NCBI RefSeq assembly: GCF_002251755.1
Contig: NZ_NOXT01000121.1
Span: forward strand, 62,001 to 126,000
Direction: 5' to 3'
DNA: 64,000 nucleotides
Origin: Sandarakinorhabdus cyanobacteriorum
Lineage (GTDB): Bacteria > Pseudomonadota > Alphaproteobacteria > Sphingomonadales > Sphingomonadaceae
Part shown: positions 1 to 64,000 of the stretch, piece by piece
Layout of the letters: each line of letters begins with the position of its first letter
Numbering within the stretch: the first letter of the stretch is position 1
Translations under genes and position numbers: made by a program
Notes under the pieces: generated by a model
Told to the model about the DNA's origin: nothing
Seen by the model: the letters and a program-made list of their open reading frames with translations, nothing else
The model's database searches: none

Positions 1-1737
1 CACGATGATTTTCGTGGGGACCAGGAAGCCATCATCGCCGATGTGCTGGCCGGGCGCGACGTGCTGACCATCATGCCCACCGGGGCCGGCAAATCCATCT
101 GCTATCAGCTGCCGGCGCTGATCCGGCCGGGCACAGGCATCGTCATCTCGCCGCTGATCGCCCTGATGGAAGATCAGGTGCAGGCGCTCAAAGCCGTGGG
201 GGTGCGCGCCGCCACGTTGAACAGCCAGTCGGCTGACAGCGGCCAGGTGTGGCGCGACATGGCCGATGGCCAGCTCGATCTCCTCTATGTTTCCCCCGAA
301 CGGGCGTTGATGGAGGGGTTTGGCGCCCTGCTCAGCCGCACCGAAATCGCCCTGATCGCCATCGATGAAGCCCATTGCGTCAGCCAGTGGGGCCATGATT
401 TCCGCCCGGAATATCGCCGCCTGCGCTCCTTGTGCGATGCCCTGCCCGGCGTGCCGCGCATCGCGCTCACCGCCACCGCCGATCGCGAAACCCGCGCCGA
501 TATCGCCGTGCAGCTGGGGATCGCGCCCGACCGCATCACCCTGTCGGGCTTTGACCGGCCCAACATCCGCTATGAAGTGGCCGGGAAAGACAATCTCAGG
601 CGCCAGCTGCTGGCCTTTCTGGCCGGGCAGGGCGGGCAGGCCGGCATCATCTATGCCCCCACCCGCGCCGCCACCGAAACCATCTGCGGCTGGCTCACCG
701 AAGCGGGATTGCGCGCCCGCCCCTATCACGCCGGGCTGGATGCCATCACCCGCAGCCGCCACCAGGCCGATTTTGTCGCGGCCGAGGATATGGTGATGGT
801 GGCGACCATCGCCTTTGGCATGGGCATCAACAAACCGGATGTGCGCTTTGTCGCCCACGCCGGCCTGCCCAAATCGATCGAGGCCTATTATCAGGAAACC
901 GGCCGCGCCGGCCGCGATGGCGATCCGGCGGTGGCGCATCTGATCTGGGGCGGGGAGGATGTGGCGCGGTTGCGCGGCTTCATCGCAGCGGGCGAAGGCA
1001 GTGATGCCCATAAGGCCAGCGAAACCCGGCGGATGAACGCGCTGATCGGCTTTCTGGAAACCGCGGCCTGCCGGCGCCATGCGCTGCTGCGCTATTTCGG
1101 CGAAGCCCCGCCCGAACGCTGCGGCAATTGCGACAACTGCCTGAACCCGCCCAATCTGGTCGATGCGACGGGGGCGGCGCGCAAGCTGCTCTCGGCCGTC
1201 TATCGCACCGGCCAGCGCTTTGGCATCGCCCATCTGATCGACGTGCTGGCCGGCAAGACCAACGAGAAGGTGACGAAGTTCGGCCACGACCGCAGCAGCG
1301 TCTTCGGCATCGGCTGCGACTGGCCGGCCGATCAGTGGCGCAACCTCGGCCGCCAGCTGGAGGCGATCGACGCGCTGGAGCGCGACCCAGAAGGCGGCGG
1401 CCTGGTGCTGGGCCCCGCCGCCCGCGCCATCCTGAAGGGAGAGGTGCCGATCACCATGAAACAGGTGGCGCCGCGCCGCGCCGCTGCCCGGGCCAGCGCC
1501 AGCGCCGATCTGGCCGCCAGCGACCAGCCGCTGTTCGAACGGCTGCGCGCCCTGCGCCGGCAGCTGGCGGCCGAAGCCGGGGTGCCGCCCTATATCGTGT
1601 TTTCCGATGCAACGCTGCGGTCGATGGCCGCCAGCCGCCCACGCGACATGGCCGGCATGGCCCGCATCCCCGGTGTGGGCGCGGTGAAACTGGAAAGCTG
1701 GGGCGCGGTGTTCCTCGCGGCGATCAACGGCGACTGA
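1..1737 (+). CDS. recQ: RecQ ATP-dependent DNA helicase, 5' end outside the window
   Basis: This is a superfamily 2 3'-5' DNA helicase of recombination and replication-fork repair. The reading frame is open from base 1, so the start codon and perhaps 15-25 residues lie upstream; 578 residues are visible. Walker A (PTGAGKS) is at about nt 76-96 and the DEAH box, followed by CVSQWGHDF, at about nt 364. The helicase C domain carries GRAGRDG near nt 901-921. A zinc-binding cysteine set (C-RRH, CGNCDNC) follows at about nt 1066-1140. A C-terminal HRDC domain (VFSDATLRSMA, IPGVG) fills about nt 1510-1720. All RecQ-defining parts are present, so the gene looks intact apart from the window edge. Confidence 0.96.
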   Translation, partial: HDDFRGDQEAIIADVLAGRDVLTIMPTGAGKSICYQLPALIRPGTGIVISPLIALMEDQVQALKAVGVRAATLNSQSADSGQVWRDMADGQLDLLYVSPERALMEGFGALLSRTEIALIAIDEAHCVSQWGHDFRPEYRRLRSLCDALPGVPRIALTATADRETRADIAVQLGIAPDRITLSGFDRPNIRYEVAGKDNLRRQLLAFLAGQGGQAGIIYAPTRAATETICGWLTEAGLRARPYHAGLDAITRSRHQADFVAAEDMVMVATIAFGMGINKPDVRFVAHAGLPKSIEAYYQETGRAGRDGDPAVAHLIWGGEDVARLRGFIAAGEGSDAHKASETRRMNALIGFLETAACRRHALLRYFGEAPPERCGNCDNCLNPPNLVDATGAARKLLSAVYRTGQRFGIAHLIDVLAGKTNEKVTKFGHDRSSVFGIGCDWPADQWRNLGRQLEAIDALERDPEGGGLVLGPAARAILKGEVPITMKQVAPRRAAARASASADLAASDQPLFERLRALRRQLAAEAGVPPYIVFSDATLRSMAASRPRDMAGMARIPGVGAVKLESWGAVFLAAINGD

Positions 1738-1754
1738 TCAGCGGCAGGGCCAGA

Positions 1755-2267
1755 TCAGCGGCAGCGGTTGCTGCCCCGTTCAATGGCCGCACCCGTGAGA
1801 CCGCCAACCAGGCCGCCAATCAGCGTGCCAACCCCGCGCTCGCGCCGGTTGGACAGGCCAAAGCCCAGCGCCGCGCCCGACAGCGCGCCGATGGTGGCAC
1901 CCCGGCCCGACGAAGGCCGGCAATAGCCATCGGCCGGATCGCCATAGGCACCGCTGCGCCAGCCATTGGCGCCCACCGGCGCCGGGCCATCGCCATAGCC
2001 CATTGGCGCATAGCCATAGGGCGGCGGTGGCGGCGCATAGGCCGGCGCCTGGGCCCGCCCTTGCGCCGCGGCCCGTTCATAAATCTGGTAGAGCGCACCA
2101 CCACCCACCGGCGGGCCACCACCATCGGCCATCATCGGCGCCGGCGCGGCATGGCCCGAGCCGAGCACCACCGGCTGGCCTGGCCGCATCAGGGCCGCCG
2201 GCTGGGCCAGCACGGGCGTGGCAGCAAGCGCGATCAGCGCGGCGGACAGGGAGGGAATGCGGTTCAT
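1755..2267 (-). CDS. Glycine-zipper envelope protein, secreted
   Basis: A 170-residue exported protein. The start chosen is the ATG giving a signal peptide (MNRIPSLSAALIALAATPVLAQ); an adjacent ATG at 2270 is equally possible. The middle is low-complexity Pro/Gly/Tyr/Ala sequence (APPPPPYGYAPMGYGDG). The C-terminal 45 residues form a glycine zipper (GATIGALSGAALG, GTLIGGLVGGLTGAAI) split by a charged NRRERG loop, the pattern of glycine-zipper 2TM outer-membrane or stress proteins. It ends 18 bp after recQ, convergently, and is divergent from a second glycine-zipper gene. The exact role is unknown. Confidence 0.75.
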   Translation of the reverse strand: MNRIPSLSAALIALAATPVLAQPAALMRPGQPVVLGSGHAAPAPMMADGGGPPVGGGALYQIYERAAAQGRAQAPAYAPPPPPYGYAPMGYGDGPAPVGANGWRSGAYGDPADGYCRPSSGRGATIGALSGAALGFGLSNRRERGVGTLIGGLVGGLTGAAIERGSNRCR

Positions 2268-2371
2268 CATGGCGACAGCCTGCCTGGGTGAAATTGAACC
2301 CAGTCTGAACCCGATTGTGCCCTCCGGCAAGCCGGGGCAGACTGTCGACCGGATCATCGAGGGAGAGAGAC

Positions 2372-2683
2372 ATGCGCCACCTGATCAGCCTGGCCGCCGC
2401 GTTGGCCATCGCCGGGCCTGCTGCGGCCCAGACCCGGCCTGCCCCCACCAGCCCGGTGCCGCAGATGTATGAAACCGGCGGCAAGACCTATGCCACGCTG
2501 GAAGAATGCCAGCGCGCCAAGAAGCGCGCCAAGACCCGCGCCACCATCGCCGGCGCCGTGATTGCCGGGGCCGGTGCCGCGGCCCTGGGCGGCAATCTGG
2601 GCGAAACCGCGCTGGTCGCCGGCGCTGGTGCCCTCGCCGGGCGGGAAATTGCCAAGGCCACGTCCAAGAACAAGCAGTGCTGA
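2372..2683 (+). CDS. Small glycine-zipper secreted protein
   Basis: A 103-residue exported protein. The ATG at 2372 follows a GGGAGAGA ribosome site and begins a clear signal peptide (MRHLISLAAALAIAGPAAAQ). A basic stretch (ECQRAKKRAKTRA) precedes a glycine/alanine zipper (GAVIAGAGAAALGG, ALVAGAGALAG) and a Lys-rich tail ending in Cys. It shares its upstream region with the divergent glycine-zipper gene at 1755-2267, suggesting paired expression. It resembles small YMGG/glycine-zipper envelope proteins; the biochemical role is not known. Confidence 0.7.
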   Translation: MRHLISLAAALAIAGPAAAQTRPAPTSPVPQMYETGGKTYATLEECQRAKKRAKTRATIAGAVIAGAGAAALGGNLGETALVAGAGALAGREIAKATSKNKQC

Positions 2684-2698
2684 ACCGCCGCTGCGGTT
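2683..2698. terminator. Short convergent hairpin between the glycine-zipper gene and nrsF
   Basis: A perfect 6-bp inverted repeat (AACCGC-cgct-GCGGTT) fills the 13-base gap and touches both stop codons of the convergent genes. There is no T-run, so it is at best a weak bidirectional terminator. Confidence 0.35.
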
Positions 2699-3356
2699 AC
2701 CAGCGCACCAGTCGCGGCACGATCAGCCGGCCAGCAACCGTGGCGATGGCCACCGCACTGCCATACCAGAGGCCGATATAGGCCAGGCTGTTGAACGGGC
2801 AGTGCACATTATAGGCCAATGCCCCAAGGCTGCCGGCTGACAGGCCAACCAGCAGACCGGCACGTTCGGGTGCCACGGGCGCGCCGCGGCGCAAATGGCG
2901 GATGATCGGCAACGCGGCCAGGCTGGCGATGCCCAGACTGACCATCAGGCACTGCCAGCCGCTGGGCTGCGCGGCCATGGCAATGGCGTGATCGGGCTGC
3001 ATCACCGCCTGTGCCAGCCCTGCCAATGGCAACAGGCCAGCCATCAGGATGGCGACCTTCCAGCCGTCGCTGCTGCGCCCAACGCCTGGATGGGCATGGT
3101 CAAGCGCTGCCAGCGTGCACACCAGCGCCAGCACGGCCAGGCTGCCACAGCGCAACAGGAACATCAGATCGGGCTGGCCGGCCACCAGATCCGTGCGCAG
3201 CCCCAGCGCCAAAGCCACCAGCACCGCAGCAGCGCCAACCAGGCCCGCCAACTGCCAGCGGGCCGGGCCGTCGTCCAATGGCCGGACCGGCGCCAGATCG
3301 GCAGCCAACTGGTCCAGCCAGGGCAGGTCAGCATCCTCTGCAGAACCGACAGCCAT
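2697..3356 (-). CDS. NrsF-family (DUF1109) membrane anti-sigma factor
   Basis: A 219-residue polytopic membrane protein with about six hydrophobic segments (for example LAGLVGAAAVLVALALGL and LAVLALVCTLAALD). The C-terminal part has the family signature around NVHCPFNSLAYIGLWYG. NrsF/DUF1109 proteins hold a cognate ECF sigma factor at the inner membrane until a redox or metal signal releases it. The cysteine in VHCP is the conserved one usually implicated in sensing. It lies 2 nt after the sigma gene stop, in the same operon. The ATG at 3356 is preferred; an in-frame TTG at 3362 is also possible. Confidence 0.85.
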   Translation of the reverse strand: MAVGSAEDADLPWLDQLAADLAPVRPLDDGPARWQLAGLVGAAAVLVALALGLRTDLVAGQPDLMFLLRCGSLAVLALVCTLAALDHAHPGVGRSSDGWKVAILMAGLLPLAGLAQAVMQPDHAIAMAAQPSGWQCLMVSLGIASLAALPIIRHLRRGAPVAPERAGLLVGLSAGSLGALAYNVHCPFNSLAYIGLWYGSAVAIATVAGRLIVPRLVRW

Positions 3357-3358
3357 CT

Positions 3359-3883
3359 TCAACCCTCTTCCACAAGCGCAGCCAGACGCTTCAGGCCGCG
3401 ATGCACATTCACCTTGATCAGCGCCTCGCTCTGGCCCAGCCGGTCGGCCGCTTCGGCCACACTCAGCCCATCGATGCGCACGGCGCGGATCGCCGCCGCT
3501 TGCCCAGACGGTATCAAGGCCAGCAGGCGATCACAGCCAAGCCGGGCGCCCAGCACCGATTCGCCCGATTCCACGGCAAAATCATCCACATATTCATCAT
3601 GATCACGCACGCTGGCCCGCCGCAGCCCATCCACCCACCGGTATCGCGCAATGGCCGCCAGCCAGGGCAGGAACGGCCGTGCCGGATCCCAACTGGCCCG
3701 CCGCCGGTGCACCGCCATCACCGTATCCTGCACCAGATCATCCAGATCGGCCGGCGCCACCTTCTGCCGGAACCAGCGCCGCAGCAACGGCACCAGCGCG
3801 CCCAGCAACTGCCGATAGGCCAAGGCATCGCCCGCCTGGCTGGCCTGCATCATGCGGGCAAGCGTGGGTTCATCACTGGTCAT
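3359..3883 (-). CDS. ECF RNA polymerase sigma factor (SigF-type)
   Basis: A 174-residue sigma-70 family ECF factor. The start chosen is the ATG beginning MTSDEPTLARMMQ; the longer open frame has no support. Region 2 is seen in AYRQLLGALVPLLRRWF and DLDDLVQDTVMAVHRRR, and the region 2.3/2.4-like part in PWLAAIARYRWVDGLRR. Region 4 is a helix-turn-helix (GLSVAEAADRLGQSEALIKV). It sits directly upstream of, and in the same operon as, an NrsF/DUF1109 gene, the arrangement of the Caulobacter SigF-NrsF system. It probably drives a small envelope or oxidative stress regulon including itself. Confidence 0.9.
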   Translation of the reverse strand: MTSDEPTLARMMQASQAGDALAYRQLLGALVPLLRRWFRQKVAPADLDDLVQDTVMAVHRRRASWDPARPFLPWLAAIARYRWVDGLRRASVRDHDEYVDDFAVESGESVLGARLGCDRLLALIPSGQAAAIRAVRIDGLSVAEAADRLGQSEALIKVNVHRGLKRLAALVEEG

Positions 3884-3918
3884 GGTCGGGCGGGTTGATC
3901 GGCATGGTCGCCTGCCTG

Positions 3919-3945
3919 TCCGCACCAGCCCCCGCCAATGTTACA
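3919..3945 (-). promoter_or_regulatory. Candidate ECF-type autoregulated promoter of the sigma/anti-sigma operon
   Basis: On the minus strand TGTAACA (3945-3939) is followed after exactly 16 bases by CGGA (3922-3919), about 36 bases upstream of the sigma start codon. This resembles SigF-type promoters (TGTAAC-N16-CGAA-like). Autoregulation is inferred from the match and position only. Confidence 0.4.
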
Positions 3946-3948
3946 GGC

Positions 3949-5367
3949 TCATTCCCCGATTGCGACACGACCGAGCGGATGGCGGCCCAGCCGGTTGGCC
4001 TGAAATCCGCTCAACCGATCGGCCACCAGCGCCCAGCGCACCGGGCGCAGCAACGGCACAAAGGCCGGATCGACCTGTAGTTGGGCTTCGGCGGCGGCGG
4101 CGAGCGCGAGGCGCCGGGCCGGATCATTGCCGGCCGCCGCTGCCTGCGCCAGCAACCGGTCAGCCGCCGGATTGCAGGGGCGCACCTGCCCGCAACGCCA
4201 ACGGGCCAGATGGGCCAGCACATCAGGCACCGGGGCGACATGCTCCACCAGCAGCAGATCGGCGCGGTCAGCGGGGGCGATGGCCAGGCTGATGCCGATT
4301 GGCGCCAGGCTGGTGGCCAACGCTTCGGCCAATATCGGCCAGTCCGCTCCCGGTGGCAGTGCCAGCCGCAGCTTCAGCGGCTGGTCAAGGCCGTGGCCGG
4401 CCTCGGCCAGCAGGGCTTGCGCCAGCGCCCGTCTGGCCGCCATCGGGCGGGCCCGATCATCATCCGCGGGCGGCAGTTGCGGCCACAACCGCCTTTGCGG
4501 CGCCAGCGCCGACAGGGCAACCCGGTTGGCCAGCGGCCCACCATCAGCCGCCAGCCAGATCGCCCGGCGCAGACGCGCATCAGCCAGCACGCCGCCCGGC
4601 CGCAACGCCAGCCCGATCACACCGTCCACAGGCTCGATGCGGATGGCCCGCCCCTGGCCACTGGCCCGCACCGCACCCAGGCCGGCCAGCCCGGCACCCA
4701 GCACCAGCTTCCTTCGCCCTTCGGCAAACTCGCGAACGGCCGTCGCCACCGGCAGGGGCGCTAGGCTGATGCGGGCCGCACGCGCCGCCGGTTGCTCGGC
4801 ATCGCTGCGCCGCTCCAGCTGCCAGCCAGCGCCATTGCGGGTGGCGGCATAGGGGCCGGGAAACGGGCGACCGCGGCGATCCCGCACGGCCAGCGCCGGT
4901 TCAGCCAGCCAATCCAGCAGGTGCGGCGTTGCCGGTCGCGGCAACAATTCCACCACACGGGCAATCGGCGCCCGGGTGGTGCCACGCGCCGACAAGCCGG
5001 CGGCCGCCAGGGCCGGGCGATGCCGGCGCGGTGTGCGCGCCAGGCTGAGCACGACATCGCGGGCCGCCAGCTCACGACCCTGCCCGCTCTTGGCCGGCCA
5101 CCGCACCGGGGCCAGCCGCAGGATGAGGTCACTGCCGGAATCAAGAAAACGCCAGCTGGTGGCGAGGCCTGGCGCCAGTTCGCCGCCCGCTCCCCGGGTG
5201 ATCAGCGTGGCTTCGCTGGCCTCGGCCGCCAGATGATCGGCCATCGCGGCGGCGTCCGGTCCATCGCCGGCCACCGCGACGGCCAGCGTGCCGCCCGGCG
5301 GGCCGGACGAGCAGCCGGCCAGCAGCAGCAACAGCAGGGGAACGGCAACACGCAACATCGCCGACAT
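3949..5367 (-). CDS. Family 5 extracellular solute-binding lipoprotein (SBP_bac_5-like), orphan
   Basis: A 472-residue periplasmic lipoprotein. The ATG at 5367 gives a lipoprotein signal ending LLLLLLAGC with the lipidated cysteine at residue 19; an internal ATG at 5358 gives the same mature protein. The body has the order expected for oligopeptide/nickel-type binding proteins: an ELAPGLATSWRF segment near the start, RELAARDVVLSLART, and a late ADLLLVEHVAPVPD stretch. No ABC permease or ATPase gene lies nearby, so the transport partner is unknown, or the protein acts in sensing. It is divergent from cysK. Confidence 0.75.
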   Translation of the reverse strand: MSAMLRVAVPLLLLLLAGCSSGPPGGTLAVAVAGDGPDAAAMADHLAAEASEATLITRGAGGELAPGLATSWRFLDSGSDLILRLAPVRWPAKSGQGRELAARDVVLSLARTPRRHRPALAAAGLSARGTTRAPIARVVELLPRPATPHLLDWLAEPALAVRDRRGRPFPGPYAATRNGAGWQLERRSDAEQPAARAARISLAPLPVATAVREFAEGRRKLVLGAGLAGLGAVRASGQGRAIRIEPVDGVIGLALRPGGVLADARLRRAIWLAADGGPLANRVALSALAPQRRLWPQLPPADDDRARPMAARRALAQALLAEAGHGLDQPLKLRLALPPGADWPILAEALATSLAPIGISLAIAPADRADLLLVEHVAPVPDVLAHLARWRCGQVRPCNPAADRLLAQAAAAGNDPARRLALAAAAEAQLQVDPAFVPLLRPVRWALVADRLSGFQANRLGRHPLGRVAIGE

Positions 5368-5438
5368 AGTAACGGGGCTTGGGGCAGGTTCAACCAAGCT
5401 TGCTTGTGGGCGGCCATGGCGACGGGGTATGAAGCGGC

Positions 5439-6413
5439 ATGGACACCGCCCGCGACATCATCAGCCTGATTGGCAACACCCCGCTCGTCACCCTGAAAGG
5501 CCCCAGTGCCGAAACCGGCTGCACCATCCTGGGCAAGGCCGAATTCCTCAACCCCGGTGGCAGCGTGAAGGATCGCGCCGCCCTTGGCATCATCGAAGAT
5601 GCCGAAAGCCGCGGTCTGCTCAAGCCCGGCGGGATCATCGTTGAAGGGACCGCCGGCAACACCGGTATCGGCCTTGCCGTGGTAGGCGCAGCCCGCGGAT
5701 ACAAGACGATCATCGTGATGCCGGAAACCCAGAGCCGCGAAAAGCAGGACACGCTGCGCGCTCTGGGCGCCGAACTGGTGCTGGTGCCGGCCGCCCCCTA
5801 TGCCAACCCCGGCCATTATGTGCACACCTCGCGGCGCATCGCCGAGGAAACGCCCGGCGCCATCTGGGCCAACCAGTTCGACAATGTCGCCAACCGGCTT
5901 GCCCATATCCGCACCACCGCGCCTGAGATCTGGCGGCAGACGGGTGGCCGCATCGATGGTTTCACCTGTGCGGTGGGCACCGGCGGCACGCTGGCCGGCG
6001 TGGCGCTGGGCCTGCGTGCCGAGCGGCCCGACATCACCATCGCGCTGACCGATCCCGAAGGCGCGGCGCTGTACAATTATTTCGCCTGTGGCGAACTGCG
6101 CGCCGAAGGATCCAGCGTGTCGGAGGGCATCGGCCAGTCCCGCATCACCGGCAATCTGGATGGGCTGAGCGTCGATGCCCAGTTCCGCGTGCCCGACGCC
6201 GAGGGCCTCAACTGGGTGCGCCGCCTGAACGCCGAAGAGGGCCTGTGCCTGGGCCTGTCATCCGGCATCAATGTGGCGGGCGCGGTGCGGCTGGCACGGC
6301 TGATGGGGCCGGGCCATATCATCGCAACCATCCTGTGCGACAGCGGTTTGCGTTATCTTTCAACCATTTACAATCCCGATTGGTTGGCAGCCAAGGGCCT
6401 TGCTCCGGCCTGA
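5439..6413 (+). CDS. cysK: Cysteine synthase A (O-acetylserine sulfhydrylase)
   Basis: A PLP-dependent fold-type II enzyme that makes L-cysteine from O-acetylserine and sulfide. The 324 residues match the usual length. The PLP lysine is Lys44 in NPGGSVKDRAALG. The phosphate-binding loop is GTAGNTGIG near residue 72, and the family motif MPETQSREKQDTLRALGAE follows. The C-terminal LSSGINVAGAV is also typical. It starts at an ATG and is divergent from the solute-binding lipoprotein. A CysM or cystathionine beta-synthase-type assignment is less likely on sequence appearance. Confidence 0.92.
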   Translation: MDTARDIISLIGNTPLVTLKGPSAETGCTILGKAEFLNPGGSVKDRAALGIIEDAESRGLLKPGGIIVEGTAGNTGIGLAVVGAARGYKTIIVMPETQSREKQDTLRALGAELVLVPAAPYANPGHYVHTSRRIAEETPGAIWANQFDNVANRLAHIRTTAPEIWRQTGGRIDGFTCAVGTGGTLAGVALGLRAERPDITIALTDPEGAALYNYFACGELRAEGSSVSEGIGQSRITGNLDGLSVDAQFRVPDAEGLNWVRRLNAEEGLCLGLSSGINVAGAVRLARLMGPGHIIATILCDSGLRYLSTIYNPDWLAAKGLAPA

Positions 6414-6435
6414 CTCAGCGCCGTATGATGAAGGG

Positions 6436-6657
6436 ATGGTTGATCCCTCGTCAGACCCGGCCGAACGCCGCACCGCGCCGCCGCGCGGCGAGCGCTTGCG
6501 CTGGGGGCTGACCGGCCTTGCCGCGGTGTTTCTGGTGGTGCTGATGACGGCCGCCGGCCTGCGCCCGGCCGGCAAGGATGAAGGCCCGGGTAACGGTGAA
6601 TCCCTGGCCGTGCTCGGCGTGGCACCCGGCCCCGCCAGCCGCCCGGCCGAACCGTGA
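6436..6657 (+). CDS. Small single-pass membrane protein, hypothetical
   Basis: A 73-residue ORF between cysK and the dcw control region. A polar, Arg/Pro-rich N-terminus (DPAERRTAPPRGERLRWG) is followed by one hydrophobic segment (LTGLAAVFLVVLMTAAG) and a Gly/Pro-rich tail, suggesting a cytoplasm-in single-pass topology. GAAGGG immediately precedes the ATG, a tight but possible ribosome site. A competing start at 6425 in another frame gives only a short unlikely peptide. I do not recognise a family. Confidence 0.5.
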   Translation: MVDPSSDPAERRTAPPRGERLRWGLTGLAAVFLVVLMTAAGLRPAGKDEGPGNGESLAVLGVAPGPASRPAEP

Positions 6658-6770
6658 GCAGACGCCGCGACTCGAGGCCGGCGCGCCCACGCTTTCCCAC
6701 GCTGACCCCCCGTTGGGCTGGCCTGGTGGGGCAAAATCCCAGGCCATCCCGGCAAATTCCTCCCACAGAC

Positions 6771-6779
6771 TTATCCACA
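6771..6779 (+). promoter_or_regulatory. DnaA box (TTATCCACA)
   Basis: A perfect match to the strongest consensus DnaA box, 257 bases upstream of the mraZ start. Confidence 0.5.
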
Positions 6780-6845
6780 GGCGGTTTTTTCGCCAGAACA
6801 AGCCATGAACATCGGCCAAATCGGCCCGAATTGCCCATGGATATC

Positions 6846-6899
6846 CCCATATAAGGGCATCCTGTCCCACGAGTTCCCATTGAGACCCACGAATTCCCA
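6846..6899 (-). promoter_or_regulatory. MraZ operator: phased TGGG boxes
   Basis: On the minus strand the tetramer TGGG occurs at plus-strand positions 6896, 6886, 6876 and 6866 (read as CCCA) with an exact 10-bp period. A fifth box lies two periods further at 6846. MraZ of Escherichia coli binds TGGGN repeats with this spacing to repress its own operon. A further CCCA at 6834 is out of phase. Four contiguous boxes one helical turn apart, directly upstream of mraZ, is strong positional evidence. Confidence 0.8.
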
Positions 6900-6910
6900 T
6901 GTTACACCAG

Positions 6911-6919
6911 TTTTCCACA
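6911..6919 (+). promoter_or_regulatory. DnaA box-like site (TTTTCCACA)
   Basis: Matches the relaxed DnaA consensus TTWTNCACA at all nine positions. It lies just downstream of the MraZ boxes and 109 bases before the mraZ start. Confidence 0.35.
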
Positions 6920-7027
6920 GCGGAATTCGGGTAACAGGGGCATTTGCGGGCAAAGGTTGATCGGAACGACCCGGCGACCAGCCTGCGCAATGCCACTTCC
7001 ACCGGCTTCCCTGAGCGGGGGGATGCG

Positions 7028-7516
7028 GTGTCGGAAGCCTTGTTCTTTGGTCATGGATTGAATGTCGTGGACTCCAAGTCCCGGCTGTCGATCCCGGCCA
7101 GCCTGCGTTCAACGCTCGCTGCACGCGGCAGTGCCCGTGAGGTGCTGATGGGTCCCGGCCACAACAACCGGCCGTGCCTGATCGCCTATGACAAGGGCGA
7201 AGCGCTGCGCATGCGGGACAGGTTCCAAGCCAAGCATGGCATGGATACCTCCAACGACGTCTACGACGAGAACGCTGAGCTCGCCGGATATATGGAGGAA
7301 ATCTCGATCGATGAAGCGGGCCGCTTCGTGCTCAATCCGCTTCTGCGCAGCTATGGCGATCTGGGCAACCATGTCTGGTTCATTGCCGGCTTCAACTATT
7401 TCGAGCTTTGGGATCCTTGGACCTTTCTGGCCCAGCCCAACCTGAAACCGCAGCACCGCAAGGCAATCCTGCTCAATCTGGAAGCGCGCGGCCTGCCGCT
7501 GGAGCGCCCGGCATGA
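7028..7516 (+). CDS. mraZ: Transcriptional regulator and division protein MraZ
   Basis: A 162-residue DNA-binding protein that forms ring oligomers and represses its own dcw operon. Two AbrB-like half-domains are visible, each with the conserved DxxxR element: [15 protein letters not shown] near residue 20 and [15 protein letters not shown] near residue 95. The GTG start at 7028 is chosen because a strong GGGGGGA site precedes it and it gives the family N-terminus ([10 protein letters not shown]); the open frame extends upstream to a TTG at 6944 without support. Its stop overlaps the rsmH start as ATGA. Confidence 0.93.
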
Positions 7517-8460
7517 GCGCGGCGCCGCATGTGCCCGTCCTCCTCGATGAGGTGATGGCCGCGCTGAACCTGGCGGCCGGCGACATCTATGTCGATGCCA
7601 CGCTGGGCGCCGGCGGCTATCTGCGGGCGGCACGGGCGGCTGGGTTGGCCCATGCCTATGGCTTTGACCGGGACCCGGATGCCCATGCGCTCAATGCCGA
7701 TCTGGCCGGGCTGGATGATGTCACCCTGATCCGTCGGCCCTTTGCCGAGCTGGGAGCTGGCCTTGCCGATCATGGCGTGGCCGCCGTGGATGCCATCGCC
7801 TTTGACATCGGCGTGTCGTCGATGCAGATCGATCGGGCAGAACGCGGCTTTTCCTTCCAGGCCGATGGCCCGCTCGACATGCGGATGGCGCAGGAAGGCA
7901 TGAGCGCGGCCGATTTCATCAACAGCGCCAGCGAAACTGAAATCGCCGATGTCCTCTATCATCTGGGTGATGAGCGCGCCTCGCGCCGCATTGCGCGTGC
8001 CATCGTTGCTGATCGGCCGTTCAGCCGCACCAGCGAACTGGCCGGCCTGATCCGCCGTGTGCTGGGGCGCGGCGAGCCGGGCAAGGATCCGGCCACCCGC
8101 AGTTTCCAGGCCCTGCGCATTCACGTGAACGACGAACTGGGCCAGCTGGATGCCGGGCTGGCCGCCGCCGAACGCCTGTTGAAGCCGGGCGGCCGGCTGG
8201 CCGTTGTGAGTTTCCATTCGGCCGAAGACCGGCGGGTGAAGGCCTTCCTGCGTGACCGGTCGGGCAGCGCGCCGGCCGCATCGCGCCACCAGCCCTATGC
8301 CGCGCGCGGCCCGGCCCCCAGCTTTGAAAAACCAGCCAAGGCCGTGCGGCCATCGGATGCCGAAATCGCCCGCAACCCGCGGGCGCGCAGCGCCACCTTG
8401 CGCAGCGCCGTGCGCACCGCCGCGCCGGCCTGGCCAACCACCGTGGAGGGACGGGCATGA
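7513..8460 (+). CDS. rsmH: 16S rRNA (cytosine(1402)-N4)-methyltransferase RsmH
   Basis: An S-adenosylmethionine-dependent methyltransferase (formerly MraW) that modifies C1402 in the ribosomal P site. The 315 residues begin [15 protein letters not shown], with the SAM-binding [13 protein letters not shown] close behind. Other family motifs are [42 protein letters not shown] and [15 protein letters not shown]. The ATG at 7513 sits in an ATGA overlap with mraZ, and the stop overlaps ftsL the same way, so translation is probably coupled through the operon. Confidence 0.96.
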
Positions 8461-8966
8461 GGCAATATCTGTCGGCCATGCTGTGGATCACCGCCACCAC
8501 GGTGATCGTTGCGTCTGCCCAGGTGATCACCACCCGCGCCGCAGCCGAACGCCGCGCCGTCACCCGGCTGAACATCGAACTGGTGGACAACAAGGTGCGC
8601 ATCCGCGAGCTGGAAGCCGAACTGCGCACGCGCGCCGGCATGCCCGAGATGCAGCGCTGGAACGACGCCGTGTTCCAGATGGCCGCCCCGCAAAGCAGCC
8701 AGATCCTGCGATCGCCTGTGCAGCTGGCGGCCTTTGCCGCACGCCCGGATGCCCTGCCCCGCGTGCAGATGGCAGTGGCGGTCGATGCGCCGCTGGCGGC
8801 CGAAGCACCGCCGCCGGCCAGCGAAACCGGCGCACGCGTGCTGAAGACGAGCTTTGGCACCCCGGCAGCGACGGCCAGCGCCGCCCTGCCGGCGGTGACC
8901 CAGCCCGAACCCCTGCCACAGGAAGAAGCGGCTGATCCGACCGAGCCGCACGAAGGGGCCAACTGA
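8457..8966 (+). CDS. ftsL: FtsL-like cell division protein
   Basis: A 169-residue bitopic membrane protein in the standard ftsL position. It has a short cytoplasmic N-terminus, one membrane segment ([20 protein letters not shown]), and a charged coiled-coil stretch (residues about 32-62, [23 protein letters not shown]) as expected for the FtsQLB complex. The C-terminal 90 residues are Ala/Pro-rich and probably disordered, longer than in Escherichia coli FtsL. Identity rests mainly on position and topology. It is coupled on both sides: ATGA with rsmH and TGATG with ftsI. Confidence 0.85.
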
Positions 8967-10705
8967 TGGCAACCATCCCCGGCAATGATCCGTTGATCCG
9001 CGCCATTCCGGCCGCCGCCGGAGAGCGGGTGACGGCGCGCAGCCAGGCCCGGCAACGCCTGGCCTTCATCATCATGCTGTTTCCGGTGCTGGCGCTGGTC
9101 ATCCTCGTGCGGCTCATTGATCTGGCCGTGGTGCAGGGCATTCCCAAAAGCAGCGGCCCGACGATCAGCGCGGCGCCGCCGCGTGGCGACATATTGGATC
9201 GCAACGGCGTCGAACTGGCCCGCACCTTTGAAGCCTATGCCATCACCGTGATGCCGCGCCGGCTGACGTCGGACCCCGAGGTGCTGGCAACCCGGTTGGC
9301 CACCATCCTGCCCGAGCGCACCCGCGAAGAGATCCTGGCTGATCTCACCTCGGGCAAGAGCTTCCGCTATCTGGCCCGCCGCGTGCTGCCCGGCCAGGCC
9401 CGCCGCATCAACGAACTGGGCGAACCCGCCATCGAACTGGCCCGCGAGGCCGAACGGCTCTACCCCAATTACGCGCTTGCCGCCCAGGCACTGGGCTACA
9501 CCGACGACAAGGGCCATGGCCTCATTGGCGTGGAAAAGGCCTTTGATGCCGATCTTGCCGATCCGGTGAAACGCGCCACCCCGCTGATGCTCAGCCTCGA
9601 CGTGCGGGTCCAGCAGGCGATGAGCCACGAGCTGGCTGCGCTGGTGGCCGATCAGAACGCCAAGGGTGCTGCCGGCGTGGTGATGGACGTGAACAGCGGC
9701 GAAGTGCTGGCCATGGTCAGCCTGCCGGATTTCAACCCCAATGTGCCGGGCAAGCGCGCCGATGGCACCGTGTACACCACCGCCAATGATGATGGCAGCC
9801 GCTTCAACCGGGTGACGCTGGGCGGCTATGAGCTGGGTTCCACCTTCAAGGCCTTCACCATTGCCACCGCGCTGGAAACCGGCGTGTTGACCAACCTGCA
9901 GAAGCAATATGACGCCACCCGCCCGCTGGAAGTGGCCGGTTTCCGCATCCGTGACGATCACGCCAAGAACCGCTGGCTCACCGTGCCGGAAATCTTCATC
10001 TATTCCAGCAACATCGGCACTGCCCGCATGGCGCTGGAGGTGGGCCGCGAGCGCCAGCGCGAATATCTCGACAAGCTGGGCTTCCTGAAACCGGCCGAGT
10101 TTGAGCTGAAGGAAAAGACCAAGCCGCAATTCCCCCCACTCTCAAACTGGGGCCAGTTGGCGACAATGACCATCAGCTATGGCCATGGCCTCACCGTGTC
10201 GCCGCTGCATCTCGCCAATGGCTATGCCACGCTGGTCAATGGCGGCTTTTACCGGCCGCCCACCATCCTGAAGCGCGACGCCGCTGCCGTGCCGGCCGGC
10301 ACCCGCGTCTTTTCGGAAAAGACCAGCGCCGAAATGCGCCGCCTGCTGCGTCTGGTGGTGACCAATGGCACCGGCCGCAAGGCCGATGTTCCCGGCTATC
10401 GCGTCGGCGGCAAGACCGGCACCGCCGAAAAGATCGAAGGCGGCCGCTATGTCCGCGGCCAGAATGTGGTGAACTTCGCCGCCGTCTTCCCGGTGGACGC
10501 GCCGCGCTATGTCGTGGTGGCGATGATCGACGATCCGCGCGGCAGCAAGGCGACCTATGGCTTCCGCACCGCCGGCATGGTGGTGGCCCCGGCAATCCAC
10601 CGCATCATCGAACGCATCGCCCCGCCGCTCGGCGTGCTGCCCGATTACAACCGCGACGTGAATCTGGCCGGGCTGCTGCCCGGCGGTGCCGACGTGAAGG
10701 AATAA
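8966..10705 (+). CDS. ftsI: Septal peptidoglycan transpeptidase FtsI (PBP3)
   Basis: A class B penicillin-binding protein that cross-links septal peptidoglycan as partner of FtsW. The 579 residues contain one N-terminal membrane anchor (FIIMLFPVLALVILVRLIDLA), a pedestal domain beginning PPRGDILDRNGVELA, and a transpeptidase domain. The catalytic serine is Ser292 in GSTFK. The SxN motif is Ser347-x-Asn349 (IYSSNIGT) and the KTG motif starts at Lys483 (GGKTGTAEK). All active-site motifs are intact. Its start overlaps the ftsL stop, and murE follows after 3 bases. Confidence 0.96.
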   Translation: MATIPGNDPLIRAIPAAAGERVTARSQARQRLAFIIMLFPVLALVILVRLIDLAVVQGIPKSSGPTISAAPPRGDILDRNGVELARTFEAYAITVMPRRLTSDPEVLATRLATILPERTREEILADLTSGKSFRYLARRVLPGQARRINELGEPAIELAREAERLYPNYALAAQALGYTDDKGHGLIGVEKAFDADLADPVKRATPLMLSLDVRVQQAMSHELAALVADQNAKGAAGVVMDVNSGEVLAMVSLPDFNPNVPGKRADGTVYTTANDDGSRFNRVTLGGYELGSTFKAFTIATALETGVLTNLQKQYDATRPLEVAGFRIRDDHAKNRWLTVPEIFIYSSNIGTARMALEVGRERQREYLDKLGFLKPAEFELKEKTKPQFPPLSNWGQLATMTISYGHGLTVSPLHLANGYATLVNGGFYRPPTILKRDAAAVPAGTRVFSEKTSAEMRRLLRLVVTNGTGRKADVPGYRVGGKTGTAEKIEGGRYVRGQNVVNFAAVFPVDAPRYVVVAMIDDPRGSKATYGFRTAGMVVAPAIHRIIERIAPPLGVLPDYNRDVNLAGLLPGGADVKE

Positions 10706-10708
10706 GCC

Positions 10709-12142
10709 GTGCGGCTGGGGGCGCTCATTCCAGGTGGTGGCGATGCGGTGGTCACTGGCTTTGCGCTGGACAACCGCAAGGTTGCCCCCGGCACCGTGTT
10801 CGGGGCCTTCCAGGGCGCCCGGGTGAATGGCGAGGATTATATTCCGGCTGCCATCGCCGCCGGGGCCGTGGCCGTGGTTGCCCGCCCTGAAGCGGTGGTG
10901 GACGGCGCGCTGCACATTGCCGATGCCAATCCGCGCCGTGCCTTTGCCGCCCTGGCCGCCCGCTTCTTCGCGCCCTTCCCGGCGACAACGGTGGCCATCA
11001 CCGGCACCAACGGCAAGACCAGCACCGCCGAACTGACTCGCCAGCTGTGGCAACTCGCCGGCCAGCGTTCGGCCAGCATCGGCACGCTGGGCGTGACCAC
11101 CGGTTACGAGCGTGTTGCCCCGGCCGATGGCACTGGCGGCCTGACGACGCCCGATGTCGTCACCTTCCTCGCCACCATGGCCGGCCTGGCGCGCGAAGGC
11201 ATCAGCCATGCCGCCTTCGAAGCCTCCAGCCACGGGCTTGACCAGTATCGCACCGAAGGCCTGGCCGTGCGGGCCGCGGCCTTCACCAACCTGTCGCGCG
11301 ATCACCTCGATTACCATGGCACAATGGAGGCATATTTCACCGCGAAAACCCGGCTGATCACCGAGGTGTTGGACGCCAATGGCAGCGCGGTGATCTGGGC
11401 CGACGATGGTGACTGGTCGGCCCGGATGATCGCGCTGGCCCGCGCCCGTGGCCTCGCTCTGCTCACCGTTGGCACCGCCGGCGAGACGCTGAAGCTGATC
11501 AGCCGCACCCCAACCGCGCTGGGGCAGGACCTGGTGGTGGAAGCGGCCGGCAGCCGCCACAAGATCGCCCTGCCGCTGATCGGCGCCTATCAGGCGGCCA
11601 ATGCCCTGGTGGCGGCCGGCCTGGTGATTGCCACCGGCGGCGCGGTTGCGGCCACGCTTGCCGCCCTTGCCCGCGTGTCGGGCGTGCGCGGCCGGCTGGA
11701 GCGCGCCGTCATCACCCGCAGCGGCGCCGCCGTCTATGTCGATTATGCCCACACGCCCGATGCCATCGTCGCGGCCTGCGCGGCGCTGCGCCCGCACGTG
11801 ACGGGCAAGCTGATCATCGTCATCGGCGCCGGCGGCGACCGCGACGCCGGCAAGCGCCCGTTGATGGGAGAAGCCGCCACCGCCCACGCCGATCAGGTTT
11901 TCATCACCGATGACAATCCGCGCAGCGAGGATCCGGCCGCCATCCGCGCTGCCGTCGCCGCCGGTGCGCCGGGCGCCAGCATCGTGCCCGGCCGGCGCGA
12001 GGCGATTGCCGCCGCCATGGCCACGGCCGGGGCGGGCGATATCGTGCTCATCGCGGGCAAGGGCCATGAGCAAGGCCAGATCATCGCCGGCCGCACCCTG
12101 CCGTTCGATGATGTCGCCGTTGCGCGGGAGTGCGCGGCATGA
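10709..12142 (+). CDS. murE: UDP-MurNAc-L-Ala-D-Glu:meso-diaminopimelate ligase MurE
   Basis: The cytoplasmic Mur ligase that adds the third residue of the peptidoglycan stem peptide. The start is a GTG three bases after ftsI. The 477 residues include the ATP P-loop GTNGKTSTAEL near residue 97, a ligase middle domain (TNLSRDHLDYHGTMEAYF, with the lysine likely carbamylated in the family just after), and DNPRSEDP near residue 405. The DNPR motif selects meso-diaminopimelate rather than lysine. The stop overlaps murF as ATGA. Confidence 0.96.
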   Translation: MRLGALIPGGGDAVVTGFALDNRKVAPGTVFGAFQGARVNGEDYIPAAIAAGAVAVVARPEAVVDGALHIADANPRRAFAALAARFFAPFPATTVAITGTNGKTSTAELTRQLWQLAGQRSASIGTLGVTTGYERVAPADGTGGLTTPDVVTFLATMAGLAREGISHAAFEASSHGLDQYRTEGLAVRAAAFTNLSRDHLDYHGTMEAYFTAKTRLITEVLDANGSAVIWADDGDWSARMIALARARGLALLTVGTAGETLKLISRTPTALGQDLVVEAAGSRHKIALPLIGAYQAANALVAAGLVIATGGAVAATLAALARVSGVRGRLERAVITRSGAAVYVDYAHTPDAIVAACAALRPHVTGKLIIVIGAGGDRDAGKRPLMGEAATAHADQVFITDDNPRSEDPAAIRAAVAAGAPGASIVPGRREAIAAAMATAGAGDIVLIAGKGHEQGQIIAGRTLPFDDVAVARECAA

Positions 12143-13524
12143 GCCTGTGGACCAGCGCCGAGATCGCCGCCGCCTGCGCCGGCACCGCCATCGGTGAGTT
12201 CGCCGCCACCGGCGTCACCTTCGACAGCCGCGAGGTGGAGCCCGGCGACCTGTTCATCGCGCTGAAGGGCGAGGCGACCGACGGGCATCGCTATCTCGGC
12301 ATGGCGCGCGAACGCGGCGCGGCCGGCCTGCTGGTCAGCGAAGCCGTTGACGGCCCTGCCGTGCGCGTGGCGGACACGATGGCCGCCTTGAACGCGCTGG
12401 GCGGCGCCGCGCGCGACCGCAGCAACGCGCTTCGCATTGGCGTGACCGGCAGTGTTGGCAAGACCGGCGTGAAGGAGGCGCTGAAGGCGGCGCTCACCCG
12501 TTTTGCGCCTGATGCCGTGCACGCCTCGGTCAAGAGCTACAACAACCACACCGGCGTGCCGCTGTCCCTCGCACGTATGCCGGCGGCCAGCCGCTTTGGC
12601 GTGTTCGAAATGGGCATGAACCACAGCGGCGAACTGGCCGCCCTCACCCAGCTGGTGCGCCCGCACATCGCCATCGTCACCTGGGTGGCATCGGCCCACC
12701 GCGAATTCTTCGCCACCGAGGCCGACATTGCCCGCGCCAAGGCCGAAATCTTTGCCGGCCTGCCGGCTGGCGGCACTGCCATCATCCCGCACGATAATCC
12801 CCATGCCGGCCTGCTGGCCGATGCGGCGGTGGCAGCGGGGGCCCGCGTGGTCCGCTTCGGGCAGACGGCCGGGGCCGACGTGATGGCCGAACAGGTGGCC
12901 CTCCACCCCGATTGCTCGTGCGTGACCGCCCGCATTGGGGATGACCGCCTGACCTTCAAGATCGGCATGGCTGGCCGCCATTGGGTGAACAACGCGCTGG
13001 CCGTGCTGGCCGGAGTGCAGGCAGCCGGCGGCGATCTCGCGCTGGCCGGGCTGGCGCTGGCCGAACTGAACGGCCTGCCGGGCCGGGGCCGGCGGCTGCG
13101 GGTGCCGGCCGGGAACGGCCAGGCCATCGTGATCGACGAAGCCTACAACGCCAATCCTGCCAGCATGGCTGCCAGCCTTGCCGTGTTGCGCGACGTGGTG
13201 CCGGCCCGCGCCGGCCGCCGCATCGCGTTGTTGGGCAGCATGAAGGAACTGGGCACGCTGTCGGCAGAATTCCACGCCGGCATCGCGCCGCACATCATCG
13301 ATGCGCAGGTGGCGCTGGCCGTGCTGGTCGGCGCCGAAATGAAGCCATTGGCCGAGGCGCTGGGCCGCCAGACCGACGTGCGCCATGTCGCCACGGCCGA
13401 TGCGGCGATGGCCGAGATCGGCCGCAGCCTTGCGGCCGACGACGTGCTGCTGGCCAAGGGATCCAATTCAATCGGGCTGGGCCGCGTGGTCGCCGCGCTG
13501 GCCGCCGGGGAGCATATGGCATGA
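12139..13524 (+). CDS. murF: UDP-MurNAc-tripeptide:D-Ala-D-Ala ligase MurF
   Basis: The Mur ligase that adds D-alanyl-D-alanine to the stem peptide. The ATG at 12139 ([15 protein letters not shown]) lies in an ATGA overlap with murE; an upstream in-frame alternative start at 12130 is not needed. The 461 residues show the N-terminal substrate domain ([17 protein letters not shown]), the ATP loop [10 protein letters not shown] near residue 113, [12 protein letters not shown], and the C-terminal [11 protein letters not shown] and LLGSMKELG motifs. It is coupled to mraY by another ATGA overlap. Confidence 0.96.
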
Positions 13525-14594
13525 TCAAGCTGCTGGCTGATCTGGCGGGCTATGAAGGCCTGTTCAACCTGTTCCGCTATATCAGCTTCCGCGCCATCGC
13601 GGCACTGATGACCAGCCTGGCCATCGCACTGCTGATCGGCCCGCGCTTCATCGACATGCTGCGCATGAAGCAGGGCAAGGGCCAGCCGATCCGGGAAGAC
13701 GGGCCGGAATGGCACCTGCTCACCAAGCGCGGCACCCCAACAATGGGCGGCCTGCTCATCCTGATCGGCTTCACGATTTCCACCCTGCTGTGGATGGACA
13801 TCACCAACGGCTTCGTGTGGGCGGCCCTCGCCGTCACCCTTGGTTTCGGCGCCATCGGCTTCATGGACGATTATGACAAGGTGACGAAGCAGAGCCACAA
13901 GGGCGTTTCCGGCAAGGTCCGCCTTTGCCTCGAGTTCCTGATCGCCGGCCTTGCCTGCACCTATATCGCCACCCACACCGGCTTCAAACTCTACCTGCCG
14001 CTGGTCAAGGATTATGGACTTGATCTGGGCTGGTTCTACATCGGCTTTGCCGCCTTCATCGTGACCGGGTTTGGCAATGCGGTGAACCTGACCGACGGGC
14101 TGGATGGCCTTGCCACCATGCCGGTGATCATCGCCGCCGGGGCCTTTGCCATCATCGCCTATCTGGTAGGGAATATCCGCTTTTCCGATTATCTCGGCAT
14201 CCATCATGTCGCCGGTTCGGGCGAACTGGCGGTGTTCTGCGCCGCGCTGATCGGTGCCTGTCTGGGCTTCCTGTGGTTCAACGCGCCGCCGGCCCAGGTG
14301 TTCATGGGCGACACCGGCAGCCTTGCGCTCGGCGGCGCGCTCGGCACCATCGCGGTCATCACCAATCACGAGCTGGTGCTGCTGGTGATCGGCGGCCTGT
14401 TCGTGCTGGAAACCCTGTCCGTCATCATCCAGGTCGTCAGCTTCAAGACCACCGGCCGCCGCGTGTTCCGCATGGCCCCGCTGCACCATCATTATGAAAA
14501 GAAAGGCTGGAAAGAATCCACCGTGGTGATCCGCTTCTGGATCATCGCCATCCTGCTCGCCCTTGCGGGCCTGGCCACGCTGAAACTGCGGTGA
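13521..14594 (+). CDS. mraY: Phospho-N-acetylmuramoyl-pentapeptide-transferase MraY
   Basis: An integral membrane enzyme that transfers phospho-MurNAc-pentapeptide to undecaprenyl phosphate, giving lipid I. The 357 residues form about ten membrane segments. Diagnostic motifs are [11 protein letters not shown], the Asp-rich [38 protein letters not shown] and the metal-site histidines in [13 protein letters not shown]. The start is the ATG in the murF overlap. The stop TGA at 14592-14594 overlaps the ATG of a 35-codon ORF that bridges to murD. Confidence 0.97.
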
Positions 14595-14701
14595 TGGCCA
14601 TGCTCGTACGCGGCGCTCCACCCCTCATCCTCCAAAACCCCACACCGCGCGCGCCGCGGCGTATCAGTGGCGTGCGGGGGGGTGGAGCGTCGCAGCCTTG
14701 A
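14594..14701 (+). CDS. Candidate 35-codon coupling ORF between mraY and murD
   Basis: An open frame starting with the ATG in the TGATG overlap at the mraY stop (first residues [13 protein letters not shown]) and ending at a TGA (14699-14701) that overlaps the murD TTG start as TTGA. It fills the only gap in the mraY-murD junction exactly. The predicted peptide is Pro/Arg/Gly-rich with no recognisable domain, so the act of translation may matter more than the product. Its coding region spans both arms of the hairpin that would hide the murD ribosome site. No protein-level evidence exists here. Confidence 0.5.
   Translation: MAMLVRGAPPLILQNPTPRAPRRISGVRGGGASQP
14611..14692 (+). promoter_or_regulatory. 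Hairpin that would sequester the murD Shine-Dalgarno site
   Basis: The left arm 14611-14624 (CGGCGCTCCACCCC) pairs with the right arm 14679-14692 (GGGGTGGAGCGTCG) at 14 positions, one of them G-U, around a 54-base loop that can itself fold. The right arm contains the GGTGGAG purine stretch that is the only plausible ribosome site for the murD TTG at 14698. Confidence 0.5.
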
Positions 14702-15978
14702 TCACCGCACCCGCCTTTGCCGCAAAACGCTGGGGTGTGCTGGGCCTCGCCCGCACCGGCCGGGCGGTTGCGGCTGCCATCACGGCGTCGGGCGGGGATG
14801 TCTGGGCCTGGGATGACGGCGAGGCGGCCCGCACCGCCTTTGATGGCACGTTGGTCGATCTTGTGCATGCCGACCTGTCGGGCCTGGCTGGCATCATCGT
14901 CTCGCCCGGCGTGCCACACAGCGCCCCGATCTTCGCCGCTGCCGCCAGGGCCGGCGTGCCGGTGATGGGTGACACCGAATTGTTCGCGCGCGCCCTGCCG
15001 CACCTGCCGCCCACACGGGTGGTGGGCATCACCGGCACCAACGGCAAATCAACCACCACCGCACTGCTGCACCATCTGCTCGTCACCGCCGGCATCCCCG
15101 CTGCGATGGGCGGCAACATCGGCCTGCCGATCCTGGCGCAGGATCCGTTGCCAGCCGGCGGCGTCTGGGTGCTGGAACTGTCGAGCTATCAGCTGGACAT
15201 CACCCACAGCCTCGCCTGCGATGTGGCCATCCTCACCAACATCACGCCCGATCATCTCGAACGGCACGGCACCATGGCCGGCTATGCCGCAGCCAAGGCG
15301 CGGCTCTTTGCCATGCAGACACCCGGCGCCACCGCCATCGTCGGCCGCGCGGCCCAGGCGCATTATCATGTTGCCACGGGCCCAGCCGGCCTGATCACGA
15401 TCGAGGACGTCGCCCTGCCCGGCGCCCAGGCCGACTGGCCCTCGCTGCAGGGGCCGCACAATCTCGAAAACGCCCGCGCCGCCGTCGCCGCCGCGCGGCG
15501 GCTGGGGCTGGACGATGCCACCATCGCGCGCGGGCTCGCCAGCTATCAGGCCCTCGCCCATCGCATGGAACCGGTCGGCGAAAAGCGCGGCCTGTTGTGG
15601 GTGAACGACAGCAAGGCGACCAACCCCGATTCCACCGCCCCAGCGCTCGCGGCCTACCAACGCATCCACTGGATTGCCGGCGGCCGGCCCAAGCTCGACA
15701 CCAATGGCCAGGCCGATCTGTCGGCGGTGCTGCCCAATCTGGGCCAGGTGGTAGATGCATGGCTGATCGGCGAGGCGGCGCCGCAATTCGCCGCGCAGTT
15801 GCGCCCGCACTTGCCGGTCACCGAAGCCGGCACGCTTGATGCCGCCATCACGGGCATCCTGGCCACGGCGCAGACCGGAGATGTCGTGCTGTTCAGCCCG
15901 GCTGCGGCCAGCTTTGATCAATATCGCGATTTCGAACAGCGCGGCGCGGCCTTCCGCGAGGCCGTGGCAGCCTTGTGA
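14698..15978 (+). CDS. murD: UDP-MurNAc-L-alanine:D-glutamate ligase MurD
   Basis: The Mur ligase that adds D-glutamate to UDP-MurNAc-L-alanine. The 426 residues start at a TTG giving the family N-terminus (ITAPAFAAKRWGVLGLARTGRAV); no in-frame ATG lies nearby. The ATP loop is GTNGKSTTTALL near residue 116. A ligase core (LELSSYQLD, TNITPDHLERHGTM) follows, then NDSKATNPDSTAPAL and a C-terminal LFSPAAASFDQY. It lies 103 bases after mraY, and the gap is bridged by a small ORF. ftsW follows after 13 bases with a GAGGGGG ribosome site. Confidence 0.95.
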   Translation: MITAPAFAAKRWGVLGLARTGRAVAAAITASGGDVWAWDDGEAARTAFDGTLVDLVHADLSGLAGIIVSPGVPHSAPIFAAAARAGVPVMGDTELFARALPHLPPTRVVGITGTNGKSTTTALLHHLLVTAGIPAAMGGNIGLPILAQDPLPAGGVWVLELSSYQLDITHSLACDVAILTNITPDHLERHGTMAGYAAAKARLFAMQTPGATAIVGRAAQAHYHVATGPAGLITIEDVALPGAQADWPSLQGPHNLENARAAVAAARRLGLDDATIARGLASYQALAHRMEPVGEKRGLLWVNDSKATNPDSTAPALAAYQRIHWIAGGRPKLDTNGQADLSAVLPNLGQVVDAWLIGEAAPQFAAQLRPHLPVTEAGTLDAAITGILATAQTGDVVLFSPAAASFDQYRDFEQRGAAFREAVAAL

Positions 15979-15991
15979 GGGGGATGGACTG

Positions 15992-17203
15992 ATGGGCCTT
16001 GCAGCACGCCGCCTCGACAAGCGCAGCTATCCCGCCGGCGCTGGCGCCGCCTTCTCGCGCGGGGACCGCAGCCGCTTCGGCCGCTGGTTCTGGACGATCG
16101 ACAAGACCCTGCTGCTGCTGATCCTGGCGCTGATCGCGGCCGGCATCACTGCGGTGGCCGCTGCTTCACCGGCGGCGGCCCGGCGGCTTTCGGGCGGCAA
16201 TTTCCGGATGGACGATCTTTATTTCCTCTACCGCCAACTGATGTGGGTGGCGCTGGGGCTGCCGGTCATGCTCGGCACCTCGATGCTCAGCATCCGCAAC
16301 CTGAAACGGCTGGCGGTGGTGGGCACATTGATCTGTCTGCTCTCCCTCATCCTGGTGCCGTTCATCGGCGGCGGCGCCAACGGCGCGGCACGCTGGATCC
16401 AGCTGCCGGGCTTCCAGTTCCAGCCATCGGAATTCTTCAAGCCCTGCTTCATCATCGCCACCGCCTGGCTGCTCAGCCTGAAGCTGGAGGACGGCAGCCT
16501 GCCCACGATGCAGATCAGCGCGGCGGTGTTGGCCATGGCGTTGATCTGCCTGATCGCCCAGCCCGATGTCGGCCAATCGGCACTGATCTCGGTGGTGTGG
16601 CTGTCCCAGGCCACGCTGGCCGGCCTGTCGCTCACCATCATCGGCGCACTGGCTGTCACCGGCGTGATCGGGTTGGTTGCCGCCTATTTCACCCTCGATC
16701 ACTTCGCCGCCCGCATCGACAAGTTCATCACCGGTTCCGGCGACACGTTCCAGATCGACAAGGCGCTGGATTGTTTCCGCGCCGGTGGCCTGATGGGCAC
16801 CGGGCCGGGCGAAGGCCGCATGAAGTTCCGCCTGCCCGAAGCCCAGACCGATTATATCTTCAGCGTGCTCGGCGAGGAGTTTGGCCTGATTGCCTGCGCC
16901 CTGCTTGCTGGGCTGTTCCTGGCGCTGGTGGTGCGTGCCCTGCTGCTGGCGATGGAGGAGGATGATCCCTTCATCTTCCTCGCCACATCGGGTCTGGCCA
17001 TCCAGTTCGGCCTGCAGGCCACCATCAACATGATGGTCAATCTGGCGCTGCTGCCCTCCAAGGGCATGACCCTGCCCTTCATCAGCCATGGCGGTTCCAG
17101 CTTCCTCGCCATCTCGCTGGGCGCCGGCATGCTGCTCGCCCTCACCCGCTGCAATCCCTTCCTGAAGGGGCGGCCCTGGGCCAAGGGCGCTCTGGCCGCA
17201 TGA
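15992..17203 (+). CDS. ftsW: SEDS-family peptidoglycan glycosyltransferase FtsW
   Basis: An integral membrane polymerase that builds septal glycan strands with FtsI. The ATG at 15992 begins MGLAARRLDKRSY, placing a 40-residue cytoplasmic tail before the first membrane segment (LLLLILALIAAGITAVAAA). The 403 residues show SEDS landmarks: the ANGAARWIQLPGFQFQPSE loop, AQPDVGQSALI, the LMGTGPGEGRMKFRLPEAQT extracellular loop with its catalytic-region acidic residues, and LPFISHGGSS. The longer open frame upstream overlaps murD and is rejected. The stop overlaps murG as ATGA. Confidence 0.95.
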   Translation: MGLAARRLDKRSYPAGAGAAFSRGDRSRFGRWFWTIDKTLLLLILALIAAGITAVAAASPAAARRLSGGNFRMDDLYFLYRQLMWVALGLPVMLGTSMLSIRNLKRLAVVGTLICLLSLILVPFIGGGANGAARWIQLPGFQFQPSEFFKPCFIIATAWLLSLKLEDGSLPTMQISAAVLAMALICLIAQPDVGQSALISVVWLSQATLAGLSLTIIGALAVTGVIGLVAAYFTLDHFAARIDKFITGSGDTFQIDKALDCFRAGGLMGTGPGEGRMKFRLPEAQTDYIFSVLGEEFGLIACALLAGLFLALVVRALLLAMEEDDPFIFLATSGLAIQFGLQATINMMVNLALLPSKGMTLPFISHGGSSFLAISLGAGMLLALTRCNPFLKGRPWAKGALAA

Positions 17204-18324
17204 CCGACAACCCGCGCCCCCGCACCCCACAGCCCGGCGGCACCTATGTGCTGTGCGCCGGCGGCACCGGCGGCCACATGGTGCCGGCGCATTGCCTGGC
17301 GCTGGAACTGATGGCGCGTGGCCACGAGGTGCATCTGGTGACAGATGAGCGCGGCCTGCGCTTCCCCGGCCTGTTTCCCGGCGTCCCGGTGACCAAGGTC
17401 GATGCCGCCTCCACCGGGCGCAGCGGCTGGAAGGCGCTGCCGCAGGTGACCCTGAGCATCTGGCGCGGCCGCCAGACGGCACGCGCCCTGTTCAAGCAGA
17501 TCCGCCCGCGCGCGGTGATCGGCTTTGGCGGCTATCCGGCCCTGCCCGGCCTGTTGGCGGCCCTGTCGCTTTATCTGCCCAGCCTGATCCACGAACAGAA
17601 CGCCGTGCTCGGCCGCACCAACCGCTATCTGGCGGGCCGCGTGCGGGCCATTGCCACCAGCTTCCCCCGGGTGCGCCGGCTCGAAAAATCCTTTGAGCGC
17701 CGCGTGCATTTCATTGGCAACCCCGTCCGACCCGAAGTGCTGGCAGCCGCCGATCTGCCTTATGATGCCGAGGCCCCGCGCCTGAAGCTGCTGGTCACCG
17801 GCGGCAGCCAGGGCGCCGCCATCCTCAACAGCGTGGTGCCGGCCGCCATTGCCCTGCTGCCGGCAGAGGTGCGCGGGCTCCTGGACATCACCCACCAGGG
17901 CCGCGACGAAGACCGCGATGCCATGCTGGCCGCCTATCGCGCCGCCGGGATCGAGCCGGTGATCGCCGCCTATTTCCCCGATCTGCCCGCCGAAATGGCC
18001 TCCAGCCATATCGTCATCGCCCGGTCGGGCGCGTCGACCGTGGCCGAACTGGCGGTGATGGGCCGCCCCTCCATCCTGGTGCCGCTGCCGATTGCCACCG
18101 ATGATCACCAGGCCGACAATGCCGCCGCACTGGTCGCCGCCGGCGGCGCCCAGATGATCCGCCAACCGGATTTCACGCCGGAACGATTGGCGCAGGCCTT
18201 GACGGCGTGGCTGGCCGACCGGCAGGGGCTCGGCACAGCCGCCAGCGCGGCGCGCGCCGCCGGCCATCCGGAGGCCGCCAAGCGCCTGGCCAATCTTGTC
18301 ATCGCCACCGGATTGATCGCATGA
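17200..18324 (+). CDS. murG: Undecaprenyldiphospho-muramoylpentapeptide GlcNAc transferase MurG
   Basis: A peripheral membrane GT-B glycosyltransferase that converts lipid I to lipid II. The 374 residues have the N-terminal glycine-rich lipid-binding motif [12 protein letters not shown] near residue 23, [14 protein letters not shown], and the acceptor motif [12 protein letters not shown]. The C-terminal UDP-GlcNAc site includes [12 protein letters not shown] and [20 protein letters not shown]. It is coupled to ftsW and murC by ATGA overlaps. Confidence 0.96.
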
Positions 18325-19772
18325 GCCCACCCAACACTGCCCTTGGCGCCGCCCCCCTCGCCTTCCGCCCCGGTTTCCGCACCGATATCGGCGTCATCCA
18401 TTTTGTCGGCATCGGCGGCATCGGCATGTCGGGCATTGCCGAGGTGATGGCCAATCTGGGCTTTGCCGTGCAGGGTTCGGATGCGGCGGAATCCTATGTG
18501 GTGGAAGGCCTGCGCAAGAAGGGCATCACCGTCTTCATCGGCCAAAAGCCGGAAAATGTCGCCAACGCCGCCGTGCTGGTGATTTCCACCGCGATCAAAG
18601 CCGACAATCCGGAAGTGATGGCCGCCCGGGCCAAGCGCATCCCGGTGGTCCGCCGCGCCGAAATGCTGGCCGAACTGATGCGCCTGAAAAGCTGCGTCGC
18701 GGTCGCCGGCACCCACGGCAAGACCACCACCACCTCGATGGTCGCCACGCTGCTCGATGCCGGCGGGCTTGATCCCACGGTGATCAACGGCGGCATCATC
18801 AACTCGATCGGCTCCAACGCCCGCCTCGGCGCGTCAGACTGGATGGTGGTGGAAGCCGACGAAAGCGATGGCAGCTTCTTGCGCCTCACCGGCACGTTCG
18901 GGATCGTCACCAACATCGATCCCGAGCATCTCGATCACTGGGGCGATTTCGAAAAGGTGCGCGAAGGCTTTCGCCAGTTCGTGCACGCCGTGCCCTTCTA
19001 TGGCGCTGCCATCCTGTGCATCGATCACCCGGAGGTGCAGGCGCTGATCCCGCGCGTGTCGGATCGCCGCATCATCACCTATGGCTTTGCCGCCACCGCC
19101 GATGTGCGTGGGGCCGATGTGACACCAGTGCCGGGCGGCAACCGCTTTGCCGTGCTGGTGCGCACCCGGGATGGCCAACGCCGCATCGATGATCTGGTGC
19201 TGCCGATGCCCGGCCGCCACAATGTGCAGAACGCGCTCGCCGCCATTGCCGTCGCGCTGGAACTGGGCGTGGACGATGATGGCCTGCGCGCCGGCCTCGC
19301 CCGCTTCGGCGGGGTCAAGCGCCGCTTCACCAAGGTGGGTGAGGTGGCCGGTGCCACCATCATCGACGATTATGGTCACCACCCGGTCGAGATCAAGGCC
19401 GTGCTCGCTGCGGCGCGGGAAGGCGCCCAGGACCGCGTCATCGCCGTCGTCCAGCCACACCGTTTCACCCGCCTGCGCGATCTGATGGGCGAATTCTGCG
19501 CCGGCTTCAACGATGCCGACATGGTCTATGTCGCGCCGGTCTATGCCGCCGGCGAAGCCCCGATCCCGGGCGTTGACGCCGCCGCGCTGGCCGCCGGCCT
19601 GGTCGCCGCCGGCCACCCCAGCGCCGAGACGGTCACCGGCGCCGACAATCTGGCCGTGAAACTGGCCGGCGTGGTGCAGCCCGGCGACCAGGTGATCTGC
19701 CTGGGCGCAGGCGATATCACCAAATGGGCGGCCGGCCTGGCCGATGCGATTGCGCGGGTGAAGGCGGGATGA
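18321..19772 (+). CDS. murC: UDP-N-acetylmuramate:L-alanine ligase MurC
   Basis: The first Mur ligase, attaching L-alanine to UDP-MurNAc. The ATG at 18321, in an ATGA overlap with murG, gives 483 residues. The nucleotide-sugar domain starts [19 protein letters not shown]. The ATP loop is [11 protein letters not shown] near residue 130. [22 protein letters not shown] and the C-terminal [14 protein letters not shown] and QPHRFTRL motifs are all typical of MurC. It overlaps murB by ATGA. Confidence 0.96.
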
Positions 19773-20659
19773 GCCTGCTGCCCACCCCGCGCGGCAAGCT
19801 GACGGCAGCAGCGCCGCTGGCCCCGCTGGTCTGGTTCAAGGCCGGCGGTGCGGCCGACTGGCTGTTCGAGCCGGCGGACGTGGAGGATCTGTGCGCCTTT
19901 CTGGCCGCGCTCGATCCGGCCGTGCCGGTGATGGCGCTGGGTCTGGGCAGCAATCTGATCGTGCGCGATGGGGGCGTGCCGGGCGTGGTGGTGCGGCTGG
20001 GCAAGGTGTTCGGCAAGGTCCGCGCCGAGGGTGAGACACTTGTCTGCGGCGGCGGCGCCAGCGGCATCGCCGTCAGCAGCGCGGCGCGCGATGCCGGCAT
20101 TGCCGGGCTGGAATTCCTGCGCGGCATTCCCGGCACGGTGGGCGGCTTTGTGCGCATGAACGGCGGCGCCTATGGCCGCGAGGTGGCCGATGCGCTGGTG
20201 GACGTGACCATCGTCACCCGCGCTGGCTTCATCGAAACGCGCCCCGCTGCGGCGCTCGGCTACAGCTATCGCCATTCCAACCTGGCCGATGGCGAGATCG
20301 TCATCGCCGCGCGGCTGAAGGGCCAGCCCGGCGACAAGGCGGCCATCCAGGCCGAGATGGACCGCATCGCCGCCGCCCGCGAGGCCAGCCAGCCGCTGCG
20401 CACCCGCACCGGCGGCTCCACCTTCAAGAACCCGCCGGGCCTGAAGGCGTGGGAACTGGTCCACAACGCCGGCTGCCGGGGCCTTCGCGTCGGTGGCGCG
20501 GAAGTCAGCGAAAAGCATTCGAATTTCCTGATCAACAGCCACGGCGCCCGCGCCGCCGACATCGAGGCGCTGGGCGAACTGGTGCGCGCCCATGTGCTGC
20601 GTGAGCAGGGCGTGAGCCTCGAGTGGGAGATCCAGCGGGTGGGGCGGGTGAAGCCATGA
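19769..20659 (+). CDS. murB: UDP-N-acetylenolpyruvoylglucosamine reductase MurB
   Basis: A flavoenzyme that reduces UDP-GlcNAc-enolpyruvate to UDP-MurNAc with NADPH. The ATG at 19769 gives 296 residues, the length of the shorter type II MurB common in alphaproteobacteria. FAD-domain motifs are [29 protein letters not shown] and [13 protein letters not shown]. The C-terminal substrate domain has [11 protein letters not shown] with the proton-donor serine and [11 protein letters not shown]. It is coupled to murC and ddl through ATGA overlaps. Confidence 0.95.
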
Positions 20660-21585
20660 AGGTCGCAGTCCTCATGGGCGGCTGGTCCGCCGAGCGCGAG
20701 GTGTCGCTCACCTCCGGGCGCGGTATTGCCGATGCCTGCCGCAGCCTTGGCCATGACGTGATCGAGATCGACATGGGCCGCAACCTTGCCCAGCAACTGC
20801 TCAGCGCCGCGCCCGACGTGGTGTTCAATGCCCTGCACGGCACCCCCGGCGAAGATGGCAGCGTGCAGGGCGTTATGGACCTGCTCGGCATCCCCTATAC
20901 CCACAGCGGCCTCACCACCTCGGCCATCGCCATCGACAAGGAATTGACCAAGAAGATCCTGGTGCCGGCCGGCATCCCGATGCCGCAGGGCCGCATCGTC
21001 GCCAGCGAAACCCTCTTCGAAGCCGATCCCCTGCCCCGCCCCTATGTGCTCAAACCGGTCAACGAAGGCTCCAGCGTTGGCGTCGCCATTGTCACGAACA
21101 ACAGCAACCATGGCCAGCCCATCCGCCGTGACGTGCCGGGCCCCTGGGCCGAATTCCCGACCCTGCTCGCCGAACCCTTCATCGCCGGTAAGGAACTCAC
21201 TGTCGCAGTGCTGGGCGATGAGGCGCTGGCGGTGACGGAATTGAAACCGGTTTCGGGTTTCTATGACTATGATGCGAAATACACCGATGGGGTGACCGTG
21301 CACGAGTGCCCCGCCCAACTGCCCGCCGACGTGGAGGCCGCAGCCCTCGCCCATGCGCTGGCCGCGCACCGGGCGCTGGGTTGCCGCGGCACCAGCCGCA
21401 GCGATTTCCGCTGGGATCCGGATCAGGGCCTGGCCGGGCTGTTCCTGCTGGAGGTGAACACCCAGCCGGGGATGACGCCATTGAGCCTGGTGCCGGAACA
21501 GGCAAAATATCGCGGCATCAGCTATGAACAGCTGGTGCAGCGCCTGATCGACACGGCGATCGCCGATCATGGGAGGGCCGCATGA
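20656..21585 (+). CDS. ddl: D-alanine:D-alanine ligase
   Basis: An ATP-grasp ligase that makes the D-Ala-D-Ala dipeptide used by MurF. The 309 residues from the ATG at 20656 begin [21 protein letters not shown], with the substrate-binding glutamate and serine. The motifs ALHGTPGEDGSVQG, the lid sequence KPVNEGSSVGVAIV, and the metal/ATP-site LLEVNTQPGMTPLSLVPEQA are intact. It resembles the DdlB form typical of dcw clusters. The start overlaps murB and the stop overlaps ftsQ, both as ATGA. Confidence 0.95.
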   Translation: MKVAVLMGGWSAEREVSLTSGRGIADACRSLGHDVIEIDMGRNLAQQLLSAAPDVVFNALHGTPGEDGSVQGVMDLLGIPYTHSGLTTSAIAIDKELTKKILVPAGIPMPQGRIVASETLFEADPLPRPYVLKPVNEGSSVGVAIVTNNSNHGQPIRRDVPGPWAEFPTLLAEPFIAGKELTVAVLGDEALAVTELKPVSGFYDYDAKYTDGVTVHECPAQLPADVEAAALAHALAAHRALGCRGTSRSDFRWDPDQGLAGLFLLEVNTQPGMTPLSLVPEQAKYRGISYEQLVQRLIDTAIADHGRAA

Positions 21586-22460
21586 CCGCAGCGGTGCTGA
21601 AGCGCGGCGCTCCGCCGCCCAAGCGTGCGCGCAGCAAGGCGACAAGCCCCGCCAATGCCCGCCCGCCCGTCACCCGCCGACAGCTGCTGCTCGGCCTGGG
21701 CGGCCTGTGTGCGGTGGCGCTCGCCGTCATGATCCTGATGGGCGTGCCCCAGCGCATCTGGGCCGGTTTCGTGGAATGGACCGCGGCGCGCGGCTGGGAA
21801 GTGCGTCACGTTGAATTGACCGGCGCGCGCGAGCAGAACCGCCTCGCCATCTACAATGCCGTTCTCAACGGCCCCAGCAACGCCATGCTCGACACCGATC
21901 TTGATGATGTGCGCACCAGGCTGCGCGCCCTGCCGTGGATTGCCGATGCCAGCGTGCAACGCCGCCTGCCCGACACGCTGGTGATCGAGGTGACCGAACG
22001 CAAGCCGGTGGCGCTCTGGCAGCTGCACGGCCAACTGGCAGCCATCGACATCAGCGGCCGGGTGCTGGCCCGCGACCGGCTGGAACGCTGGAATGATCTG
22101 CCCATCCTGGTCGGCCCCGGCGCCAATGCCCGCGTGCGCGACGCGCTGGAGCTGATTGCCGCCACCCCGCTGGGCCGCGACATGTTCGCCGCCACGCTGG
22201 TCGGTGGTCGCCGCTGGGATCTGCGCTTCAAGAGCGGCGAGGTGCTGGCCCTGCCCGATCAGCCGGGCCAGGCCCGCGCTGCGTTGGCCAGCTTTGCCCG
22301 GCTTGATGCCAAGGGGCCCGACCGGCTGCTCGGCGGCCGTTTCACCCGGTTCGACATGCGCCTGCCCGGCCGCATGATCGTGGCCGGCCCGGCTGTCGCG
22401 GAAAGCCTGGCCGCCGCCGAAAAGGCCCGCCGCGCCGCGGCCCAGGCCCAGGCCATCTGA
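21582..22460 (+). CDS. ftsQ: Cell division protein FtsQ
   Basis: A bitopic divisome protein that recruits FtsL/FtsB. The 292 residues have a basic cytoplasmic N-terminus (KRGAPPPKRARSKA), one membrane segment (LLLGLGGLCAVALAVMILMG) around residues 35-55, and a periplasmic POTRA domain (VRHVELTGAREQNRLAIYNAV, LPWIADASVQRRLPDTLVI) followed by the FtsQ beta domain (RKPVALWQLHGQLAAID). It starts in an ATGA overlap with ddl, and ftsA follows after 13 bases. Confidence 0.93.
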   Translation: MTAAVLKRGAPPPKRARSKATSPANARPPVTRRQLLLGLGGLCAVALAVMILMGVPQRIWAGFVEWTAARGWEVRHVELTGAREQNRLAIYNAVLNGPSNAMLDTDLDDVRTRLRALPWIADASVQRRLPDTLVIEVTERKPVALWQLHGQLAAIDISGRVLARDRLERWNDLPILVGPGANARVRDALELIAATPLGRDMFAATLVGGRRWDLRFKSGEVLALPDQPGQARAALASFARLDAKGPDRLLGGRFTRFDMRLPGRMIVAGPAVAESLAAAEKARRAAAQAQAI

Positions 22461-22473
22461 GGGACACGCCGCC

Positions 22474-23754
22474 ATGCCCCCCCGCATCCCACTCCCCACC
22501 GCGCTCGGCCGCAGCCAGGCGGAACGCACGGTTGCCGTGCTCGACGTTGGCACGTCGAAGGTCGCGGCGCTGATTGCGCTGGTTGGCGGTGAAGGCGAGC
22601 CGCGCGTGATCGGCAGCGGGCAAAAGCCCTGCACCGGCCTCAGGCGCGCCACCGTCACCGATTTCGACAAGACCGAAATGGCTATCCGCGGCGCCATGGA
22701 CCAGGCCGAACGCGCCGCTGGCATCCAGGTTGAAAGCGTCGTGGCCAGCTTTGCCGCGGGCAATCTGTCAAGCAGCATGGCCTCGACCGAGATCGACATC
22801 GCCGGCGCCAGCATCACCCCGACCGACATGGTGACCCTGCGCCAGGCCGGCCGCGCCGCCATTGATCCCAAGGGCCGCAGCATCATCCATGCGCTGCCGG
22901 CGCTCTATGTCCTCGATGGCCTGCCCGGCGTCGAAAGCCCGCTCGGCTTGCATGCCGATCGGCTGGGCATGGATATCCATGTCGTCGCCGCCGACACGCC
23001 GGCGATCCTCAACTTCGGCCGTGCCGTCGGCCAGGCGCATCTGGGCGTCTCGTCCCTGGTGGCAACCCCGCTCGCCGCCGGCCTGGCCGTGCTCGATGCC
23101 GAAGAACGCGACATCGGCGTCGCCCTGATCGACATTGGCGCCGGCATCACCAGCATCGCCGTCTATCGCTTCGGCATTCCGGTGGGTGTCGCCACCGTGC
23201 CAATGGGCAGTGCCGACATCACCGATGATATCGCCGCCGCCTTCGCCACCCGCCGCAGCCATGCGGAACGGCTGAAAACCTTCGACGGTGCCGCCGTCGC
23301 CACCACCCGCGACCAGACCGATCCGGTGATCATCCCGCCGATGGTGGACGATGGCAGCGTGGAGCCGATCAAGGTGCCGCGCGCCCAGCTGGTTGGCGTC
23401 ATCCGCACCCGGCTCGACATGCTGTTCGGCGAAATCGCCGCCGCGCTGTCGGCGCTGGGCTTTGTCGGCCCGCAGGCGCGGCGGGTTGTCCTCACCGGCG
23501 GCGGTGCCGATCTGCGGTCCATCGGCGAATATGCCGGCACGTATTTGCGCTGCAATGTCCGCATCGGCCGGCCGCGCGGCCTGGCGGGCCTGCCGGTGGC
23601 CCAGGAAGGCCCGGCCTTTGCCGCGCTCGCTGGCCTGGTGCTGTTTGCCGGGGCCGACAATGGCGATGTCTGGCACCAGCCGCAGTCGAGCGAGAGCGCT
23701 GCGCCAAAGCGGGGCTTGACCGGCGTCATCGAAAAACTGTGGGGAAGTCTGTGA
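22474..23754 (+). CDS. ftsA: Cell division protein FtsA
   Basis: An actin-fold ATPase that tethers FtsZ to the membrane. The 426 residues show the phosphate-1 loop in VAVLDVGTSKVAALIA, the SHS2 (1C) domain after about residue 85, the phosphate-2 region VALIDIGAGITSIAVYRFG and the adenosine-site VVLTGGGADLRSIGEYAG. A C-terminal amphipathic helix (GVIEKLWGSL), the membrane-targeting sequence, ends the protein. The ATG at 22474 follows a GAGGGA ribosome site. The ftsZ start lies 59 bases downstream. Confidence 0.95.
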   Translation: MPPRIPLPTALGRSQAERTVAVLDVGTSKVAALIALVGGEGEPRVIGSGQKPCTGLRRATVTDFDKTEMAIRGAMDQAERAAGIQVESVVASFAAGNLSSSMASTEIDIAGASITPTDMVTLRQAGRAAIDPKGRSIIHALPALYVLDGLPGVESPLGLHADRLGMDIHVVAADTPAILNFGRAVGQAHLGVSSLVATPLAAGLAVLDAEERDIGVALIDIGAGITSIAVYRFGIPVGVATVPMGSADITDDIAAAFATRRSHAERLKTFDGAAVATTRDQTDPVIIPPMVDDGSVEPIKVPRAQLVGVIRTRLDMLFGEIAAALSALGFVGPQARRVVLTGGGADLRSIGEYAGTYLRCNVRIGRPRGLAGLPVAQEGPAFAALAGLVLFAGADNGDVWHQPQSSESAAPKRGLTGVIEKLWGSL

Positions 23755-23755
23755 A

Positions 23756-23773
23756 GACTCTTTCCCCCGATTC
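23756..23773. promoter_or_regulatory. Two adjacent GANTC (CcrM) sites upstream of ftsZ
   Basis: GACTC at 23756-23760, inside the last codons of ftsA region, and GATTC at 23769-23773 lie 41-58 bases upstream of the ftsZ start. In alphaproteobacteria GANTC is the CcrM adenine-methylation site and can control cell-cycle promoters through GcrA. Confidence 0.4.
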
Positions 23774-23813
23774 GCGCATCATCTAGTATGCCCACAATCT
23801 CGGGAGACACGAC

Positions 23814-25340
23814 ATGCTGGAATTCGCCAAGCCGGAACTGACCGAACTCAAGCCGCGCATTGCCGTGGTGGGCGTGGGCGGCGCCGGCTGCAATGCCGTG
23901 GCCAACATGATCGAGGCGGAATTGATGGGCGTCGAGTTCATCGTCGCCAACACCGATGCCCAGCAGCTGGCGATGAGCAAGGCAGCCACCCGCATCCAGC
24001 TCGGCATGAAAATCACCCAAGGCCTGGGCGCCGGCGCCCGTCCGGAGATCGGCCGCGCCGCTGCCGAGGAAACGCTTGATCAGCTCGAAACCGCGCTGGA
24101 TGGCGCCCACATGTGCTTCATCGCCGCCGGCATGGGCGGCGGCACCGGCACCGGCGCCGCCCCGGTCGTGGCCCGCGCCGCCCGCGAAAAGGGCATCCTG
24201 ACCGTTGGTGTCGTCACCAAGCCGTTCAGCTTTGAAGGCAGCAAGCGCATGAAGGCGGCCGAGGAAGGCATTGCCGAGCTGCAGAAGCATGTCGACACGC
24301 TGATCATCATCCCGAACCAGAATCTCTTCCTGATCGCCAACGCCAACACCACCTTCAAGGATGCGTTCGCGATGGCCGATCAGGTGCTGCACCAGGGCGT
24401 GCGTGGCATCACCGATCTGATGATCATGCCCGGCCTGATCAACCTCGACTTTGCCGACATCCGCACCGTGATGAGCGAGATGGGCAAGGCCATGATGGGC
24501 ACCGGCGAAGCCACCGGCGACGGCCGCGCCATCGAAGCGGCGCAAAAGGCCATCGCCAACCCGCTGCTCGACGAAGTCTCCATGCGCGGCGCCAAGGGCG
24601 TGATCATCAACATCACCGGCGGCGACGACCTGAAGCTGATGGAAGTCGACGAAGCCGCCTCCTACATCCGCGACATGGTCGATACCGATGCCAACATCAT
24701 CGTTGGCAGCGCCTTCAACCGCGATCTGGATGGCGTGATGCGGGTGAGCGTGGTGGCCACCGGCATCGACGCCGCCGCCAAACCGATGCCGGTCACCGCG
24801 CCGGCCAAGAAGACCAACGGCGCCGCCTTCCTGGCCCAGCCCAGCATCTTCTCTGCCCCGCCGCCATCGGGTGGTGGTGAACCCGCACCGGTCGAAACCA
24901 CGCCGGAACCCGCCGTGGCGGCCGCCCCGGTGGCACCGGTTGCCCTGGCGCTCGACCTGCCGGTGGCGGAATCGGCCATCGCCCGCGTGCTCGACACCGT
25001 GGAACAGACGCCTGAGCCCGTCGCCGAAGCCGAAGAGGATGACGCCATCGATCTGGCCGATGCGGAGCAGGTGGATGAGCCCGCTCCCGCCAATTTCACC
25101 TTCACCCCGGTCGTGCCGCCGGCCGCACCCGCGCCGGTGGCTGGCCCCGCCGCCGATCCGGTGCCGGAACCGGTCGCAGCCGCGCCGGAACGCCCGCTCA
25201 CCCTGTTCGAACGCATGATGGGCATGAGCCGCAAGCCGCGCACGCCCGAGCCGCCGCAGAATCTGGCGCCGACGCCGGTCGCGCCTGCTGCCAGCGATGA
25301 TGACGTGCCGGGCTTCATGCGCCGTCAGGTCAACCGCTAA
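23814..25340 (+). CDS. ftsZ: Cell division protein FtsZ
   Basis: The tubulin-like GTPase that forms the division ring. The 508 residues contain a core GTPase domain (residues about 1-320) with [14 protein letters not shown], the tubulin signature [11 protein letters not shown] near residue 105, and NADxxxL-type [11 protein letters not shown]. An unusually long Ala/Pro/Glu-rich linker of about 170 residues follows. The conserved C-terminal peptide is [11 protein letters not shown], which binds FtsA. The ATG at 23814 has a CGGGAGA ribosome site. It is the last gene of the dcw operon, with a strong terminator 20 bases downstream. Confidence 0.97.
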
Positions 25341-25360
25341 GACGCCGTCCGGCGAAGATC

Positions 25361-25397
25361 ACGGGCCCGGCTGGCAGCAGCCGGGCCCGTTTCGTTT
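25361..25397 (+). terminator. Rho-independent terminator after ftsZ
   Basis: A perfect 13-bp stem (ACGGGCCCGGCTG and its complement) with a GCAG tetraloop is followed by TTCGTTT. It ends the dcw operon. Confidence 0.9.
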
Positions 25398-25443
25398 GAG
25401 GCGCTGGACGGGGGAAATGCCCAGACTGGCACGTTGAGCCTGC

Positions 25444-26877
25444 ATGAGCATCGCTGCCATCGCCCTCAACCGCTTCGGCCTCGGCGCCCGCCCCGATGCG
25501 ACGGCGCCAGCTGATCCCCGGGCCTGGCTGATCGCCCAGTTCAGCGCCTTTGAACCGCGCCCGGCGATCATCGCCGCCCTGCCCGATGCCGCGGCGATGA
25601 CGGCGCAATATCGGGACAATCTGCGCCAACTGCGCCAGGTTGGCATCGGCGGCATTCCGCGCCAGCCCGGCGATCCCGAACCCCCCAAAGGTGCCGAGGC
25701 CCAGGCGCTGGCCGAAGCCCAGCAGAAGGCCAGGCGCGAAGCCTTCCGTGCCGCCTATGCCGGCCAGGTGCGCGCCCGGCTGGCCCTGGCGCTGGCCAGT
25801 CACGCCCCCTTTGCCGAGCGGCTGGTGCATTTCTGGTCCAACCATTTCGCCATTTCGACCGACAAGCTGGCCACCGCCACCATGGGCGGCCCGCACGAAT
25901 TCGAAGCCATCCGCCCCCACATCGCTGGCCGGTTCAGCGATCTGCTGCTGGCCGTCACCCGCCATCCGGCCATGATGTTCTATCTGGATCAGGCGCAATC
26001 GGTGGGCCCGGGCAGCCTGCTGGCCGAGGTGGCGCGCCGCCGCAACGCCCCCCGCCAGCCCGGGCTCAACGAAAATCTGGCGCGGGAAATCCTGGAACTG
26101 CACACGCTGGGCGCCGGCCATTATACGCAGGCCGATGTCGCCGGTCTGGCGCGCGCCCTCACCGGCTGGTCAATCGGCGGCTTCGTGCGGCGGCCCTTGG
26201 GGCTGGATGCGCCGCCCGGCCAATTCATCTTCCAGCCGGCCTGGCACGAACCGGGGCGGGTGACCGTGGCCGGCAAGACCTATGCCCAGGATGGCGAAGC
26301 CCAGGCCCGCGCCATCCTCGACGATCTCGCGCTTCACCCGCAGACCGCCCGTCACCTTGCCACCAAGCTGGCGCGCCACTTCATCAACGATGATCCCCCG
26401 CCGCACCTCGTGGGCCGGCTTGCTGCCACCTATCTGGCCAATGGCGGTGCGCTGCTGCCCGTCTATCAGGCGCTGATCACCGCGCCCGAAGCCTGGGCCA
26501 CGCCGCTCGCCAAGTTCAAGAACCCGTGGGACTGGACGGTTTCGGCCATGCGGGCGCTCGGCCTCAATGATGCCCCCGGCAACGCCCGCATCGCGCCAAT
26601 GCTCAACGAGTTGGGCCAGCCGATCTGGCGACCGGGATCACCGGCCGGCTGGCCCGATGCCGCCAGCCGCTGGGCCGCGCCCGATGCGCTGCTGCGCCGG
26701 GTGGAGGTGGCTGGCCGGTTGGCCAGTCTGGCCCCAGCGGCCGATCCGCGCGCCCTCGCCGCCCGCGTGCTGCCCGGCGTGCTGTCCGCCACCACCGCCA
26801 CCGCCATCGCCCGCGCCGAAAGCCCGGCCGAAGGCATGGCGCTGTTGCTGGTCTCGCCGGAGTTTCTGCGCCGATGA
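25444..26877 (+). CDS. DUF1800 family protein
   Basis: A 477-residue protein of the DUF1800 family, recognised from the N-terminal NRFGLGARP, the VHFWSNHFAIS segment, the QPGLNENLAREILELHTLGAG motif and the ATKLARHFINDDPP stretch. The function is unknown. DUF1800 genes very often sit next to DUF1501 genes, as here, where the two overlap by ATGA. No clear signal peptide is seen in this copy, while the partner carries one, so the pair may act at or across the inner membrane. Confidence 0.88.
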   Translation: MSIAAIALNRFGLGARPDATAPADPRAWLIAQFSAFEPRPAIIAALPDAAAMTAQYRDNLRQLRQVGIGGIPRQPGDPEPPKGAEAQALAEAQQKARREAFRAAYAGQVRARLALALASHAPFAERLVHFWSNHFAISTDKLATATMGGPHEFEAIRPHIAGRFSDLLLAVTRHPAMMFYLDQAQSVGPGSLLAEVARRRNAPRQPGLNENLAREILELHTLGAGHYTQADVAGLARALTGWSIGGFVRRPLGLDAPPGQFIFQPAWHEPGRVTVAGKTYAQDGEAQARAILDDLALHPQTARHLATKLARHFINDDPPPHLVGRLAATYLANGGALLPVYQALITAPEAWATPLAKFKNPWDWTVSAMRALGLNDAPGNARIAPMLNELGQPIWRPGSPAGWPDAASRWAAPDALLRRVEVAGRLASLAPAADPRALAARVLPGVLSATTATAIARAESPAEGMALLLVSPEFLRR

Positions 26878-28016
26878 TCGATCGCCGTTCCCTCATCGCC
26901 CGCGCCGGCATGATCGGTGGCCTGGCGCTGCATCCCGGCCTGGCGCTGGCGGCAGCCACCACACAATCCCGGTTGGTGTTCATCATCCTGCGCGGCGCCA
27001 TGGACGGGCTGGCCGCCATCAGCCCCGCCAACGAACCGCGCCTGTTGCAGCTGCGCGGCGCGCTGGCCCGCCCGCCCGAACAACTTGGCGCACCGCTGCC
27101 GCTCACCGCCGACTTCACCGCCCACCCGGCGCTGGCGGGATTCGCTGGCCTGTTCGCCGCGAAGGAAGCCGCTGTCGTCCATGCGGTCGCCAGCCCCTAT
27201 CGCGAACGCAGCCATTTCGATGCCCAGAACATCCTCGAAACCGGTGGCAATGCTGCCTATGCCCTGAAGGATGGCTGGCTCAACCGGCTGCTGCCGCTGT
27301 TGCCGCCGGCGCCGCCGCCCGTGGCGATCTCGGCCGCGCTGCCGACCCTGCTGCAAGGCGCAGCCCCCACCACCAGCTTTGCCCCCAGCCGCCTGCCCGA
27401 TGCCAGCGCCAGTCTGAAGATGCGGGTGGCAGCGCTGTATGAAGGTGACCCTCTCCTCCACCGCCTGTGGGGCGAAGCGATGGCGACCGAAATGATGGCC
27501 GGCAACCAGGATGGGCCGGGCGGACCGGTCGCACTGGCCGCCACCGCCGCGCGCCTGCTCGCCCAGCCAGCCGGCCCACGCATCGCCGTGCTCGATCACG
27601 GCGGGTGGGACACGCATGCCGGCCAGGCCGTGCGGCTGGCCGCACAACTGCGCCAGCTCGACACGATGATCGCCACGCTGAAATCCGGCCTGGGCCCGGC
27701 CTGGGCCGACACGCTGGTGATCTGCGCCACGGAATTCGGCCGCACCGTTGCTGTCAATGGCACCAATGGCACCGATCATGGCACCGCATCGGCGGTGCTG
27801 CTGGCCGGCGGGCGCGTGGCCGGCGGCCGCGTCCATGGCGACTGGCCCGGCCTCACCCGCCTGTTCGAGGATCGCGACCTGTTGCCCATCACCAGCCTCA
27901 ACGCCGTGCTGGCCGGCAGCGTCGCCGGGCTGTTTGGCCTTGATCCCGATCGGGTGGTGCGCAGCGTGTTTGCCACCGCACCCGCAGCGGCGATGGCGGG
28001 TCTCGTCAGAGCGTAA
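26874..28016 (+). CDS. DUF1501 family protein, probably Tat-exported
   Basis: A 380-residue protein with a twin-arginine-like leader (MIDRRSLIARAGMIGGLALHPGLALA). The body has the DUF1501 pattern, a sulfatase/phosphatase-like fold: RLVFIILRGAMDGLAAISP early, VLDHGGWDTHAGQ in the middle and VICATEFGRTVAVNGTNGTDHGTAS late, carrying conserved His/Asp residues. The biochemical activity is unknown. It is coupled to DUF1800 by an ATGA overlap, and its 3' end overlaps the convergent esterase gene by 11 bases. Confidence 0.87.
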   Translation: MIDRRSLIARAGMIGGLALHPGLALAAATTQSRLVFIILRGAMDGLAAISPANEPRLLQLRGALARPPEQLGAPLPLTADFTAHPALAGFAGLFAAKEAAVVHAVASPYRERSHFDAQNILETGGNAAYALKDGWLNRLLPLLPPAPPPVAISAALPTLLQGAAPTTSFAPSRLPDASASLKMRVAALYEGDPLLHRLWGEAMATEMMAGNQDGPGGPVALAATAARLLAQPAGPRIAVLDHGGWDTHAGQAVRLAAQLRQLDTMIATLKSGLGPAWADTLVICATEFGRTVAVNGTNGTDHGTASAVLLAGGRVAGGRVHGDWPGLTRLFEDRDLLPITSLNAVLAGSVAGLFGLDPDRVVRSVFATAPAAAMAGLVRA

Positions 28017-28869
28017 GATATTTCAGCAGGAAATTGCTGGCATCGGCGAGCACCGGCGCCTTGCCGCGAAACGGCTTTGAAAGCCCGAGCAAGATGCCGA
28101 CATGCCCGATGCCAGAATAGAGTTTCACCTCGGCCCGGCCGCCCAGATCATTGACCGCATTGGCCAATCGCGTGCTGTTGCGCGGCAGGACGGTCGTATC
28201 CTCAAGCCCATGCAGCAACAACAGCGGCGGGGCATCGCCGCGGGCAAAATGGATCGGCTGGGTGTCGTTCAGATCGGGCGCATTGCCCAGCGCGGCATCG
28301 GCCGCCCCACCGGCCACAAAGGGCAGGAAATCATAAGGCCCAGCCAGGCCCACCGCCGCCTTGATCCAATCAGCCACGCCCCAGCGCCGGTCAAGCGCCA
28401 GCAGCAGGGCGATATGGGCGCCGGCGGAATGGCCCATCACCGCCACGCGGGCCGGATCGCCGCCATGCGCCGCGATGTTGGCCGCCACCCATTTCAGCGC
28501 CGCCGCGCCATCTTCGACAAAACCCGGCCAACGCACCTGCGGCACCAGCCGATAATCCGGCACCACCACCAGGAATCCGCGGGCCGCCAGCGCCCGCGCG
28601 GCAAAGCCATAACCATCGCGCAGACCACTGTTCCAACTGCCACCATAGAAAAACACCAGCACCGGCAGCGGCCCCGTCGCACCCTTGGGGGCCCAGATTT
28701 CCAGCGTCTGGCGCGGATCGGGGCCAAAGGCGGCGCCATCAACGATCTGCTTCACACCGCCATCGCCGGGCGTCAGCCGGTTGAGGCCATTCAAGGCCCC
28801 CAGCGGCGAACAGGCCGCGGCCATGGCCGAGAGGGCAGAAAGCGAGAGCAGGGCGCGGCGCGACATCAT
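28006..28869 (-). CDS. Alpha/beta hydrolase (BD-FAE/esterase-lipase type), exported
   Basis: A 287-residue hydrolase of the hormone-sensitive-lipase/BD-FAE group. The N-terminus (MSRRALLSLSALSAMAAAC) is a twin-arginine-like leader ending at a possible lipidation cysteine. The oxyanion loop is VFFYGGSWNSG, where HGG is replaced by YGG. The nucleophile elbow is GHSAGAHIAL, the acidic residue is probably in HGLEDTTVLP and the histidine in YSGIGHVGI. Either of two adjacent ATGs (28869 or 28866) may be used. The substrate is unknown; small esters are likely. Confidence 0.82.
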   Translation of the reverse strand: MMSRRALLSLSALSAMAAACSPLGALNGLNRLTPGDGGVKQIVDGAAFGPDPRQTLEIWAPKGATGPLPVLVFFYGGSWNSGLRDGYGFAARALAARGFLVVVPDYRLVPQVRWPGFVEDGAAALKWVAANIAAHGGDPARVAVMGHSAGAHIALLLALDRRWGVADWIKAAVGLAGPYDFLPFVAGGAADAALGNAPDLNDTQPIHFARGDAPPLLLLHGLEDTTVLPRNSTRLANAVNDLGGRAEVKLYSGIGHVGILLGLSKPFRGKAPVLADASNFLLKYLTL

Positions 28870-28909
28870 CGGCCGGGCATAGGCCATGGCCGGCCCAGCG
28901 AGCAACATG

Positions 28910-29929
28910 TCAACCGGCGCTGCGGCGCGCTGACTTCATGGCATACATGGCGGCATCGGCCTCGCTCAACAGCGCCTGGATATCGGCGCCACTGCCGGCA
29001 GGATGATCAACATAACCGGCGCTGAAGCCGGAGCGGTACGGCAGCCCCAATGCCAGTTCCTGCCCTTGCAGCCAGTCGGTCAGCCGCGCTGTCGCCCCGC
29101 GGGCCTCCACCGCGTCGCTACCAGGCATCCAGGCCACAAACTCATCGCCGCCGATGCGGGCAAACACATCGGTTGACCGGAAACACTTGCTCATGCCGAA
29201 CGCGATGCGTTCCAGCACGGCATCACCGGCCGCATGGCCATGGCGGTCGTTGATCTGCTTGAAGCCATCCAGGTCGAGGCACACCAGCGTGCCGCCCTGC
29301 CCCTGCGCTTCGCACAGCGCCAGGCTGTCCCGCGCCATCGTCAAAAACCCGCGACGGTTCCAGATGCGGGTCAGCGGATCGGTCATCGCCGCCTGATAGG
29401 CCGAAAGCTCGTCTTCCACCATGGCCGCCAGATCGCGCAGGGCCTGCGCATCCTCGCTGCCGAACCCGCGCGGCTGCTGGTCGATGATGCACAAGGTGCC
29501 AACCTTGGCGCCGCGCGACACGCGCAACGGACATCCGGCATAAAAGCGGATGTGGGGATCGCCGGTCACCAGCGGATTGTCGGCAAAGCGATTGTCCCCC
29601 GTTGCGTCCGGGATCACGAAAATCTCATCGCCTAGGATCGCATGGCCACAGAAGGAAACATCGCGCCCGGTTTCGTTGACGCCCAGGCCCTGACAGGATT
29701 TGAACCATTGCCGGTTGAGATCAAGCAGGCTGACGAGCGCGATCGGCACCGAAAACACCCGGCGCGCCATCCGGGTCAACCGGTCAAACCGCTCCTCCGG
29801 CCCGCTGTCGAGGATACATAGCGCATGCAGCACCTGCAGCCGCAGCAGTTCATCCTCAGGCAGGGGTGGTGCCAGCACGCCAAGCTCCCAACAACACGAC
29901 GCAGCAACGGCCTGCGCGAAAAACGACAT
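28910..29929 (-). CDS. Diguanylate cyclase with N-terminal GAF domain
   Basis: A 339-residue soluble signalling enzyme that makes cyclic di-GMP. A GAF domain spans about residues 45-185 (FDRLTRMARRVFSVPIALVSLL, FYAGCPLRVSRGAKVGTLCII). The catalytic domain follows, with DPLTRIWNRRGF and the intact GGDEF signature at residues 260-264. An RxxD inhibitory site (RSTD) lies exactly five residues before it, so product inhibition is expected. The ATG at 29929 is preferred over a TTG at 29956. It lies downstream of the glycosyltransferase gene on the same strand. Confidence 0.9.
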   Translation of the reverse strand: MSFFAQAVAASCCWELGVLAPPLPEDELLRLQVLHALCILDSGPEERFDRLTRMARRVFSVPIALVSLLDLNRQWFKSCQGLGVNETGRDVSFCGHAILGDEIFVIPDATGDNRFADNPLVTGDPHIRFYAGCPLRVSRGAKVGTLCIIDQQPRGFGSEDAQALRDLAAMVEDELSAYQAAMTDPLTRIWNRRGFLTMARDSLALCEAQGQGGTLVCLDLDGFKQINDRHGHAAGDAVLERIAFGMSKCFRSTDVFARIGGDEFVAWMPGSDAVEARGATARLTDWLQGQELALGLPYRSGFSAGYVDHPAGSGADIQALLSEADAAMYAMKSARRSAG

Positions 29930-29974
29930 AGCATGGCCGCAAACCACTGTAACCAAATGTCGGCCTTGCCGCCT

Positions 29975-30745
29975 TCAGCTCAGGTTTGCTCCGCTCTTGC
30001 GGATATCGCCGGAATAGACATGGCTTCCAACATGGCCGAAGCGCGCCAGCGTCTGAGCAAACACCTGGCCGCCATGCCGCCGCCAAAGCGCGCAGAAATG
30101 ATAATCTTCGGGCAGCAACACGCCCTGCTCATCGATGCTGGTGGCGAAAAATTCATGCACCAGCGGCGCATCGGGCTGGGGCGAGGCGCGATAGCGCGGC
30201 ACATGCGGCGCCAGGGTTTCAAACACCCGGCGGCGGATGGCCATCACCCCGGTGCCGCCATGGCGCACCTCCACAAAGCCCTGCGCATCCGGCACCGCCG
30301 GCCCCGGTGCTACCGGGGTCAAGGCAAAACTGCCGGCATGATCGGCCAGGCCAAGTATTTCACCCGCTGCCGCCGCCCGGCCCACTGCCGGCCAGTTGAT
30401 CTCCTTCCTGGGGACCACGCCGCACACAACATCATGCCCACCGGCCAGCAACGCCATGATCGCCTCGCCATCAAAGCCCTGATCGGCATCGATGAACAGC
30501 AGCAGCTCGGCATCGCTGGCCAGGAACAATCGCACCAGCTCGTTGCGGGCGCGGGTGATCAACGCCTCGTTGGTGATCTGGCTCCAACCCACGCCGATGC
30601 CCAGTTGCTGGCAACGCTGCAGCATGAGGAGCAGGCCCTGCACATAGAGGCCGGAACATTGCCCGCCATACATCGGCGTGGCGATCATGATGGAGGCTGG
30701 AAGGCCAGCGTTGGGAGGTTGGTCAATTCGTCCCTCCCGTCGCAT
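29975..30745 (-). CDS. GT-A-fold glycosyltransferase-like protein
   Basis: A 256-residue soluble protein resembling family 2-type glycosyltransferases. It begins with a nucleotide-binding-like strand ([14 protein letters not shown]), has an acidic metal-site motif ([22 protein letters not shown]) and a later [16 protein letters not shown] and [17 protein letters not shown], which may hold the catalytic base. The donor and acceptor cannot be read from the sequence. The start is uncertain: ATG 30745 keeps a 19-residue polar lead, ATG 30688 starts at the first strand, and neither has a good ribosome site. Confidence 0.65.
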
Positions 30746-30797
30746 TGCGGCGCCGGCTTGGCATGTTTATGCTGGGGCATCGCAGGAGGGGCAAGCC

Positions 30798-31247
30798 ATG
30801 AAGCTGAACATCAACGGCAAAGCGGTCGAGGTGAATGCCGATCCCGACATGCCCCTGCTGTGGGCACTTCGCGATATTCTGGGCCTGACCGGCACCAAGT
30901 TCGGCTGTGGCGCCGGCTTCTGCGGCGCCTGCACGGTGCAGCTCGATGGCGAACCGGTGCGCGGCTGCCAGACCCCGGTTTCGGCCGTGGGCACGGCCAA
31001 GATCACCACCATCGAAGGCCTGTCGGCCAGCGCCTGGGGCCGCAAGCTGCAGGATGCCTGGGTGGCGCTGGATGTGCCCCAATGCGGCTATTGCCAGGCC
31101 GGGCAATTGCTCGCAGCCGAAGCCCTGCTGCGGTCCACGCCCAAGCCGACCGACGCCGACATTGATGCCGCGATGAGCGGCAATCTGTGCCGCTGCGCCA
31201 CCTACACCCGCATCCGCGCCGCCATCAAACAGGCGGCCGCGGCATGA
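30798..31247 (+). CDS. iorA: Isoquinoline 1-oxidoreductase-type [2Fe-2S] subunit (alpha)
   Basis: The small iron-sulfur subunit of a molybdenum hydroxylase of the xanthine oxidase family, passing electrons from the Mo site. The 149 residues hold both expected clusters: a plant-ferredoxin-type site at Cys37, Cys42, Cys45 and Cys57 and an alpha-helical site at Cys96, Cys99, Cys131 and Cys133. There is no signal peptide, so export would require hitchhiking on the Tat-targeted large subunit. AGGAGGGG precedes the ATG at 30798. It is coupled by ATGA to the first large subunit. Confidence 0.92.
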
Positions 31248-33469
31248 GCCTGTCGCGCCGCGCTGTGCTCAAGGCCGGCGTTGTCGCCGGCGGCGGGCTC
31301 TCGCTGGGCTGGCAGCTGGGCAGCGCCCGTGCCGCCCTTCCCGGCCAGTTGTCGGCCTTTGTGCAGATCGCCGCTGATGGCGCCATCCGCATCACCGCCC
31401 ACCAGCCCGAAGTGGGCCAGGGCGTGCGCACCAGCTTCCCGATGATGATTGCCGAGGAACTGGATGTCGATTGGGCGCAGGTGACGGTGGTGCCGGCCCC
31501 CGGCGATCGCGCCGTCTATGGCATGCAGCTTGCCGGCGGATCGATGGCCACCCCCACCCAGTTTGAACGCATGCGCCGGCTGGGCGCGGCGGCGCGGGCC
31601 ATGCTGGTTCAGGCTGCCGCCACCGCCTGGGGCGTGCCGGCTGCCGAGATCAGCACCGGCAGCGCCATGCTGCGCCACAAGCCCTCGGGGCGCAGCGCCC
31701 GCTATGCCGACATGGCCAGCGCCGCCGCCCAGCTGAAGGCCCCCGATCCCAAGACCGTCACGCTGAAAGACCCAGGCCAGTTCCGCATCCTCGGCCGCCG
31801 CGTGCCCGGCGTGGACAATGGCAAGCTGGTCAGCGGCCAGCCGCTGTTCGGCATCGATGCCCGGGTGCCCGGCATGGCCTATGCCGCCTTTGCCAAATCG
31901 CCGGTGTTCGGCGGCAAGCTCAAACGCGCCAACAAGGCCGCCGCGCTGGCCGTGCCCGGCGTGAAGGCGGTGATCGACATTGCCGAACGCCGCGACCTCA
32001 AGGCCGAGATTGACGTGCCGCTGCCGGGGATCGAGGTGCTGCCGCAAGGCATCGCCGTGATCGCCACCAGCACCTGGGCGGCACTGCGCGGCCGCGATGC
32101 GCTGGCCTGCGAATGGGAAGGCGGGGATGCCGCCTTCCAGTCCACCCTTGCCTGGGAAGCGGCGGCGGCCAAGGCGCTCAAGGATGGCCCGCAAAAGCCC
32201 GGCTTCATCAACCATGGCGATGCCCCGGCCAAATTGGCTGGCGCGGCCCGCCAGGTGACCGCCGATTATGCCTATCCCTTCATCGCCCATGCCGCGCTGG
32301 AGCCGATGAACTGCACCGCGCAGGTGACGGACGGCAAATGCACCCTGTGGCTTTCCACCCAGACGCCTGAGGACGCCCGCCGCATGGTGGCGGTGGCGCT
32401 GGGCATCAAGCCGGCCGATGTCACGCTGCACCTGATGCGCTCCGGCGGTGGTTTTGGCCGGCGCCTGATGAACGATGTGGCGGTGGAAGCGGCGGTGATT
32501 GCCAAGGCCGCCGGCGTGCCGGTGAAGCTGACCTGGGATCGTGCCCAGGATTTCGCCCATGATTGGCTGCGCCCCGGCGGCTGGCACCGGCTGGCGGCCG
32601 GGCTGGACGCCAAGGGCGACATCATCGCCTGGCATGATCATTTCATCAGCTTTGGCCGCGGCGGCAATTTCGATCCGCCGGCCAGCATCGACCAGTCGCT
32701 GTTCCCGGCCGGCGTCATCAAGGATTATCGCGCCGATGTCTCGGTGCTGCCCATCGCCTCCACGCTGGGCTGGCTGCGCGCGCCGATCAACAACGCCTTT
32801 GCCTTTGTGACGCAGGGCTTCATCGATGAGTGCGCCCATGCCGCCGGGCGCGACACGCTGGAATATCGCCGTGCCCTCTTGGGGCCGCCGCGCGCCATCC
32901 CGATGGCTGCCGAAGGCGGGGCGGAAGGCGCCGAAAACAGCGGCACCCCCTATCACACCGGGCGCATGCGCCGGGTGGTGGACGAAGCCGCCGTGATGGC
33001 ACGCTGGGGCCGCAAGCTGGGCCCGCGCACCGGCCTCGGCATCGCCTTCCACTTCAGCCACCTCGGCTATTTCGCCAATGTGGTGGAAGCCAGCGTGAAC
33101 GACGCCGGCGATGTGAAGGTGCACAAGATCTGGGTGGCGGCCGATGTCGGCCAGCAGATCATCAACCTGTCGGGTGCGGAGAACCAGGTGCAGGGCAGCG
33201 TAATTGATGCGCTTGGTGCAGCGCTGGGCCAGCGCATCAGCTTTGCCGATGGCGCGGTGGAACAGGTGAATTTCGGCGATTACAGCCTGGCGCGCATGAA
33301 CGATGCCCCGGCCGTGGAGGTGAAATTCATTTCGACCGATTTCCCCACCACCGGCCTTGGCGAGCCGGCCTATCCCAGCCTCGCTCCGGCGCTGGCCGGC
33401 GCCATCTTCCAGGCCACTGGCAAGCGCCTGCGCCAATTGCCATTCGACACCAGCCAATTGAAGGCATGA
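31244..33469 (+). CDS. iorB: Molybdopterin-binding large subunit, isoquinoline 1-oxidoreductase type (copy 1)
   Basis: A 741-residue xanthine-dehydrogenase-family large subunit of the single-chain IorB type. A Tat leader ([19 protein letters not shown]) targets it to the periplasm. The molybdopterin-binding glycine motif [13 protein letters not shown] lies near residue 405, and the putative catalytic glutamate near the C-terminus is in [14 protein letters not shown]. The substrate may be an aldehyde or N-heterocycle. No c-type cytochrome subunit follows directly. A close tandem paralogue starts 7 bases downstream. Confidence 0.9.
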
Positions 33470-33476
33470 GGCCGCG

Positions 33477-35639
33477 ATGACCATCGAGCTTTCCCGCCGC
33501 AGCTTCCTGTTTGCCAGCGCGGCCATCGGCGGCGGCCTCTATCTCGGCCTGTCGCCACAGCCTGTCGGTGCGGCCGAAGCCGGCCAGCTCAACGCCTGGG
33601 TGGTGATCCCGCCCACGGGCCGCATCCGCATCATGGCCAGCAATCCCGAAGTGGGCCAGGGCATCCGCACCAGCCTGCCGATGGTGATCGCCGAGGAGCT
33701 GGACGCCGACTGGGCCGCCGTGGAGATCGTGCCCACCATGGCCGACGCCAAGCTCTATGGCCGGCAGGTGGCCGGTGGCAGCCAGGCCATGCCGACCCAT
33801 TATGAGAATATGCGCCGGGTGGGGGCGGCGGCGCGGGCGATGATCCTGCAGGCGGCCGCCACCGCCTGGGGCGTGCCACTGGCCGAGTTGCAGACCGACA
33901 AGGGCCAGGTGATCCACGGCCAGCGCCGCGCCCCCTATGGCCAGTTCGCCGCTGCCGCCAGCGCCCTGCCCGCCCCCGATGCGGCCAAGGTGGCGGTGAA
34001 GGATCCGAAGAATTTCCGCCTGATCGGCAGCTTCCAGCCCGGCGTGAACAACCGCGCCATTGTCAGCGGCAAACAGGATTATGGCATTGATGCCGTGCTG
34101 CCCGGCATGCTGCACGCCGCCTTCCACAAATCCGGCGTGCAACGCGCCGCGGTGAAATCCGCCAATATCGATGCCATCAAGGCAATGCCGGGCGTGCGCG
34201 ACGCCTTCATCGTGCCGGCCAGCCCCGAATATGAAGGGCTATTGGGCGGTGTCGCCATCCTGGCGGACACGACCTGGCATGCGAGCCGCGCCCGCAGCGC
34301 CCTGAAGGTGGAGTGGGAGGAAAGCCCCGCCGCCTTCCAGTCCAGCGCCGCCTGGGCAAAAATGGCCGCCGAAGCCAAGGCCAAGCCGCCGGCCCTGCCC
34401 ATCCACAGCACGGGTGATGTTACCACCGCCATGGCCGGCGCCGCCAAGCGGATCAGCGCCACCTATGAATATCCCTTCATCCCGCACCTGCCGCTGGAGC
34501 CGATCAACTGCACGGCGCGGGTGACCGGCGACAGGGTGGAGATCTGGGCCCCCACCCAGAACCCGGAGCCCGGCCGCCAGGCGGTGGCCAAGACATTGGG
34601 TGTGCCGCTGGAGAATATCAGTATCCACATGATGCGGGTGGGCGGCGGCTTTGGCCGGCGGCTGCAGAATGATTATATGGTCGAAGCCGCCATGATCGCC
34701 CGGATGGCCGGCCGCCCGGTCAAGCTGACCTGGACGCGGGAGGACGACGTCACCCAGGATTTCCTGCGCCCCGGCGGCTGGCACCATCTCGAAGCCGGAC
34801 TGGACACCGCCGGCCGCGTGGTCGCTTGGGACAATCATTTCATCAGCTATGGCCGCGACGGCAAGTTCGCCCGCGCCGCCGGCATCGCGCCCAATGATTT
34901 TCCGGCCGGTATGGTCGATCATTTCCGGCTGGGGGCCACCATCCTGCCGCTGATCCACACGACCGGCTTCCTGCGCGCGCCCGGCAACAACGCCTTCGGC
35001 TTTGTGACCCAGGGCTTCATCGATGAACTGGCCCACGCCGCCGGTGCCGATCCGCTGCAGTTCCGCCGCGATTTTCTCGGCCCGGCCCGCATCATCGGCG
35101 ATCCCAATAGCCGCGCCAGCTACAACACCGGCCGCATGCGCGCCGTGCTCGACAAGGCCGCTGCCATGGCCGGCTGGGGCCGCAAACTGCCGGCGCGCTC
35201 TGGCCTCGGCATCGGCTTCCACTTCAGCCATCTTGGCTATTTCGCCAATGTCATCGAAGCCAGCGTGTCGAAGGATGGTGCGGTGACGGTGAAGAAAATC
35301 TGGGTGGCCGGCGATGTTGGCCGCCAGATCGTCAACCCAGTCGGCGCCATCAACCAGGTGCAGGGCAGCGTGCTCGATGCGCTGAACGCCTGCCGCAACC
35401 ATGCCGTCACCTTCGCCGACGGCGCCATCGAACAGCGCAATTTCGGCGATCTGCCGCTGCTGCGCATGGACGAGGCACCGCCGATCGAGGTCAGCTTCCT
35501 CACGCCGGATTATCCGGTGACAGGGCTGGGCGAGCCGGCCTATCCGGCCGTCGCTCCGGCATTGGCCAACGCCATCTTCCAGGCGACCGGCAAGCGCCTG
35601 CGCACATTGCCGTTCGATTTTTCCGTGCTCAAGGCCTGA
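33477..35639 (+). CDS. Molybdopterin-binding large subunit, isoquinoline 1-oxidoreductase type (copy 2)
   Basis: A 720-residue tandem paralogue of the preceding gene, similar throughout. It has its own Tat leader (LSRRSFLFASAAIGGGLYLG), the [12 protein letters not shown] motif near residue 395, and the catalytic-glutamate region [14 protein letters not shown], so it looks active. It has no second [2Fe-2S] partner gene nearby, so both large subunits may share the single small subunit. A DUF2490 gene starts 3 bases after its stop, indicating one transcript. Confidence 0.9.
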   Translation: MTIELSRRSFLFASAAIGGGLYLGLSPQPVGAAEAGQLNAWVVIPPTGRIRIMASNPEVGQGIRTSLPMVIAEELDADWAAVEIVPTMADAKLYGRQVAGGSQAMPTHYENMRRVGAAARAMILQAAATAWGVPLAELQTDKGQVIHGQRRAPYGQFAAAASALPAPDAAKVAVKDPKNFRLIGSFQPGVNNRAIVSGKQDYGIDAVLPGMLHAAFHKSGVQRAAVKSANIDAIKAMPGVRDAFIVPASPEYEGLLGGVAILADTTWHASRARSALKVEWEESPAAFQSSAAWAKMAAEAKAKPPALPIHSTGDVTTAMAGAAKRISATYEYPFIPHLPLEPINCTARVTGDRVEIWAPTQNPEPGRQAVAKTLGVPLENISIHMMRVGGGFGRRLQNDYMVEAAMIARMAGRPVKLTWTREDDVTQDFLRPGGWHHLEAGLDTAGRVVAWDNHFISYGRDGKFARAAGIAPNDFPAGMVDHFRLGATILPLIHTTGFLRAPGNNAFGFVTQGFIDELAHAAGADPLQFRRDFLGPARIIGDPNSRASYNTGRMRAVLDKAAAMAGWGRKLPARSGLGIGFHFSHLGYFANVIEASVSKDGAVTVKKIWVAGDVGRQIVNPVGAINQVQGSVLDALNACRNHAVTFADGAIEQRNFGDLPLLRMDEAPPIEVSFLTPDYPVTGLGEPAYPAVAPALANAIFQATGKRLRTLPFDFSVLKA

Positions 35640-35642
35640 TCG

Positions 35643-36311
35643 GTGCGCCTGATTGCGGCCTGCCTGGCAGTGCCCTTGCTGGCGCTGCCGGCAGCGGCAC
35701 AGGATGTGCAAAGCTGGAACGTCGTGCAGGCGCAGGGGCTGGTGCACGGCCGCATGCTGCTGTCGGTCGAAGCCTCGACCCGCTTTGCCGATGATCTGTC
35801 GCGTACCAGCGTGGTCTTTGGCCGGGTTGGCATCGGTCTGCGCACCCGAAGCGATGCCGATCTCTATGTTGGCTACCAATATCAGCTGAACCTGCCGGCG
35901 CCCGGCATCGAACGCGGCGAACATCGCCTCTGGCAACAGGTGCAGGCACCGCTCCTGCGCCGGGCCAATGGCGTCACGCTCATCAACCGCTGGCGCCTGG
36001 AACAGCGCTGGTTCGATGATGGCCGCGACACCGGCCTGCGCCTGCGCGCGCAATTGCGGCTGCAACTGCCGCTCAATGGCAAGGGCAGCGCCGGGCCGCT
36101 GCTGATGGCGGAAAACTTCGTCAACCTGAACACCACCGACTGGGGCCAACGCGCCGGGCTTGACCAGCACCGCAGCTTTGTCGGCTGGCTGCAGCCCCTC
36201 TCCTCCCATCTCTCGCTGGAAGCCGGCTACATGCACGTCTATCTCAACCGCCCCGGCCGCAACCCCGGCAACCACGTGCTCAGCCTCACGCTCAACCGCC
36301 GCCTGGGATGA
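35643..36311 (+). CDS. DUF2490 outer-membrane protein (copy 1)
   Basis: A 222-residue exported protein with a signal peptide (MRLIAACLAVPLLALPAAAQ) followed by DVQSWNVVQAQG, then alternating-hydrophobicity strands typical of a small beta-barrel and ending RNPGNHVLSLTLNRRLG. This matches the DUF2490 family, whose function is unknown. The start is a GTG three bases after the second large-subunit gene, so it probably belongs to the Mo-hydroxylase operon. A tandem paralogue follows. Confidence 0.8.
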   Translation: MRLIAACLAVPLLALPAAAQDVQSWNVVQAQGLVHGRMLLSVEASTRFADDLSRTSVVFGRVGIGLRTRSDADLYVGYQYQLNLPAPGIERGEHRLWQQVQAPLLRRANGVTLINRWRLEQRWFDDGRDTGLRLRAQLRLQLPLNGKGSAGPLLMAENFVNLNTTDWGQRAGLDQHRSFVGWLQPLSSHLSLEAGYMHVYLNRPGRNPGNHVLSLTLNRRLG

Positions 36312-36358
36312 AGCGGCACCGTCACAATCATGTCATATCGCACCGGCATGGCGCGGGC

Positions 36359-37024
36359 ATGACGCGTCTCGCCTCGCTTGCCATCACCCTGCTCGCCATG
36401 CCCGCCGCAGCGCAGGATGTGCAAAGCTGGAACACCCTGCTGCTCCAGGGGCCGGTGGACGGCAAATTGCTGCTGTGGGCCGAACTCCAGCCGCGATTCA
36501 CCAGCGATGCGAGCCGGCTCGGCCAGTTCGTGGCGCGCGGCGCCGTCGGCGTGCGGCTGAAGCACGACATTGATCTGCACGCCGGCTATCATTTCCAGCA
36601 CAACAATCCGGCACCCGGCATCAGCAGTGACGAACATCGGCTGTGGCAGCAGATCATGGCGCCGGTGGTCCGCAACAGCAACGGCCACGCCCTCATCACC
36701 CGCTGGCGGCTGGAAGAGCGCATGGTTGAAAATGCCCAGGATCTGGGCTGGCGCCTGCGGATGATGTGGCGGCTGCAACTGCCACTCAACGGCAAGGGCA
36801 CGGCAGGGCCCTTGCTGATCAGCGAAAGCTTCCTTGCCTTCAACAGCACCGATTGGGGCGCGCGGCGCGGGTTCGATCAGCAGCGCAGTTTCGTCGGTTG
36901 GCTGCAACCGCTCAGCCCGCACCTCAATCTGGAGGCCGGCTACATGCACCAATATGCCAACCGGCCGGGCCGCAACCCCGGCAACCATGTGATCAGCATC
37001 ACGCTGAACCGCCGGCTGGGCTGA
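36359..37024 (+). CDS. DUF2490 outer-membrane protein (copy 2)
   Basis: A 221-residue paralogue of the preceding gene: signal peptide (MTRLASLAITLLAMPAAAQ), DVQSWNTLLLQG, HRLWQQIMAPVV, FNSTDWG and the C-terminal NPGNHVISITLNRRLG correspond block by block. The ATG at 36359 puts the signal peptide at the N-terminus. The frame is also open from an ATG at 36308 that overlaps the previous stop as ATGA, adding 17 His/Arg-rich residues; that start would couple translation and cannot be excluded. Confidence 0.78.
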   Translation: MTRLASLAITLLAMPAAAQDVQSWNTLLLQGPVDGKLLLWAELQPRFTSDASRLGQFVARGAVGVRLKHDIDLHAGYHFQHNNPAPGISSDEHRLWQQIMAPVVRNSNGHALITRWRLEERMVENAQDLGWRLRMMWRLQLPLNGKGTAGPLLISESFLAFNSTDWGARRGFDQQRSFVGWLQPLSPHLNLEAGYMHQYANRPGRNPGNHVISITLNRRLG

Positions 37025-37039
37025 TCGGCCCAGCCGGCG
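37010..37039. terminator. Convergent hairpin between DUF2490 copy 2 and the cytochrome gene
   Basis: A perfect 12-bp inverted repeat (CGCCGGCTGGGC and complement) with a TGATCG loop that contains the DUF2490 stop codon. No T-run follows. It probably acts as a bidirectional terminator. Confidence 0.55.
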
Positions 37040-37046
37040 GCCCGGC

Positions 37047-37412
37047 TCACTTCAGCGTTTTCAGATAGGCGATCATGTCGGCCCGGCGCTTGGCGTCGCC
37101 AATGCCGGCAAAGGCCATGCGGGTGCCCGGCGTTCAGGCCGACGGCCGGGTGAGCCAGGCGTTCATGTTGGCATCGGTCCAGGTGCCGGTGCGCTTTTTC
37201 AGCGCCGCCGAATAGTTGAACCCCGGCACGCTGGCTATACGCCGGCCGGCCACACCCGCCAGCGACGGGCCGATGCGGTTCTGGCCGGCCACCACACTGT
37301 GGCAGGCCTTGCACTGCACAAAGGCCTTCTCGCCGGCTTTGGCATCCTGCGCGGCGGCTGGCGCGGCTGCAGCCAGGGCAGCCAGGGTGGCAAGCATCCT
37401 CATCGTCATCAT
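37047..37412 (-). pseudogene. Class I cytochrome c interrupted by an in-frame TGA
   Basis: A small periplasmic cytochrome c with signal peptide (MMTMRMLATLAALAAAAPAAAQ) and heme motif Cys34-x-x-Cys37-His38 (CKACH). The family pattern NRIGPSLAGVAGR and TWTDANMNAWLTRPSA follows. Codon 93 is TGA (37134-37136). Reading on in the same frame restores the expected end: TPGTRMAFAGIGDAKRR, containing the axial ligand Met99, then DMIAYLKTLK and a natural TGA at 37047. The truncated product would lack the Met ligand and the last helix. An AGGAGA ribosome site precedes the ATG. It is either a recent nonsense mutation, a sequence error or recoding. Confidence 0.8.
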
Positions 37413-37434
37413 CGTGGTTCTCCTCTTGTGGTCA

Positions 37435-37887
37435 TCAATGCTGGTGGACGCTGGCGGCGGTCTCGGCCTTGAACATCACGTCCACCGAGCCGGCACGCGC
37501 AAAGGTCAGCCGGGCCTTGATCATCCGGCCGGCCGGCACCGGCGCCTTCAGGCCGATGAACATCACGTGCAGGCCACCGGGCGCAAAGGCCACGCTGCCG
37601 CCCGGCGGCAGTGCCACCCCGCCCGCCGCGCTGCGCATCTGCATCACCTGGCCCTGCGCCACGGTGCCATGCAGATCAGAACGGTTGGCGGCATCGGTCA
37701 CCACGGCCACCAACCGATCGGCCACGCCGCCGCGGTTGCGAATGACCATATAGCCGGCACCGGTTTTCGATGCCGGGCTGGCCACGCGGATCACCGGATG
37801 ATCGATGTGGATGGGGCCAACGCCATAATCATGGGCGGCGGCCATGGCTGGCAGGCCCAACAGGGCCGCAAATGCCAGGGTCTTCAT
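37435..37887 (-). CDS. PCu(A)C family periplasmic copper chaperone
   Basis: A 150-residue exported protein with signal peptide MKTLAFAALLGLPAMAAA. It has the PCu(A)C copper site: His in DLHGT, Met in VMQMR, then HVM in GGLHVMFIGLK, followed by the family RLTFARAGSVDVMF. Such proteins deliver Cu(I) to the CuA site of cytochrome oxidase or buffer periplasmic copper. A histidine-containing C-terminal tail (SVHQH) may add a site. It is on the same strand as the DUF2946 gene upstream and the cytochrome c downstream, suggesting a copper/respiration group. Confidence 0.88.
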   Translation of the reverse strand: MKTLAFAALLGLPAMAAAHDYGVGPIHIDHPVIRVASPASKTGAGYMVIRNRGGVADRLVAVVTDAANRSDLHGTVAQGQVMQMRSAAGGVALPPGGSVAFAPGGLHVMFIGLKAPVPAGRMIKARLTFARAGSVDVMFKAETAASVHQH

Positions 37888-37939
37888 GAAATCATGCTCC
37901 TGATTGCAACATGGGACCGGCCTGGGCCGGCAGCGGCAA

Positions 37940-38281
37940 TCAGCGGGCGGGCGGCCCCTGGCCTGGCGGGCGCGGGCGGTGCCGATGGGCCTGCATGCGC
38001 TGGCGCAGCACAACTCGCACCGGCATCGCGGGCAGGGCCAGCAAAGGCAGCAACAGCGCCGCCGTCAGCAACAGGGGCTCCAGGGCCAAGGCGAAACCAC
38101 AAGGCTGGTCGGGGCTGCCAGCCGGCGATGCCGGATCAGCCGCCGCCGTGCCACTGCACAGGCTGATCACCATGCCGTCGCCGCTGGCCACCGGCATCCA
38201 GCCGGCCGGCAGGATCAGGCGCAGGGCCAGCGCCGCCACACAGGCAGCGACGAAGAACAGGCCAGGCCGTCGCGCCGTCAT
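37940..38281 (-). CDS. DUF2946-like membrane protein
   Basis: A 113-residue protein with an N-terminal hydrophobic segment (LFFVAACVAALALRLILPAGWMPV), a conserved-looking Cys in MVISLCSG, a second Cys in QPCGFAL, then a second hydrophobic segment (LEPLLLTAALLLPLLALPA) and an Arg-rich tail. This is the DUF2946 layout; members are frequently near copper-handling genes. The ATG at 38281 is chosen for its AGGACAGGGG ribosome site over an ATG at 38305. A role in copper handling is inferred from its neighbour, the PCu(A)C chaperone. Confidence 0.7.
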   Translation of the reverse strand: MTARRPGLFFVAACVAALALRLILPAGWMPVASGDGMVISLCSGTAAADPASPAGSPDQPCGFALALEPLLLTAALLLPLLALPAMPVRVVLRQRMQAHRHRPRPPGQGPPAR

Positions 38282-38323
38282 GCCCCTGTCCTGCCACCAC
38301 GGCATGGCGCCCGCAAGCCCGGT

Positions 38324-39823
38324 TCAGCCGCCGACAAGGCCCAGGGCCTTCAGATCGGCCGTGGCAGCAGCCAGATCGGCATGGGCGACAATCTGCCGGA
38401 AGGCGGCATCCAGCCGGCGCACCTGGGCATCGGCGGCCGCCTCCTCGCGAATATTGACGAGGAAGAAATCCGATGCCCCTTCCTGGAAACGGCGGCGCTC
38501 GGCACTGGCCATGGCGAGCGCGCGGTCCTGCTCATCGATGGCGATGCCCAACAGCCGCCGCGCCTGCCGCGCTGCCACCGAAAGACTGCCGATCTCGACA
38601 CGGATCTGATCCTCGATGAAGCGGCGGCGCTGCTGGAAGCCTTCGATATCGGCCTGGGTCTGGTTCAGGCGGCCGCGCGCCGCGCGCTGCTGGATCGGCA
38701 CGGTCAGGTTCAGGCCCAGTTTCGATTCGGTGCCGGTATAGGCCCGGCCTGCCAGCCCGGCTTCGCCCAGATACTGGTTCACCTCGGCCTTCAGATCCAG
38801 CCTGGGCAGGAAATTGTTGCGATCCAGCGCCAGCCGCTGCCGAGCCAGGCCAATGCGCACGTCCACCACCTTCAGGTCCGGCCGGTTTTCCAGCGCCGCC
38901 ATCACATCCTCGGCCACCGGCAACGGCTGCGGCAGCGCGCGCGGCAGCCGATCGGCCGTCGGCACCACCGGATTGCCGTCCGCATCGCGCCAGAACAGCG
39001 ACAGGTTGACCGCCGCCTGCTGCAACGCCTGTTCGGCCTGCACCACCAGGGTCTGGCGGCGCAGGATATTCTGCTCATTCTCGGTCAACAGGATGGCGGG
39101 ACGCAGCCCTTCGGCCACCTGGCGCTTGAAGCCGGCCTGGCGATCCAGCGCCAGTTGCAACAGGCCCTTGAACACCGCCACGCGTTGTCCGGCGATCACC
39201 CAGTTGTTCCATGCCGCCACGGCGCGCGCCTGCACGCCGATTGCCACCAGCAACCGGTCATTGTCGGCCAATTCCACCTCGCCGGCCGCCAGCGTGCGGT
39301 TGAAGCGGCGCTCATCAATGTCGCGGTCGCGCAGCAGCGAAAACAACGTGCCCACCGTCACCCGGCCATACAACGCGGTGTTGTTGCTGGTTTGCGAGCT
39401 GGGAAAGCGCCCGCGGGCAATGTCATAGCCGGCATAGATATTGCCGCCATTGGCGGCGAGCGGCTGCATCAGCCGCACGCCGGCATCGGCCCCGTCGAAA
39501 AAGCCGGTCGGCCGGGCATCGATCTCGGCGCTGAACAACGTGTCGAACGCGCCTTCGGTGGTCAGCAGCCGGCCCTCGGCACCGCGCACCCGGGCCAGCG
39601 CCTCCAGCAGCTGCGGCGCGTGAAAACGGCTGTTGGCCAGCAACTCGGGCAGGGCCAGCGGCGCTGTCGCCTCTGGCAGCGGCCGCGCCGCATCGCGTGC
39701 ATCCGCCTCCAGCGCCGGGCTGGATCCCGGCTTGCCGCGCGGGGCCTGCCCGGCGGCCGGCACCACCAGCACCAGGGCAAGCATCGGCGCCAGCAGCAGG
39801 GCGGACTTACTTGGCCTTGGCAT
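38324..39823 (-). CDS. TolC-family outer-membrane channel protein
   Basis: A 499-residue outer-membrane efflux protein with signal peptide (MPRPSKSALLLAPMLALVLVVPAAGQ). Two repeated helical/strand halves are seen, with ENRPDLKVVDVRIGLARQRLALDRNNFLPRL-type segments and LGLNLTVPIQQRAARGRLNQ, both characteristic of the TolC fold. The start overlaps the HlyD gene end by 17 bases, so it is the last gene of a three-gene exporter operon (ABC protein, adaptor, channel). The cargo is unknown. Confidence 0.88.
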   Translation of the reverse strand: MPRPSKSALLLAPMLALVLVVPAAGQAPRGKPGSSPALEADARDAARPLPEATAPLALPELLANSRFHAPQLLEALARVRGAEGRLLTTEGAFDTLFSAEIDARPTGFFDGADAGVRLMQPLAANGGNIYAGYDIARGRFPSSQTSNNTALYGRVTVGTLFSLLRDRDIDERRFNRTLAAGEVELADNDRLLVAIGVQARAVAAWNNWVIAGQRVAVFKGLLQLALDRQAGFKRQVAEGLRPAILLTENEQNILRRQTLVVQAEQALQQAAVNLSLFWRDADGNPVVPTADRLPRALPQPLPVAEDVMAALENRPDLKVVDVRIGLARQRLALDRNNFLPRLDLKAEVNQYLGEAGLAGRAYTGTESKLGLNLTVPIQQRAARGRLNQTQADIEGFQQRRRFIEDQIRVEIGSLSVAARQARRLLGIAIDEQDRALAMASAERRRFQEGASDFFLVNIREEAAADAQVRRLDAAFRQIVAHADLAAATADLKALGLVGG

Positions 39824-40883
39824 CGTCTGCCTTGGCGTCGGCCTTCAACTGGCCGGTTTCGGCCGGGCTGGCACCGGGGCGCGTGAACTGCAGCGGGAAA
39901 TCATTCAGCAGGCGCCACAGTTCGAACCAGATCGGCACCGTGTTCATCTGCACCCAGCCGCGCACCTTGGCCCCCAGCCGCACCGAACGTTCATCGGGCC
40001 AGGGATCGCGATCCGGGCTTTCCGTCACCAGCAGGCGAAACAGGCCGTTGGGCGATGCATTCAGATCCACCGCCGCCACCTGGCCATCGAAATAGCCCTT
40101 GGCCACCGACGGCCAGCCGGAAAACTGGATCGCCGGCCAGCCTTCGAACTCCAGGCGCACACGCCGGCCCACATGGATCAACGGCACATCGCGGCCATCA
40201 ACATACAGCTCCACCACCCGGCGCGACTGTTCGGGCACGAAGGTGGCCAGCAGATCACCCTGCTTGACGATGGTGGCGACATCGATGCTGGCCACGCGCA
40301 TGATGCGGCCATCGCGCGGCGCGCGGATCATCTGTTCGGATTGGCGGCGCAGGTTCACGTCGATCTTGTTGATCTCCGCCCGGGAGGAGGCGATCTTGGC
40401 GCGGAATTCCGCCACCTTGATTTGCGCCAGCTCCATGTCGCGGCGGGCGGCCAGCCCTTCGCCATACAGGGTCGCCATGCGCTTCACATCGCGCATCGCG
40501 GTGGCCATGGCCGCTTCGGTGGCGGCGATTTCCGCCAGCTTCTGCGCGCGTTCGGCCTGCAGGCGCTGCAGATAATCGGGATCGATGTCGATCACCCGGG
40601 CAATCGGCTCGCCAGCCTTCACGCGGGCGCCATCGGTGACAAACCAGCGGTCCAGCCGGCCGGGCACCAGCGCGGTGATGTTCTGCTGCCGGTCGCGCGG
40701 GTCGAAGGCGATCACGCTGCCGTTGCCCTGTGCCGTCTGCACCCAGGGCACCAGCGTGATGAACAGCAGGAACAGGGCGATGCCGATCATCACCATCCAG
40801 CCCACCACCCGCATGATGCGCGGCGGGCGCAACCGCGCCAGGGTCTGGAATGCGGCGGCGGTGGCCTGCGGCTCAATCGCCAT
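39807..40883 (-). CDS. HlyD-family periplasmic adaptor
   Basis: A 358-residue membrane-fusion protein. One N-terminal membrane segment (VVGWMVMIGIALFLLFITLVPWV) is followed by a lipoyl/barrel-sandwich half (ITALVPGRLDRWFVTDGARVKAGEPIARV), an alpha-hairpin (residues about 105-185, LAEIAATEAAMATAMRDV, AKIASSRAEINKID), the second lipoyl half (IRAPRDGRIMRV, VKQGDLLATFVP) and a beta-barrel region. It links the inner-membrane ABC protein to the TolC channel. It overlaps the ABC gene by 11 bases upstream and the TolC gene by 17 bases downstream. Confidence 0.88.
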   Translation of the reverse strand: MAIEPQATAAAFQTLARLRPPRIMRVVGWMVMIGIALFLLFITLVPWVQTAQGNGSVIAFDPRDRQQNITALVPGRLDRWFVTDGARVKAGEPIARVIDIDPDYLQRLQAERAQKLAEIAATEAAMATAMRDVKRMATLYGEGLAARRDMELAQIKVAEFRAKIASSRAEINKIDVNLRRQSEQMIRAPRDGRIMRVASIDVATIVKQGDLLATFVPEQSRRVVELYVDGRDVPLIHVGRRVRLEFEGWPAIQFSGWPSVAKGYFDGQVAAVDLNASPNGLFRLLVTESPDRDPWPDERSVRLGAKVRGWVQMNTVPIWFELWRLLNDFPLQFTRPGASPAETGQLKADAKADDAKAK

Positions 40884-42591
40884 CGGTCATCTCCCGGCCG
40901 GCCGCATCGCGCAGCGCATCAAACTCCGCCCGCACGTCGGTGATCCGCTGCTGCGTCAGGCCCAGCCACATCCAGCCATCCAGCGTCACCGCTTCCGGTC
41001 GGTTGGTGAAATAGAGCATGGTGGTGCGGCTGCTGCGCAAGCGGGCAAACACGGCGTTCAGGCGCGCCAGCGGCACCGTGTCGAACAGCGGCGACATCAC
41101 CAGGATGCGCGGTTCCGACAGGATGGATGCGGCCAGCTTCAGCTGCATCATCTTGGCCACGGTGAATGGCGCGCCCGTGGACGACAGGCGGGTCTGCATC
41201 CCGTCGGGCAGCATGGCCACCCGGTCTTCCAGCCCCACCAGCCGCAGCGCCTCCAGATGATCGGCGGCATTGCGATTGGGGTTGGCCAGCGTCAGATAAT
41301 CGCTGATCGTTGATTCGACGATGGCCGCACGGTCCAGCACCATCACCTGGCTGCGCAGCGCCAGCGGGTCCATCATCGCCAGATCGACGCCGCTAATCGT
41401 CACCATGCCGGCGCTGGGGCGGTTCAGCCGCTTCATCAGGTCGGCAAAGGCCCGCTCCATGCCGGGCACGCCCTGGCAGATCAGCCGGCTCGCCTCGGGG
41501 ATTTCCAGGTTGATCTCCGCCTCGCCCGACAGCACCGATGTCTTGACATGGGTGAAGGTCAGCGCGCCCGAACGCGGCGGCGCCACGCCGGCCGGCACCG
41601 GCGGTTCCTGCTGCAGCCCATAAAGCAGCGACAATTCCTCCACCGAGGCGACGGCATCATAAAGATCGTCGAGATAGGAATAGAGGCTGTTCATGCCGGC
41701 AAACACGCCCGACAGGATCAGCTCGGCGGCCACCAGCTGGCCGATCGACAGTTCTTCCTGGATCACCAGCCAGCCGCCCAGCGCCAGCAGCCCGGCACTC
41801 GCGGCGGCATAGAGGAAATAGAGCGCGATGGTCTGCGGGAACTGGTAGCGGAAGTGGGCCGCGTGGGCGTTCACATAATTGGCCGTCACCGCCTCCGCCC
41901 CCTTCAGGGCATAATCGATGTGCCGGGCCGATTTGTAGAAGCCGTTGGAGGCGCCAATCGTCTCCAGAAAATGCGCCGCGTTGTACTTTTCGTGGCTGAG
42001 GTTGATGGAGGTCTTCATCGCCCCCTTCGACCACAGTGCCCACACGGCGGCGAGCAGCGCGATCAGCACCAGATTGAAGGCCAGAAAGAAGGGGTGATAG
42101 AAACTGGTCACCACAAAGCCGACAATCATGCCCAAGATGATGGTGAACCCGCCGATCAGCAGCGACGGGATCGCCTTCTGCATGTTCACCAGCTCGAAAT
42201 AGCGGTTGAACAGGTCAAAGCGGCGCGTGTCGTGGAAAAACGGATCGGCGGCATTGATCACCCGCATGGTCAGATCGGCCACCAGCCGCGCCATGAAGCG
42301 GCGGCGATACAATTCCATCAGATGGATGCGCAGCACCGACAACAGGCCCGACACGATCAGCAGCCCGAACAGCAGCGCCGACAGGGTGAACAGCGGCACC
42401 GGCAACGCCGTGCTGGCGATGCTGTTGATCAACAGCTGCACCGAAACCGGCACCGCCAGGCCCAACAGGGCAATGCCCAGGCCATAGATGATGGCCAGCC
42501 AGAAATAATTGCGTTCCGGCCAGACAATATCACCCAACCAGCGCCACACGAGCCGGTTGAGATCCATCTGGGTAAGGTCCTTGGCGGCCAT
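40873..42591 (-). CDS. ABC exporter with intact membrane domain but degenerate nucleotide-binding domain
   Basis: A 572-residue half-transporter of the type I secretion/exporter class. Six membrane segments fill residues about 25-320 (for example YFWLAIIYGLGIALLGLAV). The C-terminal 200 residues keep the layout of an ABC ATPase but lack every catalytic element. Walker A is GVPGMERA (374-381) with no GKS/T, and the Q-loop position is Asp420. The signature is LSSTG (469-473). Walker B RILVMSP (495-501) has no DE, and Asn530 replaces the switch histidine. There are no stops or frameshifts. AGGAG precedes the ATG. It is first gene of the exporter operon. Confidence 0.85.
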   Translation of the reverse strand: MAAKDLTQMDLNRLVWRWLGDIVWPERNYFWLAIIYGLGIALLGLAVPVSVQLLINSIASTALPVPLFTLSALLFGLLIVSGLLSVLRIHLMELYRRRFMARLVADLTMRVINAADPFFHDTRRFDLFNRYFELVNMQKAIPSLLIGGFTIILGMIVGFVVTSFYHPFFLAFNLVLIALLAAVWALWSKGAMKTSINLSHEKYNAAHFLETIGASNGFYKSARHIDYALKGAEAVTANYVNAHAAHFRYQFPQTIALYFLYAAASAGLLALGGWLVIQEELSIGQLVAAELILSGVFAGMNSLYSYLDDLYDAVASVEELSLLYGLQQEPPVPAGVAPPRSGALTFTHVKTSVLSGEAEINLEIPEASRLICQGVPGMERAFADLMKRLNRPSAGMVTISGVDLAMMDPLALRSQVMVLDRAAIVESTISDYLTLANPNRNAADHLEALRLVGLEDRVAMLPDGMQTRLSSTGAPFTVAKMMQLKLAASILSEPRILVMSPLFDTVPLARLNAVFARLRSSRTTMLYFTNRPEAVTLDGWMWLGLTQQRITDVRAEFDALRDAAGREMTDGD

Positions 42592-42723
42592 GAAACTCCT
42601 GTCGCACCCGCGCGGCACAGCCGGCATTTAGGGGGCGAGCCCCTGTTTGCCAAGGCTTGTCGGCGAAAAAGATTACATCGCCGTAATGCAAGGCCTGCCT
42701 GAACCGGCGCTGTACCGGCCGGG

Positions 42724-44049
42724 TCAGGCCAACTGCCGCAAGCCCTGCGCCAGCCGGTCAACCATCTCGCCAATCTGGTCCGTGCTGATGATCAGCGGCG
42801 GTGACAGCGCGATGATGTCGCCCGTCACCCGGATCAGCAGACCGGCATCGAACATGCTGCGGAAAATATCCTGCCCGCGCGCGCCCGGCGCATCGGGGCG
42901 AGGGCTGAGCTCGATCCCGGCCACCAGGCCGAAATTGCGAATATCGATCACGTGCGGCAGGCCCTTCAGCCCGTGCAGCGCATCCGCCCACACATCCTCC
43001 AGCCCGCGCGCCCGGGCAAACAGGCCTTCGCTGGCATAAAGATCGAGCGTGGCAATGCCGGCCGCACAGGCCAGCGCATGGGCGGAATAGGTATAACCGT
43101 GGAACAGTTCGATCCCCGGCGCATCACCGGGCGCATCGACAATGGCATCATGCACGTGGCGGCTCACGGCCACCGCACCCATCGGCACGGCGGCGTTGGT
43201 CAGCCCCTTGGCCAGGCAGATGAGATCGGGCGTCACCCCGAACCGCTCCGCCGCGGTGGCGGCGCCCAGCCGGCCACAGCCGGAAATCACCTCGTCAAAG
43301 ATCAGCAATATGCCGTGGTGCGCCGTGATCGCCCGCAGCCGCTCCAGATAGCCAACCGGCGGCACCAGCACGCCCGTCGATCCGGCCAGCGGCTCGACGA
43401 TCACCGCCGCGATCGTGTCGGCGCCGTGCAGGGCAATGATCGCCTCCAGCCGATCCGCCAGATCGGCGCCATGGGCAGGCTGGCCGCGGCTGAAGGCGTT
43501 GCGCGCCGGGTCATGCGTGTGCGGCAGATGGTCAACGCCGGTCAGGCCGGGCCCAAAGGCGCGGCGGTTGGTGACGATGCCGCCCACCGAAATGCCGCCA
43601 AAGCCCACCCCGTGATAACCGCGCTCCCGCCCGATCAGCCGTGTGCGCTGGCCCTGCCCCCGCGCCCGCCAATAGGCCAGCGCGATCTTCAATGCGGTAT
43701 CAACGCTTTCCGATCCGGAGTTGGTGAAGAACACCCGATCGAGCCCATCCGGCATGATCCCGGCCACCCGCGCCGCCAGCTGGAAGGCCAGGGGATGGCC
43801 GAGCTGGAAGGTCGGCGCGAAATCCAGCGTCGCGGCCTGCTCCTGGATCGCCCGCACGATCGGCTCGCGGCCATGGCCGGCATTCACGCACCACAGGCCG
43901 GCAGTGCCATCCAGCACGCGGCGGCCATCGGCGGTGGTGTAATGCATGTCCTTCGCCGCTGCGAGCAGGCGCGGGTTGGCCTTGAAATAGCGGTTGTCGC
44001 TGAACGGCATCCACCAGTTCGAAAGATCATTGGGCGCGGTGGCGGCCAT
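42724..44049 (-). CDS. Class III omega-amino acid:pyruvate aminotransferase
   Basis: A 441-residue PLP enzyme of the beta-alanine/omega-amino acid:pyruvate type. The N-terminus WWMPFSDNRYFKANPRLL, the WCVNAGHGREPI segment, the PLP-phosphate site FTNSGSESVDTALKIA, the IFDEVISGCGRLG acidic motif and the catalytic lysine in DLICLAKGLTNAAVPMGAV are all seen. The ATG at 44049 is four bases after the glutathione peroxidase stop, so tdk, peroxidase and aminotransferase form an operon. The true substrate could be beta-alanine, a polyamine-derived amine or another omega-amine. Confidence 0.9.
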   Translation of the reverse strand: MAATAPNDLSNWWMPFSDNRYFKANPRLLAAAKDMHYTTADGRRVLDGTAGLWCVNAGHGREPIVRAIQEQAATLDFAPTFQLGHPLAFQLAARVAGIMPDGLDRVFFTNSGSESVDTALKIALAYWRARGQGQRTRLIGRERGYHGVGFGGISVGGIVTNRRAFGPGLTGVDHLPHTHDPARNAFSRGQPAHGADLADRLEAIIALHGADTIAAVIVEPLAGSTGVLVPPVGYLERLRAITAHHGILLIFDEVISGCGRLGAATAAERFGVTPDLICLAKGLTNAAVPMGAVAVSRHVHDAIVDAPGDAPGIELFHGYTYSAHALACAAGIATLDLYASEGLFARARGLEDVWADALHGLKGLPHVIDIRNFGLVAGIELSPRPDAPGARGQDIFRSMFDAGLLIRVTGDIIALSPPLIISTDQIGEMVDRLAQGLRQLA

Positions 44050-44053
44050 GATG

Positions 44054-44542
44054 TCAGGCTTTCGCCAGCAGCTTCTCGATCTGGTTGCCCAGCGCCTCGG
44101 GCTTGGTGGCCGGCGCAAAGCGCTCCTGCACCTGGCCGTGCGCGTCCACCAGGAACTTGGTGAAGTTCCACTTGATCGCCTCGCTGCCCAACAGGCCCGG
44201 CGCCGCCTTCTTCAGCATCTGGAACAGCGGGTGCGCCTTGTCGCCGTTCACATCCACCTTGGCAAACAGCGGGAAATCCACGTCATAGGTCAGCTTGCAG
44301 AAATTGGCGATTTCCTCCGCATTGCCCGGCTCCTGCGCGCCGAACTGGTTGCAGGGGAACCCCAGCACGGCAAAGCCCTTGGGGCCGTATTTCTTGTGGA
44401 GCGCCTCCAACCCCTCATATTGCGGGGTGAAGCCGCATTTCGACGCGGTGTTGACGATCAGCAGCACCTTGCCCTCGAAATCCTTCATCGAAACCTCACG
44501 GCCATCGATGGTCTTCGCGCTGAATTCATAGACGCTGGTCAT
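44054..44542 (-). CDS. Glutathione peroxidase family thiol peroxidase
   Basis: A 162-residue thioredoxin-fold peroxidase reducing hydroperoxides. The peroxidatic residue is Cys36 in NTASKCGFTPQY, so this is the cysteine rather than selenocysteine type. The conserved Gln and Trp elements are in LGFPCNQFGAQEPG and KWNFTKFLVD. The second cysteine in FPCNQF and a further one in NFCKLTYD may resolve through thioredoxin, as in BtuE-type enzymes. GAAGGGGGCGAAG precedes the ATG at 44542; the longer open frame into tdk is not needed. No signal peptide, so cytoplasmic. Confidence 0.92.
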   Translation of the reverse strand: MTSVYEFSAKTIDGREVSMKDFEGKVLLIVNTASKCGFTPQYEGLEALHKKYGPKGFAVLGFPCNQFGAQEPGNAEEIANFCKLTYDVDFPLFAKVDVNGDKAHPLFQMLKKAAPGLLGSEAIKWNFTKFLVDAHGQVQERFAPATKPEALGNQIEKLLAKA

Positions 44543-44555
44543 GGCTTCGCCCCCT

Positions 44556-45146
44556 TCACGGCTGATACTGCCCACCCAGCGCGGCGGTGAAATGCCGGCG
44601 GCACAGGGCGACATAACGATCATTGCCACCAATTTCGGTCTGCTGGCCAGAGGTGACGGCACGGCCCTGGCCGTCAATGCGCAAATTCATCGTCGCCTTG
44701 CGGCCACAACTGCACACCGCCTTCATCTCGCTGAGCACATCGGCAATGGCCAGCAGGCTGGCGCTGCCTTCAAACAAATGGCCCAGGAAATCGGTGCGCA
44801 GGCCATAACACAGCACCGGAATGCCCAGTTCGTCCGCCACCCGCGCCAGCTGCCATACCTGGGTCTGCGTCAGGAACTGCGCCTCGTCGACCAACACGCA
44901 ATGCACCGTCTCTGTGGCATGGGCCGCAGCGATGGCGGCAAACAGGTCCAGCCCCGGCTCGAACAGCTGCGCCGGCGCGCTCAAGCCGATGCGCGAGGCA
45001 ATGGTGCCCACCCCGGCCCGGTCATCCAGCGCGGCGGTGAACAGCAGCGTGTTCATGCCCCGCTCGCGATAGTTGAAGCTGGATTGCAGCAACACCGTCG
45101 ATTTGCCGGCGTTCATCGACGCATAATAGAAATAGAGCTTGGCCAT
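44556..45146 (-). CDS. tdk: Thymidine kinase (type II)
   Basis: A 196-residue deoxynucleoside salvage kinase. The P-loop is [14 protein letters not shown] near residue 12, the Walker B-like motif [18 protein letters not shown] near residue 86, and the lasso/zinc region has [12 protein letters not shown] and YVALCRRHF. The ATG at 45146 has a GGAAGGCG ribosome site and gives the family start [16 protein letters not shown]; an ATG four codons upstream lacks one. It is the first gene of the tdk-peroxidase-aminotransferase operon. Confidence 0.94.
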
Positions 45147-45192
45147 CGCGCCTTCCATGCGCCGGGGCCGGCGGCGGCGTCAACGCCGGCGC

Positions 45193-45732
45193 TCAATCCG
45201 GATCGGGAGTGGCCAGGGCCAGCGCATGATCGGCGACATCCGCCGGCCAGCCAGCCAGGCGCGCCGCCATGGTCGCCGTGTCGCCGGCAAACAGGGCGCG
45301 GATCACCTCCTCATAGCCCGGCAGATCGCCGGCCACGGCGGTGAGGAAGCGATAGCAACGTTCCTGCGCGGCGCGGCGGGCGGCGCGGCCCGCATCCTGC
45401 CGGCGCGCCTCGTCCACCAGCCGGCGCAGCGCCGCCGACGCGCCGCCACGCTGGCGCGCCAGCCAGTCCCACTGGCGCGGCAGCAATGTCACCTCCCGCG
45501 CCGTCACCCCCAGCTTCGGCCGGCCGCGGCCACGAGAAGGCGGCAGATCGGCGGGCGGCGGTTGGCGCGGGTCAACATCCAGCTGCTCACCGCTGGCATC
45601 GTCAAACAACAGCGGCGCCGCCTGATCCGCCGGCCATGCCGCCAGCACCGGCAACACATCGGCCAGCACCCCCTGCGCCACACTGCGGCCATCGGCAAAG
45701 GCGGAACAACGGGTTGACAGGGTGAGCGCCAT
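45193..45732 (-). CDS. DUF2239 family protein
   Basis: A 179-residue cytoplasmic protein of the DUF2239 family, recognised by the central block GRPKLGVTAREVTLLPRQWDW followed by LARQRGGASAALRRLVDEARR, and by the C-terminal LPGYEEVIRALFAGD. The function is unknown. Members look like small helical proteins with a possible nucleic-acid-binding Arg-rich helix. The ATG at 45732 is chosen because it starts the family homology; the open frame runs on upstream through the divergent gene and is spurious. A near-palindrome sits just upstream. Confidence 0.82.
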   Translation of the reverse strand: MALTLSTRCSAFADGRSVAQGVLADVLPVLAAWPADQAAPLLFDDASGEQLDVDPRQPPPADLPPSRGRGRPKLGVTAREVTLLPRQWDWLARQRGGASAALRRLVDEARRQDAGRAARRAAQERCYRFLTAVAGDLPGYEEVIRALFAGDTATMAARLAGWPADVADHALALATPDPD

Positions 45733-45741
45733 GCCGTTATT

Positions 45742-45755
45742 TTTATCCGGGTAAA
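45742..45755. promoter_or_regulatory. Near-palindromic A/T-G/C operator candidate upstream of DUF2239
   Basis: TTTATCCGGGTAAA is a 14-bp inverted repeat with a single mismatched pair, 10 bases before the DUF2239 start and inside the 68-bp divergent promoter region shared with the GIY-YIG gene. The regulator is unknown. Confidence 0.4.
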
Positions 45756-45800
45756 TTAAACGGGTCAAGGCCCAGCCAAAGAGCAACGTGGAGCAGCGCA

Positions 45801-46133
45801 ATGACCCAGGATCGCAAGGCCGCGATCGCGGCGTACAAGGAACGAAAGGCCACGCCCGGCATCTACCTGATCCGCTGCACCGCCAGTGGCGAGGCCTGGG
45901 TGGGCAGCGCGCCCGATCTGGCCACCATCCAGAATCGCCACTGGTTCTCCCTGCGCCAGGGCGGCCACACCCAGCCCAGCCTGCAAAAGGCCTGGGCCCG
46001 GCATGGCGAAGCCACCTTCCGGTTCGAGATTGTCGAGACCTTTGCCGAGCCTGACAGCGCCCCTGCCAGCCACAGCGCCTTGCGCGACCGGGTGCGCCAC
46101 TGGGCCGATCAGCACGGCGCCAAGCCGATCTGA
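45801..46133 (+). CDS. GIY-YIG nuclease family protein
   Basis: A 110-residue single-domain GIY-YIG protein. The signature strand is GIYLIRCTASGEAWVGSAPDL near residue 20, where the second half is WVG rather than YIG. A conserved arginine/histidine helix follows (IQNRHWFSLRQGG). FRFEIVETF completes the domain. Small proteins of this type are structure-specific nucleases or have lost activity; the role here is unknown. It is divergent from DUF2239 with 68 bases between starts. Confidence 0.82.
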   Translation: MTQDRKAAIAAYKERKATPGIYLIRCTASGEAWVGSAPDLATIQNRHWFSLRQGGHTQPSLQKAWARHGEATFRFEIVETFAEPDSAPASHSALRDRVRHWADQHGAKPI

Positions 46134-46143
46134 TTTCCGCTGT

Positions 46144-46158
46144 TGACAATCATTCTCA
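46144..46158 (+). promoter_or_regulatory. Fur box and promoter upstream of the TonB receptor
   Basis: TGACAATCATTCTCA matches the 7-1-7 Fur consensus TGATAATNATTATCA at 13 of 15 positions (counting the free centre). It overlaps a consensus -35 TTGACA at 46143-46148. Iron-dependent repression of the receptor 41 bases downstream is expected. Confidence 0.8.
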
Positions 46159-46198
46159 ATAGCAACATTACGGCTCCGCAAGCTTTGAAGGAGTCGCC

Positions 46199-48370
46199 AT
46201 GTCCCGCCCCGTCCGCCTGCTGGCCGGTCTGCTGTTGTACACCGCCGCCCCGGCGCTGGCTGAAACCGCGGCGCCCGATGGCGATGCCGGTGCGGCGGCC
46301 ACCATCATCGTCACCGCAAGGCGCGATGCGGATCGCCTGCCCGATCTGGCCGGCACGCTGATCTTTGCCGGCAAGCTGGGCGATGTCGCCGTGCTGGGCG
46401 ATCTGCCGCCGGTGGCCAGCCGCAACCTGCGCGTCGCGCTGGCCGATATCCCCGGCATCCTGGTCTCTGAAGTGTCGAACGGCTCCTGGGCCTCGCTGTC
46501 CTATCGCGGCCTGGGTGAGCCGCACGAAAGCTGGAACATCCTCACCCTGCAGGATGCCGTGCCGGCCGTGCCCGACATGTACAGCTACCCGGCCGCCTAT
46601 TTCATCCCACCGCTCGAAGCGGTGGAGCGGGTGGAATTCATCCGGGGTGCCGCCGGCCTGCTCTATGGCCCGCAGCCGGGCGGCGCGATCAACTATGTGA
46701 TGAAGGGCCCGCGCCGCACCGCCGGGGTGGAAGGCAGCGCCCGCCTCACCCTGGGCAGTTGGGAGGGGCGGCAAGGCGCCGCCAGCCTGAACATCTCCAA
46801 CGGCCGCCTCGCCGCCGATGCGCTGGTCTATTATGCCGCCGGTGACGGCCCGCGCCGGGTCAACAGCGATCATGAGCAGCTGACCGGCCGCCTGCGCGGG
46901 CATGTGCTGGGCGATGATCTCACCCTCACCCTGTCGCTGGATTATTATCAGGGCGATTTCGGCGAACCCGGCGGCCTCTCCCGCGCCCGCATGGACGCTG
47001 ACCGGCGCGACGGCTCCACCCCGTTCGATCGCATCCGCCTGCAGCGCATCGCGCCATCGCTGGGCCTCGATTGGCAGCTGGATGACACGACGCAGCTGAC
47101 GGCCCGCGCCTTCTACAGCCGGTTCGAGCGCGAAAGCTGGCGTCAGGCCGGTGGCGGCTTCGGCGCTGTCACCCCCACCGCCAACGTGCTGATCCGCCAG
47201 CTGCAAGCCTTTGACACCGCTGGCATCGATGTGCGCCTGCGCCATGATTTCGGCGGCCAGGCCCAGCACAGCCTGACCATCGGCGCACTGGGCCACACGT
47301 CCAGCGCGCCGGTGTTTGTCGACAAGGGCGCCAGCAACGCCGATTTTGCCGGCACCGCCGGCGCGCTGGCCCGCGCCACCCGCACCGGCGATGCCGCCGC
47401 CCTGTTTGGCGAATTGAAACTGGGCCTGGGCGCTGTGCAGATCGTACCCGGTTTCCGGCTGGAACGGCTGCGCCAGCGCGTGGTCGAATCCCTCGATCTG
47501 GGCGTCGGCAGCGCCACGGGCGGCGGGCCCGGCACCGCCAACGGCACGCTGGGCAATCTGCGCAACATCAGCACGATTGCGCTGTGGGGCATCGGCGCCA
47601 CCTGGGATGCCAGCCCCGATCTGCGCCTTGTCGCCAATGCCAGCCGCGGCTTCAAACCGCTGCTCTACAATGATGGCGTCACCTTCCAGGCCGGCATCGA
47701 TGCCGCCGGTACCTTCGAGGCCAGCTACAGCTTCACCATGGAAGCCGGCGTGCAGGCCCAGGTGGCCAAGCCGCTGCGCATCGATGCCAGCCTGTTCCGC
47801 GTCACCTTCGAGGATCAGGTCGGCTTCCTGGCCGGGCCGCTGCCGGCCATCGGCCGCTTTGGCGCGGTGGGTGCGGGCGGCGCGCGGCGGCAGAATGTGG
47901 GCGCCATGCGCAACCAGGGCGTTGATCTGGCGGTGCGGCTGGATCTGATCGGGCCGGATGGCCTGGCCCAGGGGCGCGACACGCTCAGGCTGTCGGCCAA
48001 TCTGCAACTTCTGGATGCCAGTTTCACGCGCGGGGCGGCATCGGGCTTCACCCCGCAATATGCGCCGGGCCATCTGCTGCGCGCCACCCTGGCCCATATC
48101 GGCAAGGGCGGCCGCCGCGCCGCCCTCACCTTCACATCGGTCGGCGATCAGCAGGGGGCGGACAACAATGTCGCCGATTTCGCCCTGCCCGCCTATCGGG
48201 TGGTCGATGCCAGCGTCGATTGGCCGATCGGCGGCGGCTTTGCCGTCGGCGCCGGCATCAACAATCTGCTGGATGAACGCTATGCCGCCCGCGTGCGGCC
48301 GGGGGCCGGCGGCGGCTTTGATCCCGGCCTGCCCCGCAACATCTTCGTCTCGATCGGCTGGAAGGGCTGA
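46199..48370 (+). CDS. TonB-dependent siderophore receptor (FecA-like)
   Basis: A 723-residue outer-membrane receptor for iron chelates. A signal peptide (MSRPVRLLAGLLLYTAAPALA) is followed by a TonB-box-like ATIIVTARR. The plug domain contains DIPGILVSEVSNGSWASLSYRG and VERVEFIRGAAGLLYGPQPGG, a pattern seen in ferric citrate-type receptors. The rest is a 22-strand barrel ending in an aromatic-terminated strand (NIFVSIGWKG). A Fur box and a GAAGGAG ribosome site lie just upstream, so it is iron-repressed. The ligand is not determined. Confidence 0.88.
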   Translation: MSRPVRLLAGLLLYTAAPALAETAAPDGDAGAAATIIVTARRDADRLPDLAGTLIFAGKLGDVAVLGDLPPVASRNLRVALADIPGILVSEVSNGSWASLSYRGLGEPHESWNILTLQDAVPAVPDMYSYPAAYFIPPLEAVERVEFIRGAAGLLYGPQPGGAINYVMKGPRRTAGVEGSARLTLGSWEGRQGAASLNISNGRLAADALVYYAAGDGPRRVNSDHEQLTGRLRGHVLGDDLTLTLSLDYYQGDFGEPGGLSRARMDADRRDGSTPFDRIRLQRIAPSLGLDWQLDDTTQLTARAFYSRFERESWRQAGGGFGAVTPTANVLIRQLQAFDTAGIDVRLRHDFGGQAQHSLTIGALGHTSSAPVFVDKGASNADFAGTAGALARATRTGDAAALFGELKLGLGAVQIVPGFRLERLRQRVVESLDLGVGSATGGGPGTANGTLGNLRNISTIALWGIGATWDASPDLRLVANASRGFKPLLYNDGVTFQAGIDAAGTFEASYSFTMEAGVQAQVAKPLRIDASLFRVTFEDQVGFLAGPLPAIGRFGAVGAGGARRQNVGAMRNQGVDLAVRLDLIGPDGLAQGRDTLRLSANLQLLDASFTRGAASGFTPQYAPGHLLRATLAHIGKGGRRAALTFTSVGDQQGADNNVADFALPAYRVVDASVDWPIGGGFAVGAGINNLLDERYAARVRPGAGGGFDPGLPRNIFVSIGWKG

Positions 48371-48383
48371 TCAGGCCTGAACA

Positions 48384-48403
48384 GGGGCGGCGCGCGCCGC
48401 CCC
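48384..48403. terminator. Convergent GC palindrome after the FecA-like receptor
   Basis: A perfect 20-bp palindrome (GGGGCGGCGC and its complement, no loop bases) between the convergent receptor and AIM24 genes. No T-run follows. Confidence 0.5.
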
Positions 48404-48412
48404 CGCCCGGCA

Positions 48413-49240
48413 TCAGCGGTTGTTGCCGATGAAATCGCCCAGTTCGCCCAGGATACTGCCTTCGCCCCGGCTCTGGCCGCGGCCCATGGCCGCCTGCATC
48501 ATGCGGCCGGCGAGCCGGCTGAACGGCAGCGACTGGATCCACACCTTGCCCGGCCCAGTCAATCGCGCGAAAAACGCGCCTTCGCCGCCGAACAACATGG
48601 ATTTTACCCCGCCGGCACCGACCAGATCGAAATCGACACTGGGGGTATAGGCCGCCAGGCAGCCGGTATCGACGTGCAGCTGCTCACCCGGCGCAAGGGT
48701 GCGCTCCACCACGGTGCCGCCCATCTGCACGAACACCCAGCCATCGCCATCCAGCCGCTGCATGATGAAGCCTTCGCCGCCGAACAGCCCGGTCATGATG
48801 CGGCGTTGGAATTCGACGCCGATGCTCACCCCGCGCGCGGCAGCCAGAAACGCATCCTTCTGGCAGATCAGCGTGCCGCCCACGCTGTCCAGCTTGATCG
48901 GCAGGATCGCGCCCGGCGTCGGGCTGGCAAAGGCCACGCGCGCCTTGCCGCCGCCATTGTGGGTGAACACGGTGGTGAACAGGCTTTCCCCCGTCACCAG
49001 CCGCTTGCCGGCGCCCAGCAGCTTGCCCATGAAGCCGCCGCCCTGATCGCCCGAACCATCGCCGAACACCGTGGTCATCCCCACGGCGGCATCCTTCCAC
49101 ACCATGGCACCGGCCTCGGCCACGGCGCTTTCGCCCGGATCCAGCTCGATCTCCACGAACTGCAGTTCCTGGCCCTTGATCTCGAAATCAATATCGTCGG
49201 CGATGCTGCCCGACCGGCTGTGCTGCCACGGATTGGCCAT
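48413..49240 (-). CDS. AIM24/TIGR00266 family protein
   Basis: A 275-residue soluble protein of the TIGR00266/AIM24 beta-helix-like family. Diagnostic stretches are FEIKGQELQFVEIELDPGE, GAMVWKDAAVGMTT, GGEGFIMQRLDGDGWVFVQ and GGVKSMLFGGEGAFFARLTGPG, giving repeated glycine-rich strands. Bacterial function is unknown. The ATG at 49240 has an AAGGAG ribosome site seven bases before it; ATG 49246 is too close to it. It is divergent from the next TonB receptor. Confidence 0.85.
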   Translation of the reverse strand: MANPWQHSRSGSIADDIDFEIKGQELQFVEIELDPGESAVAEAGAMVWKDAAVGMTTVFGDGSGDQGGGFMGKLLGAGKRLVTGESLFTTVFTHNGGGKARVAFASPTPGAILPIKLDSVGGTLICQKDAFLAAARGVSIGVEFQRRIMTGLFGGEGFIMQRLDGDGWVFVQMGGTVVERTLAPGEQLHVDTGCLAAYTPSVDFDLVGAGGVKSMLFGGEGAFFARLTGPGKVWIQSLPFSRLAGRMMQAAMGRGQSRGEGSILGELGDFIGNNR

Positions 49241-49386
49241 TCCCATTCTCCTTCGCGTGCGTGCTGCTGCCATTATGGGTGCGCTGTATTGTAATGCCAA
49301 GACGGGGATCGGCCGAAAGTATAATCGCGCTGCCGCACGCGCCCGAATATCCTTTCCCCAACAATGGGATATGTGGGGATGGAATC

Positions 49387-51771
49387 ATGCGCCACCGGCG
49401 ATTTCGCTGGCTGATCGGCTGCGCCGCGCTGCTGGCTGCCCCGGCCCTGGCCGATGGCGCCGGCCCGGCCGATCCCGAACTGGTGGTGGTGGCCACCCCG
49501 CTCCATGATGTCGGCGAAGCCGTGCTGGCCGCGCCCGCCGTGGGCGCCACGGATGAGGATATCGCCGCCGCCCGCGCCATCGATGCCAGCGACTGGCTGC
49601 GCCGGCGCGGCGCTGGCGTGTATCTGAACGACATCACCGGCAACCCGCTGCAGGCCGATGTGAACTTCCGCGGCTTCACCGCCTCGCCGCTGCTCGGCAC
49701 GCCGCAGGGGCTGGTGGTGTGGGTGGATGGGGTGCGCGTGAACCAGCCGTTCGGCGATGTCGTCAGCTGGGATCTCATCCCCAAGGCCGCCATCCGCGCG
49801 CTGAACCTGGTGCCCGGCTCCAACCCGCTGTTTGGCCGCAACGCGCTGGGCGGCGCGCTGGTCATCCGCACCAAGGATGGCCGCAGCGATCCGGGTTTCC
49901 GGGCCGAGGCCGGCTATGGCCGCTTTGAACGCCGCACGCTGGAGGCCGAGGCCGGCGGCCACAGCGGCGCCATCGACTGGTATGTGGCCGGCAATCATTT
50001 CGCCGAAACCGGCTGGCGCGATCATTCCCCCAGCCGGGCGTGGAGCGGCCTCGCCAAGGCGGGCTGGCAACAGGGAAACAGCCGCATCAGCCTGTCGGCG
50101 CTGGCGGCCGACACGCGCCTGAATGGCAATGGCCTGCAGGAAGAACGGCTGCTCAACGCCCGCCGCGCCAGCGTCTACACCCACCCCGACACGGTCTGGA
50201 ACCGCACCCTGCTGCTCAATGCGGCGGCCGAACATCGCCTGGCTGACCGGCTCAGCCTCAAGGCCAATGCCTTCTGGCGGCGGCTGACGAGCCGCACGCT
50301 GAACGGCGATGCAAATGACGAGGTGCTGGGCAGCGACGACGTGTATGAACCCGGCGAAACCCCGGCGAACACACCCTTTCCTTCGGCCGCCTGCATCGCG
50401 GAGGCAGCGGACAACGAGGAGCCGCAGGAGGCCTGCAACGGCCTCTTGAACCGCAGCGCCAGCCGCCAGTTCGAATGGGGTGGAACGCTGGAGTTGGCGC
50501 TGGAACTGAAGGCCGCGCGCCTCACTGCCGGCCTAGCCTTCACCACCAGCCGCGCCAGCTTTGGCCAATCCAGCGAGTTTGGCCATCTCACGCCAGCGCG
50601 CGGCGTCATCGGCACCGGCGTGTTCGCCGATGGCACCCAGGATTTCGACCCGGGCGAGGATACGGACGCGCGGGTTGACCTGTCCGCCCGCACCCGGAGC
50701 CAATCGGCCTATCTGCTGGCCGAACTCACTGCCACACCCAGCCTCACCGTCAACGCCTCGGCCCGGCTCGACGCCACCCAGATCCGCAATCTGGATCGCA
50801 TCAACCCCGGCCCGGCCACCGGCAGCCTGACCGGCAATCATGACTATCACCGATTGAACCCGGCGCTGTCGCTGCGCTGGCAGGCCGCCCGCGCCATCAG
50901 CATCGATGCAGCCGTGGCGCAAACCAGCCGGGCGCCTTCGGCCATCGAACTGGGCTGCGCCGATCCGGAAAGCCCCTGCCGCCTGCCCAATGCGCTGGCC
51001 GGCGATCCGCCGCTGCACCAGGTGATCGCCCGCACCATTGAAGCCGGCGTGCGCCTGGAGCCGGCCACATCGATCTTCCTGCGCGCCGGGCTGTTCCGCA
51101 CCACCGCGCTGGACGACATCTTGTTCGTCGCCTCCCCGCGCACCGGCTTCGGCTATTTCCGCAACTTCGGCCGCACCCGGCGGCAGGGGCTGGAACTGGT
51201 CGCCGGCGCCGCGCTGAAGCGCCTCAACCTCTCGGCCAGCTATACTTTGCTCGATGCCACCTATCGCAGCGCCGAAACCGTGGGCGGTGCCGGCAACAGC
51301 ACGAACGACGAAGGCCCGGGCGGCGAAGGCAATATCCGCATCGTGCCGGGCAACCGCATCCCGCTGCTGCCGCGCCACCTGTTCAAGGCCAGCGCCGATT
51401 GGCAGGCGCGGCCGTGGCTGCTGCTCAGCGCCGATGTCCAGGCGGCCAGCGGCGTGTTTGCGCGCGGCAACGAAAACAACGCCCACCAGCCCGATGGCGG
51501 CCTCTATCCCGGCGCCGGCAAGACGAAGGGCTGGGCCGTGCTCAACCTGGGGGCGGAGGTGAAGCCGCTCTCATGGCTCAGCCTGATCGTGCAGGTGGAC
51601 AATGTGCTGGATGCCCGCTTTGCCACCGCCGCCCAACTGGGGGCCACCGTCTTCGATCCAGCCGGCCGCTTCAACCCGCTGCAGGCCGGCCCCGATGCGG
51701 CGCAGGGCGGCAGCTTCCTCGGCCCCGGTGCGCCCCGGCAATGGCGACTGGCCACGCGCGTGCGGTTCTAA
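49387..51771 (+). CDS. TonB-dependent receptor
   Basis: A 794-residue outer-membrane receptor. The ATG at 49387 starts a signal peptide (MRHRRFRWLIGCAALLAAPALA). A TonB-box-like region (ELVVVATPLHDV) is followed by the plug, with GAGVYLNDITGNPLQADVNFRG, VWVDGVRVNQPFGDVVSWDLIP and SNPLFGRNALGGALVIRTKDG. The barrel ends in WRLATRVRF with terminal Phe. The longer upstream frame is unsupported. No Fur box is seen; a TATAAT-like -10 lies at 49320-49325. The substrate is unknown. Confidence 0.88.
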   Translation: MRHRRFRWLIGCAALLAAPALADGAGPADPELVVVATPLHDVGEAVLAAPAVGATDEDIAAARAIDASDWLRRRGAGVYLNDITGNPLQADVNFRGFTASPLLGTPQGLVVWVDGVRVNQPFGDVVSWDLIPKAAIRALNLVPGSNPLFGRNALGGALVIRTKDGRSDPGFRAEAGYGRFERRTLEAEAGGHSGAIDWYVAGNHFAETGWRDHSPSRAWSGLAKAGWQQGNSRISLSALAADTRLNGNGLQEERLLNARRASVYTHPDTVWNRTLLLNAAAEHRLADRLSLKANAFWRRLTSRTLNGDANDEVLGSDDVYEPGETPANTPFPSAACIAEAADNEEPQEACNGLLNRSASRQFEWGGTLELALELKAARLTAGLAFTTSRASFGQSSEFGHLTPARGVIGTGVFADGTQDFDPGEDTDARVDLSARTRSQSAYLLAELTATPSLTVNASARLDATQIRNLDRINPGPATGSLTGNHDYHRLNPALSLRWQAARAISIDAAVAQTSRAPSAIELGCADPESPCRLPNALAGDPPLHQVIARTIEAGVRLEPATSIFLRAGLFRTTALDDILFVASPRTGFGYFRNFGRTRRQGLELVAGAALKRLNLSASYTLLDATYRSAETVGGAGNSTNDEGPGGEGNIRIVPGNRIPLLPRHLFKASADWQARPWLLLSADVQAASGVFARGNENNAHQPDGGLYPGAGKTKGWAVLNLGAEVKPLSWLSLIVQVDNVLDARFATAAQLGATVFDPAGRFNPLQAGPDAAQGGSFLGPGAPRQWRLATRVRF

Positions 51772-51792
51772 CGAAAACATCCTCCCCCGCTC

Positions 51793-51830
51793 GGGACAGA
51801 AAATCCTTCCCGGGATAGAAAATCCTCCCC
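51793..51830 (+). repeat. Tandem pair of a 19-bp unit
   Basis: CGGGACAGAAAATCCTTCC (51793-51811) is followed directly by CGGGATAGAAAATCCTCCC (51812-51830), 17 of 19 identical. It leads into a palindromic repeat. Confidence 0.6.
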
Positions 51831-51863
51831 CTCTGGGGGAGGTGCCCGCAGGGCGGAGGGGGC
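51825..51863 (+). repeat. REP-like palindromic intergenic element (copy A)
   Basis: CCTCCCCC-tct-GGGGGAGG followed by a second small hairpin (GCCC-gca-GGGC) and CGGAGGGGG. The same layout recurs at 62382-62425. It lies between the convergent ends of the receptor and the metallohydrolase and may also stop transcription. Confidence 0.65.
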
Positions 51864-51903
51864 GCACACGCGCACATCCTTGCCGCCCCAGGGGGCAGGA
51901 TGA

Positions 51904-52836
51904 TCATCCCCCAACCCGCGGCAGCCGCGCCGCCTCCAGCGCCGGCCAGAAATGCGACACGCTGCGCTGCAACTCCAGCCGCGCCACCGCCAGCCCGGCA
52001 AAGCGCGGCGGGATCGGCAGGTCGCCAGCCTCCACCATGGTCAACCCGGCATCCATCGCGGCTTTCAACGCCGGCTCCAGCCAGTCGATCCAGGCGCGGG
52101 TCTGGGCGATGGCGGTGCCGGGCGTCGGGTCCACCGGGCCATGGCCGGGCACCAGCCGCTGCTGGCCCAGCCCGGCCAGCTGGTCGAGCGCGCGGCGCCA
52201 GGCCGGCAGATCGGCATGCGGGGTCGCCGGCGCACGGTTGTGGAACACCAGATCGCCGGCGATCAAGGTGCCGGTCGCCTCATCCAGCACGGCGAGATCG
52301 GAGGCGCTGTGGCCCGACAGGGTGAGCAGCCGCAGCCGCCGCCCGCCGATCAGCACCGGGCCGGCTTCGGCCACCAGGGCCGGGGCCGGCAACTCGGTGC
52401 CGCGCATCCAGTCGCCCAGCAGGCGATAAAGGCCCGTGGAAAAGCCCGCCGCATCGCCCGTCACCTGCGCCGCCACCGCCGGGGTCGCCGCCACCAGGCC
52501 GGCCGGAAAGGCCGAGGCGCCGAAACTGTGATCGGGATGGAGATGGGTGAGATAGACCCGCGCCACCGGCTTGCCGGTCAGCCGCCGGGCCAGCGCCGCC
52601 AGCGCAAGCCCGTGGCGGTGCGAGGCCCCGGCATCGATCAGCACGGCGCCGGCATCGGTGGCAATGATGCTGATGTTGGCAATCGCGCCGCCATTGGCCA
52701 TGGCAATCGGCGCATCGGCGCCGCGCACCACCCAGATGCCCGCCGCCACCGGTTGAGCCGCCAGCCGATAATGGGGCGCGGCGGCGATCAGCGGCATCCC
52801 GGCCAACGCGCCCAGCAGGTGCCGGCGGGCGATCAT
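51904..52836 (-). CDS. Quinoprotein relay system zinc metallohydrolase (MBL fold)
   Basis: A 310-residue metallo-beta-lactamase-fold protein. The N-terminal MIARRHLLGALAGMPLIAAA is a twin-arginine-like export leader. The zinc site HxHxDH is His98-Leu-His100-Pro-Asp102-His103 in THLHPDHSFGASAF. Further ligands are in LSGHSASDLAV, LIAGDLVF and VPGHGPVD. It overlaps by ATGA the SoxYZ-like carrier gene, the pairing known from quinoprotein relay clusters. Its exact reaction is unknown; it is thought to support PQQ dehydrogenase function. Confidence 0.82.
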   Translation of the reverse strand: MIARRHLLGALAGMPLIAAAPHYRLAAQPVAAGIWVVRGADAPIAMANGGAIANISIIATDAGAVLIDAGASHRHGLALAALARRLTGKPVARVYLTHLHPDHSFGASAFPAGLVAATPAVAAQVTGDAAGFSTGLYRLLGDWMRGTELPAPALVAEAGPVLIGGRRLRLLTLSGHSASDLAVLDEATGTLIAGDLVFHNRAPATPHADLPAWRRALDQLAGLGQQRLVPGHGPVDPTPGTAIAQTRAWIDWLEPALKAAMDAGLTMVEAGDLPIPPRFAGLAVARLELQRSVSHFWPALEAARLPRVGG

Positions 52837-53633
52837 GGCGCGCCGGCCGGAATGGCGCTTTGGCCGGCAACGCGCCCGGCCAGTTCAACGCCGCCGCTGT
52901 CCCGCCCGCGCACCGTCACGCTTTCGCCTTCCATCAGGTGCGGCATCAGCATGATGGCCGGGTCTTCCGCCACCGACGCGTTGAGCGCCAGATCGGCCAG
53001 CAGCCGGCCATCAGCGCGCAGTTGCAGTGATTCCAGCCAGTAACTGGGCACATTGTCGACAAAGCCGGTGTCCATCGGGTGGCGCACCGCCAGCGCCAGC
53101 CGCGCCACGCGCTGCCCCGGCGTGCTCCACAGCCGCCCGCGCAGCTGCATCAGGCTCTGCGCCCAATCGCCCTTCACCCGGCTCACCGGCGGCGCCGAAC
53201 AGCCGCCACCGGCCGCATCGATCCAGCCGCCGGCCACCAGCCAGCTGCCATCGGCCACCTCCACGGCGGCGCGCACCGGCGTGCGCTGGTCCAGCTTGAT
53301 CCGGATCGCGATGAAGGCTTCGGCATCATGGGGCGTGAACTCCACCGCCTTCTGGATGGGGTTCAGATCGGCAAAGATGATGATGCGCTTCACCCCCGGC
53401 ACGGCGCGCGCATCCACCTGCACCGGAAATTGGCGCTGGTTTTCGGCGATGGCCGGGAATTGCACCTTCACCCGATCATCAAAGCGCACGCGCGCGCCTT
53501 CCGGCAGCACCAGCTGCAGCACGGTGGGCAGAAACGGCGATTGCAGCGGATCATCGGGCCGCGCCCCTTCGGGCGCTGCCACCACCGGTGCCGCCAGCAG
53601 GATCATCCCCAGCAAGGCTGTTTGCCGCCTCAT
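52833..53633 (-). CDS. Quinoprotein dehydrogenase-associated SoxYZ-like carrier
   Basis: A 266-residue exported protein (leader MRRQTALLGMILLAAPVVA). It combines a SoxY-like part, with the swinging-arm cysteine context GGGCSAP in the middle, and a SoxZ-like C-terminal part (RHPMDTGFVDNVPSYWLESLQL, ALNASVAEDPAIML). Fused SoxYZ carriers of this kind sit with PQQ dehydrogenases rather than thiosulfate oxidation genes; no other sox gene is present. The ATG at 53633 is preferred over a TTG at 53645. Its stop overlaps the metallohydrolase start. Confidence 0.83.
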   Translation of the reverse strand: MRRQTALLGMILLAAPVVAAPEGARPDDPLQSPFLPTVLQLVLPEGARVRFDDRVKVQFPAIAENQRQFPVQVDARAVPGVKRIIIFADLNPIQKAVEFTPHDAEAFIAIRIKLDQRTPVRAAVEVADGSWLVAGGWIDAAGGGCSAPPVSRVKGDWAQSLMQLRGRLWSTPGQRVARLALAVRHPMDTGFVDNVPSYWLESLQLRADGRLLADLALNASVAEDPAIMLMPHLMEGESVTVRGRDSGGVELAGRVAGQSAIPAGAP

Positions 53634-53689
53634 ACCAAGGGACAAGTTACGCGTGGCCGCAACTTGCTACCATCAGACCAAGGAACAAG
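53634..53689. promoter_or_regulatory. Direct repeat and shared motif in the SoxYZ-like/CXXCW divergent promoter
   Basis: ACCAAGGGACAAG (53634-53646) recurs as ACCAAGGAACAAG (53677-53689), 12 of 13 identical, 43 bp apart. The second copy is part of CCATCAGACCAAGG (53670-53683), the reverse complement of the CCTTGGT-N3-ATGG pattern also found before the aldehyde dehydrogenase. Confidence 0.45.
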
Positions 53690-53709
53690 ATGGGGGGAGG
53701 GTGGCTGCC

Positions 53710-54276
53710 ATGGCAAATGGCCATGCCATGATCGCACTGGCGGCACCGCTGCTGCTGGCACCAGGGCCAGTGACAGGCGGGCCAGCCGATTGGCGCGCCT
53801 CACCCTTGCATGATCCCATCACGCTCTATCGCATCGACCGGCCGCGCAGTCCGGTGCCCGGCCCGCCCGAAGGCGTGGCCGCCCTCGATGCCGCCGCTGT
53901 CGCCCGGCTGGCGCCCCACGCCCTGCTCATCGATGTCTCCCCGGTAGAGGCTGGCCGCCGCGATCCTGCCACCGGCCGCTGGACCCTGCTGGCCCCGGCC
54001 CACTCCATCCCGCACGCGCTGTGGTTTCCCGAAGCCGGCCGCGCGCCGGGCAACCCGGTCATCATCGCCCATTTCCTCGGCCTGGTGCCGGCGCTGGCGG
54101 CTGGCCGGCCAGTGATCGTCTTCTGCCTCGCCGATTGCTGGATGAGCTGGAACGCCGCCTTGCGCCTGCACCGCGCCGGCCTCAACGTCGCCTGGTATGG
54201 CGCCGGCCGCGATGGCTGGGCTGCTTCGGGCCGGCCGCTTGCGCCGGTCATCCCGTTTGTTAACAAGGAAAAATGA
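53710..54276 (+). CDS. PQQ-dependent catabolism-associated CXXCW-motif protein
   Basis: A 188-residue exported protein with a hydrophobic leader (MIALAAPLLLAPGPVTG). A rhodanese-like fold is suggested by ALLIDVSPVEA, HSIPHALWFPEAG and the final FCLADCWMSWNAALRL, where Cys139 and Cys143-Trp144 form the family motif. Family members occur only with PQQ enzymes, and the function is unresolved. The ATG at 53710 is set by the GGGGGGAGG site about 10 bases upstream. The stop overlaps the TonB receptor start as ATGA. Confidence 0.85.
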   Translation: MANGHAMIALAAPLLLAPGPVTGGPADWRASPLHDPITLYRIDRPRSPVPGPPEGVAALDAAAVARLAPHALLIDVSPVEAGRRDPATGRWTLLAPAHSIPHALWFPEAGRAPGNPVIIAHFLGLVPALAAGRPVIVFCLADCWMSWNAALRLHRAGLNVAWYGAGRDGWAASGRPLAPVIPFVNKEK

Positions 54277-56333
54277 TGCGTAGCCTTGCCCTGTTTGCCG
54301 CCCTGCTTGCCACGGCCGCCCCCGCCATCGCGGCCGAAACCGAAGACGCGATGATCATCGTCACCGGCAAGGGGCTGAAGGATCTGCCCGGCGACGCGGC
54401 GCTCAGCCTGGTGGTGATCGGGCGTGACCGCATCCTCTCCACCGGCTCCAACCGGCTGGAATCCGTGCTGGCCGATATCGCCGGCCAGCAGCAGTTCCGC
54501 CGGTCCGACAGCCGGTCCGCCAACGCCACCAGCCAGGGCATCACCCTGCGCGGCCTTGGCGGCAATGCCTCGTCGCGGGCGCTCCTGATGCTCGATGGCG
54601 TGCCGCAGGCCGATCCGTTCGGCGGCTGGGTGGCCTTCCCGGCCTATGCCACCGGCCGGCTGGACCGCATCCGCGTCACCCGTGGCGGCGGCTCCGGCTA
54701 TTGGGGCCCCGGCGCGCTCGCCGGCACCATCGAACTGGAAAGCGCCGGCCCGGCCACCCTCACGCCCTTCGTCGGCAACATCGCCTATGGCAGCCGGGAA
54801 AGTCTCGATGCCCAAGCCTCGCTGGCCTTGAAGCGGGATGGCGGCTTTGCCGTCCTCTCGGGCGCCTATGGCCGCGGCGATGGCTTCATCCCGATCGTGG
54901 CGCGCAGCCGCGGGCCCGCCGATCGCGCCGCCCCCTATGAACAGGCCAGCGCCAATATCCGCGCCGTGGTGCAGATCGCGCCCGACACCGAAGCGCAGGT
55001 GACGGCCACCGCCTTCACCGACAGCCGTGAACGCGGCACCGCCTTTTCGCGCAACACCTCCGAAGGGGTGGATGCCGCCCTGCGTCTCGTCGGCCGGGGC
55101 AAATGGGGCTGGCAGGCGCTGGCCTATGTGCAAAATCGCAACTTCACCTCCGATTTTGCCAGCGTGAACGCCACCCGCACCGCCGCCACCCAAACGCTGG
55201 CCCAGTTCAACACCCCGGCCACCGGCTGGGGCGGCCGGCTGGAGCTGGCACCACCAGTGGGCGATGGCATCACGCTGCGGGTGGGCGCCGACACGCGCCA
55301 GTTGAAGGGCGCCACCAACGAGCTGTTCACCTATGTCAATGCCGCCCCCACCCGCCAGCGCGAGGCCGGCGGCGAAACCGGCAACAGCGGCCTGTTCGCC
55401 GATGCCAGCATCGAAGCGGGGCTGGTCACTGCCAGCCTGTCGGCCCGAATCGACTGGTGGCAGATCCGCGATGGCCGCCTTCTGGAAACCACCATCGCCA
55501 CCGCCGCCCCCTTCACCACGCTGCGCTTTGCCGACCGGTCGGGCCGCGAATTCACCGGCCGCGCCGGCGTTGCCATCAAGGCAGCCGATTGGATCACCCT
55601 GCGCAGCGCCGCCTATCGTGGCTGGCGCCTGCCCACCCTCAACGAGCTGTATCGCCCGTTCCGCGTCGGCCCCGATGCCACCGCCGCCAATGCCCTGCTG
55701 AAGCCCGAACGCGTCACCGGCGTTGATGCCGGCCTCACCCTCAAGCCGGCAGCCGGTATCGAGATTGGCATCACCGGCTTCTGGAACCGCATGGACGACA
55801 GCATCGCCAACGTCACCCTGGGCAGCGGGCCGGGCAATTTCCCCGGCGTCGGCTTTGTCGCGGCCGGGGGCTTCTATCGCCAGCGCCAGAATCTCGACGC
55901 GCTGGAGGTGTGGGGCTGGGAAATCGACGGCCGCGCCAGGCTTGGCCAGTTCGGCCTCTCCGCCAGCTGGAGCCATGTCGATCCCAGCATCCGCAGCAGC
56001 GGCGCGGCCGCCGCACTCAACGACCTCGCGCCAGCACAAACCCCGCGCGACCAGTTTTCCGGCACCATCGATTATGCCGGCAAGCGGTTCACCGCCTCGG
56101 CCACGCTGCGCCACATCGCCAGCCAGTTCGAGGATGATCAGAACAGCCGTAGCCTTGGCGCCGCCACCATGGTCGATGCGCTGCTGCTGGTGCCGGTCAT
56201 CAAGGGCCTCAGCATCGAAGGCCGGGTGGAAAATCTGTTCGATGCCGAAGTGCAGGCCGCCCTGTCAGGCACCGGCGTCATCGAACGCGCCCTGCCGCGC
56301 ACCGTCTGGCTGGGCGCACGGGTCAGCTTCTGA
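54273..56333 (+). CDS. TonB-dependent receptor of the PQQ module
   Basis: A 686-residue outer-membrane receptor. The signal peptide (MMRSLALFAALLATAAPAIA) is followed by a TonB-box-like AMIIVTGKG. The plug has LESVLADIAGQQQFRRSDSR, GITLRGLGGNASSRALLMLDG and LDRIRVTRGGGSGYWGPGALAG. The barrel ends RTVWLGARVSF. It is translationally coupled (ATGA) to the CXXCW gene, so its ligand should belong to the quinoprotein system: PQQ itself (as for PqqU) or a lanthanide chelate (as for LutH-type receptors) are the leading guesses. No Fur box is possible at this junction. Confidence 0.88.
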   Translation: MMRSLALFAALLATAAPAIAAETEDAMIIVTGKGLKDLPGDAALSLVVIGRDRILSTGSNRLESVLADIAGQQQFRRSDSRSANATSQGITLRGLGGNASSRALLMLDGVPQADPFGGWVAFPAYATGRLDRIRVTRGGGSGYWGPGALAGTIELESAGPATLTPFVGNIAYGSRESLDAQASLALKRDGGFAVLSGAYGRGDGFIPIVARSRGPADRAAPYEQASANIRAVVQIAPDTEAQVTATAFTDSRERGTAFSRNTSEGVDAALRLVGRGKWGWQALAYVQNRNFTSDFASVNATRTAATQTLAQFNTPATGWGGRLELAPPVGDGITLRVGADTRQLKGATNELFTYVNAAPTRQREAGGETGNSGLFADASIEAGLVTASLSARIDWWQIRDGRLLETTIATAAPFTTLRFADRSGREFTGRAGVAIKAADWITLRSAAYRGWRLPTLNELYRPFRVGPDATAANALLKPERVTGVDAGLTLKPAAGIEIGITGFWNRMDDSIANVTLGSGPGNFPGVGFVAAGGFYRQRQNLDALEVWGWEIDGRARLGQFGLSASWSHVDPSIRSSGAAAALNDLAPAQTPRDQFSGTIDYAGKRFTASATLRHIASQFEDDQNSRSLGAATMVDALLLVPVIKGLSIEGRVENLFDAEVQAALSGTGVIERALPRTVWLGARVSF

Positions 56334-56354
56334 TCGCGGCGTGCGCAAGCAGAA

Positions 56355-56378
56355 AGGGCGGCCCGCCCGGGCCGCCCT
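56355..56378. terminator. Convergent hairpin between the PQQ-module receptor and EthD genes
   Basis: A 10-bp perfect stem (AGGGCGGCCC / GGGCCGCCCT) with a GCCC loop, preceded by AA on the plus strand. It probably ends both converging transcripts. Confidence 0.6.
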
Positions 56379-56408
56379 CCTGCCTGTCGTCCAGCCGCCC
56401 GCCTGATC

Positions 56409-56702
56409 TCAGGCCATCGCGGTCGCCGTCGGCTGCACGCTGGTGAAATTGGCGATATCGGCAAACACCTCGCCCACGCCGGGCACCGCCATCGCCGCCC
56501 CGATCGCCGCCGGATCGGTGAAGCTCAGAATACCCAGGCACAGGAAGGGCGAATCATCGGCCAGCGGAAACAGCGCCTCGCCGCCGGTCATGCCGGCCGG
56601 GCCGAAATGCTGCTGGCACAGGGGCAGATGCACCTTCACATAATAATCCCGGTCAAAGGTCGCACCCGGGTCCGCCGGATAGGTCACCACCAGTTTGGCC
56701 AT
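56409..56702 (-). CDS. EthD family protein
   Basis: A 97-residue dimeric ferredoxin-like alpha/beta-barrel protein of the EthD type, recognised from MAKLVVTYPADPGATFDRDYY, the HLPLCQQHFGPAGM segment and SFTDPAAIGAAMAVPG. The ATG at 56702 has a GAGGGGG ribosome site eight bases before it. EthD proteins accompany oxidative degradation enzymes but have no settled reaction. It lies 11 bases after the pseudoazurin gene on the same strand, so the two are probably cotranscribed. Confidence 0.82.
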   Translation of the reverse strand: MAKLVVTYPADPGATFDRDYYVKVHLPLCQQHFGPAGMTGGEALFPLADDSPFLCLGILSFTDPAAIGAAMAVPGVGEVFADIANFTSVQPTATAMA

Positions 56703-56713
56703 TGCCATCCCCC

Positions 56714-57142
56714 TCACTTCACCTGCGCCAGATAGGCATCCATGCGCTTCTTGGCCAAGGGCGGCAGCTTCACCCCTTGCGCCGCGGCCAGATTGGCTGA
56801 TGGCCCCTTGCCCACCTGCACCACCGCCACCATGCCCATCGAATAATGCGGCAGGCACTTGATGCCATAGAGGCCGGGGCTCTTCACCGTCAGCACGAAC
56901 TCCTTGCCCATGGCGCCCTTCTGCTCGGCCTCGCCATCGGGCAGCATGCCGGGAATGGTCTGGGCATTGTGGCCGGGGTTGGTGGCCAGGAATTTCACCG
57001 TGTCACCCGGCATCGCCTTCACGACCGCCGGTTCGAACACCATCGCCCCGTCCTTGCCCTGGTTCAGCATCTTCACCTGATGCTCCTTGGCCAGCGCGGG
57101 TGCCGCCATCAGGGCGGCCGCCAGCAGGATCGCATGTTTCAT
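56714..57142 (-). CDS. Pseudoazurin (type 1 blue copper protein)
   Basis: A 142-residue periplasmic electron carrier with leader MKHAILLAAALMAAPALA. The four type 1 copper ligands are visible at pseudoazurin spacing: His58 in NPGHNAQT, Cys96, His99 and Met104 in KCLPHYSMGM. The C-terminal two helices (residues about 115-142) also fit pseudoazurin rather than plastocyanin or amicyanin. GGGGAGAG precedes the ATG. Its place between the PQQ receptor and the aldehyde dehydrogenase suggests it takes electrons from the PQQ alcohol dehydrogenase. Confidence 0.92.
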   Translation of the reverse strand: MKHAILLAAALMAAPALAKEHQVKMLNQGKDGAMVFEPAVVKAMPGDTVKFLATNPGHNAQTIPGMLPDGEAEQKGAMGKEFVLTVKSPGLYGIKCLPHYSMGMVAVVQVGKGPSANLAAAQGVKLPPLAKKRMDAYLAQVK

Positions 57143-57208
57143 TCGGTCTCTCCCCACAATATTTGTGCGCAGCATAACAGCGCCGCCCCCTTCGGAAAGA
57201 CCATTGCA

Positions 57209-57222
57209 CCTTGGTAGAATGG
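57209..57222 (+). promoter_or_regulatory. CCTTGGT-N3-ATGG motif in the pseudoazurin/ALDH divergent promoter
   Basis: CCTTGGTAGAATGG agrees with the reverse complement of 53670-53683 at 11 of 14 positions, the mismatches confined to the three central bases. It lies 82 bases before the aldehyde dehydrogenase start. Confidence 0.4.
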
Positions 57223-57304
57223 CGAGGGTTCGGCGCCTGCGCGACACTTTCGTCCATGCCCGGAGTCGGAATCAACCGCAGCTGCCGGGCCTTGGGAGGC
57301 GATC

Positions 57305-58825
57305 ATGCTGCAACAGGCGCTTGAACAGCTGCGGGGCCAGGTGGCCATCCGCACACGCTATGACAATTTCATCGGCGGCCAGTGGGTCGCCCCGGTCGAA
57401 GGCCGCTATTTCGACAATCTGTCGCCAGTCACCGGCCAGAAGGTCTGCGAGATCGCCCGCAGCCAGGCCGCCGACATCGAACTGGCGCTGGACGCCGCCC
57501 ACAAGGCCAAGGACGCCTGGGGCCGCACCAGCCCCACCGAACGCTCCAACATGCTGCTGAAGATTGCCGATCGCATGGAAGAGAAGCTGGCCCTGCTGGC
57601 GCTGGTGGAAACCATCGACAATGGCAAGCCGATCCGCGAAACCACGGCGGCCGATCTGCCGCTCGCCATCGATCATTTCCGCTATTTCGCCGGCTGCCTG
57701 CGCGCCCAGGAAGGATCGATCGCCGAGATTGATCACGACACCATCGCCTATCATTTCCACGAGCCGCTGGGCGTCGTCGGCCAGATCATCCCGTGGAACT
57801 TCCCGCTGCTGATGGCCGCCTGGAAGGTCGCCCCGGCGCTCGCCGCCGGCAACTGCATCGTGCTGAAGCCGGCGGAACAGACGCCGATGTCGATCATGGT
57901 GCTGATGGATGTGATCGGCGATCTGCTGCCGCCGGGCGTGCTCAACGTCGTCAACGGCTTCGGCCTCGAAGCCGGCAAGTCGCTTGCCACATCGAAGCGC
58001 ATCGCCAAGATCGCCTTCACCGGCGAAACCGGCACCGGCCGCCTCATCATGTCCTATGCCACCGAAAACCTCATCCCGGTCACGCTGGAACTGGGCGGCA
58101 AGAGCCCCAACATCTTCTTCGCCGATGTGCTGACCGAAGATGATGACTTCCTCGACAAGGCGCTGGAAGGCTTCTCGATGTTCGCCTTGAACCAGGGCGA
58201 GGTCTGCACCTGCCCCAGCCGCGTGCTGGTGCAGGAATCGATGTACGACCGCTTCATGGAAAAGGCTGTCGCCCGCGTTGGCCGCATGAAGCTGGGCAGC
58301 CCGCTCGACATGGAAACCATGGTCGGCGCCCAGGCCAGTGACGAACAGCTGAAGAAGATCCTCTCCTATATCGAGATCGGCAAGCAGGAAGGCGCCCGCG
58401 TGCTGGCCGGCGGTGGCCGCGCCAATGTCGGCGCCGATCTGTCCGACGGCTATTATCTCCAGCCCACCATCCTTGCCGGCACCAACGACATGCGGGTGTT
58501 CCAGGAAGAAATCTTCGGCCCGGTCGTTTCCGTCACCACCTTCAAGGATGCCGAGGATGCCCTGCGCATCGCCAACGACACCAATTTCGGCCTGGGCGCC
58601 GGGGTGTGGACGCGCAACGGCACGCTCGCCTATCGCATGGGCCGCGGCATCCAGGCCGGCCGGGTGTGGACCAACTGCTACCACCTCTATCCCGCCCACG
58701 CGGCCTTCGGCGGCTACAAGCAATCGGGCATCGGCCGCGAAACCCACAAGATGATGCTGGATCATTATCAGCAGACCAAGAATCTGCTGGTCAGCTACTC
58801 GGCCAAGGCGCTCGGTTTCTTCTGA
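57305..58825 (+). CDS. NAD-dependent aldehyde dehydrogenase (ExaC/AcoD-like)
   Basis: A 506-residue soluble ALDH. The catalytic cysteine is Cys301 in [11 protein letters not shown] and the general-base glutamate is Glu262 in TLELGGKSP. The NAD site ([22 protein letters not shown]) and the C-terminal [15 protein letters not shown] are typical. [11 protein letters not shown] is characteristic of the ExaC/AcoD acetaldehyde dehydrogenase group that follows PQQ ethanol dehydrogenase in pseudomonads. The ATG at 57305 has a GGGAGG ribosome site. It is divergent from pseudoazurin and completes alcohol-to-acid oxidation. Confidence 0.92.
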
Positions 58826-58840
58826 GCGGCCCGGGCCGGG

Positions 58841-58893
58841 GCCTGCCCGCCCCACTCCCATCCCCAGCAGCGTCAAGCCTGGGGCGGGCAGGC
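58841..58893. terminator. Long GC inverted repeat after the aldehyde dehydrogenase
   Basis: A perfect 14-bp inverted repeat, 58841-58854 (GCCTGCCCGCCCCA) with 58880-58893, encloses a 25-base loop, 15 bases after the stop. No T-run follows. It may terminate or protect the mRNA 3' end. Confidence 0.5.
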
Positions 58894-58988
58894 ACATCGG
58901 CGGGTGCAGTCACCACGGCTGCACCCGCCGCTTCCGTTCCGGGACTACGCAAACTCCCCTAGTAGCCAAGCCTGAAGGGTGTGACATC

Positions 58989-60146
58989 ATGCCCCACATG
59001 CCAGACATGAGCCCCAATGCGGTGCGGGTCGCCCACAGCACCCACGACGATCCGGAAATGGCGGTCCGCGACGTCATGTCGGCCATGGATCTGCCCGATC
59101 TGGCGGGTGTCATCCTGTTCTGCTCGGCCCGCTATCCCACCGATGCCCTCGGCCAGGCGCTCAGCCGCCGCGCCGATGGCCATGTCGTCATCGGCTGCAC
59201 CTCCTCGGGCGAGCTCACGCCGGCCGGCATGGCCGAAGGCAGCCTGACCGCCATCGGCTTCCCGACCGCCGATTTCCAGCTGGATGCCCTGTGCCTCGAT
59301 GGCATCACCGGCATCAATTCCGCCCAGGTCCACAACCAGGTGCGCCGGATGACGGCGGATGCCGAAGCCCGCGCCCGCCAGCGCTGGGGGGTTGGCCACC
59401 ATGCCGGCATCTTCCTGATCGATGGCCTGTCGGCGCAGGAAGAACTGCTCACCCTCACCATCCAGAACGCGCTGGGCGCGGTGCCGCTGGTGGGCGGCTC
59501 GTCCGGCGACGACATGGATTTCCGCGAAACCTCGGTGTTCCACCAAAGCCATTTTCGCGCCGATGCGGCGGTGGTGGCGCTCCTGTCCTCGCGCCGGCCG
59601 CTGCACGTGTTCCGCGCCCAGCATTTCCTGCCCGGCCCGGCCCGCATGGTCATCACCCGCGCCGATCCGGCCAACCGCATCGTGCATGAAATCAATGCCG
59701 AGCCGGCGGCGGCGGAATATGCCCGGCTGATCGGCGCCCGCGCTGCCGATCTCACGCCGGCGCTGTTTGCCAGCCATCCGCCGGTGGTGAAGATCGGCGG
59801 CGAACATTATGCCCGCTCCATCCGCTCGGCCAATCCCGACGGCAGCCTCACCTTCTATGGTGCAATCGATGAAGGCGTGGTGCTCACGCTCGGCGAAACC
59901 GGCGACATTGTCGCCAACCTTGAAAGCCTGTTTGACGAGCTGGAGCTGAAGGTCGGCCAGATTGACCGGGTGCTCGGCTTTGATTGCGTGCTCAACAGCC
60001 TGGAAATCCGCCAGCGTCAGATCGCCGACCGGGTGTCGCGCCTCTATGCCGCGCGCGGTGTCGTCGGCTTCAACACCTATGGCGAACAATTGCGCACCCT
60101 GCACATGAACCAGACCTTTTCCGGCCTTGCCATCGGTTGCGCGTAA
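58989..60146 (+). CDS. nosP: FIST-domain sensor, NosP-like
   Basis: A 385-residue cytoplasmic protein with an N-terminal FIST domain (VILFCSARYPTDALGQAL, VVIGCTSSGELTPAGM, LVGGSSGDD) and a C-terminal FIST_C domain (MVITRADPANRIVHEIN, VLGFDCVLNSLEIRQRQI, FNTYGEQLRTLHMNQTF). FIST proteins of the NosP group bind heme and sense nitric oxide, controlling a partner kinase. The next gene, 6 bases on, is a NahK/ErcS'-like hybrid kinase, the arrangement known from Pseudomonas aeruginosa (PA1975-PA1976). The N-terminus has two other Met codons close by. Confidence 0.85.
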   Translation: MPHMPDMSPNAVRVAHSTHDDPEMAVRDVMSAMDLPDLAGVILFCSARYPTDALGQALSRRADGHVVIGCTSSGELTPAGMAEGSLTAIGFPTADFQLDALCLDGITGINSAQVHNQVRRMTADAEARARQRWGVGHHAGIFLIDGLSAQEELLTLTIQNALGAVPLVGGSSGDDMDFRETSVFHQSHFRADAAVVALLSSRRPLHVFRAQHFLPGPARMVITRADPANRIVHEINAEPAAAEYARLIGARAADLTPALFASHPPVVKIGGEHYARSIRSANPDGSLTFYGAIDEGVVLTLGETGDIVANLESLFDELELKVGQIDRVLGFDCVLNSLEIRQRQIADRVSRLYAARGVVGFNTYGEQLRTLHMNQTFSGLAIGCA

Positions 60147-60152
60147 CCTCCC

Positions 60153-62363
60153 ATGACCCCCCCAACCTGGACCGGCACCACCCCGCAGGCCGAACGCATC
60201 GCCGAGCTGGAAAGCCAGATCGAAAAGCTCACCCGCATCAACGCCGCCCTGATCAACCGGGTGGAGCGGGCGACCGATCTGCACGGCAACGCCTTCTCGC
60301 TGTTTGAAACCGCCATCGCGCTGGAAGGCCGGGTGCGCGACCGCACCGCCGAGCTGGAAAGCGCGCTGGCCGATCTGGCCGCCAGCCACGCCGCCCTGGC
60401 GCTGGCGCGGGACGAGGCCGACACCGCGCGCCAGCGCCTGTCGGATGCGATCGAAAGCATCAACGAAGGCTTTGCCATCTTCGACGCCGAAGACCGGCTG
60501 GTGCTCGCCAACCAGACCTATGTCAGCCTGTGGCCGGAGGCGGCGGACATCATCAAGCCCGGCGTGCCCTTTGCCAACATCGCCGAAACCCTGGCGGCGC
60601 GCCGGGTGCCGCTTGGCGCGCTGGCCGCGCCCGATGCCTGGGCGCGGGACCGCATCGCCCGCCACCATGTTGCCGATGGCGGCCAGGCCATCGCGCTGGC
60701 CGATGGCCGCTGGATCCAGGTCAACGAACATCGCACCGATGATGGCGGCATTGTCGGCGTCTATACCGACATCACCGATCTGAAGACCGCCGAAGCCCGT
60801 GACCGCGCCCGCGAACAGGCCACCCGCGCCGCCGTGCTGCAGGCAACCCTGGATGCCATGCCGCACGGCGTCTGCCTGTTTGATGCCCAGCGCAAGCTGA
60901 TGGCCTGGAACGGTCCGCTGCTCGCCATGCTGCAACTGGGCAACGGCCGGCTGGCGGCGCCCGATCGCATCGGCAGCCATGCCGCCATGCTGGCCTGGTG
61001 CCGCACCGCCCTGCCCGCGGTGGCCGAACAGGGCTGTCTCGACTGGCTGGACGGCGACAGCAGCGACACCAAGAGCGCCACGCTGGCCGATGGCCGCTGC
61101 ATCGAGGTGCACCGCCAGCCGATGCCATCGGGCGGGCTGGTGCTGCGGCTGGAGGATGTGACCCAGGCGCGTGCCGCGGTGGCCGCCATGGCCCAGCGCA
61201 AATCCGATCTGGAAGCGCTGGTGGCGCAGCGCACCGCCGAGCTGGAACGCGCCCGCAACCAGGCAATCGCCGCCAACAGTTCGAAAACCCGCTTCCTGGC
61301 CGCCGCCAGCCATGATCTGCTGCAGCCGCTGAACGCCGCCCGCCTGTTCGTGTCGGCTCTGGCCGGCCGGCGCATGGCCGATGGCAACCGCCTGCTTGTC
61401 GGCCAGGCCGCCTCCGCGCTCGATTCGATCGAAAGCCTGCTGGAAGCGCTGCTGGAAATCTCCCGCCTCGATGCCGGCGCCATCCAGCCGGATCCGCGGC
61501 CGATGCCGCTGGCCGATCTGTTCGGCGCCCTCACCGCCGAATTCGCCGCCGTGGCGCAGCGGCGCGGGCTTGATCTGACCGTCGAGCCCAGCGGCCTGTG
61601 GGTGCACAGCGATCCGCGCCTGTTGCGCCGCATCCTGCAGAATTTCCTGTCCAACGCCGTGCGCTACACAGCGGCCGGCCGCGTTACGATGGCCGCCCGC
61701 TCCACCCCGGCCGGGATCGTCATCAGCGTGACCGACACCGGCCCCGGCATCGCGCCCGACGATCAGGCGCTGATCTTTGAAGAATTCCGCCGGCTGGGCC
61801 AGCGCGGCGAGAATGACAGCGTCGAACGCGGCATGGGCCTGGGCCTTGCCATCGTCCAGCGCGCGGCGCGCATGCTCGATCTGCCCATCGGCCTTGTCTC
61901 CGCCCCCGGCGAAGGCGCCAGCTTCTCGGTCACCGTGCCGGCGGCCGCACCCGCCAGCGCCACGGCCAACGGCCAGCAGGCCCGCACCGGTGCCGGCGTC
62001 GGCCGCGCCACGGTGCTGGTGATCGACAATGAACCGGCGATCCTGGCCGGCATGCAGGCGGTGCTGGAAGGCTGGGGCTGCCAGGTGCTGACCGCGCCCG
62101 ACAGCGCCAAGGCGCTCGCCGCTGCCAGCCGCCGCCCGGTCGATCTGCTGCTGGCCGATTATCACCTGGCCGATGGCGACACCGGCGATGCCGTGGTGGA
62201 ACGCGTGCGCCACGCCTGCGGCCGCGCCATCCCGGCCGCCATCCTCACCGCCGATCGCACCCCCGAACTGAAAGACAGCCTGTCGGCCGCCGGCCTCACC
62301 ATCCTCAACAAGCCGGTGAAACCCGCCCAGCTGCGCGCCCTGATGGGGCGGATGCTGGCCTGA
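60153..62363 (+). CDS. Hybrid sensor histidine kinase, NahK/ErcS'-like
   Basis: A 736-residue cytoplasmic hybrid kinase without membrane segments. A coiled coil (residues about 10-110) is followed by two PAS domains (near 100-205 and 225-330). The dimerisation domain has its phospho-histidine at His387 in AAASHDLLQPLNAARL. The ATPase domain shows the N box (QNFLSNAVRYT), DTGPGIAPDD and GMGLGLAIVQR. A receiver domain with Asp669 (LLADYHLADGD) ends the protein. SHDLLQPLNAARLF is the hallmark of the NahK/ErcS group that regulates quinoprotein ethanol oxidation and biofilm state. Confidence 0.92.
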   Translation: MTPPTWTGTTPQAERIAELESQIEKLTRINAALINRVERATDLHGNAFSLFETAIALEGRVRDRTAELESALADLAASHAALALARDEADTARQRLSDAIESINEGFAIFDAEDRLVLANQTYVSLWPEAADIIKPGVPFANIAETLAARRVPLGALAAPDAWARDRIARHHVADGGQAIALADGRWIQVNEHRTDDGGIVGVYTDITDLKTAEARDRAREQATRAAVLQATLDAMPHGVCLFDAQRKLMAWNGPLLAMLQLGNGRLAAPDRIGSHAAMLAWCRTALPAVAEQGCLDWLDGDSSDTKSATLADGRCIEVHRQPMPSGGLVLRLEDVTQARAAVAAMAQRKSDLEALVAQRTAELERARNQAIAANSSKTRFLAAASHDLLQPLNAARLFVSALAGRRMADGNRLLVGQAASALDSIESLLEALLEISRLDAGAIQPDPRPMPLADLFGALTAEFAAVAQRRGLDLTVEPSGLWVHSDPRLLRRILQNFLSNAVRYTAAGRVTMAARSTPAGIVISVTDTGPGIAPDDQALIFEEFRRLGQRGENDSVERGMGLGLAIVQRAARMLDLPIGLVSAPGEGASFSVTVPAAAPASATANGQQARTGAGVGRATVLVIDNEPAILAGMQAVLEGWGCQVLTAPDSAKALAAASRRPVDLLLADYHLADGDTGDAVVERVRHACGRAIPAAILTADRTPELKDSLSAAGLTILNKPVKPAQLRALMGRMLA

Positions 62364-62381
62364 ACCCACCGGGCCGCACAT

Positions 62382-62425
62382 CCTCCCCCGCTGGGGGAGG
62401 TGGCGCCGAAGGCGACGGAGGGGGC
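62382..62425 (+). repeat. REP-like palindromic intergenic element (copy B)
   Basis: CCTCCCCC-gct-GGGGGAGG, then TGGCGCC-gaa-GGCGA and CGGAGGGGG: the same two-hairpin layout as 51825-51863. It lies in the convergent gap between the kinase and response-regulator genes. Confidence 0.65.
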
Positions 62426-62487
62426 GGGTCCGGGCCAGGTTGCCATGATGACGGCACCGTTGCCGAGCCGCCGCCGCCATGCTGGCG

Positions 62488-62505
62488 CCTCCCCGGAAGG
62501 GGAGG
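62488..62505. terminator. Hairpin at the convergent kinase/regulator boundary
   Basis: CCTCCCC-GGAA-GGGGAGG, a perfect 7-bp stem with a GNRA-like loop, 8 bases beyond the response-regulator stop. It may be a half copy of the adjacent repeat acting as terminator. Confidence 0.5.
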
Positions 62506-62512
62506 ACAGGTC

Positions 62513-63160
62513 TCAGGCCGGCCCCCGTTCCGGCGGGGTGAAATGCACCTTGCCCGCCATGATCACCGCCTGGGTGCGGCTGTAACAATTCATCTTGGCC
62601 AGAATGGCCGACACATGCGCCTTCACGGTCGTCATCGACACATCCAGTTCCCAGGCGATCTGCTTGTTCAGCTTGCCGGCCACCACCAGGCCCAGCACCA
62701 CGCGCTGCTGCGGGGTCAGGCTGTCGATGCGGCGGCGGATCTCCTCGCACTCGGCATCGTCGGGGGCGGCAAATTCGTCGGGCACATAAAGATTGCCATC
62801 GAGCACCTGCTGCACCGCCGCCACGATGGCGCTGCGTTTCAGGCTCTTGGGGATGAAGCCGGCCGCTCCATTGGCAATGGCGCCCTGCACCAGGCCGGCC
62901 TCCACCGCGCCGGAAACAATCACGATGGGCAAGGCCGGGTAACGCTCCCGCAAGGCCGCCAGCCCGCCAAAGCCTTGCGCATCGGGCATGTTCAGATCCA
63001 GCATCACCAGATCGAAATCGCCCTCGCGATCGATGATCGCCATCGCCTCGCCGATGCTGGCCGCCTCGAACAGCTCGGTCTGGTCAAAGGCCACCGCGAT
63101 CACCGTGCGCAGGCCATCGCGCACCAGCGGGTGATCATCCACAATCAGCACACGTTCCAC
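62513..63160 (-). CDS. NarL/LuxR-type response regulator (AgmR/ErbR-like position)
   Basis: A 215-residue response regulator. The receiver has VLIVDDHPLVRDGL with acidic Asp8/Asp9 and the phospho-acceptor Asp55 in LVMLDLNMPD. The C-terminal GerE/LuxR helix-turn-helix is SLTPQQRVVLGLVVAGKLNK then VSMTTVKAHVSAILAKMN. The GTG at 63160 is preferred because GGGGGAGG lies about 10 bases upstream and the length fits the family; the frame stays open to 63469 without support. It probably receives phosphate from the convergent hybrid kinase and controls the PQQ module, as AgmR/ErbR does in pseudomonads. Confidence 0.88.
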   Translation of the reverse strand: MERVLIVDDHPLVRDGLRTVIAVAFDQTELFEAASIGEAMAIIDREGDFDLVMLDLNMPDAQGFGGLAALRERYPALPIVIVSGAVEAGLVQGAIANGAAGFIPKSLKRSAIVAAVQQVLDGNLYVPDEFAAPDDAECEEIRRRIDSLTPQQRVVLGLVVAGKLNKQIAWELDVSMTTVKAHVSAILAKMNCYSRTQAVIMAGKVHFTPPERGPA

Positions 63161-63210
63161 AGGCGTCGCCTCCCCCACATGGAAGACTAACCCCGAAGCC
63201 GCCCGCCCGG

Positions 63211-63232
63211 CCATAGGGACATGCCCATAGGG
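63211..63232 (-). promoter_or_regulatory. CCATAGGG direct repeat upstream of the response regulator
   Basis: CCATAGGG occurs at 63211-63218 and 63225-63232, 14 bp apart; the second sits in the palindrome GCCCATAGGGC. It lies about 50 bases before the regulator start in the 122-bp gap after the PQQ dehydrogenase gene and is a candidate operator. Confidence 0.35.
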
Positions 63233-63282
63233 CGCAGGCGGATGCTCCACCTGCGCCCCCGGTTCGAATGGCCCGTCGGGCG

Positions 63283-64000
63283 TCATTTCGGCAGCTTGAA
63301 CACCCAGAGCGCACCGCCCTGGTTGATGTTCTGCACCGATTTGGCCACTTCGCCGCCCCACAGCGGCACCGCGCCGCCCCAGCCCGACATCACGGCGACA
63401 TATTGCTCGCCATCCTGTTCCCAGGTGACGGGCGTGCCCACCACGCCGGAACCGGTGTTGAACTTCCACAGCTCCGCGCCCGTCTTGGCATCAAAGGCCT
63501 TCAGGAAGCCTTCCGGCGTGCCGGTGAACACCAGGTTGCCACCGGTCGACAGCACCCCGCCCCACAGCGGCGCCTTGTTCTTGTATTCCCAGGCGATCTT
63601 GCCGGTGGTCGGATCAATGGCGCGCAGCACGCCGATATGATCGGGATAAAGCGGCTTGATGGTGAAGCCGGCACCCAGATAGGCCGCGCCCTTCTTGTAG
63701 GCGATGGGCTCGTTCCAGATGTCCATGCCCCATTCGTTCGACGGCACATAGAACATCTGGGTCTGCTGGCTGTAACTCATCGGCATCCAGTTCTTGCCAC
63801 CCAGGAAACTCGGCGCGGCAAACACGCTGGTGCCCTTGCTGCCATCGGTGTTGGGCGCACCGGGCCGGTTTTCCGGCACATAGATCGGCCGGCCCTTCTT
63901 GTCGTAACCGGTCGCCCAGGTCACCTTCGACACGAAGGGCGTTGCCGAGACGAACTTGCCATTGGTGCGGTCGAGCACGAAGAAGAAGCCGTTGCGATCG
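63283..64000 (-). CDS. PQQ-dependent methanol/ethanol-type alcohol dehydrogenase, C-terminal part
   Basis: About 239 codons of the C-terminal half of an eight-bladed propeller quinoprotein; the gene continues past the right edge. The fragment reads [52 protein letters not shown] and [16 protein letters not shown], then W-motif repeats ([23 protein letters not shown]) and [11 protein letters not shown]. This matches the PQQ methanol/ethanol dehydrogenase family. The catalytic Asp and the adjacent residue that separates calcium from lanthanide enzymes lie outside the window, so the metal cannot be called. Confidence 0.92.

Follow-up and report, generated by a model that had tools for sequence, protein, structure and literature searches.

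Different inserts within the mraY-murD overlap of sphingomonads carry an open frame that leads to murD

In the dcw cluster of Sandarakinorhabdus cyanobacteriorum, mraY and murD are separated by 103 nt that sit inside what is usually a 4-nt overlap of the two genes and that are spanned exactly by a short open reading frame. Eight types of insert were found at this junction, all with the length and the open frame that would bring a ribosome restarted at the mraY stop to the murD start. As judged from sequence comparison, the 103-nt stretch is probably a repeat-like insertion that is tolerated because its translation preserves the coupling of mraY and murD. The window (the whole stretch of DNA that was analysed, 64,000 nt of contig NZ_NOXT01000121.1, positions 62,001 to 126,000) contains the dcw cluster, with Pfam support for murF, mraY, murD, and ftsW. 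Feature coordinates are provided in Table 1.

Table 1. Features at the mraY-murD junction and the adjoining murD-ftsW junction (positions are those of the window)
Feature	Position	Strand	Basis or comment
mraY	13521..14594	+	Pfam PF00953, MraY_sig1; ends in GTGA; stop TGA 14592-14594
GTGA, upstream copy of the mraY-murD overlap	14591..14594	+	mraY stop together with a start for the bridging frame
Bridging mini-ORF, 35 codons and stop	14594..14701	+	ORF and junction reading; ATG 14594-14596, stop TGA 14699-14701
103-nt insert	14595..14697	+	Missing from the -4-nt junctions of near sisters
Outer stem, 5' arm, 17 bp	14610..14626	+	Fold and covariation
Inner stem, 5' arm, 10 bp	14648..14657	+	Fold and covariation
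Inner stem, 3' arm	14667..14676	+	Fold and covariation
Outer stem, 3' arm	14677..14693	+	Contains the greater part of the best Shine-Dalgarno-like match upstream of murD
TTGA, downstream copy of the overlap	14698..14701	+	Mini-ORF stop and murD start
murD	14698..15978	+	Pfam PF08245 and PF02875; start TTG 14698-14700
5-codon frame bridging the murD-ftsW gap	15975..15992	+	GTGA ... TGATG; stop 15990-15992

The original prediction of a 35-codon frame with overlaps at both ends was confirmed, coordinates included. The mraY stop is overlapped by the ATG of the mini-ORF (TGATG) and the mini-ORF stop overlaps the murD start (TTGA), so that both ends have the overlapping stop and start codons of a translationally coupled pair by arrangement. 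Alternative in-frame starts are a GTG at 14591, giving GTGA, and a second ATG at 14600, the equivalent of which is present in all seven genomes with this insert type. The assignment of murD also follows from relatives, most of which match from residue 1 or 2 onward. MurD is 78-80% identical to that of the nearest named isolates (S. rubra, S. limnophila, and Sandarakinorhabdus sp. AAP62) and up to 85% identical to that of metagenome bins. The bridged gap had also been described as the only one in the dcw chain, which is wrong: murD and ftsW are separated by 13 nt (murD stop at 15978, next ATG at 15992; 15975-15994 reads GTGAGGGGGATGGACTGATG), and another 3 nt lie between the two ORFs that precede murF, presumably ftsI and murE (8966-10705 and 10709-12142). 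Taken alone, the bridge in the window is weak evidence and is not beyond chance; a single gap would be bridged in about 23% of cases, or about 1 in 4 (one third for the length class multiplied by an openness of 0.70, which is the share of shuffles of the window insert with the frame still open). A simple scan of the spacer gave no terminator or promoter pattern. A known RNA family was rejected, given that no Rfam match in the window reached the gathering score.

Junctions were compared across 209 loci; the mraY end could be placed in 208 of them and both ends in 206 (L177 and L196 yielded no start for murD). Identical junctions were merged, leaving 185 distinct ones. This sample is non-random and enriched for gaps, many stretches having been chosen for a suspected gap or an incomplete match (20 stretches of one batch, about half of another, and several of a third), and it comes almost wholly from one bacterial family, with a few members from its order. 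The 4-nt overlap (GTGA or ATGA) is the usual arrangement and was present at 129 of the 185 junctions. The junctions of L221-L224, which lie outside these counts, are also -4 nt. mraY and murD were on one contig in 146 of 149 genomes of the family and at -4 by coordinates in 106 of those 146, a list that was not used for counts because a murD match that starts only at residue 21 or beyond makes the gap look too large. In genomes G002 and G005, murD lies at a contig end.

Six relatives (L005, L009, L010, L011, L012, and L013) carry a diverged homologous insert, which makes seven genomes of the Sandarakinorhabdus group together with the window (L001); no insert interrupts the overlap in the near sisters L006, L007, and L008. 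S. limnophila (L039) also belongs to this insert type. Empty sites, e.g., those of L007 and L166, read GTGATCACC. A covariance model matched 7 of 24 genomes of the genus, once each and at the mraY-murD junction (E ≤ 0.01); it was built from those same seven inserts, and the search therefore informs only on the absence of further copies. BLAST likewise found one copy and no second in the window's own genome, and a dispersed repeat in that genome was rejected on this ground. On a 14-row DNA tree, L006 (-4 nt) groups with L001 and L005 (support 99/99), presence of the window-type insert needs three changes, and a single clade of insert-bearers is rejected (p-AU 0.005, in a test run after an earlier tree had been inspected). 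This distribution can be read as one gain followed by clean losses; alternatively, homologous inserts may have been gained more than once, or transferred. The position of L006 is most easily explained by at least one clean loss, so the insert appears to be dispensable. It is also likely to be old, and we infer a mobile origin for what is now a single-copy sequence.

Seven further insert types of 91-232 nt occupy the same junction (97 nt in L016, 232 nt in L020, 103 nt in L023, 91 nt in L051, 100 nt in L115, 121 nt in L114 and L164, and 175 nt in L168), bringing the number of types to eight. When 11 inserts were compared by BLAST, similarity over the whole length was seen only within the window type. 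Different types share short pieces (L016 and L164, 35 nt; L012 and L168 as well as L051 and L115, 17-18 nt), and the longest match of four window-type inserts to the other types was 17 nt. Copy number in the own genome was checked for the window type and for the 121-nt insert of genome G109, which has 83 matches there (both strands, itself included); at least one insert type is a dispersed REP. The sister pair L164 (121-nt insert) and L166 (-4 nt) represents a filled and an empty site, with TGA on both sides. Inserts of at least 90 nt need nine changes on a 133-row protein tree (FastTree; L115 represented by 31% of columns).

Several observations on the site itself were made alongside. In several relatives, e.g., L007 and L166, the empty site is a 10-bp palindrome (GGTGATCACC), and the junction is a possible insertion hot spot, with eight types here and no gap of at least 50 nt at three neighbouring dcw junctions. 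In 11 sphingomonad loci (L116, L121-L130), murD contains an insert of its own, in frame and following about codon 45. Several of these inserts look REP-like (e.g., CCCTCCCCTTCAGGGGA), and palindromic repeats seem to be tolerated inside the MurD protein too.

A common rule of length and frame was found among inserts of at least 90 nt. At 13 of 14 distinct junctions, covering all eight types, the length is 1 mod 3 and an open frame runs from the overlap with the mraY stop to the overlap with the murD start; this is the only length class that brings a ribosome restarted at the overlap to murD. In the exception, L011, mraY stops with TAG, the insert is 102 nt, and the overlapping start is lost; the bridge is maintained only from an internal ATG 4 nt farther on. 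The chance of all eight types being 1 mod 3 is (1/3)^8 = 1.5e-4 (1e-5 with openness), a value that is partly post hoc, five of the eight types having prompted the rule, which was written down once the lengths of two of the remaining three were known. For the three types met after the rule was noticed, the probability is 0.017. A high GC content in itself often leaves an insert open (45-88% of shuffles).

Over all gapped junctions, 29 of 30 with a start over the mraY stop close on murD, compared with 15 of 26 without such a start (Fisher p 0.0006, which overstates the evidence because rows are related); when only small gaps are counted, the figures are 16 of 17 and 15 of 25. Shared ancestry plays a part, since closure on murD is also seen at 15 of the 26 junctions that have no start over the mraY stop. 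Exceptions without a bridge are L132 (TGA stop, 12-nt gap) and L108 (TAA stop, 36 nt). Separately, the sister rows L089 and L113 have homologous 10-nt gaps with a GTGA micro-ORF in L113 and TAA in L089, as if the overlap start of L089 had been lost later. Comparison of the junctions supports, at the level of sequence, the predicted passage of ribosomes through the mini-ORF on their way from mraY to murD. Gapped relatives lacking a bridging frame, which had been named as evidence against this passage, occur in part of the set: at 12 of the 56 gapped junctions, no frame from the stop overlap reaches the murD start, and in 11 of these 12, mraY ends in TAA or TAG.

As had been predicted, genomes of the window type have retained the frame, and their peptides have drifted apart. 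Insert differences are even over codon positions (7, 5, and 6 between L001 and L005; 11, 11, and 11 between L001 and L010) in a comparison of six of the seven genomes, L011 being left out. Across the deeper splits, peptide identity is 41-49% (also without L011) and insert divergence is 0.31-0.35, compared with 0.23-0.32 at mraY third positions. In close pairs, the insert is below mraY third positions (0.17 vs. 0.26 for L001 and L005; 0.01-0.05 vs. 0.08-0.22 among L009, L012, and L013). The mini-ORF peptide had no Pfam match. A conserved peptide was rejected for lack of both a codon-position bias and a Pfam match, and the codon-level purifying selection of a functional small protein was not seen in the six of seven window-type genomes. 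Because the peptide drifts without codon-position bias, frame and length are kept rather than the peptide. The suggestion of a dedicated coupling peptide is unsupported: near sisters without the insert keep the 4-nt overlap, and elsewhere other inserts form the same kind of bridge.

Compared with 200 shuffles, the window insert has the better fold (z -3.3). Its two stems comprise 27 pairs (17 + 10) that are paired in 100% of cells across seven sequences, which are related, four of them closely. Seven stem pairs are changed on both sides (4 of 500 shuffles reach seven), and the covariation score is above all 500 shuffles and slid controls; in one of the five covariation measures, further pair types were not above shuffles (18 vs. 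19.6). The best Shine-Dalgarno-like match before murD is GGGGGGGU, 14 nt from the start, and the corresponding stretch in relatives is GGGGAGGA. Mean predicted pairing from 22 to 4 nt before murD is 0.94 (92-97% across the window type), and the hairpin with its compensatory changes is predicted to cover the murD ribosome-binding region. Shine-Dalgarno-like stretches before murD scored -8.9 to -10.9 in the window type, -5.7 to -11.4 in L016, L051, L115, L164, and L168, and a weak -3.2 in L020; none was found in the L023 insert, and the four -4-nt relatives that were scored had no good one (-0.2 to -1.5). Given that such a stretch precedes murD in the window type and five other types, independent murD starts are possible.

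In the explanation that we favor, a short palindromic element would have inserted long ago into the GTGA overlap, leaving an overlap copy at each end. The upstream copy would still provide the mraY end together with a start codon, and the downstream copy the murD start together with a stop codon. A ribosome finishing mraY would restart at once and read the insert as a throw-away peptide, opening the hairpin over the murD ribosome-binding region as it translates, and would then stop on the murD start and restart there. Coupling is reported to be nearly abolished once the genes lie about 20 nt apart (both species) or, for the E. coli pairs, 38 nt (PMC10666635, in the part available), so a bare 103-nt spacer would be expected to be harmful. 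Inserts that break the relay would cut MurD output, and mostly frame-keeping ones would survive. A tentative extension, which may well prove too strong, is that, in this bacterial family, different palindromic repeats repeatedly enter the overlap and survive only as translated bridges, and that the one in the window's group has been domesticated as a hairpin, hiding the murD binding site and making MurD strictly dependent on MraY translation.

Alternatively, the hairpin could be the selected feature, acting as a translational or mRNA-stability switch over the murD binding region, with the open frame mostly a by-product. The fully kept pairs, the seven two-sided changes, the 92-97% predicted pairing before murD, and the even codon positions of the insert would all be consistent with this; however, other insert sequences at the same spot obey the same frame rule, near sisters manage without an insert, and the further pair types stay at 18 against 19.6 in shuffles. 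Template-switch repair can also keep palindromes matched without selection. We consider such a switch unlikely as the main explanation. An untranslated spacer that is open by chance, with murD started independently from its own binding site, would fit the expectation for one spacer and the Shine-Dalgarno-like stretches of the window and its relatives, but the frame rule holds for all eight insert types, pairing is predicted over the binding region, and L023 is without such a stretch, which leaves this explanation decidedly improbable. A dedicated regulatory mini-gene, encoding a functional peptide or a stalling leader, would draw on the length of 103 nt and the start over the mraY stop in six of seven window-type genomes (five of seven as TGATG), on the internal ATG in all seven, and on an insert that changes less than mraY third positions among L009, L012, and L013. 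Against it stand the even codon-position differences, the low peptide identity across deeper splits, the lack of a Pfam match, and the absence of the insert in close sisters, and we give this possibility very little credence.

Neighbouring junctions were used as controls. No gap of at least 50 nt was found at murF-mraY, murD-ftsW, or ftsW-murG (144, 148, and 141 loci; 129, 122, and 113 distinct), and these junctions are therefore uninformative on large inserts. Real small gaps after an overlapping start were bridged exactly in two of two cases at murD-ftsW (13 cases were flagged, 11 of them plain -4 junctions whose start was misplaced by the rule used) and closed exactly in two of three at ftsW-murG (four flagged, one of them plain -4). 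At murF-mraY, none of six gapped junctions with an overlapping start closes on the mraY start by overlap, and in four of the six the frame stops directly before that start. The overlap rule fails in this control, which slightly lowers our confidence in the relay from mraY to murD.

MIRU elements (Supply et al. 1997, as described in the accessible part of PMC12548453) are short elements at a start codon whose ORF is -4-coupled to the next gene and whose insertion does little harm. The window insert resembles them by arrangement, being placed at a start codon with an ORF at -4 to murD. It differs in that it is not repeated in its genome (one copy by BLAST and, by the covariance model, in each of seven genomes), its host is not mycobacterial, it has a large bulged hairpin, and eight insert types occur at one essential junction. 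It would work like a MIRU and is not classed as one because genomic repetition was not found. Palindromic hairpin architecture is common to the window insert and REP/BIME elements, and the G109 insert at the same junction is dispersed with 83 matches, whereas the window type has one copy per genome and not a high copy number. The GTGA and TGATG overlaps at the two ends are of the types found in -4/-1 termination-reinitiation coupling (PMC6728339 and PMC10666635, in the portions available), although here two couplings stand in series around a spacer ORF. Enterobacterial RU elements, in the available portion of PMC2759123, are comparable as small mobile repeats with an open frame; they carry ORFs and lie within annotated genes, whereas the window frame bridges two genes. 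A literature search, with most subscription journals outside its reach, found MIRUs and no description of the present case. The earlier view of the mini-ORF as a new regulatory element is unsupported, with MIRUs as a published precedent. The principle is already described; the element, the host, the locus, and the convergent frame test are new.

The junction provides a natural experiment on an open question, namely, whether ribosomes in ordinary operons start again at an overlapping start codon after terminating. Bridging frames of this kind easily escape annotation, and the MIRU principle would be extended to the Alphaproteobacteria. Different inserts in one essential junction keep the sole length class and frame that lead to murD, which suggests that ribosomes must be handed from mraY to murD without a break.
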